Shown here one piece after another: positions 1-64,000 of a stretch of 64,000 nt of DNA. The notes below the pieces were generated by a model that was not told the origin of the DNA, searched no databases, and saw only the letters and a list, made by a program, of their open reading frames with translations. Both the position numbers and the translations under genes were made by a program. Positions within the stretch are counted from its first letter, which is position 1. Each line of letters opens with the position of its first letter. Source of the DNA: Jiella avicenniae (GTDB taxonomy: Bacteria; Pseudomonadota; Alphaproteobacteria; Rhizobiales; Rhizobiaceae); assembly GCF_021390325.1 (NCBI RefSeq), contig NZ_JAJUWU010000001.1, forward strand, positions 62,001 to 126,000. The letters run 5' to 3'.

Positions 1-825
1 GACCAGAACTATACCGCCGGCAACGCCTCGGTCCTGTCGGCCTTCCTGGTCGACGGCGTCGTCGACATGGCGAAGCGCCGGTCCGCCAACGGCATCGATG
101 CCGACCTCGCCGTAATGGCGAATGCCGACGGCACGGCCACGGCGCTGACCATCCTGCGGACGCAGGACGTGTCCGGCTTCGCGCCGTGGCGGACCGACGG
201 CAAGTTCGTCTCCACCGTCGTCGATCGCAGTAACGATCTGTGGTTTCTCTGCGAGCGGGAGAGACCGGGCGGCACGGATATCCGGCTGGAGCGCTTCGCA
301 CCGATCAAGCTTCTCGACGAGGGCACGGAATTCGAGGTCGTCACGCCGTCGGCGACGCTCACGGTCGCCGCCCGCTTCGAGGGCCGCTCCGTCTGGATCG
401 TCGCCGAGGGACAGGTCATCGGCCCGGTGACCGTCACCGCCGGCCAGGTGACGCTGCCGGTTCCGGTCAGCGGCATGGTGCGCGTCGGGACCTGGCTGCC
501 AGCGACGGCGACGGATCAGCCGGTGCGCCGAGAGCAGGAAACCAACCAGCGCGAAGCGCGGCTGAAGCGCGTCGTCCGCGCCAAGCTCTCCGTCGTCGAG
601 ACGACGAGCCTGGCGATCGCCTGCAACGGGTCGGCGCCCTTCGACATGCCGCTTGCCGCCAACGACGAGACGATCCTCGATCGCGCTCCGCTCGACGCGC
701 CCTTCACCGGCTTTTGCGAAGCCGAAGGCATGCATGGTTTCACCGACGCCGCGACCGTCACGGTCACGCAGCTGCGGCCGGGCTTTCTCACCGTCCGATC
801 CGTGACCAAAGACGTGGTGATGTAA
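1..825 (+). CDS. Phage tail nozzle (gp12-like) protein, C-terminal part
   Basis: Open from base 1 with no in-frame start that must be used, so it is the 3' end of a gene beginning outside the window; 274 codons are visible. The N-terminal visible part has the pattern seen in podovirus tail tubular protein B: LAVMANADGTATALTILRTQ followed by a W-R-T-D-G-K-F-V-S segment and LERF. This is a beta-propeller-type repeat protein that closes the short tail. The stop codon overlaps the start of the next gene (TAATG), as in a co-translated late operon. The assignment rests on this pattern and on position directly before the internal virion genes; no full-length comparison is possible. Confidence 0.55.
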   Translation, partial: DQNYTAGNASVLSAFLVDGVVDMAKRRSANGIDADLAVMANADGTATALTILRTQDVSGFAPWRTDGKFVSTVVDRSNDLWFLCERERPGGTDIRLERFAPIKLLDEGTEFEVVTPSATLTVAARFEGRSVWIVAEGQVIGPVTVTAGQVTLPVPVSGMVRVGTWLPATATDQPVRREQETNQREARLKRVVRAKLSVVETTSLAIACNGSAPFDMPLAANDETILDRAPLDAPFTGFCEAEGMHGFTDAATVTVTQLRPGFLTVRSVTKDVVM

Positions 826-1355
826 TGGAATTCGTCGGAGCCCTCTTTGCGTCTGCCGCATCGGGTGCCGGGACGGCGGCTGGCGCGGTCGGAACGGCCG
901 TTTCCGGCGCCAGCACGCTGTCGCTGCTGTCGGGCGCCGGCACGGTGTTTTCCGCCGTCGCCTCGATCGGTGCCGGCCAGGCCGCCAAACGGGAGGCCGA
1001 GGCACAGGCGCAGGAGGCCGAGTTCAGCGCCCGCAACGAGTATATCGAGGGCAAGGAAACCTCGGCGGCGATCCGCGCCGAACTCGCCTCGACGATCGCC
1101 AACCAGACCGTGGCCTTCGCATCGAGCGGCGTCGATCTCGGCTCGGTCTCGGCGCAGGCGGCGCGCGACCAGGCGACGCGGGACGCGGAAAACGAGCTGT
1201 CGATCAATTCGTCGACCGCCGGCGCCAACACGCTCGCCGGACGCCGCCGCGCGCGCAACCTCCGCTCGCGCGGCGCCAATGCGGCTGCTCAAGGATATAT
1301 CGGCGCCGCCGGATCGCTCGCCGACGGCGCCATCGACATTCACAGGCGGGGCTGA
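825..1355 (+). CDS. Internal virion protein, gp14-like
   Basis: 176 residues. Start chosen at the ATG that overlaps the upstream stop by one base. The first 60 residues are Ala/Gly-rich and hydrophobic (LLSGAGTVFSAVASIGAGQA), and could insert into a membrane. A long charged alpha-helical segment follows, rich in Ala, Glu and Arg, then a Ser/Asn-rich patch and a basic C-terminus. That layout matches the T7 gp14 class, which is ejected and lines the outer-membrane part of the DNA-delivery channel. The function is inferred from size, composition and position between the nozzle and the large ejection proteins; there is no catalytic motif. Confidence 0.5.
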   Translation: MEFVGALFASAASGAGTAAGAVGTAVSGASTLSLLSGAGTVFSAVASIGAGQAAKREAEAQAQEAEFSARNEYIEGKETSAAIRAELASTIANQTVAFASSGVDLGSVSAQAARDQATRDAENELSINSSTAGANTLAGRRRARNLRSRGANAAAQGYIGAAGSLADGAIDIHRRG

Positions 1356-1358
1356 CCC

Positions 1359-4280
1359 ATGGCGCGCATTCCCGAGTTCGCCGCCCAGGCACCGCGTCGC
1401 GGGGCGGTGTCCGGCTTCGTCGATACCGGCGCGGCCGACGTCTGGTCATCGCTGGCATCCGCATCGGGGCGGATCGCCGACCGGCTCGGCCGCATGGCCG
1501 ATCAGCAGGCGGCGCGGGAAGGCCAGGAAGCGGGCTTTGCGGCGGCGGCCAGCGTCCGGATGCCGGGCGTCGACTTCGCCTTCAAGGAAGGCACGCCGGG
1601 AACGGCCGGAACGCCGGGCCGCTACACCGCGGCATCGGCCGGATCGACGGCGCCGCTGACAGGCGATCTCGTCTCGCGCGCCGCCTTCGCGAAAAAGTAT
1701 CTGGAAACCCGCTTCGGCCTGAAGCCGCATCAATCGGCGGCGATCGTCGGCCACGGCATTCAGGAAAGCAATCTCAGGCCCGTCGGCGCCGTCGGCGACC
1801 AGGGCACCGCGTTCGGCATGTTCCAATGGCGCGGCGCGCGCTATGCCGGCCTGAAGCGCTTCGCGGCGTCGACCGGCCGCAGCCCCGACATGGTCGAGAC
1901 GCAGCTCGACTACGTGATGCACGAGCTGCGCACGAGCGAGCGATCGGCGGGCAAGGCGCTGGCGTCCGCCGCCGACGTCGAACAGGCGACGGCGGCCTTC
2001 ATGGGCTTCGAGCGGCCGCAGGGCTGGACGCCCGGCAATCCGCGCGGCGGCCATGCCTGGTCGAAGCGGCTGAAGCACGCTCGGCAACTGGCCGGAGCCG
2101 GCGAGGCGTTGGCGCCGGCTCCGACTGCCGCGGCCGCGCTATCCCCGGCAGAGGGGACGATCGCCGGGGCGCCTGCGCGCTTCGAACCCGGCACTCCAGG
2201 CACGGCGGGAACGCCGCCCGCGATCGACGTCCATCTGACGCCGGGCGACGTCGCTCCAAAGCGGATGCGGCCCGGCACGATCCGGGGCGACGCATTCAAC
2301 GCCGCCGTGACCGGGATGCATCTCGACCGCCTGGAAACCGCCATGAGCGCCCAGATGGACGCGCTGGCGATGCAGACGCCCGACGACCCGGCGGCGCTCT
2401 CCACCGCGCTCGACGCCCTGCGCGGCGGCTATCGCGAGGGGCTGGAGCCCCGCGAGGCGGCGATGATCGAAGGCGCCTTCCAGCGGCGCAAGCTCGGCCT
2501 GGTGCGTTCGGCCGCGACGCGCTGGCAACAGAATTTCGAGGATCAGCGCCAGGCGGTGTTCGAAGACACGCTCGCCAGCCGCCAGGACAACGCGCTGCGC
2601 ATCGCCCGGATCGCCGGAACCGACGCCAATGCCGACGCCGCCCTGGCGGCGGAGATGGAAGCGATGGACCGGCAGATCTCCGGCTCGGCCCTGAGCGAGG
2701 TGCAGAAGGGCCGGCTGCGCCGCAAGATCGAGACCGACGTGCTTTCCACGCGCATCGCCGGCGGTTTCGACAACCAGCCTGACGCGGTCTCTCGCGCCCG
2801 CTTCGCCGAGACGTTCCAGCGCGAATGGCAGGACGGCAAAGGCTTCGGCGGCAAGGTCGACGCGGAAAGCTACGACCGGATCACGGCCGACATGACGCGG
2901 CGGATCGAGGCGGATCAGGTCGCGGCCGACAAACGCAATCGCGCCATCGACAAGGAAATCACCGGACAGATCGGCCTGTTGAAGAAGGGGTTTCCGGTTC
3001 CGGACGATCGACGCCAGGCATTGCGGGCGGCGGTTGCCACGACCGACGATCCGGCGCTCGCCCAGAACCTCGACTTTCTCGACGGTCTCGCCAACTGGCA
3101 GCGGGCGCATATCGGCGCCCGGCCGCAGGTGGTCGACGCGCAGATCGGCGCTCTCAAGACACGAATGGTCCAGGACGGCGCGACGCCCGCAGCTCTGACG
3201 ACGCTCGACGTCATGGAGAGCTTGAAGAGCGAAATGGCGAAGGGCCTCGCCGACGATCCCGTCGGATGGGCGGACCGCGCCGGCGTCGCCAGGATCGAGC
3301 CGCTGGACTTCTCTTCGCCCGAGGGGATGGTCAAGAGCCTCGTCGAGCGCGGCAACGATGCGGAGGCGATCGGCGCCCATTACGGGACCGAGCCGAAGTA
3401 TTTCACGCCGGCGGAAAAGACGGCGCTGGCGCGCAGCCTCGAAGACAATCCGGAAAACCTGCCCGTCGTCGCGGGCGCTCTCCGGGAAGCCTTCGGCGAC
3501 AAGACGCCCCAGGCATTGAAGGAAATCTCCAAGGATGCCCCAGTCGTCGCCCATGTGGCCGGGCTCTACGACGCGACGGGCAGCCAGACGGTGGCGCTGG
3601 AAGTCGCCGACGCGCTCGCCTGGCGCAAGCTCGACGGGTACGAGAAGACCTTGCCGCCGCCGGCCCAGCTCGCCGACGTGGCGCGCACGGGGCTCGGCGC
3701 GGCGCTGGCGCAGATGCCCGACACGCAGATGGCAATCACGCAGACGGCCGCGCTGCTGTTCGAGGCCAGAGCCCGCCGGCAGGGCCTTTCGATCGACGAT
3801 TTCGACGAGCCGGGCTCGGAAGCCCAGGACCTCTATCTGAAGAGCCTCGACGATGCCGCCGGCGGCCACAGCGTCGGCGACGTCAAGATGGGCGGCATCG
3901 TCTCGGTCAACGGGGTGAAGACGATCGCGCCGGCGATGATGATGGCCGACGCGGTCGAGCCGCTGATCTGGAACCTTTCACAGGACGATCTCGCCACCCA
4001 GGCGCCGATCAAGAGCGTCAACGGCGTGCCGATCCGGCCGAAGGATCTCAGGAATGGCCGCCTCGTCGCCGCCGGCGACGGGCTCTATCACATGACGCTC
4101 GGCGACCCGTCGTCCTACGATCCCCGCTACGTGCTCGGCGCCGACGGGCAGCCGTGGACACTCGATCTGAGGGCGCTGACGGACAGCCAGAGAGAGCGCG
4201 GCGTCGGCGCGGTGGACGACGGCCGTTCCTGGAGCGAAAGTCTGTTCGACGCGCAGAACCCGGAACAGGTCGCGCGATGA
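1359..4280 (+). CDS. Large internal virion protein with tail-lysozyme domain
   Basis: 973 residues. Residues about 102-243 form a Phage_lysozyme2-type (tail lysozyme) domain: the IVGHGIQESNL segment carries the likely catalytic Glu136, followed by GTAFGMFQWRGARYAGL. On each side is a GTPGTAGTP stretch, so the domain is held on flexible linkers. The remaining 700 residues are mostly helical and charged, without a motif I recognise, and end in a Gly/Asp-rich region. In T7-like phages such proteins are packaged inside the head, pass through the tail and open the peptidoglycan during infection. The gene starts three bases after the preceding stop, and its own stop overlaps the next start (ATGA). 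Confidence 0.7.
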   Translation: MARIPEFAAQAPRRGAVSGFVDTGAADVWSSLASASGRIADRLGRMADQQAAREGQEAGFAAAASVRMPGVDFAFKEGTPGTAGTPGRYTAASAGSTAPLTGDLVSRAAFAKKYLETRFGLKPHQSAAIVGHGIQESNLRPVGAVGDQGTAFGMFQWRGARYAGLKRFAASTGRSPDMVETQLDYVMHELRTSERSAGKALASAADVEQATAAFMGFERPQGWTPGNPRGGHAWSKRLKHARQLAGAGEALAPAPTAAAALSPAEGTIAGAPARFEPGTPGTAGTPPAIDVHLTPGDVAPKRMRPGTIRGDAFNAAVTGMHLDRLETAMSAQMDALAMQTPDDPAALSTALDALRGGYREGLEPREAAMIEGAFQRRKLGLVRSAATRWQQNFEDQRQAVFEDTLASRQDNALRIARIAGTDANADAALAAEMEAMDRQISGSALSEVQKGRLRRKIETDVLSTRIAGGFDNQPDAVSRARFAETFQREWQDGKGFGGKVDAESYDRITADMTRRIEADQVAADKRNRAIDKEITGQIGLLKKGFPVPDDRRQALRAAVATTDDPALAQNLDFLDGLANWQRAHIGARPQVVDAQIGALKTRMVQDGATPAALTTLDVMESLKSEMAKGLADDPVGWADRAGVARIEPLDFSSPEGMVKSLVERGNDAEAIGAHYGTEPKYFTPAEKTALARSLEDNPENLPVVAGALREAFGDKTPQALKEISKDAPVVAHVAGLYDATGSQTVALEVADALAWRKLDGYEKTLPPPAQLADVARTGLGAALAQMPDTQMAITQTAALLFEARARRQGLSIDDFDEPGSEAQDLYLKSLDDAAGGHSVGDVKMGGIVSVNGVKTIAPAMMMADAVEPLIWNLSQDDLATQAPIKSVNGVPIRPKDLRNGRLVAAGDGLYHMTLGDPSSYDPRYVLGADGQPWTLDLRALTDSQRERGVGAVDDGRSWSESLFDAQNPEQVAR

Positions 4281-6232
4281 GCTTCTTCTTCGAGAAGCCA
4301 AGGCTGCCGCGTGGTCTTACCTTCGCCGGTGGCGAGGCGACGATGGCCGAGATTGCCAGCGCGGCCGTCGAGAGCCAGCGCTACGCCAACAGCATCAATT
4401 CCGGCGAGCAGGCGTTGGTGGAGGCCTACGATCGTCGCATCGAAGCGGTTCGCAAGGCGACGGGCGTGACGCTCGAACACCCCGAACGCCGGGCAGATGC
4501 GGAGTGGAAACGTCTCGAAACGGAGCGCCCTGTCAACGCGCTGAACTTCGATCCTGGCCAGAAGACGGCCAGCGATCGCCGTCAGGCGATCTTCCAGCGG
4601 GAGCGCAACGCTTTCACACGACGCCTGGCCGAACTCGCGCAGCAGTATCCGGCAGCGCGAGACGCGATCCAGCCGCAGACGTCGATCGAGGCCGACGCCG
4701 CCAGTCTCGCAGTCGAGGCGGAGCGGCGATCGGCCACGCTCGCCGACAGCCGCGACGGGCTCGCCAAATGGTCCGCCGTCATCGCCGGCGCCGGCGCGGG
4801 GTCGCTGTACGATCCGACCTTCGTCCCCTCGATGCTGCTCGGCGGCGGAGCGGGCGCCGGACGAACGGTCGCGGCGCGCATCCTGTCGGTCGCGACGCGA
4901 GAGGCGCTGATCAATGGCGGTGTCGAAGCGGCTCTGCAGCCCGCCGTCCAGAACTGGCGCGGCAAGATCGGCTTGCCGTCCGGCTTTGACGAGGGGGCCA
5001 GAAATGTCGCCATGGCGGCCGCCGTCGGCGGGCTCCTCGGTGGAGCGATCGGCGGGGCGGGAGAGGCGATCGGCGCGATCGGCCGTCGCGGGGCACGACC
5101 GCGCGACGAGATGGCGGCGGAGATCGCGCGGGCGGCAGATCCCGGAACGCAATTGCGATCGGCGCTTGCTGGCGACATGGCGGCACAGCGCCAGATGCTG
5201 GAGCCGATCCGCGAGGCGCTTCCGGCCGAGGCTCGCGGTGCGCTCGACGAGGTCGACCGCGTGCAGCTGGTCGACGCCGCCAGGCCGGCAGATATGCGCG
5301 CCGACCGCCACCAGGCCGCCACCGTCGCCGCAGGCCGAGCGCTGGACGGCGACGACCCGGGACTTCTGACGTTTCCGATCGACGACGACCAGGTCGCGCG
5401 CATCGTCGATCGCCTGGCTCCGGCCGACAGCGCCGCCGCCGCGCCCACGGCGACGAGGCTTTCGAGCTTCCTGATGCGCGCCGGCGGACTGAAAGACGAG
5501 ACGGGCGACGTGGCGTCCCTTGCCGGCGGCCAGGTTGCCGAGCGCTTCACCGGCAGATTGATCAAGGACGACGGGCTTGCCCTCGATCGGGCGCGCGAGA
5601 TGGCGGCCGAAGCCGGCTATCTCGATCGCCTCTATGGATCTCCCGAGGAAGCCATGGCGCGCTCGACGCCGCGCGATCTGTTGGATCTTCTCGACGAAGA
5701 TCTTCGTGGCGGCGAGATCCTGCCCGGCCTCGATGCGGCCGCACGCGCACCGGACATCGACGCCGAACGCGGCCACCTCGACGGTCTGGCGCGGGAGGTC
5801 GCGCGCTATTCCGGTCCGGGAATTTCCGACGACCTGATCGTCAAGGCGATGCGGGCCGTCCAGGACGAAGGCCTGCACCCGGCCGACGCGGTCGAGCGCA
5901 TGCTGACATACGAGGTCGCGGAAACCGCCGAGGATGGCACCGCCCGCGTCGTCGTCGGCGACGACGGCGAGCCCATTCCCAACCTTCCGGGCTGGAGCGA
6001 CGAGGAGATCGCGGCCGCCATGGCGCCGCGCGGTCCGGAACCAAGGGCCGACGGCCTCGACGACCCGGCGACGACCGTCGACGAGGATCTGATCGGCGAC
6101 CGGGACATCGCTGGGCTGGAAGATTATCCGTTCATCGACGACGAGGGCAACGTGATGCTGATGCGCGACTGGCTCACCGCGATCGCCGACGACGAGAATG
6201 CCGCCCGCGTCATCGAAGCCTGCAGGATCTGA
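4277..6232 (+). CDS. Putative internal virion protein with FEKPRLP N-terminus
   Basis: 651 residues, starting at the ATG that overlaps the upstream TGA. The N-terminus MSFFFEKPRLPRGLTFAGG is strikingly like an internal segment of the small opposite-strand protein at 8690-9034. Residues about 160-200 and 235-265 are Gly/Ala-rich and hydrophobic (SLYDPTFVPSMLLGGGAGAG; AVGGLLGGAIGGAGEAIGAI), possibly membrane-inserting. The rest is acidic and helical, with an Asp/Glu-rich C-terminus. I do not recognise a named family. Its place between the lysozyme protein and the gp16-like protein suggests a part of the internal core or ejectosome. That role is inference from context. Confidence 0.55.
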   Translation: MSFFFEKPRLPRGLTFAGGEATMAEIASAAVESQRYANSINSGEQALVEAYDRRIEAVRKATGVTLEHPERRADAEWKRLETERPVNALNFDPGQKTASDRRQAIFQRERNAFTRRLAELAQQYPAARDAIQPQTSIEADAASLAVEAERRSATLADSRDGLAKWSAVIAGAGAGSLYDPTFVPSMLLGGGAGAGRTVAARILSVATREALINGGVEAALQPAVQNWRGKIGLPSGFDEGARNVAMAAAVGGLLGGAIGGAGEAIGAIGRRGARPRDEMAAEIARAADPGTQLRSALAGDMAAQRQMLEPIREALPAEARGALDEVDRVQLVDAARPADMRADRHQAATVAAGRALDGDDPGLLTFPIDDDQVARIVDRLAPADSAAAAPTATRLSSFLMRAGGLKDETGDVASLAGGQVAERFTGRLIKDDGLALDRAREMAAEAGYLDRLYGSPEEAMARSTPRDLLDLLDEDLRGGEILPGLDAAARAPDIDAERGHLDGLAREVARYSGPGISDDLIVKAMRAVQDEGLHPADAVERMLTYEVAETAEDGTARVVVGDDGEPIPNLPGWSDEEIAAAMAPRGPEPRADGLDDPATTVDEDLIGDRDIAGLEDYPFIDDEGNVMLMRDWLTAIADDENAARVIEACRI

Positions 6233-6242
6233 GGAACGCCGC

Positions 6243-8735
6243 ATGTCGCTCGCTACCTGTCTCGACAGCGCCGTCGCCGGCGAGGAGATTTCCCGCCGGG
6301 ACGCCGAGCGGCTGAAGGCCCGCTTCGAGGACTTTCGCAAGCGTCATGCGGACGGGGCGGAGGCCACGGCCGACTACCAGGCGCGCCAGGACCTGATCGA
6401 CGAGCTGAAGGCCGACACGGCACACAAGAAGCGCAAGGCCAAGCTCGCACTGAAGAAGCTGCGCGAGATCGAGATGAACCTTGCCGGCTACCGCGACGCG
6501 CGCGGCGAGGCGGACATTTCGGCCGCGGTGCTCGACATGCTGGAGCATTTCGGGACGGCGAAGTTCGCGTCCGTCGCCGGGCGCGAGAGGGCGCTGCAGG
6601 GTATGGCCCACGCCAAGATGGAGACGTTTCTCAATCACTTCCGGCGCGGTGCGCTCGCCGGCGACAAGGCGCGATGGAACGTCGCAGACATGCGCAACGT
6701 GATGCGCGAGCTGTTCGGCGAGGACAGCGGCGACCAGGCGGCGAAAGGCCTAGCCAAGGCCTGGACGGAAACGGCCGAATGGCTGCGGCAGCGGTTCAAT
6801 TCGGCGGGTGGCGCCATCGGCAAGCTGGAGAACTGGGGCGCGCCGCAGCATCACGACGCGCGAGCGCTGCGCAATGTCGGGCCTGAGAAGTGGAAGGAAA
6901 CGATCCGGCCGATGCTGGATCTCGGCCGGATGACGCATCCGCTCACAGGGAAGGCGATCACCGCCCGCGAGATCGACGGCATCCTGGATGAAATCTGGCA
7001 GACCGTCGCGACCGACGGCTGGTCGAAGCGCGAACCCTCGCGCCAGCCCTTCGGCCGCGGCTCGCTGGCCAATCAGCGCGCCGAGCACCGCTTCCTGGTG
7101 TTCCGCTCGGCCGACGACTGGCTGTCCTATCAGGAGATGTTCGGCGGCGGCGACGCCTTCGCGGCGATGATGGGCCACATCAACATGATGGCGCGCGACA
7201 TCGCGGCGATGGAAATCCTCGGCCCCAATCCGGAAGGGACGATGAACTGGCTGCGGCAGGCGATCCAGAAGGAAGCGGCATCTAAGGCCGCAGGCGGACG
7301 TGGACGTATCCCTGGAGAGGGATCGGACGCCACCGATCGGGCAAAGACCATGACCAAGCGCATCAACGACGTCTGGGCGTCGATCCGGGGCGCGGCGAAC
7401 ACACCGGTCAGCACAAAGTGGGCCAACCGCATGGGCGTGGTTCGCAATCTGATCACGGCCAGCGTGCTCGGCCAGGCGGCGATTTCGTCGGTCTCCGATC
7501 TCGGCACGGCGATGATCGCCCGCAAGTTCGCCGGACTTCCGGCGGCGAGCACCATCAAGGAGGCGATCTCGGCGACGATACCGTCGACGCGTCGCGAGGC
7601 CGTCGCGGCCGGGCTGATCCTCGACAGCGCCGCCCACGTCATGCATACGCAGGCGCGCTATGTCGGCACCCTCGGCGGCCCGGCCTGGTCGCAATATCTG
7701 GCCGATCGGGTGCTGACCTATTCGGGCCTCACCCCATGGACACAGGCCGGCAAGCACGCCTTCGGCCTGTCCTTCCAGTACGAAGCGGCCAAGCTCGTCG
7801 GGAAGTCCTACGCCGATCTGCCCGATGCCTTCCGCAACACGTTCGCTCGCTACGGAATTTCCGAACTCGACTGGAAGATGATGCAGAACGCGAAGCTGCA
7901 TCAGACCGGCCGGGGTGTCGCCATGCTGCGACCGGCGGAGATCGCCGAGGCGGGCGGCGACGCGCTGGCCATGCGCTATCTCGAGATGATCCAGGCCGAG
8001 ACCGAATTCGCCATTCCGTCCGGCTCGCACCGCTCGCGCACGGCGCTGATTTCCGACGTCCAACCGGGAACCTTCATCGGCGAGGTCGCACGGTCCCTGT
8101 CGCAGTTCAAAAGTTTCGGCACGGTGTTCCTGCTGCTGCACGGCGCGCGCATTCATCGGATGATCGCCGGCGGCGACAAGACGGGCGCCGCCGGCTATGC
8201 CGGATCGCTGCTGCTGACGACGACCATCTTCGGCGCCGCCGCAATTCAGCTGAAACAGGTCGCCAACGGCCGCGACCCGCGCGACATGGATACGGCAAGC
8301 TTTTGGACCGCGGCGTCACTCCAAGGCGGCGGCTTCGGTATCTATGGGGATTTCCTGTTTGCCGACATCAATCGCTACGGCGGCGGCATGGCGACGACGA
8401 TCGCCGGTCCGGCCGTCGGCAAGATCAACGATTTCCGGAACCTCACCGCCGGCAACCTCGTCCAGCTCGCCAGCGGGGAAAAGACCCATTTCGGCCGCGA
8501 GCTGGTGAAGTTCGCCAAGGGCTCCATCCCTGGCGGGAACATCTGGTATCTGAAGCTCGCCTTCGAGCGGAACGTGCTCGACCAGCTTCAGACCGTCGTC
8601 GATCCGGAGGCGCAGAAAGCATTCAAGCGGCAGCAGCAATACTGGCGCAGGAACTTCGGCCAGGAATTCTGGTGGGCACCCGGGGAAACTCAGCCTCGCC
8701 GTGGCCCTGACTTGAGCCTGGCGAACAACAGATAA
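6243..8735 (+). CDS. Large ejection-type internal virion protein
   Basis: 830 residues, start at the ATG after GAGGAACGCCGC. A charged helical N-terminus (about 1-130) is followed by a long helical body with a hydrophobic patch near the C-terminus (GYAGSLLLTTTIFGAAAI, about residues 650-670). It finishes with an aromatic tail, FWWAPGETQPRRGPDL, of the kind seen at the end of very large podovirus internal core proteins. Likely role: an internal core protein ejected into the periplasm and inner membrane during DNA delivery. There is no lysozyme motif here; that activity is in the gene at 1359. The last 46 bases overlap the 3' end of the leftward gene at 8690. Confidence 0.55.
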   Translation: MSLATCLDSAVAGEEISRRDAERLKARFEDFRKRHADGAEATADYQARQDLIDELKADTAHKKRKAKLALKKLREIEMNLAGYRDARGEADISAAVLDMLEHFGTAKFASVAGRERALQGMAHAKMETFLNHFRRGALAGDKARWNVADMRNVMRELFGEDSGDQAAKGLAKAWTETAEWLRQRFNSAGGAIGKLENWGAPQHHDARALRNVGPEKWKETIRPMLDLGRMTHPLTGKAITAREIDGILDEIWQTVATDGWSKREPSRQPFGRGSLANQRAEHRFLVFRSADDWLSYQEMFGGGDAFAAMMGHINMMARDIAAMEILGPNPEGTMNWLRQAIQKEAASKAAGGRGRIPGEGSDATDRAKTMTKRINDVWASIRGAANTPVSTKWANRMGVVRNLITASVLGQAAISSVSDLGTAMIARKFAGLPAASTIKEAISATIPSTRREAVAAGLILDSAAHVMHTQARYVGTLGGPAWSQYLADRVLTYSGLTPWTQAGKHAFGLSFQYEAAKLVGKSYADLPDAFRNTFARYGISELDWKMMQNAKLHQTGRGVAMLRPAEIAEAGGDALAMRYLEMIQAETEFAIPSGSHRSRTALISDVQPGTFIGEVARSLSQFKSFGTVFLLLHGARIHRMIAGGDKTGAAGYAGSLLLTTTIFGAAAIQLKQVANGRDPRDMDTASFWTAASLQGGGFGIYGDFLFADINRYGGGMATTIAGPAVGKINDFRNLTAGNLVQLASGEKTHFGRELVKFAKGSIPGGNIWYLKLAFERNVLDQLQTVVDPEAQKAFKRQQQYWRRNFGQEFWWAPGETQPRRGPDLSLANNR

Positions 8736-9034
8736 AATGCCGCAGCGATCGTGATGGTTTCGATCAATGCGGGCCAAGGCATTTGATCAAGATGCAGTGC
8801 CCGCGAGACCTTAGTGCCCTCGAAAACGATTTCCGAACGGAGGTCACCCCAAAACGAAGGCTCTGTCCCTCCCGCATATGTAATGTTTGCCGGAAGGCGC
8901 GGCTTTTCGAAGTAGAATCCTCCACCATACTTGGCGTCGTGACCTTTCTGAGGCCAATCAAAAACCTGCTCAGATGCTGACGGTGGAGTTTCTGACGGCT
9001 GGTTTAAGAACTCAATCAGCTCTTGCTCGTCCAT
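8690..9034 (-). CDS. Small membrane protein, phage cargo gene, shares virion motif
   Basis: 114 residues from ATG 9034; a TTG at 9049 is an alternative start. Residues 1-35 are polar. Residues 40-56, FYFEKPRLPANITYAGG, match the N-terminus of the virion protein at 4277 at 12 of 17 positions with three conservative changes, while the DNA differs widely. A hydrophobic helix (about residues 88-106, IETITIAAAFYLLFA) precedes a basic end, so the protein is probably anchored by its C-terminus. The gene is transcribed against the late genes, behind the ribbon-helix-helix gene, which it overlaps by 23 bases. I do not recognise a family. Superinfection exclusion, a virion-bound decoy, or the toxin of a two-gene module are all possible. 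Confidence 0.55.
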   Translation of the reverse strand: MDEQELIEFLNQPSETPPSASEQVFDWPQKGHDAKYGGGFYFEKPRLPANITYAGGTEPSFWGDLRSEIVFEGTKVSRALHLDQMPWPALIETITIAAAFYLLFARLKSGPRRG

Positions 9035-9218
9035 CGCGCTTCTCGTCAAAACCTTCCAGCCAGTCGCGTAATATCATCCGTACAGCTTCAGGTCGAGTCT
9101 CCGCGCCAATCTCCGGCATGACGCGATCGAGCGCGGCCAGCAATTCAGGCGGAACCCGAACTGTGATTGGCGTCGCATTGATCGCTGGGCGGCCAACTGG
9201 GTTCTTATTTTCTGACAT
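9012..9218 (-). CDS. Ribbon-helix-helix DNA-binding protein
   Basis: 68 residues from ATG 9218. The core ITVRVPPELLAALDRV followed by TRPEAVRMILRDWLEGF is the classic RHH pattern: a short beta strand with alternating residues, then two helices with the conserved S/T-R-x-E-A-x-R turn. It should bind DNA as a dimer of dimers. Its start codon lies inside a near-perfect palindrome (9213-9240) just downstream of a promoter, which strongly suggests autorepression. The gene overlaps the next leftward gene. RHH proteins in such pairs are often antitoxins, but no toxin fold is evident in the partner, so a simple regulator is equally possible. Confidence 0.7.
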   Translation of the reverse strand: MSENKNPVGRPAINATPITVRVPPELLAALDRVMPEIGAETRPEAVRMILRDWLEGFDEKRDGRARAD

Positions 9219-9240
9219 TGACAATCCATTGTTGATGTCA
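9213..9240. promoter_or_regulatory. Palindromic operator of the RHH gene
   Basis: A 28-base inverted repeat: outer arms TGACAT/ATGTCA and inner arms ACAAT/ATTGT, each perfect, separated by two unpaired bases on each side and a two-base centre. It covers the expected transcription start and the ATG (9218) of the RHH gene. The two-step arms fit two RHH dimers side by side. Autorepression is inferred from position. Confidence 0.65.
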
Positions 9241-9242
9241 GA

Positions 9243-9271
9243 AATATAGACGAGCCGGACGGAAGAGGCAA
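9243..9271 (-). promoter_or_regulatory. Sigma-70-like promoter of the leftward cassette
   Basis: On the minus strand, -35 TTGCCT (9271-9266) and -10 TATATT (9248-9243) are separated by exactly 17 bases. The predicted start falls in the palindrome at 9213-9240. This would let the cassette be expressed from the silent prophage by host polymerase. Confidence 0.6.
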
Positions 9272-9310
9272 CTTCGCGCCCGGCTCTAACCACGAACCAT
9301 GGAGCAACCC

Positions 9311-9709
9311 ATGTCCGAGGCTGTGCAGCCTATAACCCGTCGTGGTCTGTTCGGCCACATCGCCGGGGCCGTCGTTCTCACCAATGCCATCGCAGGCACC
9401 GTCGCGCCGTCGCCGATGGAGGCGCTGATCCGGCGCCACAAGGCGCTGACCGAGGCCTACAACGCGGCGGCCGACATCGAAGAAATCGCGATGACCGAAG
9501 CCGCGACGGCGGCGATGCGGGCGGCCTTCGCCGAACAGGACGCCGCCTTCTTCGATCTCCTGCGGCATCGGCCGCAGACGCTGGAGGAGGCGCAGCGGCG
9601 CTTCGCCTATCTGATCTTCGACCGGTGCTCGCCGTGGAACGGCTGCGAGGCGACGCACGACGAGGCCATCGCGCTGGCCCATTCGATGCTGCCGGAGGCG
9701 GACGCTTGA
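9311..9709 (+). CDS. Small phage protein with twin-arginine-like N-terminus
   Basis: 132 residues. The ATG at 9311 is preferred over 9299 because GGAG (9301-9304) is well placed for it. The N-terminus ITRRGLFGHIAGAVVLTNAI has an RR-G-L-F pattern followed by a weakly hydrophobic stretch and an A-G-T-V-A possible cleavage site, like a Tat signal. The rest is a helical hairpin-like domain with conserved-looking Phe and Asp residues. I do not recognise the family. The stop overlaps the start of the BRO-family gene (TTGA). Export by Tat is inference; it would be unusual for a phage structural product. Confidence 0.5.
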   Translation: MSEAVQPITRRGLFGHIAGAVVLTNAIAGTVAPSPMEALIRRHKALTEAYNAAADIEEIAMTEAATAAMRAAFAEQDAAFFDLLRHRPQTLEEAQRRFAYLIFDRCSPWNGCEATHDEAIALAHSMLPEADA

Positions 9710-10533
9710 GCGGGCTGGCCAATTTTGCCTTCGAGGAACATCTGGTGCGCGTCGTCGAGCGCGACGGTGAGCCGTGGTTCGCCGGCAAGGATGTGTGCCG
9801 CTGCCTCGAAATCGAAAAGCACCATCAAGCGCTCGATAGCCTCGACGGCGACGAGAGGGGTACCTGTACTGTAGGTACCCCCTCGGGACATCAGACGATG
9901 GTCGTCATCTCCGAGCCCGGCGTCTACCGCCTGGTCTTCCGCTCCCGCAAGCCGGCGGCCGAACGGTTCAAGCGTTGGCTGGCGCATGAAGTCATCCCGG
10001 CGATCCGCCGCACCGGCCGCTACGAGACGACGCCGGCGGCGATCGTCGACACCGAAGCGCCGCTGATGGCGAAGGTGGCGGCGGTCCGGCTGGCGCTGCG
10101 GCTGTTCGGCCGGGACAATGCGCGGGCGCTGTGGCACCGGCTGGAGCTGCCGGCGATGGACGCGCCGGCGAGCGACGCGGAGGCCGGCGCGCGGAACGCC
10201 GCCGCCTGTCTGGATCACCTCCTCGCCGCGCGGATCGAAGACGGGCTGACGATCCGGGCGGCGATCGGCGCCGGCGTGCCAGAACGGGACGCGCTGTTTT
10301 CCGCCGGGCTCGGCATCGTCGGACCGCGAACGCGGGAGGAGGGGTTCCAGCTCTTCGTGCCGAACCAGCATCCGGCGCTGTCGCGGCACTTTTCCGGCAC
10401 GCCATGGGCGGACGGGCGCTGGAACGCGGCACTCGCCGGCGGGCGCTTCGCCTGGACGCGGCGGACGATGCGCATCCCCGGCGGATCGAAGCGCGGGATC
10501 GGGATCGATCTTGCCGCCATAGCGGAAACATGA
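9706..10533 (+). CDS. BRO-family (Bro-N) phage protein
   Basis: 275 residues. The TTG at 9706 is chosen because GGAGG (9694-9698) lies seven bases upstream and the codon overlaps the preceding TGA. Residues about 1-105 are a Bro-N domain: VRVVERDGEPWFAGKDVCRC at the front, then VVISEPGVYRLVFRSRKPAA and FKRWLAHEVIPAIRRTGRYE, all hallmark strings. The C-terminal 160 residues contain a helical stretch and a basic end of unknown role. Bro-N proteins bind DNA and many act as antirepressors. Finding one among late structural genes, before the tail fibre, is less usual than near the lysogeny switch, which is not in this window. Confidence 0.8.
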   Translation: MSGLANFAFEEHLVRVVERDGEPWFAGKDVCRCLEIEKHHQALDSLDGDERGTCTVGTPSGHQTMVVISEPGVYRLVFRSRKPAAERFKRWLAHEVIPAIRRTGRYETTPAAIVDTEAPLMAKVAAVRLALRLFGRDNARALWHRLELPAMDAPASDAEAGARNAAACLDHLLAARIEDGLTIRAAIGAGVPERDALFSAGLGIVGPRTREEGFQLFVPNQHPALSRHFSGTPWADGRWNAALAGGRFAWTRRTMRIPGGSKRGIGIDLAAIAET

Positions 10534-10677
10534 CGGCGCCGGCCCGCCGGTAGAAAGGCGCGGCGGGCACCTGCCGCCCGCGCCCCGCCGGCGTTTCACC
10601 CGATCTGCCGGCCTCCGGAGGCGGCCTGCCTGCCTGCCGCCTCCGGACACCGCTCCACTTTTATCGGAAACATGACG
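10523..10677 (+). repeat. Pair of 13-base direct repeats flanking two hairpins
   Basis: CGGAAACATGACG occurs at 10523-10535, over the BRO stop codon, and again at 10665-10677, just before the tail-fibre gene. Similarity continues weakly (a GGCCCGC follows both). Each copy carries an ATG opening a tiny frame: seven codons after the first, twelve after the second, the latter ending in TGA that overlaps the tail-fibre ATG (ATGA at 10707). The 129 bases between the copies hold two GC-rich hairpins and no gene. Confidence 0.6.
10615..10646. terminator. Strong hairpin before the tail-fibre gene
   Basis: A perfect 11-base-pair stem (CCGGAGGCGGC with its complement) and a ten-base loop made of CTGCC-type repeats. 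There is no immediate U-tract; four T appear ten bases later. A second, imperfect GC hairpin lies at 10557-10584. It may reduce read-through into the tail-fibre gene or stabilise RNA ends. Termination is not certain. Confidence 0.35.
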
Positions 10678-10706
10678 CCGCGACGGCCCGCTTACGGTCG
10701 CCGGCC

Positions 10707-13442
10707 ATGAGCAACGCGCCGCTTTATTCCGACGACCGTCAGGTGATCGCCGCCCCGCCGGCCAATACCACGGTGCTCGACTACGATTTCGAAATCCGCA
10801 GCGAAGCGGCCATGCGGGTGCTGCGAGAGCGTGGCGGCGCGACTGAAACGCTGACGCTCAACGTCGATTACGTGTTTCCGACCGGGCCGGGCGATGAGAG
10901 CGGGGGATCGCTGCAGCTCGTCATGCCGTCGCTCGACGGAGACGTCTACACGATGCAGGGCCATTCGCCGGTCGAACGGCGGTCGGACTTCCTGCCGGGG
11001 CTCGCCTTCGCGACGGCGAAGATCAACGCCGATCTCGACTATCTGACGATGATCGCGCAGGAGCAACGCCGCGACGTCGCTGCCGTCGAAGCGGGGCTGC
11101 CGGTCCTCACCGAGGCCCTGCGGACGGAAAGCCAGCAGCGGAGCGCCGCGGATGCTGCCGAGACCGCCGCTCGCCTCGCCGCAGATGCGGCGATCGTCGC
11201 CGACTACCGGGCGCGCCTGGTCGACTACGTCAACCAGGGCAACGTCCCGATCTACGCGACGATCGACATCATCCGGGGCGCGGACGGTGCGGGCCTGACG
11301 ATCCCCGAGGGGCAGCCGATCTACGTCTACGGACAGGCTGCAGTCGAGGATGGCCTCGGCGGGTTTTTCGTTCCGGCCGACACCGGGTCCAGCCGATTTT
11401 TCGACGACGCGTCCGGTCAACGTTTCTGGTGGCTGTCCCGGCCCGGCCTGCCGAGCGCGGCCGGGTCCGACGACCTCCTGGAGTTCGAGCGCAACGCCAC
11501 CCGCTACGCCCGCCGCGTCGAGGACCTGTTCGCCGAGCGCAACGTGCTCACGGTCGCGACGCCCGACGACATCGCGGCCGTCGATACGGCGTTCCCCGCA
11601 CCGGTCATCAACGTCCTCGGACACCCGACCTCGCCGCCGGCCTCCATCGCCTGGGAGCGCGTCGACACCGAGCCGACGTTTCCGCTCAAGCGGACCGACG
11701 CCAAGGGGCGGCACTATCGGCCGAAGCGCGGGCTCTACAAGCTCGAAGAGTTCGGGCCGCTGAAGCCCGGCGGCAACATGAACGCTGCCTGGAACGACTT
11801 CGTGGCGATCGCCAAGGAGGATTATTTCGGGGTCTGCCAGCTCCCCATCTATCCGGTCTACAGCGAGGAGAGACTGACGCGCATCTTCGATGCTCCTCCG
11901 TCCACGGCCAGCTACAAGCCTTACACGACATTCGGCATCTTCGGGGTGAGCAACGGGCTGAGGCAAAGCCAGATCGTCTTTCCCGAGGGCGTGACGGACG
12001 CCGGCATCTACATCGAGCCGCAGGCCAACAACCAGGTCGGCGGCGGCGCTGGCTTCACGATCCTCAGCGAGCAGCCTGCCCACGCCGACGACGATCCTGC
12101 GACGGACGCGCTCGCGTCCAACACCTCCGGCATCGGACTGGAGGTCGTCGCCAATGTCACGCCCGGCGGGGCTGGATGGGGCTCGCCACGGCAACCCTCG
12201 TGGGTATGGGACATGATCAACGTCGGCGGGTCTCTGCCGTTCGGCGGCAAGATACGCGGTCGCTGGAAAGCCGGCTTCCGCTTCGAAAATTTGTGGATAC
12301 CGCGCATCAGCAACGCGTGGGCCAACACGAACCTGTTCTACGACAAGCAGTACAAGCAAAAGTTCTTCGAGGCCGGAAACGGCTTCACATTCCTGAACTG
12401 CTACGGGCCGCAGTGGTTCAACATCGACTACGCCGGACCCTGGGATACGGGCATCCTCGCCCTGTTCAATGCGGCGTCGTGGGACGGCGAGGGCGTATTC
12501 GGCAAGCGTTTCGGCGGTGCCGGAGGGCCACGCCGTGGCGTCTACATCGACCACACCAGTCCGGTTCACGCCACGGGGTACATCAAAGGCTTCGGGGGAT
12601 ATCTCAGCGATTTCGACATCAACGCCTTCGAGACGGCGATGTATGTCGGCAATCTTGCCGGGCTGTTCATCTCGGAGGGGACGCTTCTGCTCGGCATTCC
12701 GCCAAGCGTCAATCCGGGGCAGCTCACCTACGACGCAGAGACATTTTTGCAACTACACAACACCCGGAACGTGACTGTCCGTGGCGTGAAAATCCCGATG
12801 GGCGGGCACTACACGTCGCCGACGAAGAAATCCACGGCGGTCAAGTTCACCGGCGATGCAATGTACAACACGATCGACGACTTGACCGTCCGAGCGAACG
12901 GTTACGGCATCGTCGACGAGACGACGGGCGGCGACGGGCAGAACTATGTCGATCGGTACACGCCGAACGGCACACCTTCGATCGGAACCGGGAACCTGCA
13001 GCCCGGATACGAGATCGTCGACAATGGCCGGCTCACCGGCCCGGCGGTCAAGAAGACGGCCGTGCCGACGCTGAACCAGGCGACACCTGCAACCGGCGTC
13101 ACCTATGCGGTGCAGACCGCAAACTACGTCTACGACCCCCGGCGCAAGCGCTGCAAGCTGTGGGGCCGGCTCACCGTCGGCGACGTCGGGACCGGAGGCG
13201 CAGGCGCGACCAGCCTGGTCATTCCCGGAATGCCGTTGCCGGCGTCTCCCGGCGATCAGATCGTCCGCGTCGAGCAGGCCACCGGGTTCGGCGCTGCCGC
13301 GCCATCCAACGGGGTGATGCTGAACTCGGCCATCGCCCTCTACATCAGGGCGGCTTCGGGCAACTCCGGCGGCGCACTGCCTTGGGCCAACGTGCAGGCG
13401 GGCAGCAGCTTCCTCTTCGAAGCCGAATATCGGACCGCCTAA
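10707..13442 (+). CDS. Tail fibre / tailspike protein
   Basis: 911 residues. Residues about 1-140 resemble the T7-type tail-fibre head-attachment domain: TTVLDYDFEI at the front, then an AFATAKINADLDYLTMIAQE segment leading into a coiled region rich in Ala and Glu (about 125-175). The centre (about 190-780) is a long, glycine- and aromatic-rich region typical of a right-handed beta-helix, with repeated short beta-strand segments ending in DDLTVRANGYGIVDE. The last 110 residues form a separate beta domain. It should bind, and possibly cleave, a surface polysaccharide. No obvious Shine-Dalgarno site precedes the ATG, which may be reached by coupling from the twelve-codon frame ending at 10710. 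Confidence 0.7.
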   Translation: MSNAPLYSDDRQVIAAPPANTTVLDYDFEIRSEAAMRVLRERGGATETLTLNVDYVFPTGPGDESGGSLQLVMPSLDGDVYTMQGHSPVERRSDFLPGLAFATAKINADLDYLTMIAQEQRRDVAAVEAGLPVLTEALRTESQQRSAADAAETAARLAADAAIVADYRARLVDYVNQGNVPIYATIDIIRGADGAGLTIPEGQPIYVYGQAAVEDGLGGFFVPADTGSSRFFDDASGQRFWWLSRPGLPSAAGSDDLLEFERNATRYARRVEDLFAERNVLTVATPDDIAAVDTAFPAPVINVLGHPTSPPASIAWERVDTEPTFPLKRTDAKGRHYRPKRGLYKLEEFGPLKPGGNMNAAWNDFVAIAKEDYFGVCQLPIYPVYSEERLTRIFDAPPSTASYKPYTTFGIFGVSNGLRQSQIVFPEGVTDAGIYIEPQANNQVGGGAGFTILSEQPAHADDDPATDALASNTSGIGLEVVANVTPGGAGWGSPRQPSWVWDMINVGGSLPFGGKIRGRWKAGFRFENLWIPRISNAWANTNLFYDKQYKQKFFEAGNGFTFLNCYGPQWFNIDYAGPWDTGILALFNAASWDGEGVFGKRFGGAGGPRRGVYIDHTSPVHATGYIKGFGGYLSDFDINAFETAMYVGNLAGLFISEGTLLLGIPPSVNPGQLTYDAETFLQLHNTRNVTVRGVKIPMGGHYTSPTKKSTAVKFTGDAMYNTIDDLTVRANGYGIVDETTGGDGQNYVDRYTPNGTPSIGTGNLQPGYEIVDNGRLTGPAVKKTAVPTLNQATPATGVTYAVQTANYVYDPRRKRCKLWGRLTVGDVGTGGAGATSLVIPGMPLPASPGDQIVRVEQATGFGAAAPSNGVMLNSAIALYIRAASGNSGGALPWANVQAGSSFLFEAEYRTA

Positions 13443-13464
13443 CCCCAGAGAAAGGTCCCGCGCC

Positions 13465-13995
13465 ATGCGGAAATACGAACGCATTCCCATCGTCGTGGAC
13501 GCGGTGCAATTCACCGGCGGGGCCGAGAGCGCCGCAGAGGTCATTGCCGCTGCCGGCCTCGGCGACAGCGCCTACCTCAAGCTGGCGGACGAAGCCGAGG
13601 CCGTCAGCGTTGCGACCCTCGCCGGTGCCGTCCTCATGCGCCCCGGTCAATGGCTCGTCCCGATCGGCCGTTGGGTCACGGACGGCGTCGAACTCAAGGC
13701 CGATTGGGCGATCCTTTCCGACGCGGAGTTTCAAGCGAACTATCGGCCCGCCGGGACGGGCGACGAGGCCTGCGATTTCGGCAAGGCATTCGCCGCCGTC
13801 CGCAATGGCGGCAAGGCCCGGCGCGACGCCTGGGCGGACGGCATGTCGATCTATTGGGAGCCGCACTGGTCTCCCGGTAAAGATGCAAAGGCGAGCCAGC
13901 CGATGTTCGCGCTGACGCTGGTCGACGGTTCGGTCGTGCCCTGGCGTCCGTCCGATACGGATTTTTCCGCCACCGACTGGCGCGTGTTCGGCTGA
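13465..13995 (+). CDS. Two-domain phage protein with C-terminal Tad2-like (DUF2829) domain
   Basis: 176 residues. Residues 1-90 match the small phage domain beginning K-Y-E-R-I-P-I-V-V-D-A-V-Q-F-T-G, ending in a W-L-V-P-I-G and E-L-K segment. Residues about 103-176 match DUF2829: DFGKAFAAVRNGGKARRDAW, then an I-Y-W strand, then VPWRPSDTDFSATDWRVFG, which is the family hallmark. Characterised DUF2829 members (Tad2) bind and sequester signalling nucleotides made by Thoeris TIR proteins, and some related nucleotides. The conserved R-x-x-W and W-x-x-S-x-x-D-x-x-A-x-D-W positions are all present. The fusion to the N-terminal domain and the late-operon position next to the endolysin are noteworthy. 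Anti-defence function here is inference from the family. Confidence 0.75.
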   Translation: MRKYERIPIVVDAVQFTGGAESAAEVIAAAGLGDSAYLKLADEAEAVSVATLAGAVLMRPGQWLVPIGRWVTDGVELKADWAILSDAEFQANYRPAGTGDEACDFGKAFAAVRNGGKARRDAWADGMSIYWEPHWSPGKDAKASQPMFALTLVDGSVVPWRPSDTDFSATDWRVFG

Positions 13996-14019
13996 GGCTG
14001 CGTAGGCGAGGAGCAATCC

Positions 14020-14934
14020 ATGGATTTTCGGAACTTCCGCGGCGCCGCCAAGCGGATCGACGATCTCGATCTGCCGCGGCTCGGGCATCTGATCGGCGTC
14101 GGCGAAGACGAGATCCACGCCGTGCTCGATGCCGAGACGAACGGGCACGGCTTCGACGCCCTCGGGCGTCCGCGCATGCTGTTCGAGCCGCACATCTTCT
14201 GGCGCGAGCTTCCCAAGGGCAAGCGCGGCGAGGCACAGCGCCTCGGCCTCGCCTATCCGAAGTGGCGGCGGAACTATCCGGCCGACAGCTATCCGCGATT
14301 GAAACAGGCGATGGCGATCGACGCGACGGCGGCGCTGCGCGCGGCATCGTGGGGGCTCGGCCAGGTGATGGGCTTCAACCACAAACTCGCCGGATACGAC
14401 ACCGTCGACGAGATGGTGACGGCGTTCATGGCCGACGAGGAGAACCATCTCAAGGCGATGGTCGAATTCATCGTCTCGGCCGGGCTCGACGACGAGCTGC
14501 GCCGCCACGACTGGCGCGGCTTCGCGCGGGGCTACAACGGCCCCGGCTTCGAGAAGAACGGCTATGACGACAAGCTGGCGGCCGCCTGGCGCCGCTGGGC
14601 GAAGATCCCCGATACCGCCTGGTCGCCGGAAGAGGCGGCGCCCGTGCCCGTCCCGTCGCCGGCGCCGCGTGATCGGGCCGGCAGTGCGGCGCCGGATCTG
14701 ATCGCCAGCGTGAGCAAGGCGATCGGCGCGGCCAAGGGGGCGGCGCAAGGCTCGATCGCCGGCATCGGGACGCCGACCGCCATCGCCGGCACGCTGAAAG
14801 CCTTCGGCTGGTTTCCGGATCTGACGCCGGAACAGATCATCATCGGCTTCGGCCTGGTCACGCTCGTCGTCGCCACGGCAACGGCCGCCTTCTTCGCCTT
14901 CCGGCGCGCCTACGACGCGCCGGCCAACAAGTGA
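14020..14934 (+). CDS. Endolysin, N-acetylmuramidase family, with C-terminal membrane helix
   Basis: 304 residues. Residues about 15-195 are an N-acetylmuramidase (DUF3380) domain: EDEIHAVLDAETNGHGFDAL holds the conserved Glu region, then RPRMLFEPHIFWREL, ASWGLGQVMGFNHKLAGYD and ARGYNGPGF. A Pro/Ala-rich linker (about 205-225) and a small helical region follow, then a hydrophobic helix, residues 273-294, and a short basic tail. The membrane helix at the C-terminus is odd for an endolysin; it could tether the enzyme until the membrane is depolarised. The spanin-like genes start seven bases downstream, so this is the lysis cassette. Confidence 0.8.
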   Translation: MDFRNFRGAAKRIDDLDLPRLGHLIGVGEDEIHAVLDAETNGHGFDALGRPRMLFEPHIFWRELPKGKRGEAQRLGLAYPKWRRNYPADSYPRLKQAMAIDATAALRAASWGLGQVMGFNHKLAGYDTVDEMVTAFMADEENHLKAMVEFIVSAGLDDELRRHDWRGFARGYNGPGFEKNGYDDKLAAAWRRWAKIPDTAWSPEEAAPVPVPSPAPRDRAGSAAPDLIASVSKAIGAAKGAAQGSIAGIGTPTAIAGTLKAFGWFPDLTPEQIIIGFGLVTLVVATATAAFFAFRRAYDAPANK

Positions 14935-14941
14935 GGACGCG

Positions 14942-15181
14942 ATGGGCATCCAGTTCAAGGTCCTCGTCGCGGCTCTCCTCGCCGTCGGCATCGGCATTGC
15001 CGGCGCCTGGGTCGCCAACACGCTCAAGAAGGAAGGCAGGAATGAAGAACGCGCCCGGATCTCCGATCGCAGCCGGCAGGCCGGCGACGCTGGCGAGGAT
15101 GCTCGCCTGTCTCGTCGCGAGTGCGTGGCTGGCGGGATGCGCTACGAGTTCGCTACCGGCCGATGCCTCGGCGGTGAATGA
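14942..15181 (+). CDS. Short i-spanin-like (Rz-type) membrane protein
   Basis: 79 residues. An N-terminal helix (VLVAALLAVGIGIAGAWVA, about residues 7-25) is followed by a charged segment rich in Arg, Glu and Asp. It lies directly after the endolysin, and a lipoprotein gene is embedded in its 3' half in another frame. That nested arrangement is the signature of Rz/Rz1 spanin pairs. It is shorter than most Rz proteins, so the periplasmic coiled coil would be short. The call depends on context as much as on sequence. Confidence 0.45.
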   Translation: MGIQFKVLVAALLAVGIGIAGAWVANTLKKEGRNEERARISDRSRQAGDAGEDARLSRRECVAGGMRYEFATGRCLGGE

Positions 15182-15332
15182 CATCCGCCGCGCGCTGGGC
15201 ACGGCCTTGCCCGGCACTCGCGGAGCCACGGCGGCCGACCAGGAGGCGATCGACGACACGGTCGCCGGCGGCTGCGGCGTCGGCATCTACAAGCCGGCGG
15301 AATGCCGGCGCCACGACGCCGTGGAGCGATAG
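15042..15332 (+). CDS. o-spanin-like (Rz1-type) lipoprotein, out-of-frame overlap
   Basis: 96 residues from the ATG at 15042, which follows GGAAGGCAGGA. A basic N-terminus and hydrophobic stretch lead to a lipobox, L-A-G-C, at about residues 29-32, so the protein should be cut and lipid-anchored in the outer membrane. The mature part is about 65 residues with two more Cys. The first 140 bases overlap the upstream membrane-protein gene in a different frame. Together they would join inner and outer membranes at lysis. Confidence 0.5.
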   Translation: MKNAPGSPIAAGRPATLARMLACLVASAWLAGCATSSLPADASAVNDIRRALGTALPGTRGATAADQEAIDDTVAGGCGVGIYKPAECRRHDAVER

Positions 15333-15384
15333 CCGGAACGCTTCCGGCTTGAATGTGATTGTATGAAATGATCAGGGCGGACGC

Positions 15385-15696
15385 GTGGGCGAGGAACTGA
15401 GATGGATCATCGGCGCCGCGTTCGCTCTCATCGGCCTGATCGGTGGGTTCATCGCGCGCGATCGTCAGCTGACGAGCACGATCAAAATGGGTGACGACGT
15501 GCTGCACGACCGCATCAACCGGACGCGAGACGAGTATCTCCGGCGCGACGACTTCAACGCCCATATGGGCCGGATCGAAACCACCGTGAGCGAGCTGCGT
15601 CACGAACTGCGCGACACGCGCCGGGAGACGAACGAGCGGCTGGACGCGATCATCTCGGCCGTCAACAAAGCGGCGATGAATGGCCGCAATTCGTGA
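15385..15696 (+). CDS. Phage membrane protein with coiled coil, holin-like
   Basis: 103 residues starting at GTG 15385, with AGGGCGG upstream. One N-terminal hydrophobic helix (WIIGAAFALIGLIGGFIA) is followed by a long charged helix, ending in a Glu/Arg heptad-like region (TVSELRHELRDTRRETNERL). Small proteins of this shape sit in the lysis region of many rhizobial phages. It could be a holin, an anti-holin, or a coiled-coil spanin partner; the sequence does not decide. It is the last phage gene before the attachment site. Confidence 0.5.
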   Translation: MGEELRWIIGAAFALIGLIGGFIARDRQLTSTIKMGDDVLHDRINRTRDEYLRRDDFNAHMGRIETTVSELRHELRDTRRETNERLDAIISAVNKAAMNGRNS

Positions 15697-15750
15697 GATT
15701 TTTGCGCGGTCTAATTCATAAGCTTTTGATTTTACTGAGATAATTGATAA

Positions 15751-15795
15751 CTCTTAATCAGCGGGTCGTAGGTTCGATCCCTACATCACCCACCA
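15751..15795 (+). other. attachment site: 3' part of tRNA-Lys(CUU)
   Basis: These 45 bases run from the anticodon loop CTCTTAA through the T arm (GTAGG / CCTAC stem at 15768-15772 and 15780-15784) to the acceptor 3' strand ATCACCC, the discriminator A and CCA. The 5' side (15697-15750) is AT-rich and does not pair as a tRNA, so no full gene is present. This is what an integrase that uses the 3' end of a tRNA gene leaves at the far junction. The intact tRNA-Lys gene should lie at the other end of the prophage, left of the window. Confidence 0.8.
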
Positions 15796-15803
15796 TTCTT
15801 TTC

Positions 15804-15821
15804 AACGGCTTAGGCCGTTTT
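15804..15821 (+). terminator. Hairpin after the tRNA remnant
   Basis: AACGGC, loop TTAG, GCCGTT, followed by TT. It sits nine bases after the CCA end and was probably the terminator of the original tRNA-Lys gene before integration. Confidence 0.5.
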
Positions 15822-15880
15822 CAACGGAACGAGACGAGAACGTTTGAGACCTTGGAATAGGTCTCACGTCTCACGGCCGT

Positions 15881-16138
15881 TCACAGGGCGTTCTCATCGC
15901 CCTTCTCGAACCAGGCGACCATCTTGCCGATCAAAGTGTCGGCCATCTCCGGATGGCGGGCAAGATCGTGTTTCGGGATCTGCTTGGCGCTCCCGGCGAT
16001 GTGGCCGATGATGGAGTTGATCGTCGCGACGCTCGCTTCGCCGAGCACGATCGAGGTCACGGCCGTGGCAATGTCCGCGTCGGCCGAGTGGATGTCGGCC
16101 GCGACATGCAGGTTCCGTCCGTCGGATGCCGATTTTAC
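15881..16138 (-). pseudogene. 3' remnant of a coding gene next to the att site
   Basis: A minus-strand frame stays open for 85 codons from 16138 to the TGA at 15883-15881 with strongly GC-biased third positions, as in real genes of this genome. It encodes a helical product including IATAVTSIVLGEASVATINS, IIGHIAGSAKQI and GKMVAWFEKGDENAL. An in-frame TAG lies directly upstream (16139-16141), and no ATG, GTG or TTG precedes the first conserved-looking residues. It therefore looks like a gene that has lost its 5' end. The family is not recognised. It may be left from an older insertion at the same tRNA. Confidence 0.5.
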
Positions 16139-16263
16139 CTACTTCCTGCAATCGTTTCGTTCGAGGGATTTCAACCGTTCTGCCGGCGAAGCCTTGCATC
16201 GGCTCGCGACGGTTGCTGCGGCGGCCTTGGCGGGTGGCTGAAATCATCAGGGAAATCCATGCA

Positions 16264-16279
16264 TTAACGGTTTGTTAAC
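16264..16279. promoter_or_regulatory. CtrA-type box upstream of fliF
   Basis: TTAA, seven bases, TTAAC: an exact match to the full CtrA consensus (TTAA-N7-TTAAC). It lies 75 bases before the fliF start and in an otherwise gene-free stretch. Control of class II flagellar promoters by CtrA is established in Caulobacter and several Rhizobiales; binding here is inferred. Confidence 0.65.
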
Positions 16280-16353
16280 CGGGGCCTCGCGCAAGCTTTG
16301 ACCGGCATTGTCCCTCGCGACTCATGCAGTTCGTGCGTAGCGAGGAGTGATCC

Positions 16354-18048
16354 ATGGCTTTGGCCATTGGCGGGCAGGCCCAGCAAATCCTGACGAATCT
16401 TTCCGGTCTCGGAGCGCGCAAGCTCTCCGCGCTCGGTCTCGTCGGTTTTCTGGTGATAGCACTCGTCGGACTTGGAAGTTACTATCTGTCGCGGCCGGAC
16501 ATGGAGGTGCTCTATTCCGGCCTCGACCGCACCGACGTGACGCGCATCGGCGCGGCGCTGACCGAAGCGGGCATCGCCTTCGACGTCAGCGCCAAGGGCG
16601 ACGCGATCCTGACGCCCTTCGCCTCCACGGCACCGGCGCGGATGCTGCTTGCGGAGAAGGGCCTGCCGCGGTCGGAGAATGCCGGCTACGAGCTGTTCGA
16701 CAATCTCGGTTCGATCGGTCTCACCTCCTTCATGCAGGAGATCACCCGGGTGCGGGCGCTGGAAGGCGAAATCGCCCGGACGATCCAGTCGCTCGCCCAT
16801 ATCCGGGCGGCACGCGTCCACATCGTCCTGCCGGACGAGGGAAGCTTTCGTCGCAACGAGAGGAAGCCGTCGGCGAGCGTCGTGATCCGGACCGACCAGC
16901 CGGAGGATTTCTCCTCGGCGCAGGCGATCCGTCATCTCGTCTCGTCCGCCATTCCCGGCATGACGCCCGACGAGGTGACGATCCTGTCGTCCGACGGCAC
17001 GCTGCTGGCCTCCGGCGACGATTCGGCTTCCAGCGCGCCGACGAAGCTCTTCGGCATCGAGCGCATCGTTGCCAAGAGCGTCGAGGATTCGATCCGCCGG
17101 ACCCTGTCGCCCTATCTCGGCATCGGCAACTTCCAGACCTCCGTCACCGCACGGCTCAACACCGACAGACGGCAGATCTCCGAGCGGACCTTCGATCCGG
17201 ACGTTCGCGTCGAGCGCTCGACCCGCACCATCCGCGAGAACGCCCAGAGCGAGAATTCGACCAAGGAGAACGCCGTCGGCGTCCAGCAGGACATCCAGCC
17301 GGCCGGCGGCGCCGCCCAGACCAACAGCGGCCAGTCCTCGAAGGACAACAACGAGCGGCGCGAGGAACTCACCAACTACGAGATCAATGAAAAGACCGTG
17401 CAGACGACGAGCGAAGGCTACAGCGTCGAGAAGCTGTCGGTCGCGGTCGTCGTCAACCGGGCGCGCCTCAAGGAATCGCTCGGCGAGAACGCCACCGATG
17501 CCCAGATCGACGCCCGGCTTGCCGAACTCCAGGCGCTCATCGCCTCGGCTGCGGGCATTTCCGATCAGCGCGGCGACCAGCTGAAGATGACCGCCGTCGA
17601 CTTCATCGCCTCCGACAGCGCTCTCGAGCCCGTCCCGGGGCCGGGCATCGGCGAGATGTTCATGCGCCAGTCCGGCACGCTGATCAACGCCTTCACGATC
17701 CTCGCCGTCGCCGTCCTGGTGATCTGGTTCGGTCTCAAGCCGGCGATCCGGGCGATCGTGCAGACGCCGGCCGGAGAGAATGGCGCCCTGGCGCTCGAAG
17801 ACGGCTCGCTCCCGGGCCTCGGCGCCGAGGATGGCCCGGGCGGGCTGGAGCTGCCCGGCGGTTTCGAGTTCGCACAAGGTACGCCGGATATATCCCAGTT
17901 CGGGGGCGGCGCACCCGCCTATCTCGGCCAGTTCGACGAGTCCGAGAACGAGAGCCCGCAGGCTCGTATCGCGAAGTTGCTCGATCAGGACGAGCTGAAG
18001 GCCGCGAACGTGCTCAAGCAATGGATCAACCACAAAGAGGCGGCGTAA
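16354..18048 (+). CDS. fliF: Flagellar MS-ring protein FliF
   Basis: 564 residues, the usual length. An N-terminal membrane helix (about 25-45, LVGFLVIALVGLGSYYL) precedes the ring-building motifs: MEVLYSGLDRTDVTRIGAAL and TSFMQEITRVRALEGEIART, then ARVHIVLPDEGSF. The second helix is near residue 450 (FTILAVAVLVIWFGL). The C-terminal acidic segment, with IAKLLDQDELKAANVLKQWI, is the FliG-binding part. FliF forms the first ring in the inner membrane and houses the export gate. The gene opens the fliF-motBC-fliK unit, has GAGGAG before the ATG, and lies just downstream of a perfect CtrA box. Confidence 0.97.
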   Translation: MALAIGGQAQQILTNLSGLGARKLSALGLVGFLVIALVGLGSYYLSRPDMEVLYSGLDRTDVTRIGAALTEAGIAFDVSAKGDAILTPFASTAPARMLLAEKGLPRSENAGYELFDNLGSIGLTSFMQEITRVRALEGEIARTIQSLAHIRAARVHIVLPDEGSFRRNERKPSASVVIRTDQPEDFSSAQAIRHLVSSAIPGMTPDEVTILSSDGTLLASGDDSASSAPTKLFGIERIVAKSVEDSIRRTLSPYLGIGNFQTSVTARLNTDRRQISERTFDPDVRVERSTRTIRENAQSENSTKENAVGVQQDIQPAGGAAQTNSGQSSKDNNERREELTNYEINEKTVQTTSEGYSVEKLSVAVVVNRARLKESLGENATDAQIDARLAELQALIASAAGISDQRGDQLKMTAVDFIASDSALEPVPGPGIGEMFMRQSGTLINAFTILAVAVLVIWFGLKPAIRAIVQTPAGENGALALEDGSLPGLGAEDGPGGLELPGGFEFAQGTPDISQFGGGAPAYLGQFDESENESPQARIAKLLDQDELKAANVLKQWINHKEAA

Positions 18049-18051
18049 GAG

Positions 18052-18903
18052 ATGATCTCTCTCGCAGACTATCTCACGGAATTTCCCGAAGAGAGCGACA
18101 AGCCCTTCCAGAGCCTGAAGACGGCGAGGCCGGCGCCGCAGAAGAAGACGAGCTTCGAGCACCTGACGCTGGTGGCCGACGGCCTGCCGGTCAAGAAGCG
18201 CCCCGCCCGGAAGGTGCCGGAACATCTCGAGGCGATTCCGGAAATCGGCGACGAGGCGAAGGCCCTGGAAAGCGTCGACTTCGACGCCGCGGACTTCGGC
18301 TTCGACACTCCCACCTTCGGCGAAGACCCCGAGCCGGCCCTGCCGATGCTCCCGCAGGTGACCGAGGAAGACGTCGAGGCGGCCCGGGCGGAAGGCCGCG
18401 AGGACGGCCGGCTGGAAGCTCTCGCCGAGATCGACCAGCGCGTCGAGGCAGCGGTTGCCGCCGCGGTGGAAGCCGAGCGTGCGAAGGCTGCCTTGGCCAC
18501 GGCCGAGGCGGTCGAAGCGGCCCGGCGCGAGGCGTTGGAAGAGGAGGGTGGCCGGCTCGCCGAGCTTCTCACCGACAAGCTCGATCGCATCGAGACGGCG
18601 ATGCGCACGTCCTTTGCCAGCGTTCTGAAGCCGATCGCGATCGACATCCGCAGCCGCCAGACGGTCGAGGAACTCGCTGCCGCGGTCTCGACCCTGTCTC
18701 TCGACGGGCGCGCCCTGTCGCTCGAGGCGGTCGGTCCGGCGGCGCTTCTCGACGCCTTTGCCGAGGCGCTGGGCCCGCGCCGCGGCTTCGTCGCCTTCGA
18801 GGCCGACGAGAGCCTTTCCGACATCCGCATTTCCTGTGATCAGACGACGCTCGAAACCCGTCTCGCCGACTGGAAGCGCGCGCTGGAAGAGGCCTTGCAG
18901 TGA
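18052..18903 (+). CDS. FliH-like flagellar protein (tentative)
   Basis: 283 residues. The first 110 residues are acidic and disordered-looking. A long coiled coil follows (about 115-180), opening with an ARAEGREDGRLEAL segment, reminiscent of the G-x-x-x-G-rich helix of FliH/YscL stators that hold the export ATPase. The C-terminal 90 residues (TVEELAAAVSTLSLDG onward, with a VAFEADESLSDIRISCDQT strand) resemble the FliH C-terminal domain in outline. Similarity to FliH is weak, and the position between fliF and motB is where Rhizobiales keep an uncharacterised gene. Its start is four bases after fliF, and its stop overlaps motB. Confidence 0.5.
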   Translation: MISLADYLTEFPEESDKPFQSLKTARPAPQKKTSFEHLTLVADGLPVKKRPARKVPEHLEAIPEIGDEAKALESVDFDAADFGFDTPTFGEDPEPALPMLPQVTEEDVEAARAEGREDGRLEALAEIDQRVEAAVAAAVEAERAKAALATAEAVEAARREALEEEGGRLAELLTDKLDRIETAMRTSFASVLKPIAIDIRSRQTVEELAAAVSTLSLDGRALSLEAVGPAALLDAFAEALGPRRGFVAFEADESLSDIRISCDQTTLETRLADWKRALEEALQ

Positions 18904-20192
18904 GCGAGCAGTCCGAGGCCGGCCACCTGGAACACCAGGAGATCATCATCGTCCGTCGCGGCGGCCATGGCGACGACGGCCACCACGGCGGCGCCTGGAA
19001 GATCGCCTTCGCCGACTTCATGACGGCGATGATGGCGTTCTTCCTGGTGATGTGGCTGACCAATTCGTCGGATACTGCGACGCGCAAGCAGGTCGCCCAG
19101 TATTTCAATCCGATCAAGCTCAACGATCCTTCGCCGGCCACCCGAGGCATCAAGCAGAAGGACGACGGCGCCGATCGCACCCAGAACGAGAACGGCGAAA
19201 GCGCCGCCGAGACCAACGGCGATCCGCGCGGCAACCCCGTCGCCGGCAACGAGACGGGCGGCGAGGAAAAGTCGATCTTTCGCGATCCCTATTCCGTGCT
19301 CACCGAGATCGTTTCGGAAAGCAACAAGAACGGCGACGGCGAGATGAGCGGCAAGCCGGACGGTTCCGGCCTGCCGGGGCTCAACGGCGGCGAGGCCTAT
19401 CGCGATCCCTTCGATCCCGATTCCTGGCAGCTTTCGCCCAACATGATGGAAAGCGGCGGCCGGCTCGAAGACGTTCCGCCGATCGAATTCCGCACCGCCG
19501 TCCTGCCGCCGGAAGATCCGATGACCGATCCCGAAAAGGGACCGAAGGGCGAAGGCGTCGACGAGCCGGGCAAGTCCACGGCCGAGGGCGATCAGAAGGA
19601 CAAGACCGGCTTCAAGCAGGCCGGCGAGGACGAGGGCGCGCCGAGCGGTCGTGGCAGGGACGCCGCCGGTAAGGCCGACGACGGCACTTTGTCGAAGGCC
19701 GGCAAGGGCGAGGGCAAGACCGGCAAAGGGGGCGAGGCGGAGAAGCTGCGGGCCGATCTCGGCGCCGAACTGTCCAAGCTCGGCGGCGATCTGCCGGCGA
19801 ATGTCGAGGTCGTCGAGGGCAAGGGCGGCATCACCATCTCGCTCGCCGACGACGTCACGTCCGGCATGTTCCCGGTCGGGTCGGCCAAGCCGAGCGCCGA
19901 TGCCATCCTGATGATGGAAAAGATCGCCGCGGTGCTGTCCAAGCGATCGGGCGAGATCACCATCCGCGGTCATACCGACGCGCGGCCCTATACCAGCGGC
20001 GAGTACGACAACTGGCGGCTGTCCACGGCCAGAGCTCACATGGCCTATTACATGCTCGCCCGTGGCGGCCTCGACGAGGGCCGTGTGAAGGCCATCGAGG
20101 GCTTCGCCGACCGCGAGCTCAAGGATCCGAAGAATCCCGAAGCTGCGATCAACCGGCGCATCGAAATCTTCCTGACCGAGCCCAGCGCCTGA
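18900..20192 (+). CDS. motB: Flagellar stator protein MotB
   Basis: 430 residues. The single membrane helix (about 36-55, FADFMTAMMAFFLVMWLTN) carries the proton-binding Asp39. A long charged linker rich in Gly, Lys and Glu (about 85-290) is followed by the OmpA-like peptidoglycan-binding domain, with ITIRGHTDARPYTSGEYDNW and LSTARAHMAYYML. MotB anchors the stator and passes protons with MotA, which is not in this window. The linker is longer than in enteric MotB, as is usual where a periplasmic MotC is present. Overlaps upstream and downstream genes by a few bases. Confidence 0.96.
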   Translation: MSEQSEAGHLEHQEIIIVRRGGHGDDGHHGGAWKIAFADFMTAMMAFFLVMWLTNSSDTATRKQVAQYFNPIKLNDPSPATRGIKQKDDGADRTQNENGESAAETNGDPRGNPVAGNETGGEEKSIFRDPYSVLTEIVSESNKNGDGEMSGKPDGSGLPGLNGGEAYRDPFDPDSWQLSPNMMESGGRLEDVPPIEFRTAVLPPEDPMTDPEKGPKGEGVDEPGKSTAEGDQKDKTGFKQAGEDEGAPSGRGRDAAGKADDGTLSKAGKGEGKTGKGGEAEKLRADLGAELSKLGGDLPANVEVVEGKGGITISLADDVTSGMFPVGSAKPSADAILMMEKIAAVLSKRSGEITIRGHTDARPYTSGEYDNWRLSTARAHMAYYMLARGGLDEGRVKAIEGFADRELKDPKNPEAAINRRIEIFLTEPSA

Positions 20193-21667
20193 TGCGTTCC
20201 AGCGTTCCGCCCATGGCGCCTTTCCTGGCGCTCCTCGCCCTCGTGCTCGCGGCCCCGGCCGTGGGCGAAGAGGCGCATGACGATGCCGGCCACAGCACCG
20301 CCGAGCAGGTGCGCCAGGCCGGCGAAGCGGCCCGGCGGGGCGGTGGCGCTGCGGCGGCGGTCGGGAAGGACGCGCACGAAGCGGGCCGACATGGCGCGGC
20401 GGACGACGCCCACGCCAGTAACGGCGCCGAGGCTCACGACGGCGCCGCTGCCGACCACGACGCGGGTGGGGCAGGGCATGAAGGCGAGACCACCGAGGGC
20501 GACGGTGATGCGGCCCATGGCGCGGACAGCGCACACGCCACCCATGCCGAAGAGCCCGCGCCGACGCGCGGACCTCAGCCCTATCAGGTGATCCGTTCGC
20601 TGCAGTTCCTCCAGGATCAGGCGGCGCGCGGCAACGTCTCCGCCAACCGGGTCCAGTCGCGGCTCCTGCAGTGGTACGGCCCGGCCTTCGAGCGAGCGAC
20701 CCAGGAGACCTGGAAGGACGGCCGCAATCAGCGCGCCGCCGCCCTTTTCGTCCTCAGCGGTGGGCCGCCCTCGGTGCTGCGCATGGTGCTCGCCAAGAAC
20801 GATTTTCCCGCCGATGTCCGGCCGCTGCTCGACGGTGCGCTCGCCTATGTCGAGAACCGCCAGACGGACGCCCAGAAGCTTCTGTCGGCGCTCGACGTCG
20901 ACGCGATGGAGCCTGGCCTGGCCGCGCAGATCAATCTCGCCGTGGCCCAGATGCAGGCGCAGGCCGCGCCCGACAAGGCACTGGAGCGCTTGCGGCGGGT
21001 GATGCTCGACGGCACCGGGACGCTGCTCGAGGAAGCGGCGCTGCGGCTGGCGATGGTGCTGGCCGAAGACCTCGGCGACCATGACCGGGCCGACGGATAC
21101 GCACGGCTTTATTTCGACCGTTATGCGCGTTCCGTCTACGCCGGCAACTTTCGCGCGAGGTTCACGGCGCTTTATGTCGGGCGGCCCGTCGATCAGGCCG
21201 AAAAGACGGTGGAACTGATCGCCGATGCGGTGGAGCGGATTCCGCTCGCCGACCAGCTCAACATCTATCTGTCGATCGGCCGCCGGGCGCTGATCGCCGG
21301 CAACATGAAACTCGCCGGCATGGCGGGCGCGAAGGTCCTGGAGGTCTCCGGACTCACCGCGCAGGCGCGGCAGCGGGCGCTGCTCTACGTCTCGGCCTCG
21401 ACGCTGACGGAGCGCGATCCGGCCGAGACGCTGGCAAAGCTCGACGAGATCGACCGCGAGAGCCTGCATCCCGCCGACCGCAAGCTCTACGACGCCGCGC
21501 TCTCGGTGCTGGGCGAGATCCGCAAGCCCCTGATGGCCGATGCCGGAACGGGTGCCGACGACAAGACGAATGCCGCCGAGGCGACACCGATCGATTCCGC
21601 CGTCGTCGACCGGGCGACGAAGCTTCTCGATGCCGTACGCAGTGATTTGAAGGACATGGACAAATGA
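20192..21667 (+). CDS. motC: Periplasmic motility protein MotC
   Basis: 491 residues. An N-terminal signal peptide (FLALLALVLAAPAVGEE) is followed by about 100 residues very rich in His, Ala, Asp and Gly, then the conserved MotC body starting RGPQPYQVIRSLQFLQDQAA. The body is helical with repeat-like Ala-rich hairpins. In Sinorhizobium MotC binds the periplasmic part of MotB and is needed for rotation. The His/Asp-rich insert between signal and body is a lineage feature of unknown role. The gene overlaps motB by one base and fliK by four. Confidence 0.92.
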   Translation: MRSSVPPMAPFLALLALVLAAPAVGEEAHDDAGHSTAEQVRQAGEAARRGGGAAAAVGKDAHEAGRHGAADDAHASNGAEAHDGAAADHDAGGAGHEGETTEGDGDAAHGADSAHATHAEEPAPTRGPQPYQVIRSLQFLQDQAARGNVSANRVQSRLLQWYGPAFERATQETWKDGRNQRAAALFVLSGGPPSVLRMVLAKNDFPADVRPLLDGALAYVENRQTDAQKLLSALDVDAMEPGLAAQINLAVAQMQAQAAPDKALERLRRVMLDGTGTLLEEAALRLAMVLAEDLGDHDRADGYARLYFDRYARSVYAGNFRARFTALYVGRPVDQAEKTVELIADAVERIPLADQLNIYLSIGRRALIAGNMKLAGMAGAKVLEVSGLTAQARQRALLYVSASTLTERDPAETLAKLDEIDRESLHPADRKLYDAALSVLGEIRKPLMADAGTGADDKTNAAEATPIDSAVVDRATKLLDAVRSDLKDMDK

Positions 21668-24600
21668 CGGCTGCTCGGGGAGTGTCGGGAGACGTTTCGA
21701 CGGTGGCTGCCGGGCGCAAGGCGGGTCGGGAGAAGGCCGGCCATGCGGCCGAAGGAGAGGGCTTCGCCGCGGCCATGCGCGGCCTCGGTTCGGCGCGCGA
21801 CGACAAGAGCGCAGCCACGGTCTCGTCCGCCAAAGCCAAGCCGACCGAGCGATCCGCTTTGCAGGCGGGCCGCCAGGGCGACTTCGCCAGGCAGCATGCG
21901 ACCGTCGGCACCGATCGCGGCGAGGGCAAGGCGGAGACGAGGGGCGCGAGCCGTCTCGCCACGGCGAAGGACGAGGGCGCGGTCACCACGGCAGAAGCGG
22001 GCGAGACGACCGCCGGACGCAGGAAGCCGGCGCGTGTCGCTTCGGCGGAAAAGCCCGGCGCGGTTCTGGATGCGAAGACGTCCGGCAACGCCGATACCGG
22101 CGATGCCGGAGCCGCCGAGGGCTCGCCATCGAAGGCGAAGGCCGAGACGGTGAAAGGCGCGGGGGCGAAGGGCGACGGCGAAGCCGCCACGTCGCGCGGA
22201 AGACGCACGTCGCGGACGGAAGAGCAGGCCGTGTCGGCGAAGTCGGCGATCGCCGCGAAGGAGGGCGCCGGGCAGGTCGAAGGCGCAGACGTTGCGGCAG
22301 AGGCGGAAAGACTATCGCTCGCAACGACGAAGGACGGCGAAGCGAAGTCCGAGAATGACCTCGCGCCGCGTGTCGACGGCAAGGGGCGGCAGAGCAGGCT
22401 GTCGCCGCACGAGCGGCTCCTCGCCGAGCTCGACCCGGAATTGCGTCGTCTGCGGATCCTGCAGGCCGGCGCCGGCGACGAGGTGCCGGCCGTGGAATTG
22501 CAGCTTTCCGCCGAAGCGGTCGCCGAACGGCTCGGCGTCCTGCTGCCGGGCGAAGTGGACGAGAAGGCGCGAGAAGACGTCGCGCCGGCACGGCCGCGGA
22601 GCGGGCGCATCATCGTCACCGTCGGACGCGGCGACAGCTACGCGGTCGATCCCGTCGATCTCGACGAGGCTTCGGCCCCGGCGAGGGCGACAGTCGAGGC
22701 CGGATCCTCCGCGCAGGTTTCGCCGGACGCCAAGCTTGCGGCAATCCTCGGCGGGTTCAGTCTCGAAAGCCGCATCGTCGCTGCGACCGCGGCCGAGGCG
22801 GAACGGCGCCCGAGCGAGTTCGATCATGCCGGGACGCCTTTCGCCGCGCAGCTCGCCCGGGCGGGCGACACGGCCTCCGCCGCTAAAGCGAGCCCGACGA
22901 TCGGGGACGTCCGGCCGCAAGGCGGCAGCGCCGCGGCCGCGCCGGTTGCCGCGCGGACTGCCACGTCGGGCGTGACGAGGCCGGCGAGCGCGGAGACGCC
23001 GCAGGCAGCGGCGACGACGTCGGACGCAGCCGGTCGCGCGAGTTTCACCGTTCCGGAAAGACGCGGGCTCGCTGCAGGAACGTCGGATTTGCCGTTCGCG
23101 GGACGAGCCGCCGCCGCCAGCTCCGGGGGCGTTGCCGGCACGGGGCCGGCGACTGCAAGCGCACATGCCGCCGGCGCGGCGGTGGACGCGACGCGCATGA
23201 CCACCGTGCGGCTTCCCGAACAGCCCGGCTCGCCGCGTTCGCTCGGTCTCGGCGCCCGGGTGGACCTCGTCTCGATGCGGACGGATTTCGAGCCGGCGAC
23301 CCGCCGGAGCGAACGTGCCGGTCGCGGCGATGCATCCGCCGGTCGCACCGGTCCCTCCACGGTCGAGGCCGGCAGCCCGGCGGGCACCGCATCGGCACGC
23401 AGCGCGTTTTCGGTCCTCGGTGAGACGCTTTCCGCGACGGCGCCGAAGGAGCAACCGTTCCAGCCGGCTCCGGCGGCGCTGCAGTCGCAAGCCGCCCGGC
23501 AGTCGGAAACGCCTGCGGCCAACGACACGGCGCTCGCCGCTCGGGCCGTCCAGGCGGATACCGGCAATGGCCGGGACCTCGGTGATCTGCCGGGGCGGCG
23601 GACACCGACGGGCGAGACGCCGTTTGCCGCTGCGGCGAATGTCGCGGCGGGATCGGGCCTTGCCAACACTGCGGACGGCGCGGCCCGCGGCGTCACCCCG
23701 ACGGTCGCCGCCGCAGTCGCAGAACGTGGCTCGCCGGCCGATCGCGCGGCGCCGGCGGCGCCCCCTGCCGCAAAGCCGGCGACGGGTGGAAGAGGCGATG
23801 CGCCCGCTTCGTTCGAACAGGGAAGGCCCGGCGTTCCGATGCCGGCCTCGGGGGCCGCAGACGGCAGGGCGGCCGCCTCGACCGGCGCCGACGGCGCGGT
23901 CACGCCGAAATCGGCCGAGGCACCGTCCGGCGGCATGCCGGCGCGCGCCCCGCTGCCCGAAGACGCCGGTCGGACCTCGGGCCTGCCTCACTCCCGAGGC
24001 ACGGAGTCCTCGGTCGAAGGCCGTGAGAATTCAAGTGCCGAGCGTTCGTCCGCGACCACGGCCGCGAGAAATGCATCCGGCGCGTCGGAAGCGCTGCCGA
24101 ACCGCGAATTCGGAACGCGGCAGAGCGGCCATCCGGGCGTCGAACCAGGGCGGCCGAGCGACGCACGCGAGTCCGTTGCGCCGACCGGCCGGCGGGCGGA
24201 CGCGATCGCTGCGGCGAACGGGGTCGAGAACAGCCGGCATGGCGTCGATCCGATTGCTTCCGGTGACGGCCTTCGGGCAGCCGTGCCGACGGATCCCCGG
24301 TCTGCCGGGGCGGCCGATGCCGGTTCGCCATCGGCTGCAAGGCATGAACGGGATGCGGCCGGTATCGCGACATCGGGCGAGAGCGCGCCGAGGCGCGCCG
24401 ACCTCGGCGGCGCAGCGCCCGTTTCCGAGGCGCGGGCTCCGTCCCGGCCATCGGAAAGCGTCTCATCGCGCAACGATCCCGCCCCCGAGGGGGGAGGTCG
24501 CAATGCTCCGGTGACGGGTGAGGCCACCCCGGCGAAGACTGCGGCATCGACCACGACGGAGAGTTCGCTCCGCGCCGGCTCCACCGCGACCGGTCATGCG

Positions 24601-25800
24601 GCGTTCGCCGGCGGGTCTCCGTCGGCTGTCGCCGCGCCGGTGGATCGACCGGCAGAGGCGTCCTCCTCGACCCGGATTCGTAGCGAGGGCGCGGCGGCCA
24701 CGGCACCGGCCGGCGAGCCGGCGCAGGGGATGCAGGGCGTGGGCCACGGATCGAGCGCCGAACCGTTGCGCCCGGCCGTCGCGACGAGCGCTCCGGTGAC
24801 GGACGAGGGCGATCGGGGTCAGCACCAGCAACAGCAGCCTCGCGCCGTCGATCGGCCGGCGGCGGCTATGCCGACCGACGAAGCCAGGGGACCGGCGAGC
24901 CGCGCGATGCCCGTGTCCGGCGCTCAGCCGGAGGCTGCCGCCACCACGCCGGCGGCGTCGCGGAGCGAGCATCCGGTTGCCGCCGAGCCGACAGAGGGTA
25001 TGCAGGGCACGGAGCCGACGGCCGAGCCGTTGCGCTCCGCCGCGTCTTCGACGGTTCCCGCCGCGGTTGACCGTGCCCAGCGTCCGGAACAGAGGGCCGA
25101 GGCCGGCGAAAGGCCGGGAATGCCGCCGCTCGACGAACTCGCCAGAACGAAGCCGCTCAGGCAGCCTTCCAGCCAGTCCGTCCGTTCGGAAGAGGGGACC
25201 GTCGCGGCGTCACGGCAAGGCATGCTCTCGGCTCCGACGGCCCAGGTCGCCGATGCGCTCGCAACGGCGCTCGTGCGGATGGATCCGGCCGCTAATGCGC
25301 CGGCCGGCGCGGACCGGACGCGCCTCAGGGCGGGCGGCGCCGCGCTGAAGACCATCCAGATCCAGCTTGCCCCCGAGAAGCTCGGCAAGGTCAACGTCAC
25401 GCTCAAGCTGATCGGCGACAACCTCGCCGTCCACATCGAGGCCAGCGAACCGGAGACGGCACACCGGCTGAAGGACGATGGCGAGGGGCTGAAGTCGCTG
25501 CTGAAGTCGGCCGGCTTCGACGTCGACGAGGCGATCGTCACCGTCGGTGCGCGCGATGCGGCCGGCACGCGCGCGGCAAGTCAGCCGGGCGTTCCCGGCG
25601 ATGCTTCGGCCTCCGGCCAGTCACGCGGCGAGGGATCGGCGAGCGGCCAGTTCGCCTCGGATGGCCAGGCGGGCCAGGGTGCGCGGCGTGAAGAGGGCCG
25701 CCAGCGGGGTTCGCAGGTTGCACCGGGCGCAAGATCCGTCGACGGGGCGGGGGAGGCCGGCGGTCGCAATCCGGGCCGCGACCCCTCGTTCTATCTGTGA
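21664..25800 (+). CDS. fliK: Hook-length control protein FliK (MotD), very long
   Basis: 1378 residues, far beyond the usual 400-600 for this family. Only residues about 1226-1300 form a recognisable domain, the Flg_hook domain: LKTIQIQLAPEKLGKVNVTL, then AHRLKDDGEGLKSLLKSAGF. The rest is low-complexity, rich in Ala, Gly, Ser, Pro and Glu. One segment is repeated: GMQGVGHGSSAEPLRPA near residue 1020 and GMQGTEPTAEPLRSA near 1110. FliK is secreted, measures hook length and switches the export gate to filament proteins. In Rhizobiales the same gene was first named motD. It ends the fliF-motB-motC unit. Confidence 0.9.
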   Translation: MTAARGVSGDVSTVAAGRKAGREKAGHAAEGEGFAAAMRGLGSARDDKSAATVSSAKAKPTERSALQAGRQGDFARQHATVGTDRGEGKAETRGASRLATAKDEGAVTTAEAGETTAGRRKPARVASAEKPGAVLDAKTSGNADTGDAGAAEGSPSKAKAETVKGAGAKGDGEAATSRGRRTSRTEEQAVSAKSAIAAKEGAGQVEGADVAAEAERLSLATTKDGEAKSENDLAPRVDGKGRQSRLSPHERLLAELDPELRRLRILQAGAGDEVPAVELQLSAEAVAERLGVLLPGEVDEKAREDVAPARPRSGRIIVTVGRGDSYAVDPVDLDEASAPARATVEAGSSAQVSPDAKLAAILGGFSLESRIVAATAAEAERRPSEFDHAGTPFAAQLARAGDTASAAKASPTIGDVRPQGGSAAAAPVAARTATSGVTRPASAETPQAAATTSDAAGRASFTVPERRGLAAGTSDLPFAGRAAAASSGGVAGTGPATASAHAAGAAVDATRMTTVRLPEQPGSPRSLGLGARVDLVSMRTDFEPATRRSERAGRGDASAGRTGPSTVEAGSPAGTASARSAFSVLGETLSATAPKEQPFQPAPAALQSQAARQSETPAANDTALAARAVQADTGNGRDLGDLPGRRTPTGETPFAAAANVAAGSGLANTADGAARGVTPTVAAAVAERGSPADRAAPAAPPAAKPATGGRGDAPASFEQGRPGVPMPASGAADGRAAASTGADGAVTPKSAEAPSGGMPARAPLPEDAGRTSGLPHSRGTESSVEGRENSSAERSSATTAARNASGASEALPNREFGTRQSGHPGVEPGRPSDARESVAPTGRRADAIAAANGVENSRHGVDPIASGDGLRAAVPTDPRSAGAADAGSPSAARHERDAAGIATSGESAPRRADLGGAAPVSEARAPSRPSESVSSRNDPAPEGGGRNAPVTGEATPAKTAASTTTESSLRAGSTATGHAAFAGGSPSAVAAPVDRPAEASSSTRIRSEGAAATAPAGEPAQGMQGVGHGSSAEPLRPAVATSAPVTDEGDRGQHQQQQPRAVDRPAAAMPTDEARGPASRAMPVSGAQPEAAATTPAASRSEHPVAAEPTEGMQGTEPTAEPLRSAASSTVPAAVDRAQRPEQRAEAGERPGMPPLDELARTKPLRQPSSQSVRSEEGTVAASRQGMLSAPTAQVADALATALVRMDPAANAPAGADRTRLRAGGAALKTIQIQLAPEKLGKVNVTLKLIGDNLAVHIEASEPETAHRLKDDGEGLKSLLKSAGFDVDEAIVTVGARDAAGTRAASQPGVPGDASASGQSRGEGSASGQFASDGQAGQGARREEGRQRGSQVAPGARSVDGAGEAGGRNPGRDPSFYL

Positions 25801-25853
25801 AAGCGCCTCCCGGCGCGGCACGCCGGGCGGTGCGATCGGAAAGTTTTTGGTTT

Positions 25854-25878
25854 CGCGGCGGGCAAAATGCCCGCCGCG
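25854..25878. terminator. Hairpin after fliK
   Basis: A perfect 11-base-pair stem (CGCGGCGGGCA and complement) with an AAA loop, 54 bases after the fliK stop. No U-tract follows. A weaker 7-base-pair hairpin lies at 25809-25827. Probable end of the fliF-fliK transcript, but termination is not certain. Confidence 0.4.
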
Positions 25879-25883
25879 CGCCG

Positions 25884-25899
25884 TTAAGCTCTCGTTAAC
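25884..25899. promoter_or_regulatory. CtrA-type box upstream of rem
   Basis: TTAA, seven bases, TTAAC: exact match to the CtrA consensus, 147 bases before the rem start. Further TTAA and TTAAC half-sites occur at about 25910-25960. This would place the motility activator gene itself under cell-cycle control. Confidence 0.6.
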
Positions 25900-26045
25900 C
25901 AAAAACTTTTTCCTTAAAAATCAGTGAGTTGAACCTCAAAACGAAAGGCATGGTTAACAAACCCCAAATTCTTGGGATTGGTGCAAGACTCGCGTCAGGT
26001 TACCGTTTCTTTACCAACAACGCGGCGGCGGACGAGGGGCTGAAA

Positions 26046-26717
26046 ATGATCGTAGTGGTTGATAATCGGGAACTGGTGACGAGCGGTTACGAGTCGCTTT
26101 TCGCACGCGAGGGCGTCTCGACGGCGACCTTCCATTCCAGCGAGTTTCGTGATTGGGTCGAGACGGCGCCCGACGCCGACATCTCGGCGGTCGAAGCCTT
26201 CCTGCTCGGCGACTTCGACGATCGGGCGGGATGCCCGCGGGTGATCCGTTCGCGGTCCACTGCGCCGATGATCGCGCTTTCGGAGAGCCGCAACCTGGAC
26301 GGGACTCTCGATCTCTTCGCGGCCGGCGTCGACGACGTCGTCGCCAAGCCGGTCCACGTCAAGGAAATCCTGGCCCGCGTCGGCGCCATTCGCCGTCGTG
26401 AGAACGCCGAGGCGACCCGCACGGTGGTCGGCGAGATCTGCGTCTATCAGGACGGCCGCGACGCCGAAGTCGCCGGCAAGGCGATGGCCCTGCCGCGCCG
26501 CGAGCGCCGCATCCTCGAATATCTGGTGTCCAACCGCGGCCGCCGGGTTTCCAAGCAGCAGCTCTTCAACGCCATCTACGGCATCTTCGACGAGAACGTC
26601 GAGGAGAACGTCATCGAAAGTCACATCTCCAAGTTGCGCAAGAAGCTGAAGATGCGCCTCGGGTACGATCCGGTTTCTTCCAAGCGTTATCTCGGATATG
26701 GCATCGGTGTAGAGTAA
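26046..26717 (+). CDS. rem: Rem, OmpR-family activator of motility genes
   Basis: 223 residues from the ATG at 26046, preceded by GAGGGG; this equals the length of Sinorhizobium Rem, so upstream in-frame ATGs are rejected. Residues 1-115 form a receiver-like domain, and about 125-220 a winged helix-turn-helix of OmpR type (LPRRERRILEYLVSNRGRRV; VIESHISKLRKKLK). The receiver looks degenerate: the acidic pocket is reduced to one Asp near residue 6, and the strand that should end in the phosphorylated Asp reads VEAFLLGDF. Lys101 is kept. It probably works without phosphorylation. The gene sits alone, with its own upstream CtrA-type box and a terminator behind it. Confidence 0.9.
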   Translation: MIVVVDNRELVTSGYESLFAREGVSTATFHSSEFRDWVETAPDADISAVEAFLLGDFDDRAGCPRVIRSRSTAPMIALSESRNLDGTLDLFAAGVDDVVAKPVHVKEILARVGAIRRRENAEATRTVVGEICVYQDGRDAEVAGKAMALPRRERRILEYLVSNRGRRVSKQQLFNAIYGIFDENVEENVIESHISKLRKKLKMRLGYDPVSSKRYLGYGIGVE

Positions 26718-26748
26718 CGACCGATTTATTGCTAAAGTATTAAGGAGA

Positions 26749-26788
26749 AATGCCTTGCCGTTGTTTTTCGGCGAGGCATTTTTTATTT
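26749..26788 (+). terminator. Rho-independent terminator of rem
   Basis: A 12-base-pair stem with one G-U pair (AATGCCTTGCCG and complement), eight-base loop, and a T-rich tail (six T, A, three T). It lies 31 bases after the rem stop and separates it from flgE. Confidence 0.85.
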
Positions 26789-26885
26789 GCCCTTATGCTC
26801 GGTCGAAGCTGGCCCTTCACAGCTAGGCACAAGCTTTCCGGCTTATCCGTGGTCCAGCGGGGCAGACAACGGAGCCACACGGACC

Positions 26886-28166
26886 ATGAGCATCAACGGC
26901 GTTTTCAGGACCAGCGTGTCGGGCATGAACGCACAGGCGAACCGCCTGTCGGCCATTTCGGACAATATCGGCAATGCCAACACCGACGGTTACAAGCGCA
27001 GCGAGACGGAATTTTCCTCGCTGATCTTCTCGCAGTCGGACGGACAGTACAATTCCGGCTCGGTCACGACACAGGTCCGGCAGACCATCAGCCAGCAGGG
27101 CAGCACCGCCAGCACGTCTTCGGCGACGGACGTCGCCATCCAGGGAGACGGCTTCTTCGTCGTCCAGGACGCCAATGGCCGCGACTTCTACACGCGGGCC
27201 GGTTCGTTCGTCGAGAAAACGCAGAACGTCGGCGGAACCGAGACGACCTATCTGGTCAACACCGCCGGTTACCGGCTGACCGGCACGTCGCTGACGGACG
27301 GCACGACCGGCCCGATCGAGCTGCCCGTCGGCAAGCTGATCGCCCCGAAGAAGACCGAGTCGGCGGAGTTTTCCGTACAGCTGCCGTCCTCCGCCAAGGC
27401 CGTTGCCAGCGGCACGGCCCCGAGCGCGACCTCTCCCGCCGACACGGCTTTCACCAAGAAGACCTCGCAGGTCGTCTACAACCAGCTCGGCGAAGCGCGC
27501 ACTCTCGACATCTACATGACCAAGACGGCCGAGAGTCCGACGAATGCGACGGACGACTGGACGATCTCGATCTTCGATCAGTCGCAGTCGACGAACGGCG
27601 GTTTCCCCTACACGGCGACCGCTCCGGAGACCCTCGTGGACTACAGCCTCGACGTGTCGTTCAACCCGGTGACCGGCCTGCCGACCACTGCCGTCGGGGC
27701 GCAGAGCCTGACGCTCGCCGACGGCAGCACGATGGACCTCGATTTCAAGTCGCTGACCCAGTACGGCACGGACTTCTCCGCCAAGGTGACGCCCGACGGC
27801 AATCCCGCCGGCTTCATCAGCGAGTTCAAGATCAGCGACGAGGGCGTCGTCAACGGCATCATGAGCACGGGCAATACCGTGCCGCTCTATCAGATCAATC
27901 TCGCGACCTTCTCGAGCCCGGATCGGCTGACCGCGGGCGTCGGCAACGTCTACTCCGCCAATGCCGATTCCGGTGCCGCCGTCAACGGCATTCCCGGGGT
28001 GAACGGCTTCGGCTCGCTGAAGTCCAACGCCATCGAACAGTCGAACGTCGATCTGGCCACCGAACTGACGGACATGATCGAATCCCAGCGCTCCTACAGC
28101 GCCAATTCGAAGGTCTTCCAGACCGGCTCGGAAATCCTCGACGTCATCATCAACCTGAAGCGCTGA
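26886..28166 (+). CDS. flgE: Flagellar hook protein FlgE
   Basis: 426 residues from the ATG at 26886. The N-terminal rod/hook motif is clear (SAISDNIGNANTDGYKRSET), followed by QGDGFFVVQDANGRDFYTRA. The C-terminus has GVNGFGSLKSNAIEQSNVDL and ends in the helical ELTDMIESQRSYSANSKVFQ segment. The middle is a Ser/Thr-rich beta domain. FlgE polymerises into the hook. Upstream lie 97 bases after the rem terminator without an obvious sigma-70 promoter. Confidence 0.97.
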   Translation: MSINGVFRTSVSGMNAQANRLSAISDNIGNANTDGYKRSETEFSSLIFSQSDGQYNSGSVTTQVRQTISQQGSTASTSSATDVAIQGDGFFVVQDANGRDFYTRAGSFVEKTQNVGGTETTYLVNTAGYRLTGTSLTDGTTGPIELPVGKLIAPKKTESAEFSVQLPSSAKAVASGTAPSATSPADTAFTKKTSQVVYNQLGEARTLDIYMTKTAESPTNATDDWTISIFDQSQSTNGGFPYTATAPETLVDYSLDVSFNPVTGLPTTAVGAQSLTLADGSTMDLDFKSLTQYGTDFSAKVTPDGNPAGFISEFKISDEGVVNGIMSTGNTVPLYQINLATFSSPDRLTAGVGNVYSANADSGAAVNGIPGVNGFGSLKSNAIEQSNVDLATELTDMIESQRSYSANSKVFQTGSEILDVIINLKR

Positions 28167-28204
28167 TCGGCGCGCGGCGGCTTTCGCGACGGGGTTAAAC
28201 CGAA

Positions 28205-29659
28205 ATGTCTCTACTTTCCGCCTTCTCGAGCGCGCGGTCGTCGCTGGCCACGGTCTCGCAGCAATCGGCGCTGGTTTCCCGCAACGTCGCGAATGCGGAA
28301 AATCCAGCCGCCACGCGCAAATTCGCCACCCAGTCCTCGTTGATCTATGGTGGCGTGTCGATCGGCTCGATCTCCCAATCGAGCAATCAGGCGCTGTTCA
28401 CCTCGATGACCAGCGCCAACGCCTCCCTGGCGGCGGCCGACGTCACCTACGGGGCGCTCAACTCCATCCGGAGCGTCATCGGCGACACCGATTCGATCGC
28501 CTCGCCCGCGGCTCGTCTGACCGAGCTCGAGGCGGCCCTGTCGCAATATGCCGTGACCCCCGAAGACACGCAGACGGCGCGCGCCGCCGTCAGCGCGGCC
28601 TCGGATCTCGCCAACAGCCTGAATGCCGCGACGAGCGCCATCCAGGCGGCGCGAACCGATGCCGACCGGCAACTCGCCGATACGGCGAACAAGATGAACG
28701 GCCTGCTCGAGAAGTTCGAGAAGCTGAACAACAAGATCATGGTCGGCACCGCGACCGGTCAGGACATCACCGACGAGGTCGACCAGCGGGACCAGATCGT
28801 CACGGAACTGTCCGGCTATGTGGGGCTGAACGTCCAGGTCCGGGCCGGCAACGACATGACGCTGCATACCGACTCGGGCATCACCCTGTTCGAGACCACG
28901 GCGCGGCAAATCGAGTTTTCGCCGAAATCGGCCTACGATGCCACCGTCGTCGGCGGCAGCTTCAAGATCGACGGCGTCAGCGTCAGCGGCGCGTCGGCCG
29001 GCATGCCGATCAAGTCGGGCAGCATCTATGGCCTGCTGACCTTCCGCGACGAGACCGCCGTGACCCTGCAGGGGCAGTTCGACGAGATCGCCTCTTCGCT
29101 GGTGCAGGCGTTTTCCGAGCCCGATGCGGTCACCTCGACCACGTCCTGGTCCGGGCTCTTTTCGATCGCAGCCGACGGATCGTCCACCATCGTCGACGCC
29201 ACCGCTTCGAAGACCGGTTTTGCCGGACGCATCAGCGTCGCCGCGAATGTCGTCGCCGATCCCACTTATCTGCGGGACGGCAACATCTCCGGCCAGAGCA
29301 TCGACTACAATACCAACGACAATGCCGGCTTCAGCGAACGGCTGAACGCTCTCATCGCCAATCTGTCCGGGCAGCGCAGCTTCGACGGTTCCCTCGGGGC
29401 CGGCACATCCGGGACGATCGGCGACTACATCGCCTCCACGATCAGCTGGCTCGAAGACAAGCGGTCGGCAGCCAACGACAACGTCGACTACCATTCGACC
29501 GTGCTGTCGCGGGCCCAGGAATCGCTCTCCGACCTGACCGGGATCAATCTCGACGAGGAGATGGCCCATCTTCTCGATCTCGAACGCTCCTATCAGGCAT
29601 CGAGCAAGCTGATCTCGACGATCGGCGAAATGATCGACTCCATCCTCCAGATCGTCTGA
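28205..29659 (+). CDS. flgK: Hook-filament junction protein FlgK
   Basis: 484 residues. The N-terminal heptad-repeat region holds SALVSRNVANAENPAATRKF, and the C-terminus has the FlgK signature GINLDEEMAHLLDLERSYQA. A DIDEVDQRDQI-like segment in the middle (residues about 193-200) is the usual second landmark. FlgK joins hook to filament together with FlgL. It lies 38 bases after flgE. Confidence 0.96.
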   Translation: MSLLSAFSSARSSLATVSQQSALVSRNVANAENPAATRKFATQSSLIYGGVSIGSISQSSNQALFTSMTSANASLAAADVTYGALNSIRSVIGDTDSIASPAARLTELEAALSQYAVTPEDTQTARAAVSAASDLANSLNAATSAIQAARTDADRQLADTANKMNGLLEKFEKLNNKIMVGTATGQDITDEVDQRDQIVTELSGYVGLNVQVRAGNDMTLHTDSGITLFETTARQIEFSPKSAYDATVVGGSFKIDGVSVSGASAGMPIKSGSIYGLLTFRDETAVTLQGQFDEIASSLVQAFSEPDAVTSTTSWSGLFSIAADGSSTIVDATASKTGFAGRISVAANVVADPTYLRDGNISGQSIDYNTNDNAGFSERLNALIANLSGQRSFDGSLGAGTSGTIGDYIASTISWLEDKRSAANDNVDYHSTVLSRAQESLSDLTGINLDEEMAHLLDLERSYQASSKLISTIGEMIDSILQIV

Positions 29660-29670
29660 GAAGCCTCGCC

Positions 29671-30762
29671 ATGACAAATTTTCTCGTGTCGAACTATTCG
29701 ATCCTGTCCGCGCCCCGCAACGCCGTCTCGAAGATCCAGCAGGAGCTGGTCATCATGCAGAAGCAGGCGACGACCGGCCGGCTCGCGGACGTCGGTCTGA
29801 CGCTCGGATTGCGGACCAGCCAGTCGATTTCGCTCCGCTCGGAAAACGAGAGCGCCACCCGGCAGCTCGATACCAACGCCATCATCTCCCAGCGCTTCTC
29901 GATCATGCAGAACGCCATGGACTCGCTTGCGGCCACCGGCGGTTCGCTGCTCTCCTCGCTGATCGCCAACGGCTCCAGCGACCCCGGCACGACTGCCAAC
30001 ATCGATCAGGCGAGGGCGAGCCTGCAGCAGTTCGTCGGCGCCCTCAACAGTTCTGCGGGAGCTCGCTTCCTGTTCTCCGGCACGGCGACCGACAAGCCCG
30101 CGATCGGCTTTGCGACGGCGAGCGGCGGCACCGCCGGCACCTATTTCGAGGGGTCGAAGGCCCAGGACGCCACGGCAGCCGCCTTCACCGCCGCGTTCGG
30201 GATCGGCCAGAGCGATCCGGCCGTCGCCGACATCAGCGCGAGCGATCTCGAGGCCTTCCTCGACGGTGCGTTCGACGATCTGTTCTCGACCAGTCCGACA
30301 GGTCCGAACGGCGGCTGGAAGGACAACTGGTCGAATGCCGGCGAAGGCACGACGGTGAACCGGATCAGCGACAGCGAGTCGATCAAGACCTCCTACTCGT
30401 CCGACGAAGAGGCCTTCCGGAACATCGCCAAGGCTTACGTGATGCTGTCCGACCTCGGCAACGCCAACATGAACGAGAGCGCGCGCCAGCTTCTCACAAG
30501 CCGCGCCATCGAAACTCTCTCCAAGGGGCTCAGCCAGATCACGGAACTGCAGGCGGAGATCGGCGGAAGCCAGCAACGGCTCGACATCGCCAACGAGACG
30601 CTGGACGCCCGCAAGAACGTCCTGACCATATCGATCTCCAATTTGGAAGAGGTCGACCAATACGAGGCGAGTACCCGGGTCACCGGGCTGCAGACGCTGC
30701 TCGAGACGTCCTATGCGCTGACGGCGCGCATCTCGCGACTGAGCCTGTTGAACTATCTCTGA
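29671..30762 (+). CDS. flgL: Hook-filament junction protein FlgL
   Basis: 363 residues. Flagellin-like N-terminal helix (VSKIQQELVIMQKQATTGRL) and C-terminal helix (ETLDARKNVLTISISNLEEV). The N-terminal pair FLFSGTATDKPA marks the FlgL type. It is the second junction protein and starts 11 bases after flgK. Confidence 0.94.
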   Translation: MTNFLVSNYSILSAPRNAVSKIQQELVIMQKQATTGRLADVGLTLGLRTSQSISLRSENESATRQLDTNAIISQRFSIMQNAMDSLAATGGSLLSSLIANGSSDPGTTANIDQARASLQQFVGALNSSAGARFLFSGTATDKPAIGFATASGGTAGTYFEGSKAQDATAAAFTAAFGIGQSDPAVADISASDLEAFLDGAFDDLFSTSPTGPNGGWKDNWSNAGEGTTVNRISDSESIKTSYSSDEEAFRNIAKAYVMLSDLGNANMNESARQLLTSRAIETLSKGLSQITELQAEIGGSQQRLDIANETLDARKNVLTISISNLEEVDQYEASTRVTGLQTLLETSYALTARISRLSLLNYL

Positions 30763-31134
30763 GCTTGGGTGCACCGATGGCGACTGCAGGAACAGCATCG
30801 CGGACGACAGACGGGGCGGACGGACGAAAGCCGCGCTTGCCGCCGCTCTTTTCCGTCCGGACCGGCACGACGTTCGACTCCCTCGGGAAGGACCGGCCGT
30901 GCGGCGGCCACGGGCCGGAGCGGCGAGCCGGCAGGGACGGGGGACCGACCGCCGTGACCCGCGCCGTCGCCCGTCCGGGCGACGAGAGGATTTTCGCCGG
31001 CGCGCTCTGCTGAGCGTGGCAAGCACCGACGACCGCGTTGGGGCGCCGAGGCGGCCCATCGAAACCAATCATTGAGTTCACCAAGCCCGAACGTCGGCTG
31101 CCAGCCGTTCAACGGGTAGGATCAAGGGGTAGGA
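30763..31134. other. Gene-poor stretch between flgL and flaF
   Basis: 372 bases. The longest frame (30765-31013) gives a Arg/Gly/Pro-rich, unrecognised product without a good ribosome site, so I do not call it. I see no terminator with a U-tract and no clear CtrA-type box. It probably holds the flaF promoter and leader. Confidence 0.5.
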
Positions 31135-31482
31135 ATGTACCAGTTCTCCTATGCGGAAATCTCCGAGGACGTCGAGATCAACGCACGCGAACGCGAACGC
31201 CAGGCGCTCGACCATTCGATCGACCTGCTGGAGCGCGCAGAGAAGAACGGGCCACGATCCCGAGATGCGATCGAGGCGATCTACATGACGAGGAGTCTCT
31301 GGGCGATCCTCGTCGAGGACCTGTCCAGCGCCGAGAACGGCCTGCCCGAAAATCTGCGTGCTGAGCTCATCTCGATCGGACTGTGGATCATGCGCGAGGC
31401 AGAAGCGATCCGTCTCGGCCGGTCGAGCAATTTCCAAGGCATCATCGAAATCACCACCCTGATCCGCAACGGGCTGAACTGA
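31135..31482 (+). CDS. flaF: Flagellin regulator FlaF
   Basis: 115 residues, whole-length FlaF: RERERQALDHSIDLLERAEK, then AIYMTRSLWAILVEDLSSAE and AELISIGLWIMREAEAIR. FlaF is a flagellin chaperone/secretion factor that acts with FlbT. The gene is preceded by AGGGGTAGGA and is followed two bases later by flbT. Confidence 0.95.
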   Translation: MYQFSYAEISEDVEINARERERQALDHSIDLLERAEKNGPRSRDAIEAIYMTRSLWAILVEDLSSAENGLPENLRAELISIGLWIMREAEAIRLGRSSNFQGIIEITTLIRNGLN

Positions 31483-31484
31483 CC

Positions 31485-31937
31485 ATGGCAATCCTGCGCA
31501 TTTCTCTGCGGGCCGGCGAGCGCATCTTCGTCAACGGCGCCGTCCTGAAGGTCGACCGGAAGACGACCCTGGAATTCCTCAACGACGTGACCTTCCTCCT
31601 GGAGAGCCACGTCATGCAGGCCGAGCAGGCGAAGACGCCGATGCGGCAGCTCTACTTCATCGTGCAGATGATGCTGATGGATCCGAACAGCTCCGAGGCG
31701 GCCATGGTGCTCTTCGGCAAGGCGCATCCGGCGATGCTGAAGACCTACAGCAACCGCGACATCATCGACGGCCTGCTCGAGGTCGAGGATCTGATCGCTC
31801 GCGGCCGCACCTTCGAGGGCCTGAAGCGGATCCGCTCGATGATCCCGCTTGAGGACGACATACTCGGCGAGGTCTCGGACGTCGGCAGCCCGGTCGCCAA
31901 GTTCGAGCCGCCGCTTCGCCTCGCTGCGGGAGCCTGA
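31485..31937 (+). CDS. flbT: Flagellin mRNA regulator FlbT
   Basis: 150 residues from the ATG two bases after flaF. LRAGERIFVNGAVLKVDRKT and QLYFIVQMMLMDP are characteristic. FlbT controls flagellin mRNA stability and translation, coupling filament synthesis to hook completion. No flagellin gene is present in this window, so its targets lie elsewhere. Confidence 0.95.
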   Translation: MAILRISLRAGERIFVNGAVLKVDRKTTLEFLNDVTFLLESHVMQAEQAKTPMRQLYFIVQMMLMDPNSSEAAMVLFGKAHPAMLKTYSNRDIIDGLLEVEDLIARGRTFEGLKRIRSMIPLEDDILGEVSDVGSPVAKFEPPLRLAAGA

Positions 31938-31938
31938 G

Positions 31939-32343
31939 ATGAGCGTCGGCGCCGTCTCCTCCGTTGCGACGACCTCGCAGTCGAGCAGCATCACGACCGC
32001 CAGCAAGAAGTCGACGCTCGACTACGACGCGTTCCTGAAGCTTCTCGTCGCCGAGATGTCGAACCAGGATCCGCTCAATCCGACCGACTCGACGGAATAT
32101 GTCGCCCAGTTCGCGACCTTCTCCTCGGTCGAACAGCAGATCCAGACGAATTCGCGGCTCGATTCGATGATGGCGGTTTCGGCTCTGACCCAGGCGAATT
32201 CGCTGATCGGCCGGACGATCACCTCTGCCGACGGCCAGACCAGCGGCGTGGTCGCGGCCGTCAGGGCCGGCAGTCTGGGGATCGAAGCGGTCACCGACGG
32301 CGGCAAGACGGTCCTGCTCGGTTCCGGCACGGTGGTCGAATAG
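31939..32343 (+). CDS. flgD: Hook-capping protein FlgD
   Basis: 134 residues, the short FlgD form of Rhizobiales. The N-terminal DYDAFLKLLVAEMSNQDPLN followed by DSTEYVAQFATFSSVEQQIQ is diagnostic. The C-terminal FlgD beta domain is reduced to about 45 residues. It caps the growing hook and is lost when the hook is complete. One base separates it from flbT. Confidence 0.95.
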   Translation: MSVGAVSSVATTSQSSSITTASKKSTLDYDAFLKLLVAEMSNQDPLNPTDSTEYVAQFATFSSVEQQIQTNSRLDSMMAVSALTQANSLIGRTITSADGQTSGVVAAVRAGSLGIEAVTDGGKTVLLGSGTVVE

Positions 32344-32345
32344 CC

Positions 32346-32618
32346 ATGAACGAAGCGGAAGCCATCGAGATCGTCCAATCGGCCGTCTGGACGATCGTTG
32401 CAGGCTGTGGGCCGGCCGTTGCCGCCGCCATGGCCGTCGGCGTCGTCATCGCGCTGTTTCAGGCGCTCACCCAGATCCAGGAGGTGACGCTCACCTTCGT
32501 GCCGAAGATCCTGGCGATCTTCGTCGTCATCGCGCTGACGGCGTCCTTCACCGGGGCGCAGGTCTACGCCTTCACCCAGGAATCCTACTCGCGGATCGAG
32601 TCCGGCTTCGATCGCTGA
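32346..32618 (+). CDS. fliQ: Flagellar export gate protein FliQ
   Basis: 90 residues with two membrane helices (AAAMAVGVVIALFQALTQIQ; LAIFVVIALTASFTGAQV) joined by EVTLTFVPK, the standard FliQ layout. It is part of the FliPQR core of the type III export gate. It closes the flaF-flbT-flgD-fliQ run; a terminator follows. Confidence 0.95.
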   Translation: MNEAEAIEIVQSAVWTIVAGCGPAVAAAMAVGVVIALFQALTQIQEVTLTFVPKILAIFVVIALTASFTGAQVYAFTQESYSRIESGFDR

Positions 32619-32659
32619 CCGCCGACGGATCCGCGAAAGTCGCCGAGCGCAAATCCCAT

Positions 32660-32691
32660 GGCCCGCCGGATCCGATCCGGCGGGCCTTTTT
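32660..32691 (+). terminator. Rho-independent terminator after fliQ
   Basis: Perfect 12-base-pair stem (GGCCCGCCGGAT and complement), loop CCG, then five T. It lies 41 bases after fliQ and makes flhA the start of a new unit. Confidence 0.88.
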
Positions 32692-32808
32692 CGTGGCCGT
32701 CGATCGATGAGACCAAATCAGCCTGAAGCAACCTTGATCTGCGACGACCTGAGTCCGGCGTACGGGCCCGGCACGTCCGCCACCAGAGACCGCAGATAGG
32801 GTTGGTTC

Positions 32809-34920
32809 ATGGCCGTCGACATTCTGAAGCCCGGTGCCCCCAGCGCTCAGAAAGCACAGAACGACAGGAAGTCCGGCAACCGCGAGATCGGCTTTGCGCT
32901 CGCGGTCGTGATGATCCTGACCATCCTGTTCGTCCCGATCCCGCCATTCCTCATCGACATCGGCCTGTCGTTTTCCGTCGCCCTGTCGATCCTGATCCTC
33001 ATGGTCGCGCTGTGGATCCAGAAGCCGCTGGAATTCTCCGCCTTCCCGACCGTCCTCCTGCTGGCGACGATGCTGCGCCTGTCGCTCAACATCGCGACGA
33101 CGCGGATGATCCTGTCGCAGGGCCACGAGGGCGTGAACGCCGCCGGTCACGTCATCGGCGGCTTCTCGCAATTCGTCATGGGCGGCGATTTCTTCATCGG
33201 CATCATCGTCTTCGTGATCCTGATCACGGTGAACTTCCTCGTCATCACCAAGGGCGCGACTCGTATCGCCGAGGTCGGCGCGCGCTTCACCCTCGACGCC
33301 ATCCCCGGCAAGCAGATGGCGATCGACGCCGATCTTTCGGCGGGTCTCATCGACGAGAAGGAATCCCAGCGGCGCCGCAAGGAGCTGGAGGAGGAAAGCT
33401 CCTTCTTCGGCTCGATGGACGGTGCGTCGAAATTCGTCCGCGGCGACGCCATCGCAGGCCTCATCATCACCGCCGTCAACGTCTTCGGCGGCATCGTCAT
33501 CGGCGTAACCCGCTATGGCATGGAAGTCGGCGCGGCGGCCGACGTCTTCACCAAGCTGTCGGTCGGCGACGGCCTCGTCTCGCAGATCCCGGCGCTGATC
33601 GTCTCGCTCGCCGCCGGTCTTCTCGTCTCGAAGGGCGGAACCCGCGGCGCCGCGCAGACGGCGGTTCTCAACCAGCTCGGACATTATCCCCGCGCCCTGA
33701 TGGTCGCGGCGGCGCTGATGGCGCTTCTCGCGCTGCTGCCGGGCCTGCCTTTCCTGCCCTTCATCGCGACGGCGGGGGCCATGGCCTTCGTCGCCTGGTC
33801 GGTCCCGAAGCAGCGCCGGCAGGCGGAGGCGGCCGTCGTCGCGGAAAAGGCCGCCCAGGAGAAGCTCAGCGCCGAGGCGGAGAAGGACTCCGTCAAGGAA
33901 TCGCTGAAGATGGTCGAGATCGAGCTGGTGCTCGGCAAGCAGACCTCGGCCCACATGCTGGCCAAGCGCGAGGAAATGGCCCGCCGTGTCCAGAAGATGC
34001 GCAAGCGCTTCGCCGCCCGCTACGGCTTCGTCGTTCCCGAAATCAAGCTGTCGGACGACCTGACGATCGATCCGAAATCGTACCAGATCAAGATCCACGG
34101 CACGACCGTCGCCTCCCAGCCGCTGCGCCTCGGCGAGATGATGATCGTGCTCGGCGATGCGCCGGGTCCGGACGTCCCGCACGACATCACCAAGGAGCCG
34201 GCCTTCGGCATGCGCGCGGCCTGGGTGTCGGAGAGCTTTACCGGCGAGCTGAAGCGTCAGGGCTTCGAGCCGATCGACACGCTGTCGATCGTCCTCACCC
34301 ATCTGTCCGAGGTCATCCGCAACAACCTCGCGCAGCTCCTGTCCTACAAGGACATGCGGGTGCTGCTCGACCGGCTCGACAGCGAGTACAAGCGGCTGAT
34401 CGACGAGATCATCCCGACCCACATGTCCTATTCGGGCCTGCAGGCGGCGCTGAAGCTCCTGCTCGCCGAGCGCGTCTCGATCCGCAATCTCAACCTCATC
34501 CTCGAGGCCATCGCCGAGATCGCGCCGCATGTGCGACGGTCCGAGCAGATCGTCGAACACGTCAGAATGCGCATGGCCCAGCAGATCTGCGGCGATCTCC
34601 TGCACAACGGCAAGCTCTCGGTGCTGCGCCTCGGCAACCAGTGGGATCTCGCCTTCCACCAGGCGCTGAAGCGCGACGCCAAGGGCGACGTCGTCGAGTT
34701 CGACATCGATCCGCGTCTCGTCGAACAGTTCGCCGGAGAGGCGACCAAGGTGATCCGCGCCAAGATGGACCAGGGCGAATCCTTCGTGCTCGTCTCGGCG
34801 CCCGACGCGCGGCCCTACGTCCGGATGATGATCGAGCGGATCTTCGTCACCCTGCCGGTCCTCAGCCACGTCGAGATCGCCCGCGGCGTCGACATCCGCC
34901 CCATCGGTTCGATCTCGTGA
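32809..34920 (+). CDS. flhA: Flagellar export protein FlhA
   Basis: 703 residues. Eight membrane helices lie in residues about 25-325, with the FHIPEP signature region ([20 protein letters not shown]) and the first cytoplasmic loop ([20 protein letters not shown]). The cytosolic domain (about 360-700) includes [18 protein letters not shown] and [16 protein letters not shown], which form the ring that docks chaperone-substrate complexes. FlhA uses the proton gradient to drive export. Its GTGA stop region overlaps the fliR start. Confidence 0.97.
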
Positions 34921-35672
34921 TCGGCGCGCTTCCCGACGTCGCCCTGGCGCTGTTCCTGATCTTCTGCCGGGTCGGAACCTGCCTCATGGTGATGCCGGGG
35001 GTTTCGTCGGTCCGCATCCCGGTCCAGGTCCGGCTGTTCCTGTCCTTCGCCGTGTCGCTGGCGTTGGCGCCGGGTCTGCTTCCCATCGTCCAGCCGCTGG
35101 TCGGGACGGGCGACGATGCGGAGCGGCTGCGTCTCATCTTCTCCGAGGCGCTGGTCGGCTTCGTGATCGGCATGCTCGGACGCATCTTCATGCTCGCCTT
35201 GAGCTTTGCCGGCCATCTCGTCGCCAATCTCATCGGCATGGGCCAGGCGCTCGGTCCGTCGATCGAGGACAACGACAGCTCCGCGGCCCTGACGACGCTG
35301 ATCACCATGACCGCGACGACGCTGATCTTCGTGCTCAACCTTCACGCCGAGATCGCCCGGGCGCTCGTCGCCTCCTATTCGGCGATCGTTCCCTCGATCG
35401 GCTTCACCGCCCAGGCGAGCCTGATCGCCGTCACCGACAATCTGTCGGAGGCCTTCCTCCTCTGCCTTCGGCTCTCCAGCCCGTTCATCCTCTACGCCGT
35501 GATCGTCAATTTCGCCATCGGCCTTGCCAACAAGCTGACGCCGGCGATCCCGATCTACTTCATTTCGCTGCCTTTCGTCCTCGCCGGCGGGGTGGTGCTC
35601 TTCGGCTATACGATCGGGGACTTCATGACGATCTTCATGCAGGAATTCCAGAACTGGGTGCTGAACGGATGA
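34917..35672 (+). CDS. fliR: Flagellar export gate protein FliR
   Basis: 251 residues from the GTG at 34917, which overlaps the flhA stop. Six hydrophobic helices, with [20 protein letters not shown] near the N-terminus and [20 protein letters not shown] near the C-terminus, both typical. FliR forms the gate core with FliP and FliQ. The stop overlaps the next gene by four bases. Confidence 0.95.
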
Positions 35673-36073
35673 GCGAGACCGCCGACCGGGTCAAACGGCT
35701 GAACCGCATCCTCAAGGTCCAGGCGCAGAAGCGCCTCCTGGAGGAATGGCGCATCGGCCAGCTGCGCGAGCAGCGCTCCGCCCTGGAAAAGTCGGATGCC
35801 GACATTCTCGCCAGCCTCGGCGTCGACAACGCCCTGCACGGTCTGTTCGTCGGCGCCAAGGTCAGCAACCTTCGGCGCAACGAGGCGGAACGCACGAAGC
35901 TCACCGAGGCCGAGAGCCAGGCCGAAGAACGCCTGCGGCAGGTGCGCCGGGTCGAAAAGAGCATCGAGAAGGCCCGGAACCGCACCGGGCGGCTGGCGGA
36001 TGCCGAGGACGAGGCCAAACAGCGCGACGCCAGCATCGACGCCTTCCTCGCCCGCACAACAAGCTTCGAATAA
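35669..36073 (+). CDS. FliJ-like coiled-coil protein (tentative)
   Basis: 134 residues, almost wholly helical and charged: RLNRILKVQAQKRLLEEWRI at the start, a Glu/Arg-rich coiled coil in the second half. Size, composition and translational coupling to fliR fit a FliJ-type escort protein of the export ATPase. There is no decisive motif. No fliI is nearby. Confidence 0.5.
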   Translation: MSETADRVKRLNRILKVQAQKRLLEEWRIGQLREQRSALEKSDADILASLGVDNALHGLFVGAKVSNLRRNEAERTKLTEAESQAEERLRQVRRVEKSIEKARNRTGRLADAEDEAKQRDASIDAFLARTTSFE

Positions 36074-36132
36074 GCCGGGCGCACTAGAACGACGGCAACG
36101 ATCCGGCAACCGAAGCGGCACGGCATGCGTCC

Positions 36133-36663
36133 ATGACGATCTCCAACGACTTCTCGATCAATCCGGCTGCCCTTGCCGCGACGAAAGCCGAGGCCGTCGG
36201 TCGGACGGCGCGGCCGACCGCGACGCCGGCCGCGGGCGAAGGCTTCGCGGCAGCGCTGGCGACGGCGGGCGAGACGTCGAGAACGGCCGCGGGGACGGGG
36301 AACTCGGCGCAGTCGACGATCCGTCCCCTGGTCAAGCACGAGGCGCGCGACGTGCCGCCGCTCGAACAGTTCGAGGGCTTCGTTCTCAGGAGTTTCGTCG
36401 AATCCATGCTGCCGAGCGGGGAATCGGAATTCTTCGGCAAGGGAACCGCCGGCGACATCTGGCGCTCGATGCTGGCCGAAGAGATCGGCAACGAAATGGC
36501 CAAGGGTGGCGGCATCGGCATTGCCGACACGATCGCCAAGAAGGGTGGCGCGCCGGCGGAGGGCCGCGCGAGCGCAGTGCTCGGCGATGGCACGGCAAAG
36601 CTCCACGCAGAGAACGACGCCGCGCTTGCGGCGACCCACCGTATCGCGCGGCACGGCGGCTGA
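36133..36663 (+). CDS. flgJ: Rod-binding protein, FlgJ N-terminal type
   Basis: 176 residues. The central part (about 75-135), EQFEGFVLRSFVESMLPSGE followed by FGKGTAGDIWRSMLAEEIGN and ADTIAKK, is the rod-binding domain of FlgJ. The glucosaminidase domain found in enteric FlgJ is absent, as is normal in Rhizobiales, so another hydrolase must open the wall for the rod. The N-terminal 60 residues are Ala/Thr-rich and disordered. Confidence 0.85.
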   Translation: MTISNDFSINPAALAATKAEAVGRTARPTATPAAGEGFAAALATAGETSRTAAGTGNSAQSTIRPLVKHEARDVPPLEQFEGFVLRSFVESMLPSGESEFFGKGTAGDIWRSMLAEEIGNEMAKGGGIGIADTIAKKGGAPAEGRASAVLGDGTAKLHAENDAALAATHRIARHGG

Positions 36664-36763
36664 CCGGCGGGCGGCCCGCCGCCGCCCACCGACGCCCCGG
36701 GCGAATGATCGACCCGGCCGCTCGATGCGAGCGGCGGCATAACGACAAACAAGGATGGTTCGG

Positions 36764-37111
36764 ATGTACCAGGCAATCGAAAAGGCGGCGGATCGGCTGG
36801 AATCGATCCTTTCACTCGAAATCGACACGCTTCGCGGCCAGACCAGCGAGCCGCTCGCCGAACTCACCACCCGCAAGAACCACTGCCTGCTCGAGCTCAG
36901 CCGCCTGTCACGGGCGCTCGCCGGCCAGAACGAGCGGGATACCCGCATCGAGGAGCGGCTGCGGCTTCTGAAGAAGGCGTTGCAGGAAAACCATCGGATC
37001 CTCGGCCTGCACGTCAAGGCGAGCCACGAGATCGGCGGCGTGATCGCGGCGACCATCGCGGCGGCCGATTCCGACGGCACCTACACCACTGCCGTCGTTC
37101 GCCGGGGCTGA
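36764..37111 (+). CDS. FlgN-type flagellar chaperone
   Basis: 115 residues. The ATG at 36764 is preferred over 36755 because AAGGA lies eight bases before it and directly abuts the earlier one. All-helical, with ADRLESILSLEIDTLRGQTS and ELTTRKNHCLLELSRLSRAL, like FlgN chaperones that escort FlgK and FlgL to the export gate. The C-terminal part (ILGLHVKASHEIGGVIAATI) also fits. Confidence 0.65.
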   Translation: MYQAIEKAADRLESILSLEIDTLRGQTSEPLAELTTRKNHCLLELSRLSRALAGQNERDTRIEERLRLLKKALQENHRILGLHVKASHEIGGVIAATIAAADSDGTYTTAVVRRG

Positions 37112-37115
37112 ACCG

Positions 37116-37634
37116 GTGATCAAGCTGATCGGCATCGGCGTCTGGGCCGCCATCGTCGCGCTCGGATCGAGCTACGTGATGGCGTCGGTCTTCGCCCCGG
37201 CGCCGGAGGCGGCGGTGAGCAAGGAGCCGACCTATTTCGACGGGCTCGACTACCGCTCGACCGAAAGCGTGACCATTCCGATGATTTCGCACGAGACGAT
37301 CAAGGGCTACATCCTCGCCCGTTTCGTCTACACGATCGACGGCAGCGTCGGAAACGCGCTGAAGGTGCCGCCCGATCCGTTCATCCTCGACGAGGTCTTC
37401 CGGCGGCTCTATTCGACCGACAGCTTCGACTTCGAGCGGCCCGAAAAATTCGACCTGACCGAACTGACGACGTCGATCCGCGATGCGGTCAATGCCCGCT
37501 TCGGCCAGGAGCTGTTGCACGAGCTTCTCGTCGAGCAGTTCGACTACATCGCCAAGAAGGACGCGCGCAGCGGCAACGCCGGCGGCGACAAGTCCGCCGG
37601 CGAACCCGTCAAGATCGGCAGCGCCGGCCACTGA
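37116..37634 (+). CDS. FliL-like membrane-anchored flagellar protein (tentative)
   Basis: 172 residues from GTG 37116. One N-terminal helix (IGVWAAIVALGSSYVMASVF), then a periplasmic domain with YILARFVYTIDG, a short beta layout and a late DAVNARFGQELLHELLVEQF helix-strand end. This outline matches FliL, which sits around the stator. Sequence identity to FliL cannot be judged here. The gene lies four bases after the flgN-type gene and ends the flagellar run. Confidence 0.45.
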   Translation: MIKLIGIGVWAAIVALGSSYVMASVFAPAPEAAVSKEPTYFDGLDYRSTESVTIPMISHETIKGYILARFVYTIDGSVGNALKVPPDPFILDEVFRRLYSTDSFDFERPEKFDLTELTTSIRDAVNARFGQELLHELLVEQFDYIAKKDARSGNAGGDKSAGEPVKIGSAGH

Positions 37635-37712
37635 TCCCGGCCCGCCCGTGACGGCGCCGGCTGCGTCGGGGAGCCGGCAGGCCGGACCTCGCTCGCCCCG
37701 CCGTCGTCGACG

Positions 37713-38057
37713 TCATTCCGGCAACGCGTAGTAACGCCCGGTGAGCCGGCGGATGTCGGCGCGCGTCGGCTGGATTTCGGCGCCGACGAAGCGCACGCCG
37801 ATCTCGCGACCCGCCTGCCAGACGATCACCACCGGCGCCAATCGCAACTCGACTTCGTCGAGGACGAAGAAGCGTGGCGGGAGGGGGCGGTCCGAACCGC
37901 GACGGATGCGCGCGCCGCCCCGCGATCGATCGTAGAGCATGCCGTCGTCGAGGAACTTGCCGGACAGGCCGGCGAGCTTCACCGGCCGCAGCCTCGTGCG
38001 CCGCCGCGCATCGAGGCGCCCGTCCTTCCCCCGTTGTTCGCTCCGTGAGTCCTGCAT
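37713..38057 (-). CDS. PilZ-domain protein
   Basis: 114 residues. RRRTRLRPV provides the R-x-x-x-R part and DRSRGGARI the D-x-S-x-x-G part of the c-di-GMP binding site, spaced as in PilZ domains, followed by LAPVVIVWQAGREIGVRFVG. It is a single-domain protein facing the flagellar genes from the other strand. Proteins of this kind often slow or stop flagella when c-di-GMP is high; a link to motility is inferred from position only. Confidence 0.75.
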   Translation of the reverse strand: MQDSRSEQRGKDGRLDARRRTRLRPVKLAGLSGKFLDDGMLYDRSRGGARIRRGSDRPLPPRFFVLDEVELRLAPVVIVWQAGREIGVRFVGAEIQPTRADIRRLTGRYYALPE

Positions 38058-38237
38058 GGCAACAGGTTAGGCGCGATCCCTTCAACAAACCCTGAACCGC
38101 GCCAAGATCAGCCTCGTCGACTTGCGGCCTTCGCCCGACCCCATCGAGAAAAGATTAACCCGGGCCTGCGATGCTCGGAAACGTCGAGGCCGCATGATGC
38201 CGCTTCGCCCGTCTCCCCACGCATCGAGGTCGTCATC

Positions 38238-38723
38238 ATGAGTCAGAGCGCGTCCGTTTCGGCTGCCCGGAAGCTGAACGCCGCAAACCAGTCGGACCGG
38301 ATCGTCAAGGCGCTGTCGCTGTGCCTCTTCGTCCTGTCGACCAGCTTCTTCTCCGTGGTGACGGCGATCTCCTACATGTATCCGGGCTATTTCGACCGGC
38401 TCCTGATGGAGCGGATGGCCGAAGCCGAGATCGATCCGATCGCCGTCGGCTCGACCTCGAAGGCCGAGGATGACGGCGAGGCCTCGGACGTCGCGGCGTT
38501 GCCGGTGCCGGTGCAGGTTCGGCCGTGGGCGCTGAAGCCGCAGGACTTCTCGATCGTGATGGTGTTCGGCGACGAGGCGCATCTCGCCTCGCCGGGCGAA
38601 CTCTGGCACGTCCAGGTGGGCTCGACGGTGCCGGGCCTCGGCCGGATCCTCGCCATCGAGGCGAGCAGGGACGGCGGCACCGTCAAAGCCGAGAACGCCA
38701 CGCTGAAGGGCGTACCGCAGTAG
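38238..38723 (+). CDS. Membrane-anchored protein of unknown function
   Basis: 161 residues. A cytoplasmic N-terminus of about 23 residues, one membrane helix (ALSLCLFVLSTSFFSVVTAI), then a periplasmic part with an Asp/Glu-rich linker. The C-terminal domain contains ELWHVQVGSTVPGLGRILAI, resembling the small beta domains that close pilus or secretion anchors. I do not recognise the family. It is convergent with iolB and separated by 93 bases. Confidence 0.55.
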   Translation: MSQSASVSAARKLNAANQSDRIVKALSLCLFVLSTSFFSVVTAISYMYPGYFDRLLMERMAEAEIDPIAVGSTSKAEDDGEASDVAALPVPVQVRPWALKPQDFSIVMVFGDEAHLASPGELWHVQVGSTVPGLGRILAIEASRDGGTVKAENATLKGVPQ

Positions 38724-38816
38724 GCTCCGGCCGACTTCTGCCTCCACCGGCTACGGCGTCCTGCTGCCCTCCGGCCGATCTCCGAGGCGATGTTCCGCTG
38801 CGTTGCCTCAGAGGTT

Positions 38817-39641
38817 TCAGGCGTCGCGCCTGGCGATCCAGTCGTGGTCGGGATGGTTCTTGAAGCGCCACTTGCGCAGCGGGCCGGCCATGACGTTGAG
38901 GTAATACATCTCGTAGCCGTAGGGCGCGGCGCAGGGGTGATGGCCCTTCGGCACCAACACCACGTCGTGGTCGGAGACGCTCATCGTCTCGTCGAGCGTG
39001 CCGTCCTCGGTGAAGACCCGCTGGTGGCCGTAGCCCTGCGCCGGGTTCAGCCGGTGGTAATAGGTCTCTTCGAGATAGGTCATGTCCGGAAAGGCGTCCT
39101 CGTCGTGCCGATGCGGCGGATAGGACGACCAGTGGCCGGCGGGGGTGAAGACCTCCGTGACGAGCAGCGAGTCCGCGACGTCGCGCTCCTCCATGGCGAT
39201 GGCGTTGATGTGGCGAAGGTTCGTCCCCTTGCCGCGGTCGGCGAGCGAGATGCCTTCGGGCCCGATCCGCGCGGCCTCGTGGCCGCCGGAGCCCGGCGCG
39301 GTGCAGACGGCGAGCGTGCAGGCCGTGGTGGCCGTCGCCGACCACTCGCTGGCGTTCGGCACGTAGAGGCAGTGGGGCGGCGTCTTTTCGAAGACGTCCA
39401 TGCGATCGCCCATCTCGCCAAACTCCTCGCCGTCTGCCGAGATCGTCGCCTTTCCCTCCACCAGCACGAGGATCGCCTCGCGATCGCCCGTCGCCTCGCC
39501 GGCGGTTTCGCCCGGGGCGAGGCGGTAGAGCGAGAAGCCCACATAGGTCCAGTCCGGCGACAGCGGGGACTTGGCGTTCTCCGGCGTGATGACATGGACC
39601 TTGCCGGTCGTGCCGGTCGGTTTGCGCAACAGATCGCTCAT
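38817..39641 (-). CDS. iolB: 5-deoxy-glucuronate isomerase IolB
   Basis: 274 residues from the ATG at 39641 with AAGGAG upstream. Bicupin fold. Metal-site residues are visible in HWSSYPPHRHDED and in YLEETYYHRLNPAQGYGHQR; a third block is PKGHHPCAAPYGYEMYYLNV. It converts 5-deoxy-D-glucuronate to 5-dehydro-2-deoxy-D-gluconate, the step between IolD and IolC. Last gene of the leftward inositol operon. Confidence 0.96.
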   Translation of the reverse strand: MSDLLRKPTGTTGKVHVITPENAKSPLSPDWTYVGFSLYRLAPGETAGEATGDREAILVLVEGKATISADGEEFGEMGDRMDVFEKTPPHCLYVPNASEWSATATTACTLAVCTAPGSGGHEAARIGPEGISLADRGKGTNLRHINAIAMEERDVADSLLVTEVFTPAGHWSSYPPHRHDEDAFPDMTYLEETYYHRLNPAQGYGHQRVFTEDGTLDETMSVSDHDVVLVPKGHHPCAAPYGYEMYYLNVMAGPLRKWRFKNHPDHDWIARRDA

Positions 39642-39733
39642 CGCGGCGCTCCTTTTCGTCTTTCGTCGTCTCGTTCGCCCCGTGCCTTGGCGAATTGGTG
39701 CCTTGCCGCCCGTCGGCCGGTCGGGTGCTGCGG

Positions 39734-40642
39734 TCAGAACCCTTCGGTCAGGCCGGCGTCCTTCGCCAGCGCCTTCAAGGTCTTCAGCCCCAGCGACTGA
39801 TATTGAACCGGATTGCGCACCGCCGGGTCCTGCTCGGCCTCGATGACGATCCAGCCGGCATAGCCGTTCTCGGCGAGGAGCTTCAGGCACGGTCCGAAAT
39901 CGACGCCGCCCTCCTCGTCACCCGGCACGGTGAAGACGCCGCGCCGGACGCCCTCCAGAAACGACAGCCCGTCCCGCCGGACCTCGGCCATGACTTCGGG
40001 CCGGACGTTCTTGGCATGGAAATGCGACACCCGGCCGATATGCTTTTGCAGATAGGGCGCCGGATCGACGCCGTTGCCGCCGAAATAGAAATGCCCGGCA
40101 TCGAAGAGCAGCCGCGTCGCCGGGCCCGTATGGGCCATGAACAGGTCGAGTTCGGCCGGGGTCTCGACCACCGTTCCCATGTGATGGTGATAGACCAGAG
40201 GAACGCCCTCGGCCGCGCAGTGCCGTGCCACCGCTTCGACCTTCTCGCCGAACTCCGCCCAGCGCTCCCTCGGCAGGACCGGCGAGGCAGCAAGGCTCGC
40301 CCCGTCGTTGCCGTGGATGGCGTTCGACGTCTCGCAGGCGATGCAGACCGTGCAGCCCATCGCCTTCAGCCTGTCCAGATGCGGCTGGATCAGTGCGATC
40401 TCCTCCTCGGCCGAGTGGACGAGGAGGTTGAGCGAGTACCAGGCGGACACGAAGGCGAGGCCGTGGGGGGCGAGGGCTGCCTTCAGCTCGGCCGGATCCC
40501 AGGGCATCTTGTGGCCGTTCTCGATGCCGGCAAAGCCGATCTCGCCGGCCTCCCTGAGGCAGGTCTCGAGGGGAATGTCGGCCCCGAGGGTTTGGTCGTC
40601 GTCGTTCGACCAGGCGATGGGATTGGTGCCGAAGCGGATCAT
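39734..40642 (-). CDS. iolE: Myo-inosose-2 dehydratase IolE
   Basis: 302 residues, TIM-barrel. It starts [20 protein letters not shown], as in IolE, and carries the metal-site strands [35 protein letters not shown]-like and [13 protein letters not shown], ending with [10 protein letters not shown]. It removes water from scyllo-inosose to give the trihydroxycyclohexane-dione used by IolD. Confidence 0.96.
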
Positions 40643-40743
40643 GGGTGGGGTCCTGTGAGGGAAGGGGGGTGGTGTCGTTTGGTTTCAGGATGCGGTCGCG
40701 CGGTGTGAGGATGGCGAGGACTCGACACGGATCGGCCGCGCCG

Positions 40744-40914
40744 CGCCCCCCTCTGCCTGCCGGCATCTCCCCCACGAGGGGGGAGATCGATCGCCGTCGC
40801 CGGCCGCGCTCTTCGATCGCGCGCAGCACCGACGCAAGCAGACGGGTCGCCACCGCCCAAAGCTGCCGATCTCCCCTCTTGTGGGGGAGATGCCCGGCAG
40901 GGCAGAGGGGGGCG
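40744..40914. repeat. Palindromic intergenic repeat element
   Basis: Two arms of about 46-48 bases, 40744-40789 and 40867-40914, are inverted copies with two one-base gaps and two mismatches. Each arm also folds on itself around a run of C and G (ATCTCCCCC with GGGGGGAGAT). The middle 77 bases carry no gene. The element fills most of the iolE-iolD gap. A matching piece of one arm end occurs at 58830-58850. The form is that of small non-coding palindromic elements dispersed in Rhizobiales genomes; the exact family is not determined. Confidence 0.75.
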
Positions 40915-40961
40915 TGCAGGGCGCAATCCCGTGCAGCCAGTTACCCTGCGCGACCGACGCA

Positions 40962-42788
40962 TCACCCGCCGGCCCGCATCTTCACCTGCTCTTCATAGGC
41001 CTTGCGCGCCTCCAGAACCTCCTCGCGCTCGGAAACTTCCGGAACCGCGACGTCCCACCAGTGGCCGCCCGGCTCGCTGGAGGGATAGGGATCGGTGTCG
41101 ATCACCACGACGAACGGGCCTGCCGCATCCTTCGCCCGCTCCAGCGCCGATTCCAGCTCGGCAATCGAGGCGACATGCACCGCCGCCGCGCCCATCGAGG
41201 CGGCATGGGCGGCAAAGTCGATGTTCGAGGCCTGCGCGCGCTCGGTGTGGTCGAGGAGGTTGTTGAACTCCGCCCCGCCCGCCGACATCTGCAGGCGGTT
41301 GATGCAGCCGAAGCCGCGATTGTCGGTCAGGACGACGGTGATCTTCAGTCCCAGCATGACCGCGGTCGCCAGCTCGGAATTCGCCATCATGTAGGAGCCG
41401 TCGCCGAGCATGCAGACGACGTCGCGATCGGGCTCGGCCATCTTGATGCCGATTGCGCCGGCGATCTCGTAGCCCATGCAGGAATAACCGTATTCCATGT
41501 GATAGGCGCCGGGGCGCGGCGCCTTCCAGAGCTTGTGGAGTTCGCCCGGCATGGTGCCTGCCGCGCACATCACCACCGTATTCGGCCCGCTCGCCCGCTG
41601 CACGGCACCGATGACCTGCTGGTCGGTCGGCAGTTCGTTGCCCTCCGGGCGGGCCGTCAGCGGATCGACGGCGGCGAACCATTCGGTCTTCAGCGCAGGA
41701 TCCGGCTCCGCGAAGCGCGTCTCGCCCAGGGCCTCCGACAGCATTTCGAGGCCGACCTCAGCATCGCAGCAGAGCGGCTCGGCGCCGCGCTTCATCGCGT
41801 CATAGGCGGCGACGTTGAGCGAGACGAGCCTGCGCTTCGGGTTCTTGAAGAGGTTCCACGAGCCGGTGGTGAAGTCCTGGAAGCGCGTCCCGACGCCGAG
41901 GACGAGATCGGCTTCGGCGCAGGTAACGTTGGCCGAGGAGGAGCCGGTGACGCCGACCGGGCCGAGATTCATCGGATGATCCCAGGCGAGCGCCGACTTG
42001 CCGGCCTGGCTCTCGACGACGGGGATCCGGTGCTTCTCCACAAAGGCCTTCAGCGCCTCGGTCGCGCCGGAATAGTGGACGCCGCCGCCGGCGACGATCA
42101 CCGGCTTTTCGGCCGCCTTCAGGAGGTCGACGACGCCGGCGAGCTCCACCGGGTCCGGATAGGGCCGGCGGATGCGCCAGATCTTCGGCTCGAAGAAGCT
42201 TTCCGGCCAGTCATGGGCCTCGGCCTGGACGTCCTGGCAGAAGGCGAGGCAGACCGGGCCGCACTCGGCCGGATCGGTCATGGTGCGGAAGGCGCGGGGG
42301 AGGGCGGTGAGGAGCTGTTCCGGCCGCATGATGCGGTCGAAATAGCGGGTGACCGGCCGGAAGCAGTCGTTGACCGAGACGGTGCCGTCGGAAAAGTCCT
42401 CGACCTGCTGGAGGACCGGATCGGGGCCGCGATTGGCGAAGACGTCGCCGGGGATCAGCAGCAGCGGCAGGCGGTTGACATGGGCGAGGGCGGCGGCGGT
42501 GACCATGTTGGTCGCGCCGGGACCGATCGAGGATGTGACGGCCATCGCGCGGCGTCGGCCGGACTGCTTGGCATAGGCGATGGCGGCGTGGCACATCGTC
42601 TGTTCGTTGTGACCCCGGTACGTGGTGATCGCGTCACGCTCGGCATGGAGCGCCTCGCCGATGCCGGCGACGTTGCCATGGCCGAAGATCGCCCAGACGC
42701 CGCCGAGGAAAGGCTCGCCTTCTTCGGTCATCTGGACGGAAAGATATTTCACCATCGCCTGCGCGGCGGTCAGCCGGATCGTCGTCAT
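40962..42788 (-). CDS. iolD: 3D-(3,5/4)-trihydroxycyclohexane-1,2-dione hydrolase IolD
   Basis: 608 residues. Thiamine-diphosphate enzyme fold: FGHGNVAGIGEAL with the N-terminal catalytic region, the middle domain with VIVAGGGVHYSGATEALKAF, and the ThDP motif GDGSYMMANSELATAVMLGL ending in the DNRGFG loop. It opens the six-carbon ring to 5-deoxy-D-glucuronate. Its ATG overlaps the stop of the kinase gene. The 319 bases to iolE hold the palindromic element. Confidence 0.96.
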   Translation of the reverse strand: MTTIRLTAAQAMVKYLSVQMTEEGEPFLGGVWAIFGHGNVAGIGEALHAERDAITTYRGHNEQTMCHAAIAYAKQSGRRRAMAVTSSIGPGATNMVTAAALAHVNRLPLLLIPGDVFANRGPDPVLQQVEDFSDGTVSVNDCFRPVTRYFDRIMRPEQLLTALPRAFRTMTDPAECGPVCLAFCQDVQAEAHDWPESFFEPKIWRIRRPYPDPVELAGVVDLLKAAEKPVIVAGGGVHYSGATEALKAFVEKHRIPVVESQAGKSALAWDHPMNLGPVGVTGSSSANVTCAEADLVLGVGTRFQDFTTGSWNLFKNPKRRLVSLNVAAYDAMKRGAEPLCCDAEVGLEMLSEALGETRFAEPDPALKTEWFAAVDPLTARPEGNELPTDQQVIGAVQRASGPNTVVMCAAGTMPGELHKLWKAPRPGAYHMEYGYSCMGYEIAGAIGIKMAEPDRDVVCMLGDGSYMMANSELATAVMLGLKITVVLTDNRGFGCINRLQMSAGGAEFNNLLDHTERAQASNIDFAAHAASMGAAAVHVASIAELESALERAKDAAGPFVVVIDTDPYPSSEPGGHWWDVAVPEVSEREEVLEARKAYEEQVKMRAGG

Positions 42789-44710
42789 CGCGTCGTCTCC
42801 CTGCCGGATGTCCTTGCGGCCGCCCGTGCATCATCCCAGAGGGCGCAGAGCCGGCCGTATTTCTCCGCCATCATCGCGGTGGCTTCGTCCGGCGAAAGCG
42901 TGCCGGCGAGATAGGCCTTCGCCGCCTCGCCGAAGATCGTCCGCCCGACGGCGAAGCCCTTCACCAGGTCGAACCGGGCGGCTGCGGCGAAGCTTGCCTT
43001 CAGTGCCTCTTCGGAGGCGTCGAGGCCGAGCATGACGATGCCGCGCACATGCGGATCGTTCTCGGCGATGGCGGCACAGGCGTTCTCCCAGGCGGCTTCG
43101 CTCGCCATCGGCTCGAGCTTCCACCAGTCGGGATGGATGCCGAGGTCGTAGAACCGACGGATCACCTCCGCCGTCGTCTCGTCGTCGACGAGGCCGGCCT
43201 TGGACGGGATCACCTCGAGCAGGAATTCCAGCCTGTTGCGGCGGCAGGCGTCGAACAGCCGCGCAATGCTCGCCTCCTGCTCGGCCCAGAGTTCTTGATC
43301 GTCGTCCGGATGGCAGAAGCACAGGCATTTGACCACGTGCTCGGCCGGCCATTCGGCGAGCCCGCCGCAATCCGTGCCGATCTCCGGCTCGAACATCAGA
43401 GGCCGCGAGCCCGGCCATTCGACGGGCCGGCCGATCCACAGGCCGCGCCCGGCCGCGCGATGGAGCGCCTGGCGGCCGAGCCGGCCGTCGCAGAGGAGGC
43501 CGTAGCCGGGCCGCCCGGCCTGAACTTTCAGCACAGCGTCGAGGCAAAGCTGCTTGAAGGCGCCGATTGTCTCCGTCGTCGCGCCGGGCATCTCTTCGAG
43601 CTGCATGCGATGGTCGAAGGCGAAGACCCGCATCACCGGCCATTCGCCCTTGCGGTTGGTCGACCAGTGGATCTGTTCGAGCTCCGCGTCCTTTCGCAGC
43701 GCCTTCTCCCTGACGCCGCGCTTCAGGAAGAATTCGAGCTCGGCCAGCGAAGGATAGGCCGGCGTGCAGCCATGGCGCGAGACGGCGAAGGCGCCGCAGG
43801 CATTGGCATATTCGAGCGAGCGCGGCCAGGCCTCGCCGTCGAGCCAGCCCTTCAGGAGCCCCGACATGAAGCCGTCGCCGGCGCCCAGAACGTTGAACAC
43901 CTCGATCGGAAAGCCGGGGCCGGCCTCACCGTCATCGAGGCTCGCCGGAATGGCGCCGGTAAAGGCGACGGCGCCCGCCGCGCCCCGCTTGCAGACGAGG
44001 GTGGCCGCCGAGACGGCGCGCACCGCCCTGAGGGCCTCGACGGTGTCGGTCGTTCCGCCGGCGATGTGGAACTCCTCCTCCGTGCCGACGATCAGGTCGA
44101 ACAGAGGCAGCGTCGACTGGAGCTTGGCCGTCACCGCTTTCGACGCGATGAAGCGTTCCTCCCCGGCGCCGTGGCCGGCGAGGCCCCAGAGGTTGGGGCG
44201 GTAGTCGATGTCGAGCGCGGTGCGCGCGCCGTGCTCCCGTGCGAGGCGGATCGCCTTCAGGACGGCCGCCTCCGTCTGCGGATGGCTGAGATGGGTGCCG
44301 GTCGCGACGACCGCCCGCGCCCTCGCGATGAAGGCCTCGTCGATGTCGGCTTCCGACAGCGCCATGTCGGCGCAGTTCTCGCGATAGAAGATCAGCGGAA
44401 ACTGCGTGTCGTCGCGAATGCCGAGGAGGACGAGGGCGGTGAGCCGCTCGGAATCTGTGACGACGCCGGTGGTGTCGACACCCTCGCGGCGCAGCTCCTC
44501 GATCAGGAACCGCCCCATGTGCTCGTCGCCGACGCGGGTGATCAGCGCCGATTTGAGGCCGAGCCGGGCCGTTCCGGTCGCCATGTTGGTGGGCGAGCCG
44601 CCGACATATTTGTCGAAGCTCCGCATGTCCTCCAGCCGGCCGCCGACCTGCCCGCCGTAAAGATCGACGGAGGAGCGGCCGATGGTGATGAGATCGAGGT
44701 TCTTTTCCAT
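42785..44710 (-). CDS. iolC: 5-dehydro-2-deoxygluconokinase IolC fused to DUF2090 domain
   Basis: 641 residues from the ATG at 44710. Residues about 1-325 are a PfkB-family kinase: VGGSPTNMATGTARLGLKSA at the substrate site, LDIDYRPNLWGL, and the anion-hole/catalytic GAGDGFMSGLLKGW. Residues about 335-630 are a DUF2090 domain (FAFDHRMQLEEMPGAT; WKLEPMASEAAWENACAA). The two-domain form is common in alphaproteobacteria, where the second half probably replaces the separate aldolase IolJ. Reaction: phosphorylation of 5-dehydro-2-deoxygluconate, then likely aldol cleavage. Both ends overlap neighbours by four or fewer bases. Confidence 0.93.
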   Translation of the reverse strand: MEKNLDLITIGRSSVDLYGGQVGGRLEDMRSFDKYVGGSPTNMATGTARLGLKSALITRVGDEHMGRFLIEELRREGVDTTGVVTDSERLTALVLLGIRDDTQFPLIFYRENCADMALSEADIDEAFIARARAVVATGTHLSHPQTEAAVLKAIRLAREHGARTALDIDYRPNLWGLAGHGAGEERFIASKAVTAKLQSTLPLFDLIVGTEEEFHIAGGTTDTVEALRAVRAVSAATLVCKRGAAGAVAFTGAIPASLDDGEAGPGFPIEVFNVLGAGDGFMSGLLKGWLDGEAWPRSLEYANACGAFAVSRHGCTPAYPSLAELEFFLKRGVREKALRKDAELEQIHWSTNRKGEWPVMRVFAFDHRMQLEEMPGATTETIGAFKQLCLDAVLKVQAGRPGYGLLCDGRLGRQALHRAAGRGLWIGRPVEWPGSRPLMFEPEIGTDCGGLAEWPAEHVVKCLCFCHPDDDQELWAEQEASIARLFDACRRNRLEFLLEVIPSKAGLVDDETTAEVIRRFYDLGIHPDWWKLEPMASEAAWENACAAIAENDPHVRGIVMLGLDASEEALKASFAAAARFDLVKGFAVGRTIFGEAAKAYLAGTLSPDEATAMMAEKYGRLCALWDDARAAARTSGRETTR

Positions 44711-45531
44711 CAGACGGTCCCGCCGAGCGAGCCTTCCAGCGCGGCCATTTCCTGGCCGCCGGCCATCATGTCCTGCAGCTCGTTGCCGGTGATGTCGCCG
44801 CGCTTCGCCGTGCCCAGCGTCCTGCCGCGGTTGAGCACGGTGAAGCGGTCGCCGACGGCGAGGGCATGGCGGACGTTGTGGGTGATAAAGACGACGCCGA
44901 CGCCCTGCTTGCGAACCCGGTCGATGGTGGCGAGCACGTTGGAGGTCTGGCGAACGCCGAGCGCCGAGGTCGGCTCGTCGAGGATGAGAACCTTCGCGCC
45001 GAAATAGACGGCCCTTGCTATGGCGACGGTCTGGCGCTCGCCGCCGGACAGGGTGCCGACGGCCTGGTCCGGCGAGCGCAGCCGGATCCCCATCTCGCGC
45101 ATGGCGTCCATCGTCGCGGTGTTCGCCTTGTCGATGTCCATGCGCTTGGTGAGCCATTTCCCCTTGGTCGGCTCGCGGCCCATGAAGAAATTGCGGGTCA
45201 CCGACATCAGCGGGATCATGGCCAGATCCTGGAACACCGTGGCGATGCCGGCCTCCATGGCGTCGCGCGGGCTGGAGAAGGCCATCGGCTTGCCGTTCAG
45301 GAAGATCTCGCCCTTGGTCGGCTTGTGGACGCCCGACATGGTCTTGATGAAGGTCGACTTGCCGGCGCCGTTGTCGCCGAGCAGGCAGTGGCATTCGCCG
45401 GCCACGACGTCGAAGCTGACGCCGGCGAGCGCGATGATGTTGCCGAAGTGCTTTTCGATGTCGCGCATCTGGACGATCGGCTCGGCGCCGACCTTCGGAT
45501 CGCCATGGTGAAAGGTGGTGTCGCCGGCCAT
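44710..45531 (-). CDS. Sugar/inositol ABC transporter ATP-binding protein
   Basis: 273 residues, single ABC domain. Walker [10 protein letters not shown], signature [14 protein letters not shown], Walker [13 protein letters not shown], and a switch His in [10 protein letters not shown]. Carbohydrate transporters of this class (CUT2) often have a duplicated ATPase; here it is single, as in the rhizobial inositol transporter. Coupled to the permease (one base gap) and to iolC. Confidence 0.93.
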
Positions 45532-45532
45532 C

Positions 45533-46639
45533 TCAGCGCTCTCCCGTCACGCGTTTGCGGATGAAGTTGTTGAACAGGACGGCGGCGAGCAGCATGGCGC
45601 CGAGAAACACCTGGAACCAGTCCTGGTCGATGGTGGTGTAGGTCAGCCCGATGGTGACCATGCCGAAGATGATCGCGCCGAAGAAGGCGCCGATCGCCGA
45701 GCCGTAGCCGCCGGTCAGAAGGCAGCCGCCGATGACCGCGGCGATGATCGCCTCGAACTCCTTCATGAAGCCGCGCCGCGCGTCGGTCGAGCCGGCGTCG
45801 ATGACGGTGATGATGGCGACGAGCGTCGCGCAGCAGGCGGTGAGGACGAAGAGCGAGATCTTCACCCGGCGCACCGGCACGCCCGAGTTCGACGCGGCAT
45901 TCTCGTCGCCGCCGGAGGCGAAGATCCAGTTGCCCTGGGGCGTGCGCAGAAGGACGTAGGTGGCGACGAGGGCGAAGGCGACGAACCAGAGGATCTCGAC
46001 GGGTATGCCCGGCACCTTCGGCATGCCGCTCGAAAACCGGTCGATCAGTCCCTGCTTGGCCAGCCAGGCGAACAGGCCCGTCAAGGCGTCGCCGGAAAAG
46101 ATCGGCGTCAGGAAGTCCCCCTCCACGGCATCCCGGACGCCGCGCAGCTGGGTCGAGCCGCCGGTGGCGATCTTCAGGCCGACCAGCGAGGCGCCGCGCA
46201 GGATGAAGAGAAAGGCCAGGGTCACGATGAAGGACGGCAGGCCGGTCCTCAAGACGATCGTGCCGTTGAGGGCGCCGAGCGCGGCGGCGATGGCGAAGGT
46301 CGCGGGAATGGCGATGACCAGCGGCATGCCGAAGGTGACGACGAAAGCGCCGAAGATCAGCCCGGAAAAGGCCACCATGGAGCCGATCGACAGGTCGAAC
46401 TCGCCGCCGATCATCAGCATCGCCGCGCCGATGGCGAGAATGCCGAGCTGGGCCGCCGGGGTCATGAAATTCATCACGCCGGACAGGGTGAACATCGTAT
46501 CCGAGGCGGTGAACAGGAAGAAGATCGTCACCGCGACGACGCCGGCGAGTGCGCCGAGTTCCGGCCGCTTCATCAGTCTGGTGGCAAAGCCTTCCTGCTT
46601 CACCCGCTCGTCCTGAACGGATTCCGAGACGTCTGCCAT
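45533..46639 (-). CDS. Inositol ABC transporter permease
   Basis: 368 residues, CUT2/RbsC-type permease with about ten hydrophobic helices. [20 protein letters not shown] holds the conserved family segment, and [20 protein letters not shown] the second. An N-terminal charged segment of about 30 residues is cytoplasmic. The partner of the ATPase and binding protein on either side. Confidence 0.93.
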
Positions 46640-46668
46640 GGCGATTCCTAGAAATTTTCCTGGGCGAT

Positions 46669-46703
46669 GACGAGCCGCGGCGGCTTCGGCGCTGCGGCTC
46701 GTC
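46669..46703 (-). promoter_or_regulatory. Intercistronic stem-loop between binding protein and permease
   Basis: A 14-base stem with one mismatch (GACGAGCCGC... and complement) around a seven-base loop, 36 bases after the binding-protein stop. Such hairpins in transporter operons stabilise the upstream mRNA and give more binding protein than permease. No U-tract, so not a full terminator. Confidence 0.55.
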
Positions 46704-46739
46704 GGTCGTTTGCGTGATCGGTCGAAAGCGCCGATGGCG

Positions 46740-47666
46740 TCAGCGAATGCCCTTGGACGACAGTTCGATCACCTGCTCGGCCTTGTCCTTGGTGACGAGG
46801 TTCGGGCCGGAGGGCACGTTGCCGCCGGGCATCAGGCCGTATTTCGCGTCGAGCGCCAGGAAGGCGACCGGCAGATAGCCCTGCAGGAACTGCTGCTGGT
46901 CGATGGCGAAGGCCGCCTTGCCGTCGGCGACGTCCTTGAGGAAGCCGGCCGACAGGTCGAAGGAGGCGACCTTCACGCTGTCGCCGCGGCCGACCGCCTG
47001 AACGGCCTCGACCGCCGGCTCGCCGACCGTCGCGGCGCCGAGGCCGAGAATGGTGTCGACGTCCTGGTTCGATTCCAGCGCCGCCTGCACCTTCGACTTC
47101 ACCTCGGTCGGATCGTTCGAGGTCGGCAGCACCTCGACCTTGCCGCCGAAGCCTTCCGTAAAGCCGGCGCAGCGCTGGTCGAGCGAGACGTTGCCGACTT
47201 CCTGGTTGACGCAGAGCGCGGTCGTGCCGCCCATTTCCTTGAGCTTTTCACCCGCCGTCTTGCCGGCGGTGAACTCGTCCTGGCCGACATGGAGCAGGGC
47301 GCCGAGCGTTTTGGAAACGTCCGAGCCCGAATTCATCGAGATCACCGGAATGCCGGCCTGGACCGCCCGCTCGATCGAGGGGCCGAGGGCGTCGGCATCG
47401 GGGATGGAGACGACGAGGCCGTCCGGCTCCTGATTGACGGCGGCGTCGATGAGCTGGCTCATCTGCACCATGTCGAAGGTTTCGGGCGCCCGGTAGTCGA
47501 CGCTGGCGCCGGTGTTCTTCGCAGCCTCCTCGACGCCGTTCTTGACGACGGACCAGAACGGGTCGTTGGCTTGGCCGTGCGTGACGACGATGATCTGTTG
47601 GGCGGCGGCCGGCCCGGCAATCGTCAGGGCGACGGCTGCGACGGCGAGTTTCTTCAAGATGCTCAA
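46740..47666 (-). CDS. Inositol-binding periplasmic protein
   Basis: 308 residues from the TTG at 47666, which follows GGGAGGA at normal spacing; no ATG is suitable. A signal peptide (LKKLAVAAVALTIAGPAAAQ) precedes a type I periplasmic binding fold: IIVVTHGQANDPFWSVVKNG, GLVVSIPDADALGPSIERAV, ILGLGAATVGEPAVEAVQAV. It delivers the sugar alcohol to the permease. First gene of the leftward operon. Confidence 0.92.
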   Translation of the reverse strand: MSILKKLAVAAVALTIAGPAAAQQIIVVTHGQANDPFWSVVKNGVEEAAKNTGASVDYRAPETFDMVQMSQLIDAAVNQEPDGLVVSIPDADALGPSIERAVQAGIPVISMNSGSDVSKTLGALLHVGQDEFTAGKTAGEKLKEMGGTTALCVNQEVGNVSLDQRCAGFTEGFGGKVEVLPTSNDPTEVKSKVQAALESNQDVDTILGLGAATVGEPAVEAVQAVGRGDSVKVASFDLSAGFLKDVADGKAAFAIDQQQFLQGYLPVAFLALDAKYGLMPGGNVPSGPNLVTKDKAEQVIELSSKGIR

Positions 47667-47778
47667 TGGTTCCTCCCTCGGCTGAGCGAATGCACTGCAC
47701 GGCCTTCCCGGCCGCGTCCGGCGTTGCCGAACCTTTCGATCTTCCACCGTCCTCCCGGCAAATTCGGCCAACGGTTTT

Positions 47779-47792
47779 GGAAGATTTATTCT
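47779..47792. promoter_or_regulatory. Possible second IolR operator
   Basis: GGAA, six bases, TTCT: one mismatch from the GGAA-N6-TTCC form at 48705. It lies about 113 bases upstream of the binding-protein start, where the operon promoter is expected. Confidence 0.4.
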
Positions 47793-47818
47793 ATTTTTGC
47801 CCCCTGAAGCCCGGCTTG

Positions 47819-48655
47819 TCAATCGGCCGATTCACGATTCTGGCCGACGGCGACGGCCAGCGAGGTCGCGAGGGTCAGCGCTGCGGTCGGGACGCGAAAG
47901 GCCCCGACGTCGACCTCGCGGGCGACGAGAAGGACGGTGGCGGCCTCGCTCAGCGGCCCGTCCTCGGTGTCGCTGAGGCCGATCACCGGGATGCCGCGAT
48001 CGGCGACGCTGGCGGCAAGGCTCAGCGTTTCCTGGGAAAACGGCTTGAAGCTGACGGCGAAGAGAGCGTCGCCCGGGCGGATGGCGTGATCGCTTTCGAT
48101 CTGCGCGGAGGTGCGGTGAATGACCGTCGGCACCTGCATCTTGTCGAGCAGGTAGCCCATGTAGCTGACGATGGCGAAGGCCCGGCGCAGGCCGACGAGA
48201 TGGACCGTGCCGGCCGAAGCGAGAAGCTCGGCGGCCTTGGCGAGTTTCCCGCTGTCGAGGTCGTTCATCAGGAAAACCAACGACTTGTGACCGGCCTCCG
48301 CGAAGTTTGCAGCAAGCCATCCGGGCCCTTCGCCACCGCGTGTCCGCAGCTGCGACAGCCGTTCGGCATAGTCCGGCCGGAACTCCCGGTATTCGGCGCG
48401 AAACAGTGCCTGCATCTGCGAGAAGCCGGAAAAGCCCAGCGCCTGGCAGAAGCGCATGAAGGCGGAGGGCTGGACGCCCGCGCCGGCCGAAAGATCGGCG
48501 ACGGTCGAGACGGCGACGAGATGGATGTTGTGGCGCAGGAACTCGGCGCACTGGCCGAGCCGCTTCGGCAGCATGTCGGCGATCCCGTCGAGCCGCTCGA
48601 TGAGTTCCGACACGCTCTCGGGTGCCTTTGCTTCCAGCGCTGCGGGTTCGACCAT
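47819..48655 (-). CDS. iolR: RpiR-family regulator IolR
   Basis: 278 residues from the ATG at 48655, with GGGAGAA upstream. N-terminal helix-turn-helix (VADLSAGAGVQPSAFMRFCQ) and C-terminal SIS domain for a phosphosugar (TVHLVGLRRAFAIVSYMGYL; FAVSFKPFSQETLSLAASVA). In Sinorhizobium the equivalent repressor acts on inositol genes through GGAA-N6-TTCC, and such a site lies in its own promoter region. A candidate -10, TATAGT, is at 48686-48681 on the minus strand. Confidence 0.9.
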   Translation of the reverse strand: MVEPAALEAKAPESVSELIERLDGIADMLPKRLGQCAEFLRHNIHLVAVSTVADLSAGAGVQPSAFMRFCQALGFSGFSQMQALFRAEYREFRPDYAERLSQLRTRGGEGPGWLAANFAEAGHKSLVFLMNDLDSGKLAKAAELLASAGTVHLVGLRRAFAIVSYMGYLLDKMQVPTVIHRTSAQIESDHAIRPGDALFAVSFKPFSQETLSLAASVADRGIPVIGLSDTEDGPLSEAATVLLVAREVDVGAFRVPTAALTLATSLAVAVGQNRESAD

Positions 48656-48704
48656 GGAATTCTCCCATCTTGACAGCGGCACTATACAGGCGCATCCCCC
48701 TGAT

Positions 48705-48718
48705 GGAATAGATATTCC
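48705..48718. promoter_or_regulatory. IolR operator in the divergent promoter
   Basis: GGAA-TAGATA-TTCC, inside a perfect 16-base palindrome (TGGAATA, GA, TATTCCA). It matches the published Sinorhizobium IolR consensus GGAA-N6-TTCC and lies between iolR and the rightward operon, covering the likely -35 region of iolR. Predicts autoregulation and control of the rightward genes. Confidence 0.8.
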
Positions 48719-48734
48719 AAATCGGGGAGGGCAA

Positions 48735-49850
48735 ATGTCGATCGGTCTCGGCCTCATCGGCACCGGCTTCATGGGCAAGGCCCATGCGCTGGCCTATCGC
48801 GCTGCGGGGGCGGTTTTCGGCGATCTGCCGCAGGTGCGGCTCGCGCTGCTCTGCGACACCCCGCGCGACAAGGCCGACGCGATGGCCCGGCAGTTCGGTT
48901 TCGAGGCCGCGACGGACGAGTGGCGCGAACTCGCCGCCAGTCCCGACGTCGACATCGTCTCGATCACCACGCCCAACGCCCTTCACAAGGAGATGGCGCT
49001 GGCGGCGATCGCGGCGGGAAAGCACGTCCATTGCGAAAAACCGATGGCGCTGACCCTCGAAGACGCCCGCGAAATGGAAGCGGCCGCGCGGCGAAGCGGC
49101 GTCCGCACGATCATCGGCTACAACTACATCCACAACCCAGCCTTCGCCCATGCCCGCCGCCTGATCGAGGAAGGCGTCGTCGGCCGGCCGGTGCATTTCC
49201 GCGGCATCGTCGACGAGGACTATCAGGCCGATCCCGACCTTCCCTGGACGTGGCGGGCCAAGCGCGCCGATGCCGGCCTCGGCGCGTTGGGCGATCTCGG
49301 TTGCCATCTCGTCTCGATGGCGGTCGGCCTGATGGGGCCGGTGGAAAGCCTCGTCGCCGATACGCAGATCATCCATCAGACGCGGCCCCTCGGCGACGGC
49401 TCCGGCCGCGGCACGGTCGAGAACGAGGATGCGGCGAGCGCGATCCTGCGGTTTCACGGCGGTGCCCAAGGGGCGCTCTCCACCTCGCGCTCTGCCTGGG
49501 GGCGCAAGAACAAGCTCGACTTCGAGGTGCACGGCACGAAAGGCATGATCGCCTTTTCCCAGGAGCGGATGAACGAGCTGCAGCTCTATGTGAACGACGG
49601 GCCCCGTTCCCAGCAGGGCTTCCGCACCATCCTCACCGGCCCCGAGCATCCGCCCTACGGCGCCTTCTGCCCGGCGCCCGGCCATCAGCTCGGCTTCGGC
49701 GATCTCAAGACCATCGAGGCGGCCTCGTTCCTGCGCGCCATCGCCGGGGATGCGCCCAACCACCCCGACTTCACCGCCGCGCTGTCGTTCGAGGCCGTCA
49801 TACACGCCATCGACGTCTCCGCCCGAGAGGGGCGGCGCGTCAATCTCTGA
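48735..49850 (+). CDS. Gfo/Idh/MocA-family oxidoreductase
   Basis: 371 residues. NAD(P) fold at the N-terminus (GLIGTGFMGKAHALAYRAAG), the family Lys in HCEKPMALTLEDA, and a C-terminal beta domain with GALGDLGCHLVSMAVGLMGP. The divergent partner of iolR and first gene of the rightward operon with iolG. Likely a dehydrogenase for another inositol isomer or an inosose; the exact substrate cannot be read from the sequence. Confidence 0.85.
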   Translation: MSIGLGLIGTGFMGKAHALAYRAAGAVFGDLPQVRLALLCDTPRDKADAMARQFGFEAATDEWRELAASPDVDIVSITTPNALHKEMALAAIAAGKHVHCEKPMALTLEDAREMEAAARRSGVRTIIGYNYIHNPAFAHARRLIEEGVVGRPVHFRGIVDEDYQADPDLPWTWRAKRADAGLGALGDLGCHLVSMAVGLMGPVESLVADTQIIHQTRPLGDGSGRGTVENEDAASAILRFHGGAQGALSTSRSAWGRKNKLDFEVHGTKGMIAFSQERMNELQLYVNDGPRSQQGFRTILTGPEHPPYGAFCPAPGHQLGFGDLKTIEAASFLRAIAGDAPNHPDFTAALSFEAVIHAIDVSAREGRRVNL

Positions 49851-49908
49851 CATCCGAAAATCTCCGACATCTGACGATCGTCCGCCCCGCCGGACAGGGA
49901 GGAAACCC

Positions 49909-50910
49909 ATGAAAGTCGCACTCTTCGGCGCCGGCCGCATCGGCAAGGTCCACGCCGCCTCGATCAAGGCCGATTCGCGGTCGGACCTCGTCGCCGTCAC
50001 CGACGTCGTCGCCGAGGCCGCGGATAGCCTCGCGAAGGAGCACGGCATCGCCGTCCGCACCCCTGAGGACATTCTCGCCGACCCGGCGATCGACGCGATC
50101 CTGATCGCCTCTTCGACGAACACCCACGCCGAACTCATCGAAAAGGGCGTTGCGGCGAACAAGGCGATCTTCTGCGAAAAGCCGATCGACCTGTCGCTCG
50201 AGCGGGCGCGACGCGTCCGCGAGATCGCGGCCAAGTCGGCGAAGCCGGTGATGATGGGCTTCAACCGCCGCTTCGATCCGAACTTCGCCGCCATCAAGAC
50301 GGCCCTCGACGCCGGCGAGATCGGCAGGGGCGAAATGCTCGCCGTCACCTCCTACGATCCGGCGCCGCCGCCGGTCGCCTACGTCAAGGTCTCGGGCGGG
50401 CTCTACCGGGACATGATGATCCACGACTTCGACATGTGCGCCTTTCTCTTCGGCATGCCCGAGAGCGTCATGGCGCATGGCTCCTGCCTGGTCGATCCGG
50501 AGATTGGCGAGGCCGGCGACGTCGACACCGCCGTCGTCGTCCTGACCTATTCGGACGGGCGGCTCGCTACGATCCGCAACTCCCGCCGCGCCGCCTTCGG
50601 CTACGACCAGCGGGTGGAGCTGCTCGGCTCGGACGGCATGCTGGAGGCGAGGAACGAGGTCGAGAACACGGTGGTCAAGTCGACCGCGGCAGGCGTCTCC
50701 TCGGCCAAGCCGATGTTCTTCTTCCTCGAACGCTACATGCGCGCCTATCAGATCGAATGGGCCGCCTTCGTCGACGCGGTCGAGGGCGGCAAGCCCGTGC
50801 CGGCCACCGTCGAGGACGGTGTGAACGCGCTGGCTCTGGCGGAAGCCGCGAACCGCTCGCGCCAGGAGGGCCGCCCCGTCGCGGTCGCCGAGGTGATGGC
50901 GGGAGCCTGA
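49909..50910 (+). CDS. iolG: Myo-inositol 2-dehydrogenase IolG
   Basis: 333 residues. Rossmann start VALFGAGRIGKVHAASIKAD, catalytic Lys in CEKPIDLSLERA, and the second site in DMMIHDFDMCAFLFG. Also FNRRFDPNFAAIKTAL, typical of IolG. It oxidises myo-inositol to scyllo-inosose, the entry step for IolE. Shine-Dalgarno AGGGAGGAAA precedes the ATG. Confidence 0.93.
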   Translation: MKVALFGAGRIGKVHAASIKADSRSDLVAVTDVVAEAADSLAKEHGIAVRTPEDILADPAIDAILIASSTNTHAELIEKGVAANKAIFCEKPIDLSLERARRVREIAAKSAKPVMMGFNRRFDPNFAAIKTALDAGEIGRGEMLAVTSYDPAPPPVAYVKVSGGLYRDMMIHDFDMCAFLFGMPESVMAHGSCLVDPEIGEAGDVDTAVVVLTYSDGRLATIRNSRRAAFGYDQRVELLGSDGMLEARNEVENTVVKSTAAGVSSAKPMFFFLERYMRAYQIEWAAFVDAVEGGKPVPATVEDGVNALALAEAANRSRQEGRPVAVAEVMAGA

Positions 50911-50912
50911 CC

Positions 50913-51698
50913 ATGGCCTTCACTCTCGCCGCCTGCGCCGAAATGCTGTGGCGCGACCGCCCGATGGAGTGGCGGGTGAAGCGTCTTTGCGAACTCGGCT
51001 ACGAGGTCGGGCTGTGGAACTGGCCGGATCACGACCTCGCCATGCTGGAGAGATCCGGCGCGACGTTTTCGATCATGAACGGCTATCTGTCCGGTCGCCT
51101 CGCCGACGACGAGGGCGCCGCCGAGCTCCTGCGCACGGCGCGCCAGACCGCCGAGGTGGGCCTTCGTCTCGGCGTCCGGCGGCTCAACCTCCATGGCACC
51201 GGCCTCGGCGAGGGTGGACTGCCGGTGACGCCGTGCGAGACCGTCAGCGGCGCCATGTGGTTGAAGGCGCGCGACACGCTGGAGAGGATCGCCGATCTCG
51301 CCGAGGAAAAGGGCGTCGTCTTCACGCTGGAAAACCTCAACACGGCCGTGGATCACCCGGGCGTGCCCTTTGCGAGGGCGGCGGACACTCTGGCGCTCGT
51401 TTCGGCGGTGAACCGGCCGGGGCTGAAGCTCAATCTCGACCTCTATCACGCACAGATCGGCGAGGGGAATCTGATCGAACTCTGCCGCTCCGCCTTGCCG
51501 TGGATCGGCGAGATCCAGGTCGCGGACGTCCCGGGCCGAATGGAGCCCGGCACCGGCGAAATCGCCTATGCCGGCATTGCCCGGGCGCTCGCGGCGATGG
51601 GCTATGACGGCGCCGTCGGGATGGAGGCCTTTGCGAGCGGCGATCCGGACGACGCGCTGGCGGCCTTTCGGCAGGCCTTCAACCTTCCTGCGACGTAG
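50913..51698 (+). CDS. Hydroxypyruvate-isomerase-like TIM-barrel protein
   Basis: 261 residues, two bases after iolG. The C-terminal strand GEIQVADVPGRMEPGTGEIA is the hydroxypyruvate isomerase (Hyi) signature, with metal-site Glu in VVFTLENLN and a late GMEA Glu. Other members of the fold, such as inosose isomerase IolI, have similar outlines. In this operon an inosose isomerase or epimerase role is as likely as hydroxypyruvate isomerase. Confidence 0.8.
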   Translation: MAFTLAACAEMLWRDRPMEWRVKRLCELGYEVGLWNWPDHDLAMLERSGATFSIMNGYLSGRLADDEGAAELLRTARQTAEVGLRLGVRRLNLHGTGLGEGGLPVTPCETVSGAMWLKARDTLERIADLAEEKGVVFTLENLNTAVDHPGVPFARAADTLALVSAVNRPGLKLNLDLYHAQIGEGNLIELCRSALPWIGEIQVADVPGRMEPGTGEIAYAGIARALAAMGYDGAVGMEAFASGDPDDALAAFRQAFNLPAT

Positions 51699-51865
51699 CC
51701 GACGAGCCGCTCCCGGCGCTGTCGGTCGAAAGCGGCCCATCCAGGCGGCGGGTTCGACGACGGTCCGGCCCTTCGGTGAGCGGGCGGGTTGCGCCGGTTG
51801 CGCGGAGCTCTCGCCGTGTTCGGGTTTGACCGCGCCGCAATTCCCATCTACCCCATGGCGATCAA

Positions 51866-51945
51866 TCGACGGTGCCCCTCCCGAAGGGGCTGAAAGCGAT
51901 TCCGGTGCGGCCGACCCAAGCAGGGGGCCAAGACGGAGCTGTCGG
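51866..51945 (+). promoter_or_regulatory. Cobalamin-riboswitch-like leader, shortened
   Basis: The core GGTGCCCC...GGGGCTGAAAG then GATTCCGGTGCGG (51871-51910) closely follows the first half of cobalamin riboswitches. A degenerate B12-box-like segment, GCCAAGACGGAGCTGTCGG, ends at 51945 and its CTGTCG can pair with the CGACGG at 51867-51872. The usual peripheral region between the two, about 100 bases, is reduced to a dozen. It lies 70 bases before cbiX. The rest of the 317-base gap (51699-52015) shows no gene. Functional status is uncertain. Confidence 0.5.
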
Positions 51946-52015
51946 AACGATCCGCCGATCCTCGACGAGGGTTCGCGGCTCCTCCGGCGTCGTCAACGGA
52001 CTAGGAGGGAACGTC

Positions 52016-53209
52016 ATGAAAGCCTTGATGCTGTGCGGCCATGGCAGCCGCGACGAGGGCGCGGTGCGCGAATTCGCCGGGCTCGCCGAGAAGCTGAAGG
52101 CCCGGCTGCCGGACTGGAAGACCGACTACGGCTATCTGGAATTCGCCAAGCCGATCATCCGCGACGGGCTCGACCGGCTGCGGGGCGAGGGCGCGCGCGA
52201 GATCATGGCGCTGCCGGGCATGCTGTTCGCCGCCGGCCATGCCAAGAACGACATTCCATCGGTGCTCAACACCTATGCCGCCGAAAACGGCGTGACGATC
52301 AACTACGGCCGCGAGCTCGGCATCGACCTGAAGATGCTGCGCGCCGCCGGCGAGCGGATCAAGGAATGCTTGAGAGCCGACGGCTGGCAGGACGGCGAGC
52401 CGCTGCACGACACGATGCTCGTCGTGGTCGGCAGAGGCGCCTCCGATCCCGACGCCAACTCCAACGTTTCCAAGGTCATGCGGATGCTGTGGGAAGGCTT
52501 CGGTTTCGGCTGGGGCGAGACCTGCTATTCCGGCGTCACCTTTCCGCTGGTCGGGCCGGGGCTGACCCATGCCGCCAAGCTCGGCTACAAACGGATCGTC
52601 GTCTTTCCCTATTTCCTCTTCACCGGCATCCTGGTGCGGCGGATCTACGACCAGACCGACACCGTGGCGGCCGCCCATCCGGACATCAAATTCCTCAAAG
52701 CGCCCTATCTCGGCGACCACGATCTGGTGGTCGAGACCTTCGTGGACCGTCTCGATGAGATCCTCGAAGGCACCAACAACATGAACTGCCAGCTCTGCAA
52801 GTATCGCGAGCAGGTGCTGGGATTCGAGGCCGAGGTGGGGCTCGCCCAGGAGAGTCACCACCACCACGTCGAGGGCATCGGCTCGTCCGCCGACTGCAAG
52901 CTCTGCGACACGACCTGTACCGGGGCCTGTCAGGCAAAGCCTGCCGCGGGCGCAAAGTCCGCCGCGGGACATTCCCACGCCGATCACTCCCGTGGCGGTC
53001 ATCATCACCACCATGACGGTGGCACCCACCATCACCACCACCACGGGGACGGCCATCACCATCATCATCATGGTGACGGCGGCCATGATCATGCCCATGA
53101 TCACGGGCATTCCCATGCCGGCGGGAATGGCCACACCCACGACCATGGGCACCACCACCATCCCTATCCGCATGCCGACCACCCTCTCGGCCCGCGATCG
53201 ATGCGCTAG
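52016..53209 (+). CDS. cbiX: Sirohydrochlorin cobaltochelatase CbiX, long form with His-rich tail
   Basis: 397 residues from the ATG after GGAGGGA. Residues about 1-245 hold two chelatase-like halves: MLCGHGSRDEGAVREFAGLA with the metal His9, then VVVGRGASDPDANSNVSKVM and FPYFLFTGILVRRI. Next come Cys motifs, NCQLCKYR and DCKLCDTTCTGAC, likely for an Fe-S or metal centre. The last 80 residues contain roughly 35 His in runs up to six, a metal-storage tail. It inserts cobalt into sirohydrochlorin, an early-cobalt step. First gene of the cobalamin operon. Confidence 0.9.
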   Translation: MKALMLCGHGSRDEGAVREFAGLAEKLKARLPDWKTDYGYLEFAKPIIRDGLDRLRGEGAREIMALPGMLFAAGHAKNDIPSVLNTYAAENGVTINYGRELGIDLKMLRAAGERIKECLRADGWQDGEPLHDTMLVVVGRGASDPDANSNVSKVMRMLWEGFGFGWGETCYSGVTFPLVGPGLTHAAKLGYKRIVVFPYFLFTGILVRRIYDQTDTVAAAHPDIKFLKAPYLGDHDLVVETFVDRLDEILEGTNNMNCQLCKYREQVLGFEAEVGLAQESHHHHVEGIGSSADCKLCDTTCTGACQAKPAAGAKSAAGHSHADHSRGGHHHHHDGGTHHHHHHGDGHHHHHHGDGGHDHAHDHGHSHAGGNGHTHDHGHHHHPYPHADHPLGPRSMR

Positions 53210-53261
53210 TTCGAGCGCTCGACGCGCCGGCTGACGACGCGCCAGAAGACGAGACGACCCG

Positions 53262-54839
53262 ATGCCCCTTTTCGACCGCTACGCCATCGTCGACTGGTCG
53301 GCCGCCAACACGCCGACCACCGGCAAGGATTCGATCTGGATCGCGCTGGCCGAGCGGGAAGGCGGCGAGGTGCGGATGATCGAGACCTCGAACCCGCCGA
53401 CCCGCTCGGCGGCGATGGCCCGGCTGAGACAGTTCTTTCGCGATGCGCTCGCCGAGGACAAGACCGTCTTCGCCGGCTTCGACTTTCCTTTCGGCTATCC
53501 GCAGGGCGGCGCCTCGGCGATCACCGGCGAGGCTGGCTGGCAGGCGCTCTGGAGCTTCTTCGCCGAGGCGATGCAGGACCGGGACGACAACTTTTCCAAC
53601 CGCTTCGAGGTGACGGGCCGCCTCAACCGCGAGCGCCTCTCCTTCGCGCCGATGTATTGGGGTCGGCCGATGCACCAGGACGTGCCGGGCCTGTCCGTGA
53701 CCAAGCCCGATCCCTATCCGACGGCTTTGCCCGAAAAGCGCATGGCCGAGGCGCGCACCGGCAAGGCCCAGCCCGTCTGGAAGCTGAACTTCACCGGTTC
53801 GGTCGGCAGCCAGGCGATCACCGGCATCGCCCGGCTGCAGCATCTTCGCGCCGATCCGGAATTTTCCGGCAAGATCGCCGTCTGGCCCTTCGAGACCCGC
53901 TTCGCCGAGGCGATCTCGGCACCCATCGTCCTCGCCGAGATCTATCCCGGCCTCGTCGACATCGAGAAGGGCGAAAAATCCTGCCTCGACGAGGCGCAGG
54001 TCGACACGCTCGCCGAACTCTTCGCAAGGCTCGACGCGGCCGATCGCTTCGCGCCTCTGCTCGACGTGCCGCGCGGGCTGTCTGAGGAGGAACTCGCCGC
54101 GGTCCTCGCCGAGGAAGGCTGGATCGTCGGCCTCGACCAGCTCAAGGAGGCCAATCTCGTTCCCGACCGTGGCGGTCTCGACGACCTCGCCAATGGCGCT
54201 GCCGAAGACGGCTATCTGCGGGACCCGGCGGCGATCTATGCCGAGAGCTTCCGGATCATCCGCGAAGAGGCGGATCTTTCGGCCGTGCCGGAGGAGGCCG
54301 AGGCGCTGGCCGTCCGGATGATCCACGCCTGCGGCATGACCGACATCGTCACCGATCTCGCCGTCTCGGAGGGCGCCGTCGCCGCAGGCCAGGCAGCGCT
54401 CGACGCCGGCGCACCGATCCTCTGCGATTCGGAAATGGTCGCCCACGGCATCATCTCCGCCAATCTGAAGCAGCAGAACAAGATCGTCTGCCGCCTCACC
54501 GACCCGCGCACCCGCCGCATCGCCGAGAAGAACGCGACCACCCGCTCGGCCGCCCAGGTGGACCTTTGGAGCGACGATCTGCTCGAGGGTGCGATCGTCG
54601 CCATCGGCAACGCGCCGACCGCGCTGTTCCGCCTGCTCGAGCGCCTGGACGAAGGCGCGCCGCGCCCGGCGCTGATCGTCGGAATGCCGGTCGGCTTCGT
54701 CGGCGCCGCCGAGTCGAAGGCCGCGCTTCTCGCCGATTCCCGCGGCGTTCCCTTCGTCACCCTGTCCGGGCGGCGCGGCGGTTCGGCGCTGGCGGCGGCG
54801 GCCGTCAACGCGCTCGCCATGGGGACGAAGGAGCCGTGA
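53262..54839 (+). CDS. cobH: Precorrin-8X methylmutase CobH with N-terminal RNase-H-like domain
   Basis: 525 residues, more than twice the length of CobH alone. Residues about 306-525 are CobH/CbiC: YAESFRIIREEADLSAVPEE, RMIHACGMTDIVTDL, the ILCDSEMVAHGI block with the substrate-side His, and VGMPVGFVGAAESKAAL. Residues 1-300 start with AIVDWSAANTPTTGKDSIWI and include AGFDFPFGYPQGG, a layout like RNase-H-fold proteins of the DUF429 type, with a possible Asp pair. I do not recognise a function for that half. CobH moves a methyl group to make hydrogenobyrinate (or cobyrinate in the cobalt-early route). The 3' end overlaps cobL. Confidence 0.85.
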   Translation: MPLFDRYAIVDWSAANTPTTGKDSIWIALAEREGGEVRMIETSNPPTRSAAMARLRQFFRDALAEDKTVFAGFDFPFGYPQGGASAITGEAGWQALWSFFAEAMQDRDDNFSNRFEVTGRLNRERLSFAPMYWGRPMHQDVPGLSVTKPDPYPTALPEKRMAEARTGKAQPVWKLNFTGSVGSQAITGIARLQHLRADPEFSGKIAVWPFETRFAEAISAPIVLAEIYPGLVDIEKGEKSCLDEAQVDTLAELFARLDAADRFAPLLDVPRGLSEEELAAVLAEEGWIVGLDQLKEANLVPDRGGLDDLANGAAEDGYLRDPAAIYAESFRIIREEADLSAVPEEAEALAVRMIHACGMTDIVTDLAVSEGAVAAGQAALDAGAPILCDSEMVAHGIISANLKQQNKIVCRLTDPRTRRIAEKNATTRSAAQVDLWSDDLLEGAIVAIGNAPTALFRLLERLDEGAPRPALIVGMPVGFVGAAESKAALLADSRGVPFVTLSGRRGGSALAAAAVNALAMGTKEP

Positions 54840-56149
54840 GCGATCCCGTCCGTCCCTGGCTTGCCGGCAAGGCGCAGACGGGCGGCGACGACCCGGCCGT
54901 GCCGGCGCCGGACGGCCCCTGGCTGACGGTCGTCGGCATCGGCGATGGCGGCCTTTCCTCCCTGACCGGCGAGGCGCTCGACGCGATCGACCGGGCCGGA
55001 ACGATCTTCGGCGGCGAGCGGCATCTCGCCATGCTGGGTGAAACCCGGGCCGAGACGGTTCCGTGGGACAAGCCCTTCGCCGACGCGCTCGATCGGCTGC
55101 TCGCGCGCGCCGGGACGCCGACCGTCGTCCTCGCCACCGGCGATCCGATGTGGTTCGGCGTCGGGGCGACGCTCGCACGCCATGTTTCGCCGGGCGCGAT
55201 GCGGGTGCTGCCGGCGCCGTCCGCGTTTTCGCTCGCCGCCGCCAAGCTCGGCTGGCCGATCCAGACCACCGCCTGTCTCACCGTCCACGGAAGGCCGGTC
55301 GACCAGTTGTCGCGGCATCTCTTTCCGGGCGAGCGGCTGCTGATCCTGTCCGAGGACGCAGGCTCGCCCCGCGAGATCGCCCGGCTTCTGACCAGCCGTG
55401 GCTTCGGCCAGAGCCGGCTGGTGGTGCTCGAACATCTCGGCGGCGAGCGCGAGGCGATCCGTGAGACCCTGGCGGCCGGCTACGATCTGGAAGATGGCGC
55501 CGATCTCAACCTCGTCGCCGTCGAATGCGTCGCCGGGCGCGCGGCGACCCCGCGCCCGACCGTCGCCGGCCTGCCGGACGACGCCTTCGTCCATGACGGC
55601 AAGATGACCAAGCGCACGCTGCGGGCCCTGGCGATCGCCGCGCTCGAGCCGATGCCCGGCGCGCTGCTCTGGGACGTCGGCGCCGGCGCCGGCTCGATCG
55701 CCGTCGAATGGCTGCGGGCCGCGCCCCGAGCCCGCGCCGTCGCCATCGAGCCGAAGCCGGAGCGCTGCGCGACGATCGCCGAGAACGCCGCGACGCTCGG
55801 CGTGCCGGAACTCCTGATCGTCGAGGGCCCGGCGCCGCAGGCCTATGCCGGGCTCGACGCGCCCGACGCGATCTTCATCGGCGGCGGCCTGTCGGACGGC
55901 GTCTTCGCGGCGGCCTTCGACGCGCTGAAGCCCGGCGGGCGGATGGTCGCCCATGCGGTGACGCTGGAATCGGAAGCGATTCTGATCGATCTTCACGGCC
56001 GGCTCGGTGGGGAACTGATGCGCATCGCCATCGACCGGGCCGAGACGGTCGGGCCGTTCCGCGGCTTCAAGCCGGCAATGCCGGTCGTCCACTGGCATCT
56101 GACGAAGCCCCATCCGAGACCCCGGCCGGGCACGGGACAGGCCGGATGA
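54836..56149 (+). CDS. cobL: Precorrin-6Y methyltransferase CobL (CbiE-CbiT)
   Basis: 437 residues from the GTG overlapping the previous stop. N-terminal CbiE-type tetrapyrrole methylase (about 28-235: LTVVGIGDGGLSSLTGEALD, VVLATGDPMWFGVGATLA). C-terminal CbiT domain (about 250-425: GKMTKRTLRALAIAALEPMP, the SAM-binding DVGAGAGSIAVEWLRAAP, and IFIGGGLSDGVFAAAF). It methylates C5 and C15 and decarboxylates the C12 side chain. Confidence 0.94.
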   Translation: MSDPVRPWLAGKAQTGGDDPAVPAPDGPWLTVVGIGDGGLSSLTGEALDAIDRAGTIFGGERHLAMLGETRAETVPWDKPFADALDRLLARAGTPTVVLATGDPMWFGVGATLARHVSPGAMRVLPAPSAFSLAAAKLGWPIQTTACLTVHGRPVDQLSRHLFPGERLLILSEDAGSPREIARLLTSRGFGQSRLVVLEHLGGEREAIRETLAAGYDLEDGADLNLVAVECVAGRAATPRPTVAGLPDDAFVHDGKMTKRTLRALAIAALEPMPGALLWDVGAGAGSIAVEWLRAAPRARAVAIEPKPERCATIAENAATLGVPELLIVEGPAPQAYAGLDAPDAIFIGGGLSDGVFAAAFDALKPGGRMVAHAVTLESEAILIDLHGRLGGELMRIAIDRAETVGPFRGFKPAMPVVHWHLTKPHPRPRPGTGQAG

Positions 56150-56913
56150 GCGGCATTCTCTACGGCCTCGGCGTCGGCCCGGGCGATCCGGAGCTGTTGA
56201 CGCTGAAGGCGCTGCGGATCCTGAAATCCTGCCCGGTCGTCGCCTATCCGGCGCCCGATCACGGCCAGAGCTTCGCGCGGTCGATCGTCGCCGGGTTTCT
56301 CGCCGGCGACCAGGACGAGATCCCGATCGTCGTGCCGATGCGCGTCGAGCGGTTTCCGGCAGCCGAGGTCTACGACCGGGCGGCCGAGGCGATCGCGGCG
56401 CGGCTGACCCGCGGCGAGGACGTCGCCGTCCTCTGCGAGGGCGATCCGTTCTTCTACGGCTCCTTCATGTATCTCTTCGAGCGCCTCGCCGAGCGCTACG
56501 CGGTCGAGATCGTGCCGGGCGTCGCCTCGCCGATGGCCTCGGCGGCGCGGGCGCTGCAGCCGATCGCTTCGCGCAACGACGTCCTCACCGTCATTCCCGG
56601 CCCGCTCGACGACGCGGCGCTGACCGAAAAGCTCGAAGGCGTCGAGGCCTTCGTCATCATGAAGCTCGGCCGGCATTTCGACCGGGTGAAGGCGCTGATC
56701 GCGCGGCTCGGCCTTCTCGATCGCGCGGTCTATTGCGAGCGGGTGACGCTGGCCGAGGAGCGGGTGATGCCACTCGCCGAGGTGTCGGGTGCCGCGCCCT
56801 ATTTCTCGATGATCCTCGGCTATCGCGGCGAGGAGCCGGCCATCGCGCGCCGTTATGCCCGCGAGGCAGCCGGGATTCTCGCGATCCCTTCCAATCCGAC
56901 AGATCGGGCCTGA
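56146..56913 (+). CDS. cobI: Precorrin-2 C20-methyltransferase CobI
   Basis: 255 residues. YGLGVGPGDPELLTLKALRI at the start, AVLCEGDPFFYGSFMYLF in the centre and EIVPGVASPMASAARAL, all diagnostic of the C20 enzyme. It adds the first ring methyl of the corrin branch. ATGA overlap with cobL; the next gene starts five bases later. Confidence 0.95.
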   Translation: MSGILYGLGVGPGDPELLTLKALRILKSCPVVAYPAPDHGQSFARSIVAGFLAGDQDEIPIVVPMRVERFPAAEVYDRAAEAIAARLTRGEDVAVLCEGDPFFYGSFMYLFERLAERYAVEIVPGVASPMASAARALQPIASRNDVLTVIPGPLDDAALTEKLEGVEAFVIMKLGRHFDRVKALIARLGLLDRAVYCERVTLAEERVMPLAEVSGAAPYFSMILGYRGEEPAIARRYAREAAGILAIPSNPTDRA

Positions 56914-56918
56914 CCGCC

Positions 56919-58796
56919 GTGCCGAACGACAGACCCGCCGTCATCCATCTCACCGAGGCGGCGAAGCCGCTCGCCGATCGGATCGCGGCGGCGATCGGAG
57001 GCGAGGCGATCGGCGTCGGAGCGCGGGCGGTACGCGCCGAGACCACCGGCGCACCAATCGGATCGGCCGCCCCCGGCGTCGGCGAGAGCCTGCGCGGTCT
57101 CTTCGCGGCCGGTCGGCCGCTCGTCGCGCTGATGGCGAGCGGCGCCCTGATCCGCATCCTGGCGCCGCTTCTTTCCGACAAGCAGTCCGAACCGCCGGTC
57201 GTCGCCGTCGCCGAAGACGGCTCGGCCGTCGTGCCGCTTCTCGGCGGCCATCACGGCGCCAACGACCTCGCGCGCCGCATCGCGGCGGTGACGGACGGCT
57301 TCGCGGCGGTGACGACGGCAGGCGACGTGAAATTCGGCGTCGCCCTCGACGCGCCGCCCGCGGGGTATGCGCTGGAGAACCCGCAGGACGCCAAGGCCGT
57401 GATGGCGGCGCTCGTCTCAGGCGCGAGCGCGCGCCTCGAGGCGGCGGCGCCCTGGCTCGAAGCCTCGGCGATCCCGCTTGCCGAAAACGACTCGTCCGAC
57501 GTCGCGACCGTCCGGCTGACGGTCACATCGACGGGCCGCTCTCCTCTGCCGAACGAACTCCTCTACCGGCCGAAGACCCTCGTCCTCGGCCTCGGTGCCG
57601 AGCGCGGCGCGCCCGCCGAAGAGGCGATCGCCCTTGCCGAGAACGTGCTGGCCGAAGCCGGCGTCAGCCCCCTGTCGCTGGCGGCCGTCGCCAGCCTCGA
57701 CGTCAAGGCGGACGAAGCGGCGGTGCATGCGGTGGCTGAACATTTCGGCGTCCCGGCGCGGTTTTTTGCCGCCGCGCGTCTGGAAGAGGAGGCGCCGCGG
57801 CTGGAGAACCCGTCCGACGTCGTCTTCGCCGAGGTCGGCTGCCATGGCGTCGCGGAGGGCGCGGCGCTTGCCGGCGTCGGCGCGGCCGGCCGGCTGCGGA
57901 TCGCCAAGCGCAAGTCGAAGCGGGTCACCGCCGCCCTCGGCGAGGCGCCGGAGCCGGTCGATCCCGCGACCATCGGCCGGGCGCGGGGCACGCTCTTCGT
58001 CGTCGGCATCGGCCCGGGCAGCGAGGCTTGGCGTTCGCCGGAGGTGAGCCGCATGGTGGCCGCCTCGACCGATCTCGTCGGCTATTCGCTCTATCTCGAT
58101 CTTCTCGGCCCGCTGACGGGCGGCAAGACCCGCCACGACTTCGACCTCGGCAAGGAGGAGGCGCGGGTGCGCCACGCCATGGAACTGGCCGGCGAGGGAC
58201 GGAGGGTGGCCCTCGTCTGTTCCGGCGACGCCGGCATCTACGCCATGGCGACGCTGGTCTTCGAGCTTCTCGACAAGGGCGACGTCACGGACGCCGCAAA
58301 ACGGATCGAAATCGTCAATTCGCCCGGCATCTCGGCCCTGCAGGGCGCCGCCGCCCGCGCCGGCGCGCCGCTCGGCCACGACTTCTGTACCATCTCGCTC
58401 TCCGATCTCCTGACGCCCTGGGACGACATAAAGCGGCGGGTGAAGGCCGCGGCGGAGGGCGACTTCGTCATCGCCTTCTACAACCCCGTCTCGAAGAAGC
58501 GCCGGACCCAACTCGCCTTCGCCCGCGACGTGCTGCTGCAGCACCGCCCGGCCGACACGCCGGTGATTTTGGCCGCGAATCTCGGCCGCAAGGGAGAGAC
58601 GGTGCGGATCGTGCCGCTGGAGGCGCTCGACGTGGACGAGGTCGACATGCTGACGGTGGTGATCGTCGGCTCGTCCAACACCCGCGTCGTTTCGACCGGC
58701 GACGGCAAGCGCTGGGCCTATACGCCGCGTGGCTATGCGCGCAAGGACGGGACGGGGATCGCCGGCGGTTATGCCGGGGCGATGCCCTCGAGGTAA
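56919..58796 (+). CDS. cobJ: CbiG-CobJ fusion (precorrin-3B C17-methyltransferase)
   Basis: 625 residues from GTG 56919. Residues about 1-340 are CbiG: LVALMASGALIRILAPLLSD, VVPLLGGHHGANDLARRIAA and a C-terminal segment VLGLGAERGAPAEEA. Residues about 365-615 are CobJ/CbiH: GTLFVVGIGPGSEAWRSPEV, ALVCSGDAGIYAMATLVFEL and GDFVIAFYNPVSKKRRTQL. CbiG opens the lactone ring in the early-cobalt route, while CobJ/CbiH contracts the ring. Such fusions are known. Last gene of the operon. Confidence 0.92.
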   Translation: MPNDRPAVIHLTEAAKPLADRIAAAIGGEAIGVGARAVRAETTGAPIGSAAPGVGESLRGLFAAGRPLVALMASGALIRILAPLLSDKQSEPPVVAVAEDGSAVVPLLGGHHGANDLARRIAAVTDGFAAVTTAGDVKFGVALDAPPAGYALENPQDAKAVMAALVSGASARLEAAAPWLEASAIPLAENDSSDVATVRLTVTSTGRSPLPNELLYRPKTLVLGLGAERGAPAEEAIALAENVLAEAGVSPLSLAAVASLDVKADEAAVHAVAEHFGVPARFFAAARLEEEAPRLENPSDVVFAEVGCHGVAEGAALAGVGAAGRLRIAKRKSKRVTAALGEAPEPVDPATIGRARGTLFVVGIGPGSEAWRSPEVSRMVAASTDLVGYSLYLDLLGPLTGGKTRHDFDLGKEEARVRHAMELAGEGRRVALVCSGDAGIYAMATLVFELLDKGDVTDAAKRIEIVNSPGISALQGAAARAGAPLGHDFCTISLSDLLTPWDDIKRRVKAAAEGDFVIAFYNPVSKKRRTQLAFARDVLLQHRPADTPVILAANLGRKGETVRIVPLEALDVDEVDMLTVVIVGSSNTRVVSTGDGKRWAYTPRGYARKDGTGIAGGYAGAMPSR

Positions 58797-58829
58797 CCCG
58801 TCAGGGTGAGGTTCTCGGCCCGTCATGGA

Positions 58830-58850
58830 CCGGCAGGGCAGAGGGGGCGC
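58830..58850. repeat. Fragment of the palindromic repeat
   Basis: CCGGCAGGGCAGAGGGGG then CG matches the outer end of the right arm of the element at 40867-40914, with one G fewer. Only this end is present. It lies in the 95-base gap between cobJ and yraN. Confidence 0.5.
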
Positions 58851-58891
58851 GAAGGGCGTCGACGTCGAAAGCTCGAGCTCCCCACATAAGC

Positions 58892-59290
58892 CTACGACCG
58901 CCCCCGCCACGCGTCCTTCACATGCACCGGCCAGCGGCGCGGCAGGATGGCGACGATGTCGAAGCGGATCGAAAGCCTTGCGTAGTCCTTCTGCTTGGCA
59001 AGCCAGAGATCGGCCGCGCCCTCGATCCGCCGCTGGGCGTAAGGGCCGACGGCGTCCATCGCGGCGAGGAGCGTCGGGCGCGCCTTCACCTCGACGATGG
59101 CGACGAGGTCGCCGCGCCTTGCGATGACGTCGATCTCGCCGAGCCTGGTGCGGTACTGCCGGGCGAGGATCCGGTAGCCCTTCAGCCGCAGCGCCCAGGC
59201 CGCCAGCCACTCGCCGCGATGGCCGCGGCCGAGATGGCGGCGTCTCGCCTTCGCCGCCCCCGCGTCGGCCTTGTGCGGCGGGCGGCTCAT
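58892..59290 (-). CDS. yraN: UPF0102 (YraN) nuclease-like protein
   Basis: 132 residues. [20 protein letters not shown] is the PD-(D/E)XK-type core of the YraN family, preceded by [20 protein letters not shown]. Function in bacteria is not established. As in many genomes it follows rsmI directly, overlapping its stop by four bases. Confidence 0.92.
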
Positions 59291-60177
59291 TTCGCCTTCA
59301 GCTCCAGGGCGCGCTGGTAGAGGTCGCGGCGGGGAAGTCCGGTGAGCCGTGCCGCTTCCTGCGCCGCTTTGGCCGGCTTCATCTCGCCGAGGAGGCCGGC
59401 GAGGATCTGGTCGGCATCGGCCTCGCCCGCCACGCTCCCGGCCGGCGGCGGCGCGATGCAGACGACGATCTCGCCGCGCACCTCTCCCATCGCGGCGAAT
59501 TGCGCCGCCAGTTCCGGCAAGGTGCCGCGATAGACCGTCTCGTGCAGTTTCGTCAGTTCGCGGCAGACGGCGGCCTCCCGCTCCGGAAACGTCTCCCCCA
59601 TGGCGGCGAGGCTGGCCGCGATCCGGTGCGGCGCCTCGAAGAGGATCAGCGTGCCGGGGATCCGCACGAGTTCTTCGAGCCGCTCGGCCCGCGCCTTTTC
59701 CTTCTGCGGCAGGAAGCCGGCGAAGAAGAAGGCGTCCGACGGAAGGCCGGAGGCGACGAGCGCCGTCGTCACCGCCGAGGCGCCGGGGATCGGCACGACC
59801 TTGACGCCGGCCTCATGCGCGCTCCGCACCAGCCGGTAGCCGGGATCGGAGACCAGCGGCGTGCCGGCGTCGGAACACAGCGCGACGGATCCACCGGAAA
59901 GAACGGTCTCGATCAGCGCCGGACCGGCGTCCTGCGCATTGTGCTCGTGATAGGGCGTCATCCGCCGCTCGATGGCAAAGCGCTGCAACAGCTTGCCGGT
60001 CACCCGCGTGTCCTCGCAGGCGAGGCGGTCCGCCCCGGCGATGATCTCCAGCGCCCGGAGGGTGATGTCGGACAGATTGCCGATCGGCGTCGCGACGAGA
60101 TAGAGCGCCGGCTCCGGCCGGGAGGCCGTGCGGGTCTGGCCGAGAAGGGTGAAGGTCGGGGCGGCGGATTGGTCCAT
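59287..60177 (-). CDS. rsmI: 16S rRNA 2'-O-ribose C1402 methyltransferase RsmI
   Basis: 296 residues from the ATG at 60177. Family landmarks: [56 protein letters not shown] and [14 protein letters not shown]. It methylates C1402 in the decoding centre. Upstream is a divergent gap to the dehydratase gene. Confidence 0.95.
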
Positions 60178-60495
60178 ACGTCGGGCATATACGACGGCCG
60201 GAAGATCGTGAACACCGGGGCGGCATGCGGCCGGCGTCGCGCTTTGCCCCCGTTCCTCGGACCGGCGCCTTCGGCATCCTCGGCAACGCGCCCTGTTGCG
60301 GATGGTCGAAACACGGCCGACCGGCAAGAGATTTCGAGGCGGTGACCGCCACGATCGGGGGCGGCGACATTCCGACGGACGCCGTCGCTTCGCAGAGCGT
60401 GGCCCGCGCCGGTCTTTCGCTTTGTTTTCTGGAGCTTGTCGAAAATGGGGACCCGTGGTCAAAGTGCTCGTCACCCCATGAACGGCGAGACGAGC
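60178..60495. other. Divergent intergenic region rsmI / dehydratase
   Basis: 318 bases, presumably carrying promoters for both genes. I see no convincing -35/-10 pair, terminator or palindrome. An in-frame ATG at 60478 for the rightward gene lacks a ribosome site. Confidence 0.4.
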
Positions 60496-62007
60496 ATGAC
60501 CGTAACGACCCTGAAGCTCAACGAGCGCGACGACGTCGCCGTCGCCATCAAAGATATCCCCGAAGGCTTTTCCTTCGACGGCGGGATGGCGACGCGCGAA
60601 AGGATCCCGGCCGGACACAAAGTCGCCCTCCGCCGGATCGGGGTCGGCGAACCGGTCTTCAAATACGGCCAGATCATCGGCGCTGCGACTGCGGAGATCG
60701 CGCCCGGCGCCCATGTCCACGTTCACAATCTCGGCATGGGGACGCACAAGCAGGACTACGCCTTCGGCATGGCGGCTAAGGCTTTGCCGCCCGCTCCGGG
60801 CGAGCCGACGTTCCAGGGTTTCCACCGGCCCTCCGGCCGGGTCGGGACGCGCAACTATCTCGGCATCCTCACCACGGTGAACTGTTCCGGCTCGGTCGCC
60901 CGCTTCGTCGCTGAAGAGGCCGCGCGCCGCTGCCTTCTCGATGAGTTCCCCAATGTCGACGGGGTCGTGCCGATCGTTCATGGTTCGGGCTGCGGCATGT
61001 CCGGCAAGGGGGAGGGCTACGAGGCCCTGTTCCGCACCCTGGCGGGCTACGGCCACAATCCGAATTTCGGCGCCATCCTGATGCTCGGGCTCGGCTGCGA
61101 GGTGATGCAGGTCGCCGATCTCGTCGGCCGGGACGCGCTGAAGGACGGGGCGCGTTTCCGCTACATGACCATCCAGGGAAGCGGCGGGACGAAGGCGACG
61201 ATCGACGGCGCGCTCGGCGCGCTGCGCGAACTCGCGGCGGAGGCCGATCGGTCGGTGCGGGCCGAAGCGCCCGCCTCGAAGCTCGTCATGGGCATGCAGT
61301 GCGGCGGGTCCGACGGCTATTCCGGCATCACCGCCAACCCCGCGCTGGGCGTCGCGTCCGACCTCTTGGTCCGCCACGGCGGGATCTCGATCCTTTCCGA
61401 GACGTCGGAAATCTACGGCGCCGAACACCTTCTCACCCGTCGCGCCGTCGACGAGGCGACGGGCCGCAAGCTGATCGACCTGATCGAGTGGTGGGAGGAC
61501 TATACCGCCCGCAATCACGGCGAGATGGACAACAACCCGTCCCCCGGCAACAAGCGCGGCGGGCTGACCACCATCCTGGAAAAGAGCCTCGGGGCCGTCG
61601 CCAAGGCCGGCCATGCGCCGCTTGCCGGCGTCTACAAATATGGCGAGCCGATCGATCGTCCCGGCTTCGCCTTCATGGACAGCCCCGGCTACGACCCGTG
61701 CTCGGTCACCGGCCAGATCGCTTCGGGCGCAAACCTCATCACCTTTACGACCGGGCGGGGCAGCGTCTCGGGCTACATGCCGGTTCCCTGCATCAAGATC
61801 GCCTCCAATCCCGACCTCTGGAAGCGGATGGAGCCGGACATGGACGTCGATTGCGGCGCCATCCTCGGCGGCGCGACAATGGAAGAAAAGGGCGAGGAGA
61901 TCTTCCGGATGATGCTGCGCGTCGCCTCCGGCGAAAAGACCAAGAGCGAGGCGCAGGGCTTCGGAACGGTCGAATTCGTGCCCTGGCAGATCGGCGCGGT
62001 GATGTGA
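60496..62007 (+). CDS. Altronate/galactarate dehydratase family protein
   Basis: 503 residues from the ATG at 60496 (GAGACGAG upstream). Residues about 1-95 are a SAF domain (VAVAIKDIPEGFSFDGG; VHVHNLGMGTHKQDYAFG). Residues about 105-500 are the UxaA/GarD catalytic part: GRVGTRNYLGILTTVNCSGS, HGSGCGMSGKGEGYEALFRT, GMQCGGSDGYSGITANPALG and DSPGYDPCSVTGQIASGANL. The enzymes use iron to remove water from sugar acids. UxaA-type altronate or GarD-type galactarate dehydratase cannot be separated here; no neighbouring sugar-acid genes help. Confidence 0.88.
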   Translation: MTVTTLKLNERDDVAVAIKDIPEGFSFDGGMATRERIPAGHKVALRRIGVGEPVFKYGQIIGAATAEIAPGAHVHVHNLGMGTHKQDYAFGMAAKALPPAPGEPTFQGFHRPSGRVGTRNYLGILTTVNCSGSVARFVAEEAARRCLLDEFPNVDGVVPIVHGSGCGMSGKGEGYEALFRTLAGYGHNPNFGAILMLGLGCEVMQVADLVGRDALKDGARFRYMTIQGSGGTKATIDGALGALRELAAEADRSVRAEAPASKLVMGMQCGGSDGYSGITANPALGVASDLLVRHGGISILSETSEIYGAEHLLTRRAVDEATGRKLIDLIEWWEDYTARNHGEMDNNPSPGNKRGGLTTILEKSLGAVAKAGHAPLAGVYKYGEPIDRPGFAFMDSPGYDPCSVTGQIASGANLITFTTGRGSVSGYMPVPCIKIASNPDLWKRMEPDMDVDCGAILGGATMEEKGEEIFRMMLRVASGEKTKSEAQGFGTVEFVPWQIGAVM

Positions 62008-62194
62008 GCGCCGGCGCGCCGTCCCGTTGATGCGGGCGCCCGAACGAAACGCATCAGCCCCAAAATCTCGGGTTCGAGCGTAGACGGACTGCGGATCGAG
62101 ATCTTCCGCAACCGCATTTCGTGCTGTTCCTTGCCTGTCCGAGTTCTATGTGCCGCATCGTGGCTCGATCGGATAGAAGAGGCAGCGCGATCAC

Positions 62195-63895
62195 GTGAGA
62201 ATTTGGCCGGCAATACTTTTCCATCTGGCAATCCTTCTGTGGATCGGGGGTCCGGCTCTCGGGCAGGATTCGGCCTCGGGCCGCTATTTCGAGGTCGATG
62301 CCATTCATTCCGGGCTCGAACCGGCCGACGGCCATGTCGACCTCGAAACGCCGCAGTCGATGATGGAGACCTTCGTCTTCGCGGCCCGCGGCGAGGACTG
62401 GAAGACGGCGGCCCAAGCGCTCGATCTCTCCAACGTCTCTCCGGACGTCCAGCCCAGGATGGGGCCGGTTCTCGCCAAGCGGCTCTACGAGGTCATGGAA
62501 CGGGCGATGTGGCTCGACTGGGGCAGTCTGCCGGACCGGCCGGACGCCATGCAGGCGAACGCCTCGAGCAAGAACCCGATGGCCGGCGAACCGCGCCGCG
62601 ACATCCGCCTGACGATCCTGGAGCTCGACCGGCGTCCCGTCTCGATCCGCATCGCGAGGGTCAAGCCGCAGGATGAGGACCCCGTCTGGGTATTTTCCAG
62701 CCAGACCGTCGACAACATCATGGCGATGCACGCGATCTACGGGCCGACCTCGTTCGAGCGGGCCTTGCCGGAGTTCCTGCAGAAGCGCGCCTTCTGGACG
62801 CTCGCGGTCTGGGAGGTGATCGCCCTGCCGCTGATCCTGATCGGCGCGATCTTCGCCGCCTGGTTCGCCTATCGCGGTCTCGGCCAGGTGCAGGAGCATC
62901 AGCCGACGCGTATCGGCGCCCGGATCATCGACATGATCAAGGTTCCGTTCGCCCTGATGGTCTGCGTCGGCACCTTCTCGCTGGTCAAGACCATGCTCTT
63001 CACCTTCTCCGGTGCGGTGAACATGTTCCTCGGGCCGCTCCAGTCGGCGCTGTTCGTCATTGCGCTGGCGCTGGTCGCGGTCCGGGTCGTCGATGCGATC
63101 CTCGACAGGGTGGTGCGCCAGAACCTCGACCATCTGACGGATTCCGGCGCAGCGACCGAGCGCGATCTCTACACCAACATCTCGGCGGCGCGGCGGGTCA
63201 CCATCGTCATCGCCTTCCTCCTCGGAACGGCACTGGTGCTCATCCAGATCAACGCCTTCCAGACCCTCGGCTTCTCGTTGCTCGCCTCGGCCGGCGTCAT
63301 CGGCCTGATCTTCGCCTTCGCCGCCCGCTCGATCCTCGCCAACATCATGGCCAGCCTGCAGATCGCGCTGGCCAAGACCGCCCGGATCGGCGACGCCGTC
63401 CTGTTCGACGAAAAGTGGTGCTATGTCGAGAAGATCAACTTCACCTACGTCCAGCTCAGGGTCTGGGACAACCGGCGGCTGATCGTGCCGGTCAGCGAAT
63501 TCGTCTCGACGCCGTTCGAGAACTGGACCAAGCAGGACGCCAAGCTGACCAAGACGGTCGAACTGAAGCTCGATCACCGGGCGGACGTGGACAAGCTGCG
63601 ATCGGCCTTCGAGGAATTCGTCGATCGGGCGGAAGACGTCGTCGACAAGGATCAGGCGAAGGTCCAGGTGATCGGCCAGGACGACATGGGAATGGTCGTC
63701 CGGTTCATGGCCGCGGCGGAAGATCCCTCCGCCGGCTGGACCATGCAGTGCCGGCTGCGCGAGGAGATGCTGAAGGCGGTCGTCCGGCTGGAGGCGGAGT
63801 ATTCGCAGACGCCGGCCGAGCGCGCCTCCTATCTGCCGCGCGAGCGCGAGGTGATCGTCGGCGAGTTCGGCGCCCGCAAGGCGGCCGCCGAATAG
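62195..63895 (+). CDS. MscS-family mechanosensitive ion channel
   Basis: 566 residues from the GTG at 62195. A signal peptide (residues about 1-24) and a periplasmic domain of about 180 residues precede four to five membrane helices. The pore helix is in LLASAGVIGLIFAFAARSIL, followed by NIMASLQIALAKTARIGDAV and VWDNRRLIVPVSEFV of the beta domain, as in MscS. It would open on membrane tension during osmotic downshock. The long N-terminal extension places it in the larger MscS subgroup. Confidence 0.9.
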   Translation: MRIWPAILFHLAILLWIGGPALGQDSASGRYFEVDAIHSGLEPADGHVDLETPQSMMETFVFAARGEDWKTAAQALDLSNVSPDVQPRMGPVLAKRLYEVMERAMWLDWGSLPDRPDAMQANASSKNPMAGEPRRDIRLTILELDRRPVSIRIARVKPQDEDPVWVFSSQTVDNIMAMHAIYGPTSFERALPEFLQKRAFWTLAVWEVIALPLILIGAIFAAWFAYRGLGQVQEHQPTRIGARIIDMIKVPFALMVCVGTFSLVKTMLFTFSGAVNMFLGPLQSALFVIALALVAVRVVDAILDRVVRQNLDHLTDSGAATERDLYTNISAARRVTIVIAFLLGTALVLIQINAFQTLGFSLLASAGVIGLIFAFAARSILANIMASLQIALAKTARIGDAVLFDEKWCYVEKINFTYVQLRVWDNRRLIVPVSEFVSTPFENWTKQDAKLTKTVELKLDHRADVDKLRSAFEEFVDRAEDVVDKDQAKVQVIGQDDMGMVVRFMAAAEDPSAGWTMQCRLREEMLKAVVRLEAEYSQTPAERASYLPREREVIVGEFGARKAAAE

Positions 63896-63902
63896 CGGGG
63901 CG

Positions 63903-64000
63903 TCACGTCGCGATGTAGCGGTCCGGCCGGTGGTTGATGGCGAGGAAGCCGTTGAGCACCAGCGCGCCGATCAGCGAGAAGATCACCGCCGACAGGTCGA
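63903..64000 (-). CDS. C-terminus of a membrane protein (partial)
   Basis: The TGA at 63905-63903 ends a minus-strand frame open to the window edge (31 codons seen). The product has a hydrophobic helix, VIFSLIGALVLNGFLAI, then NHRPDRYIAT. It is convergent with the MscS gene, seven bases apart. Identity cannot be judged. Confidence 0.55.
   Translation of the reverse strand, partial: DLSAVIFSLIGALVLNGFLAINHRPDRYIAT

Follow-up and report, generated by a model that had tools for sequence, protein, structure and literature searches.

A prophage gene of Jiella avicenniae joins a divergent phage domain to a Tad2-like domain with an altered pocket loop

Here, we describe a 176-residue prophage protein of Jiella avicenniae in which a divergent relative of a very common phage domain is fused to a C-terminal Tad2-like domain, and we propose, with a probability of about 0.55, that it acts as an accessory nucleotide sponge to which we assign no particular ligand. 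Tad2 proteins are anti-defence sponges, and one further member of the family is therefore to be expected. Both the family and the anti-defence idea are already known; the domain and its fusion are real, and what is new is the fusion together with a change in the ligand pocket. Through this protein, Tad2 is linked in a testable way to a phage domain that is very common, and its pocket loop differs from the loop in the solved members shown. Should the fusion partner have a role in counter-defence, a hypothesis would become available for many phage genes of unknown function.

The open reading frame (ORF) encoding this protein is real and intact. A sequence-only reading of the DNA had placed the gene beside lysis genes, and its coordinates, quoted motifs and position between a tail fibre-like gene and an endolysin gene were all confirmed (Table 1). 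Gaps of 22 bp and 24 bp, respectively, separate it from these two neighbors, and its third-position G+C is 0.81 versus 0.85 and 0.89 in theirs. A longer ORF on the other strand (13345-15027) overlaps it, and the plus-strand product has family matches independently. The protein carries the motifs K3-Y-E-R-I-P-I-V-V-D-A-V-Q-F-T-G18, A118-R-R-D-A-W123 and P162-S-D-T-D-F-S-A-T-D-W172. PADLOC and NCBIfam searches with it returned no match, and a promoter scan from the tail fibre gene through the endolysin gene, covering the sigma-70-type consensus, found no site of that type.

Table 1. Features in and around the two-domain gene; positions are those of the window, the whole 64,000-nucleotide stretch of DNA that was analysed
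Feature	Position	Strand	Remarks
Upstream tail fibre-like protein, 911 aa	10707..13442	+	phrog_13893 E 2.7e-5, first ~120 residues only
Two-domain protein gene (N-terminal phage domain + Tad2-like domain)	13465..13995	+	176 aa, ATG start
N-terminal domain, residues 1-99	13465..13761	+	Divergent MKYRKKPVVIEA phage family member; profile match residues 3-65; most of the signature's second half lost
Tad2-like domain (PF11195), residues 104-174	13774..13986	+	Profile, solved-chain and fold matches
Altered beta1-beta2 loop, residues 122-127	13828..13845	+	A-W-A-D-G-M vs consensus G-W-N-G-K-G-M
Downstream endolysin (N-acetylmuramidase, PF11860), 304 aa	14020..14934	+	PF11860 E 8.4e-53; phrog matches
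Possible Rz-like spanin, 79 aa (weak)	14942..15181	+	phrog_1026 E 0.0095
Right att copy, 66-bp direct repeat with 3' end of tRNA-Lys(CTT)	15750..15815	+	Other copy 38.4 kb upstream, outside the window, contig about 39348-39413

Judged by profile and predicted fold, the C-terminal half is a Tad2-like domain, far above chance. The hmmscan match to PF11195 had an E-value of 6.1e-13 and 49.5 bits (curated cut-off 25), the best solved-chain matches by phmmer were ModTad2 entries 9eib (2.1e-6) and 8v3e (2.4e-6), and a four-sequence profile reached seven distinct solved Tad2/AcrIIA7 sequences. The full-length monomer, modeled with AlphaFold2 from 57 input sequences (with 33 of 33 N-domain-only rows aligned on the N half), reached a mean pLDDT of 88.2 and a pTM of 0.63, which we take to mean that both domains, and not their mutual orientation, are well defined in the model. 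In agreement with the structure anticipated by the sequence-only reading, all 24 Foldseek matches in the PDB with E<=0.001 were Tad2 or AcrIIA7 entries, the top match being 8v3e_B (TM 0.85 by target length), and Foldseek on predicted viral proteins retrieved many Tad2-like proteins of 120-270 aa.

The earlier claim that this half bears all DUF2829/Tad2 hallmarks therefore stood for the motifs, the PF11195 profile and the predicted fold, but was too strong where the pocket is concerned, as the G-W-N-G-K loop is lost. According to PMC12043709, the gcADPR pocket of Tad2 is made up of loop beta1-beta2, loop beta3-beta4, strand beta4, loop beta4-alpha3 and helix alpha3, and a Tad2 insertion is tied to cyclic dinucleotide binding. 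In the first of these loops the query reads A122-W123-A124-gap-D125-G126-M127, one residue shorter than GWNGKGM and with its G, N and K gone. Further along, D164 replaces the Q before T-D (131/142 homologues) and S168 an L (139/142), and W123, G126, M127, W160, S163, D166, D171 and W172 are kept. The loop is highly conserved in our alignment of 143 distinct homologues (G 142, W 142, N 136, G 140, K 117, G 123 and M 118 among the 142 with a residue in these columns), a sample biased toward this loop because its loci were fetched with patterns that include it. GWNGKGM also stands in all five solved sequences shown, of seven distinct ones. In a pattern-free set of 11 PF11195 members (L257 and L258 counted once; L009, scoring below the cut-off, and the locus of the query itself excluded), GWNG occurs in only four, so that departures from this loop are not rare beyond the solved members shown.

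We chose the G-W-N-G-K-G-M loop as the mark of a functional Tad2 sponge; it is absent from the query and is not universal in PF11195. The mark of a cyclic-dinucleotide-type Tad2, a long insertion between beta2 and beta5, is likewise absent: the insertion is short and without a helix in the model, from which alpha2 is missing, and short insertions are also found in many members among the loci sampled. Since the long insertion and its helix are missing, cyclic dinucleotides would be unlikely ligands, and the counter-action against CBASS that had been suggested is improbable on this anatomy. An ADP-ribose derivative is a possible ligand, and a loss of nucleotide binding is possible as well. Retention of the ligand pocket, on which the sequence-only reading had made its proposal depend, is thus doubtful, with the W and D positions kept but the beta1-beta2 loop, Q and L changed.

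Among solved proteins, ModTad2 of a Myroides odoratus prophage (8v3e and 9eib, the latter titled as a hisADPR complex) is the best match of the C-terminal domain in both sequence and fold. In contrast to the query, its chain of 88-89 aa has no such N-domain, keeps GWNGKGM and has a longer insertion. The next-closest solved relative, SPO1 Tad2 (8sme, 8smf, 8smg, 8wje), has the same fold at 18-24% identity in the Foldseek rows, and the titles of 8smf and 8smg name gcADPR; according to PMC11722364, it binds gcADPR and not 3'3'-cGAMP. As described in PMC12043709, SPO1 Tad2 uses alpha2 in dimer contacts, the helix that is missing in the query model.

The fusion of the Tad2-like domain to a second phage domain, as first read from the sequence, was borne out by an N-domain profile and by hhalign. 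The profile comprised 80 viral loci kept from a scan of viral contigs with L171, a member from another genome of the same order, for which 596 of 600 pattern stretches were confirmed among the matches listed. It recognized residues 3-65 of the query with 23.3 bits (E 5.7e-7 among 161 sequences), and hhalign gave E 1.7e-9 in one single comparison. These residues thus weakly match a very common phage domain, and the phrog matches of residues 1-99 (phrog_419, E 4.6e-5; phrog_6363, E 2e-4, residues 1-93; phrog_19511; phrog_1810) are all families of unknown function. The family consensus runs from K-Y-R-K-K-P-V-V-I-E-A through T-L-E-G to a C-terminal signature, and the query keeps much of its first half and little of its second. 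Profile similarity to the MKYRKKPVVIEA family (phrog_6363/419 type) is present but the C-terminal signature is not: the query reads ADWAILSDAEFQANYRP and retains only F89 and Y93 of the invariant or near-invariant residues in this stretch, for which reason we call its N-domain a divergent relative.

A canonical member, L271, was modeled at pLDDT 92.4, and its N-domain found no PDB match at E<=0.001; L171 matched no Pfam model over the cut-off and PGDYG only below threshold, and a literature search on PGDYG with phage found nothing. The domain is modular. Proteins of Klebsiella, Proteus and Erwinia phages were considered as extra fusions and dropped, because in the three read (KpS8, Mydo and Hena1, Vequintavirinae) the N-domain is followed by a C-terminal part unlike Tad2. 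The Vequintavirinae N-domain genes (L440:424-4235; L441; L442) lie near DNA ligase and nucleotide pyrophosphohydrolase genes, with a Sir2 gene in KpS8 and Hena1.

With parts of the family signature lost from both halves of the query (the pocket loop in one, the C-terminal end of the N-domain in the other), the Tad2 fold may have been kept while its function changed, with the domain binding a protein partner or a different small ligand instead of immune nucleotides, or the gene may be decaying cargo. This explanation, which we regard as possible if rather doubtful, would also fit the N-domain score of 23 bits versus 84-99 in seven other members, as well as the divergent loops that are usual in pattern-free PF11195 members. 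However, an intact ORF, a confident model and the conserved main W and D positions make simple decay unlikely, and a new immune ligand could explain the divergence equally well.

The architecture search proposed in the sequence-only reading found the same fusion elsewhere. Across 256 viral loci (18,636 stop-to-stop ORFs), the N-domain profile matched 98 ORFs and the Tad2 profile 167, with both in one frame in two (L268 and L274), counts that are not natural frequencies because the loci were fetched with either domain as bait. The Latilactobacillus phage TMW 1.2272 P1 carries the same fusion (L264:2845-3393). Looser arrangements comprise L270, in which the domains lie on neighboring genes (Tad2 first, N-domain second), L279, in which they are about 3 kb apart, and Ruegeria phage 45A6, in which a Tad2 gene, itself bearing the other kind of N-domain discussed below, is directly followed by an N-domain gene. 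Ruegeria phage 45A6 and L270 were scored as neighboring genes rather than fusions, and L071, with a possible, weak N-domain, was left out of the fusion count. The Latilactobacillus phage protein, L268 and L274 resemble the query in that a single frame runs from an MKYRKKP-type domain into a Tad2-like domain, but unlike the query they keep WNGKGM and YPCKPD or YPCRAD; the L274 frame extends about 104 residues further upstream, and in this comparison the query is 25% identical to P0001.

Far commoner before Tad2 is a GTKLI...SWSP domain: of 380 phage records that match a two-domain query of this kind, 90 span at least 80% of it, and the corresponding numbers for the Latilactobacillus query are three at E 1e-5 and two at 1e-8. 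The previous statement that most described members are single-domain is weakened, as two-domain DUF2829 proteins, such as those of phrog_872, are common in phages. As in the query, a small domain precedes the Tad2-like one in these proteins, but hhalign detected no sequence homology between their kind of N-domain and that of the query (E 0.03 and 0.11, probability under 2%). No relative of the whole protein was confirmed in viral contigs or in genome contigs; ten matches among 50,697 phage records covered the Tad2 part only, at <=38% identity. In 398 genomes of the phylum, where otherwise the host alone matched, one marginal candidate (G202; E 9.7e-4, 30% identity, internal TAG) was set aside. 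A literature search on Tad2 (DUF2829, Thoeris, prophage fusion, His-ADPR, AcrIIA7) met the fusion in no title or abstract start, a scope that leaves the main Tad2 papers outside and does not establish absence from print.

The gene lies in a 38.4-kb prophage bounded by the 66-bp repeat in tRNA-Lys(CTT), which encodes from left to right an integrase, a primase-like protein, terminase, head-tail connector, major head, tail and virion structural proteins, an anti-repressor, the tail fibre-like protein, the 176-aa protein and the endolysin, a gene set that we read as temperate and podovirus-like. The anti-repressor gene (Bro-N, PF02498; window 9625-10533) sits amid late structural genes. A 564-aa protein adjoining the prophage, in our reading a FliF-type flagellar protein, is 97% identical to a Jiella pacifica protein, which places the host in or close to Jiella (Aurantimonadaceae).

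Given its place between the tail fibre-like and endolysin genes, with short gaps on either side, the protein could be a virion component or a lysis regulator, and the sequence-only reading had likewise taken the late position to suggest production with structural proteins, or a role in the virion or in a later infection. Comparison did not support this. The whole protein matched the host alone among 101 genomes searched, and a virion protein of the prophage matched 15 of 251 genomes, host included. In related prophage stretches taken from six of the other 14 genomes (7.5-16 kb downstream, one ended by a contig end), a Tad2-like or N-domain ORF was present in none of the six, nor was one found in the flanks of any of 53 viral loci with related endolysins (45 with 4 kb upstream, three with <1 kb). 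When both scans were rerun without speed filters and with the query as positive control, only the control rose above the inclusion threshold; the Tad2 profile also recovers four divergent members. The idea of a lysis hotspot was rejected on these counts. The lysis-side place is therefore not conserved, and the gene is sporadic accessory cargo whose position beside lysis genes was found in this prophage only. One fused relative (L268) has an integrase gene nearby and another (L264) lies upstream of terminase genes; comparison thus lends no support to a role in the virion or specifically late, and we consider a structural or lysis-related protein improbable.

An anti-CRISPR of the AcrIIA7 kind, sharing the DUF2829 domain reported for AcrIIA7 in PMC6739104, is a very remote prospect: AcrIIA7 structures (8kbi, 8kbj, 8kbk) are among the fold matches, but their insertion is much longer than that of the query, and their solved sequence was deposited as HgmTad2 with 1',2'-cADPR as well (8kbj); the title of 8kbk names a complex with 1',2'-cADPR and cGG. 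Among AcrIIA7 homologues, PMC6739104 finds just one in a genome that carries self-targeting II-A spacers.

For an accessory sponge, the question is which defence it would meet. It had been suggested that the host or its competitors may carry a TIR- or CBASS-type system. For the host, this found no support among the families sought, as its genome (97.65% complete, with one PF11195 match) has no TIR_2, SMODS or ThsB_TIR match, but TIR and ThsB-type genes do occur in congeners: TIR_2 matched six and ThsB_TIR one of ten genomes of the genus, the negative host among them. In congener G006, genes for ThsB (PADLOC PDLC00433, 1.9e-69; PF08937, 7.4e-28), a second TIR protein (PDLC00434, 3.4e-84) and a SLOG cluster 3 protein (PF18180, 3.5e-69) stand side by side on one strand (L437:7212-9569), a candidate Thoeris-like cluster by its profile matches. 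Because of this cluster, a Thoeris-like system is plausible in hosts near this one, and we infer that the 176-aa protein may counter such a system.

We propose that an accessory gene of a temperate, podovirus-like prophage gives rise to a two-domain protein with a diverged Tad2-fold C-terminal half, which would be produced along with the tail and lysis genes as a stoichiometric sponge. This timing is proposed because the gaps to the neighboring genes are short; the oligomer, ligand and function of the protein are likewise proposed, whereas its ORF, domain membership and predicted fold, together with its place in the prophage and its sporadic occurrence, are computed results. The sponge would bind an immune signal derived from a nucleotide (an ADP-ribose derivative that a TIR enzyme makes, and not a cyclic dinucleotide) and withhold it from its effector, with the N-terminal domain probably supplying assembly, stability or a second contact. 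As ThsB1 recognises the phage major head protein, according to PMC12043709, a late-made sponge would coincide with the trigger. We favor the nucleotide sponge because the PF11195 match is over the cut-off, ModTad2 and SPO1 Tad2 are the nearest solved relatives, and W, G, M, S and D residues are kept; sporadic presence is as expected of cargo, and the genus carries TIR_2 as well as ThsB/TIR/SLOG genes. It is weakened by the altered pocket loop, the changes of Q to D164 and L to S168, the alpha2 helix missing in the model, a host with no match to the three families, and the lack of a PADLOC match for the protein itself.

A more speculative version, which we hold to be unlikely, is that the altered loop has adapted to a TIR product not bound by known Tad2, such as the signal made by a TIR-TIR-SLOG cluster of the G006 type, and that the N-domain in its turn serves counter-defence as a module for ligand binding or targeting. 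If so, the fusion would be a clue to the function of the whole N-domain family.

Tad2-like genes also occur in multiples. On the viral contig L274 (2912-4444), two lie close by, one with and one without the N-domain, and a single cellular genome (G615, L256-L260) holds five PF11195 matches, several with an extra C-terminal region and two on one 4.2-kb contig.
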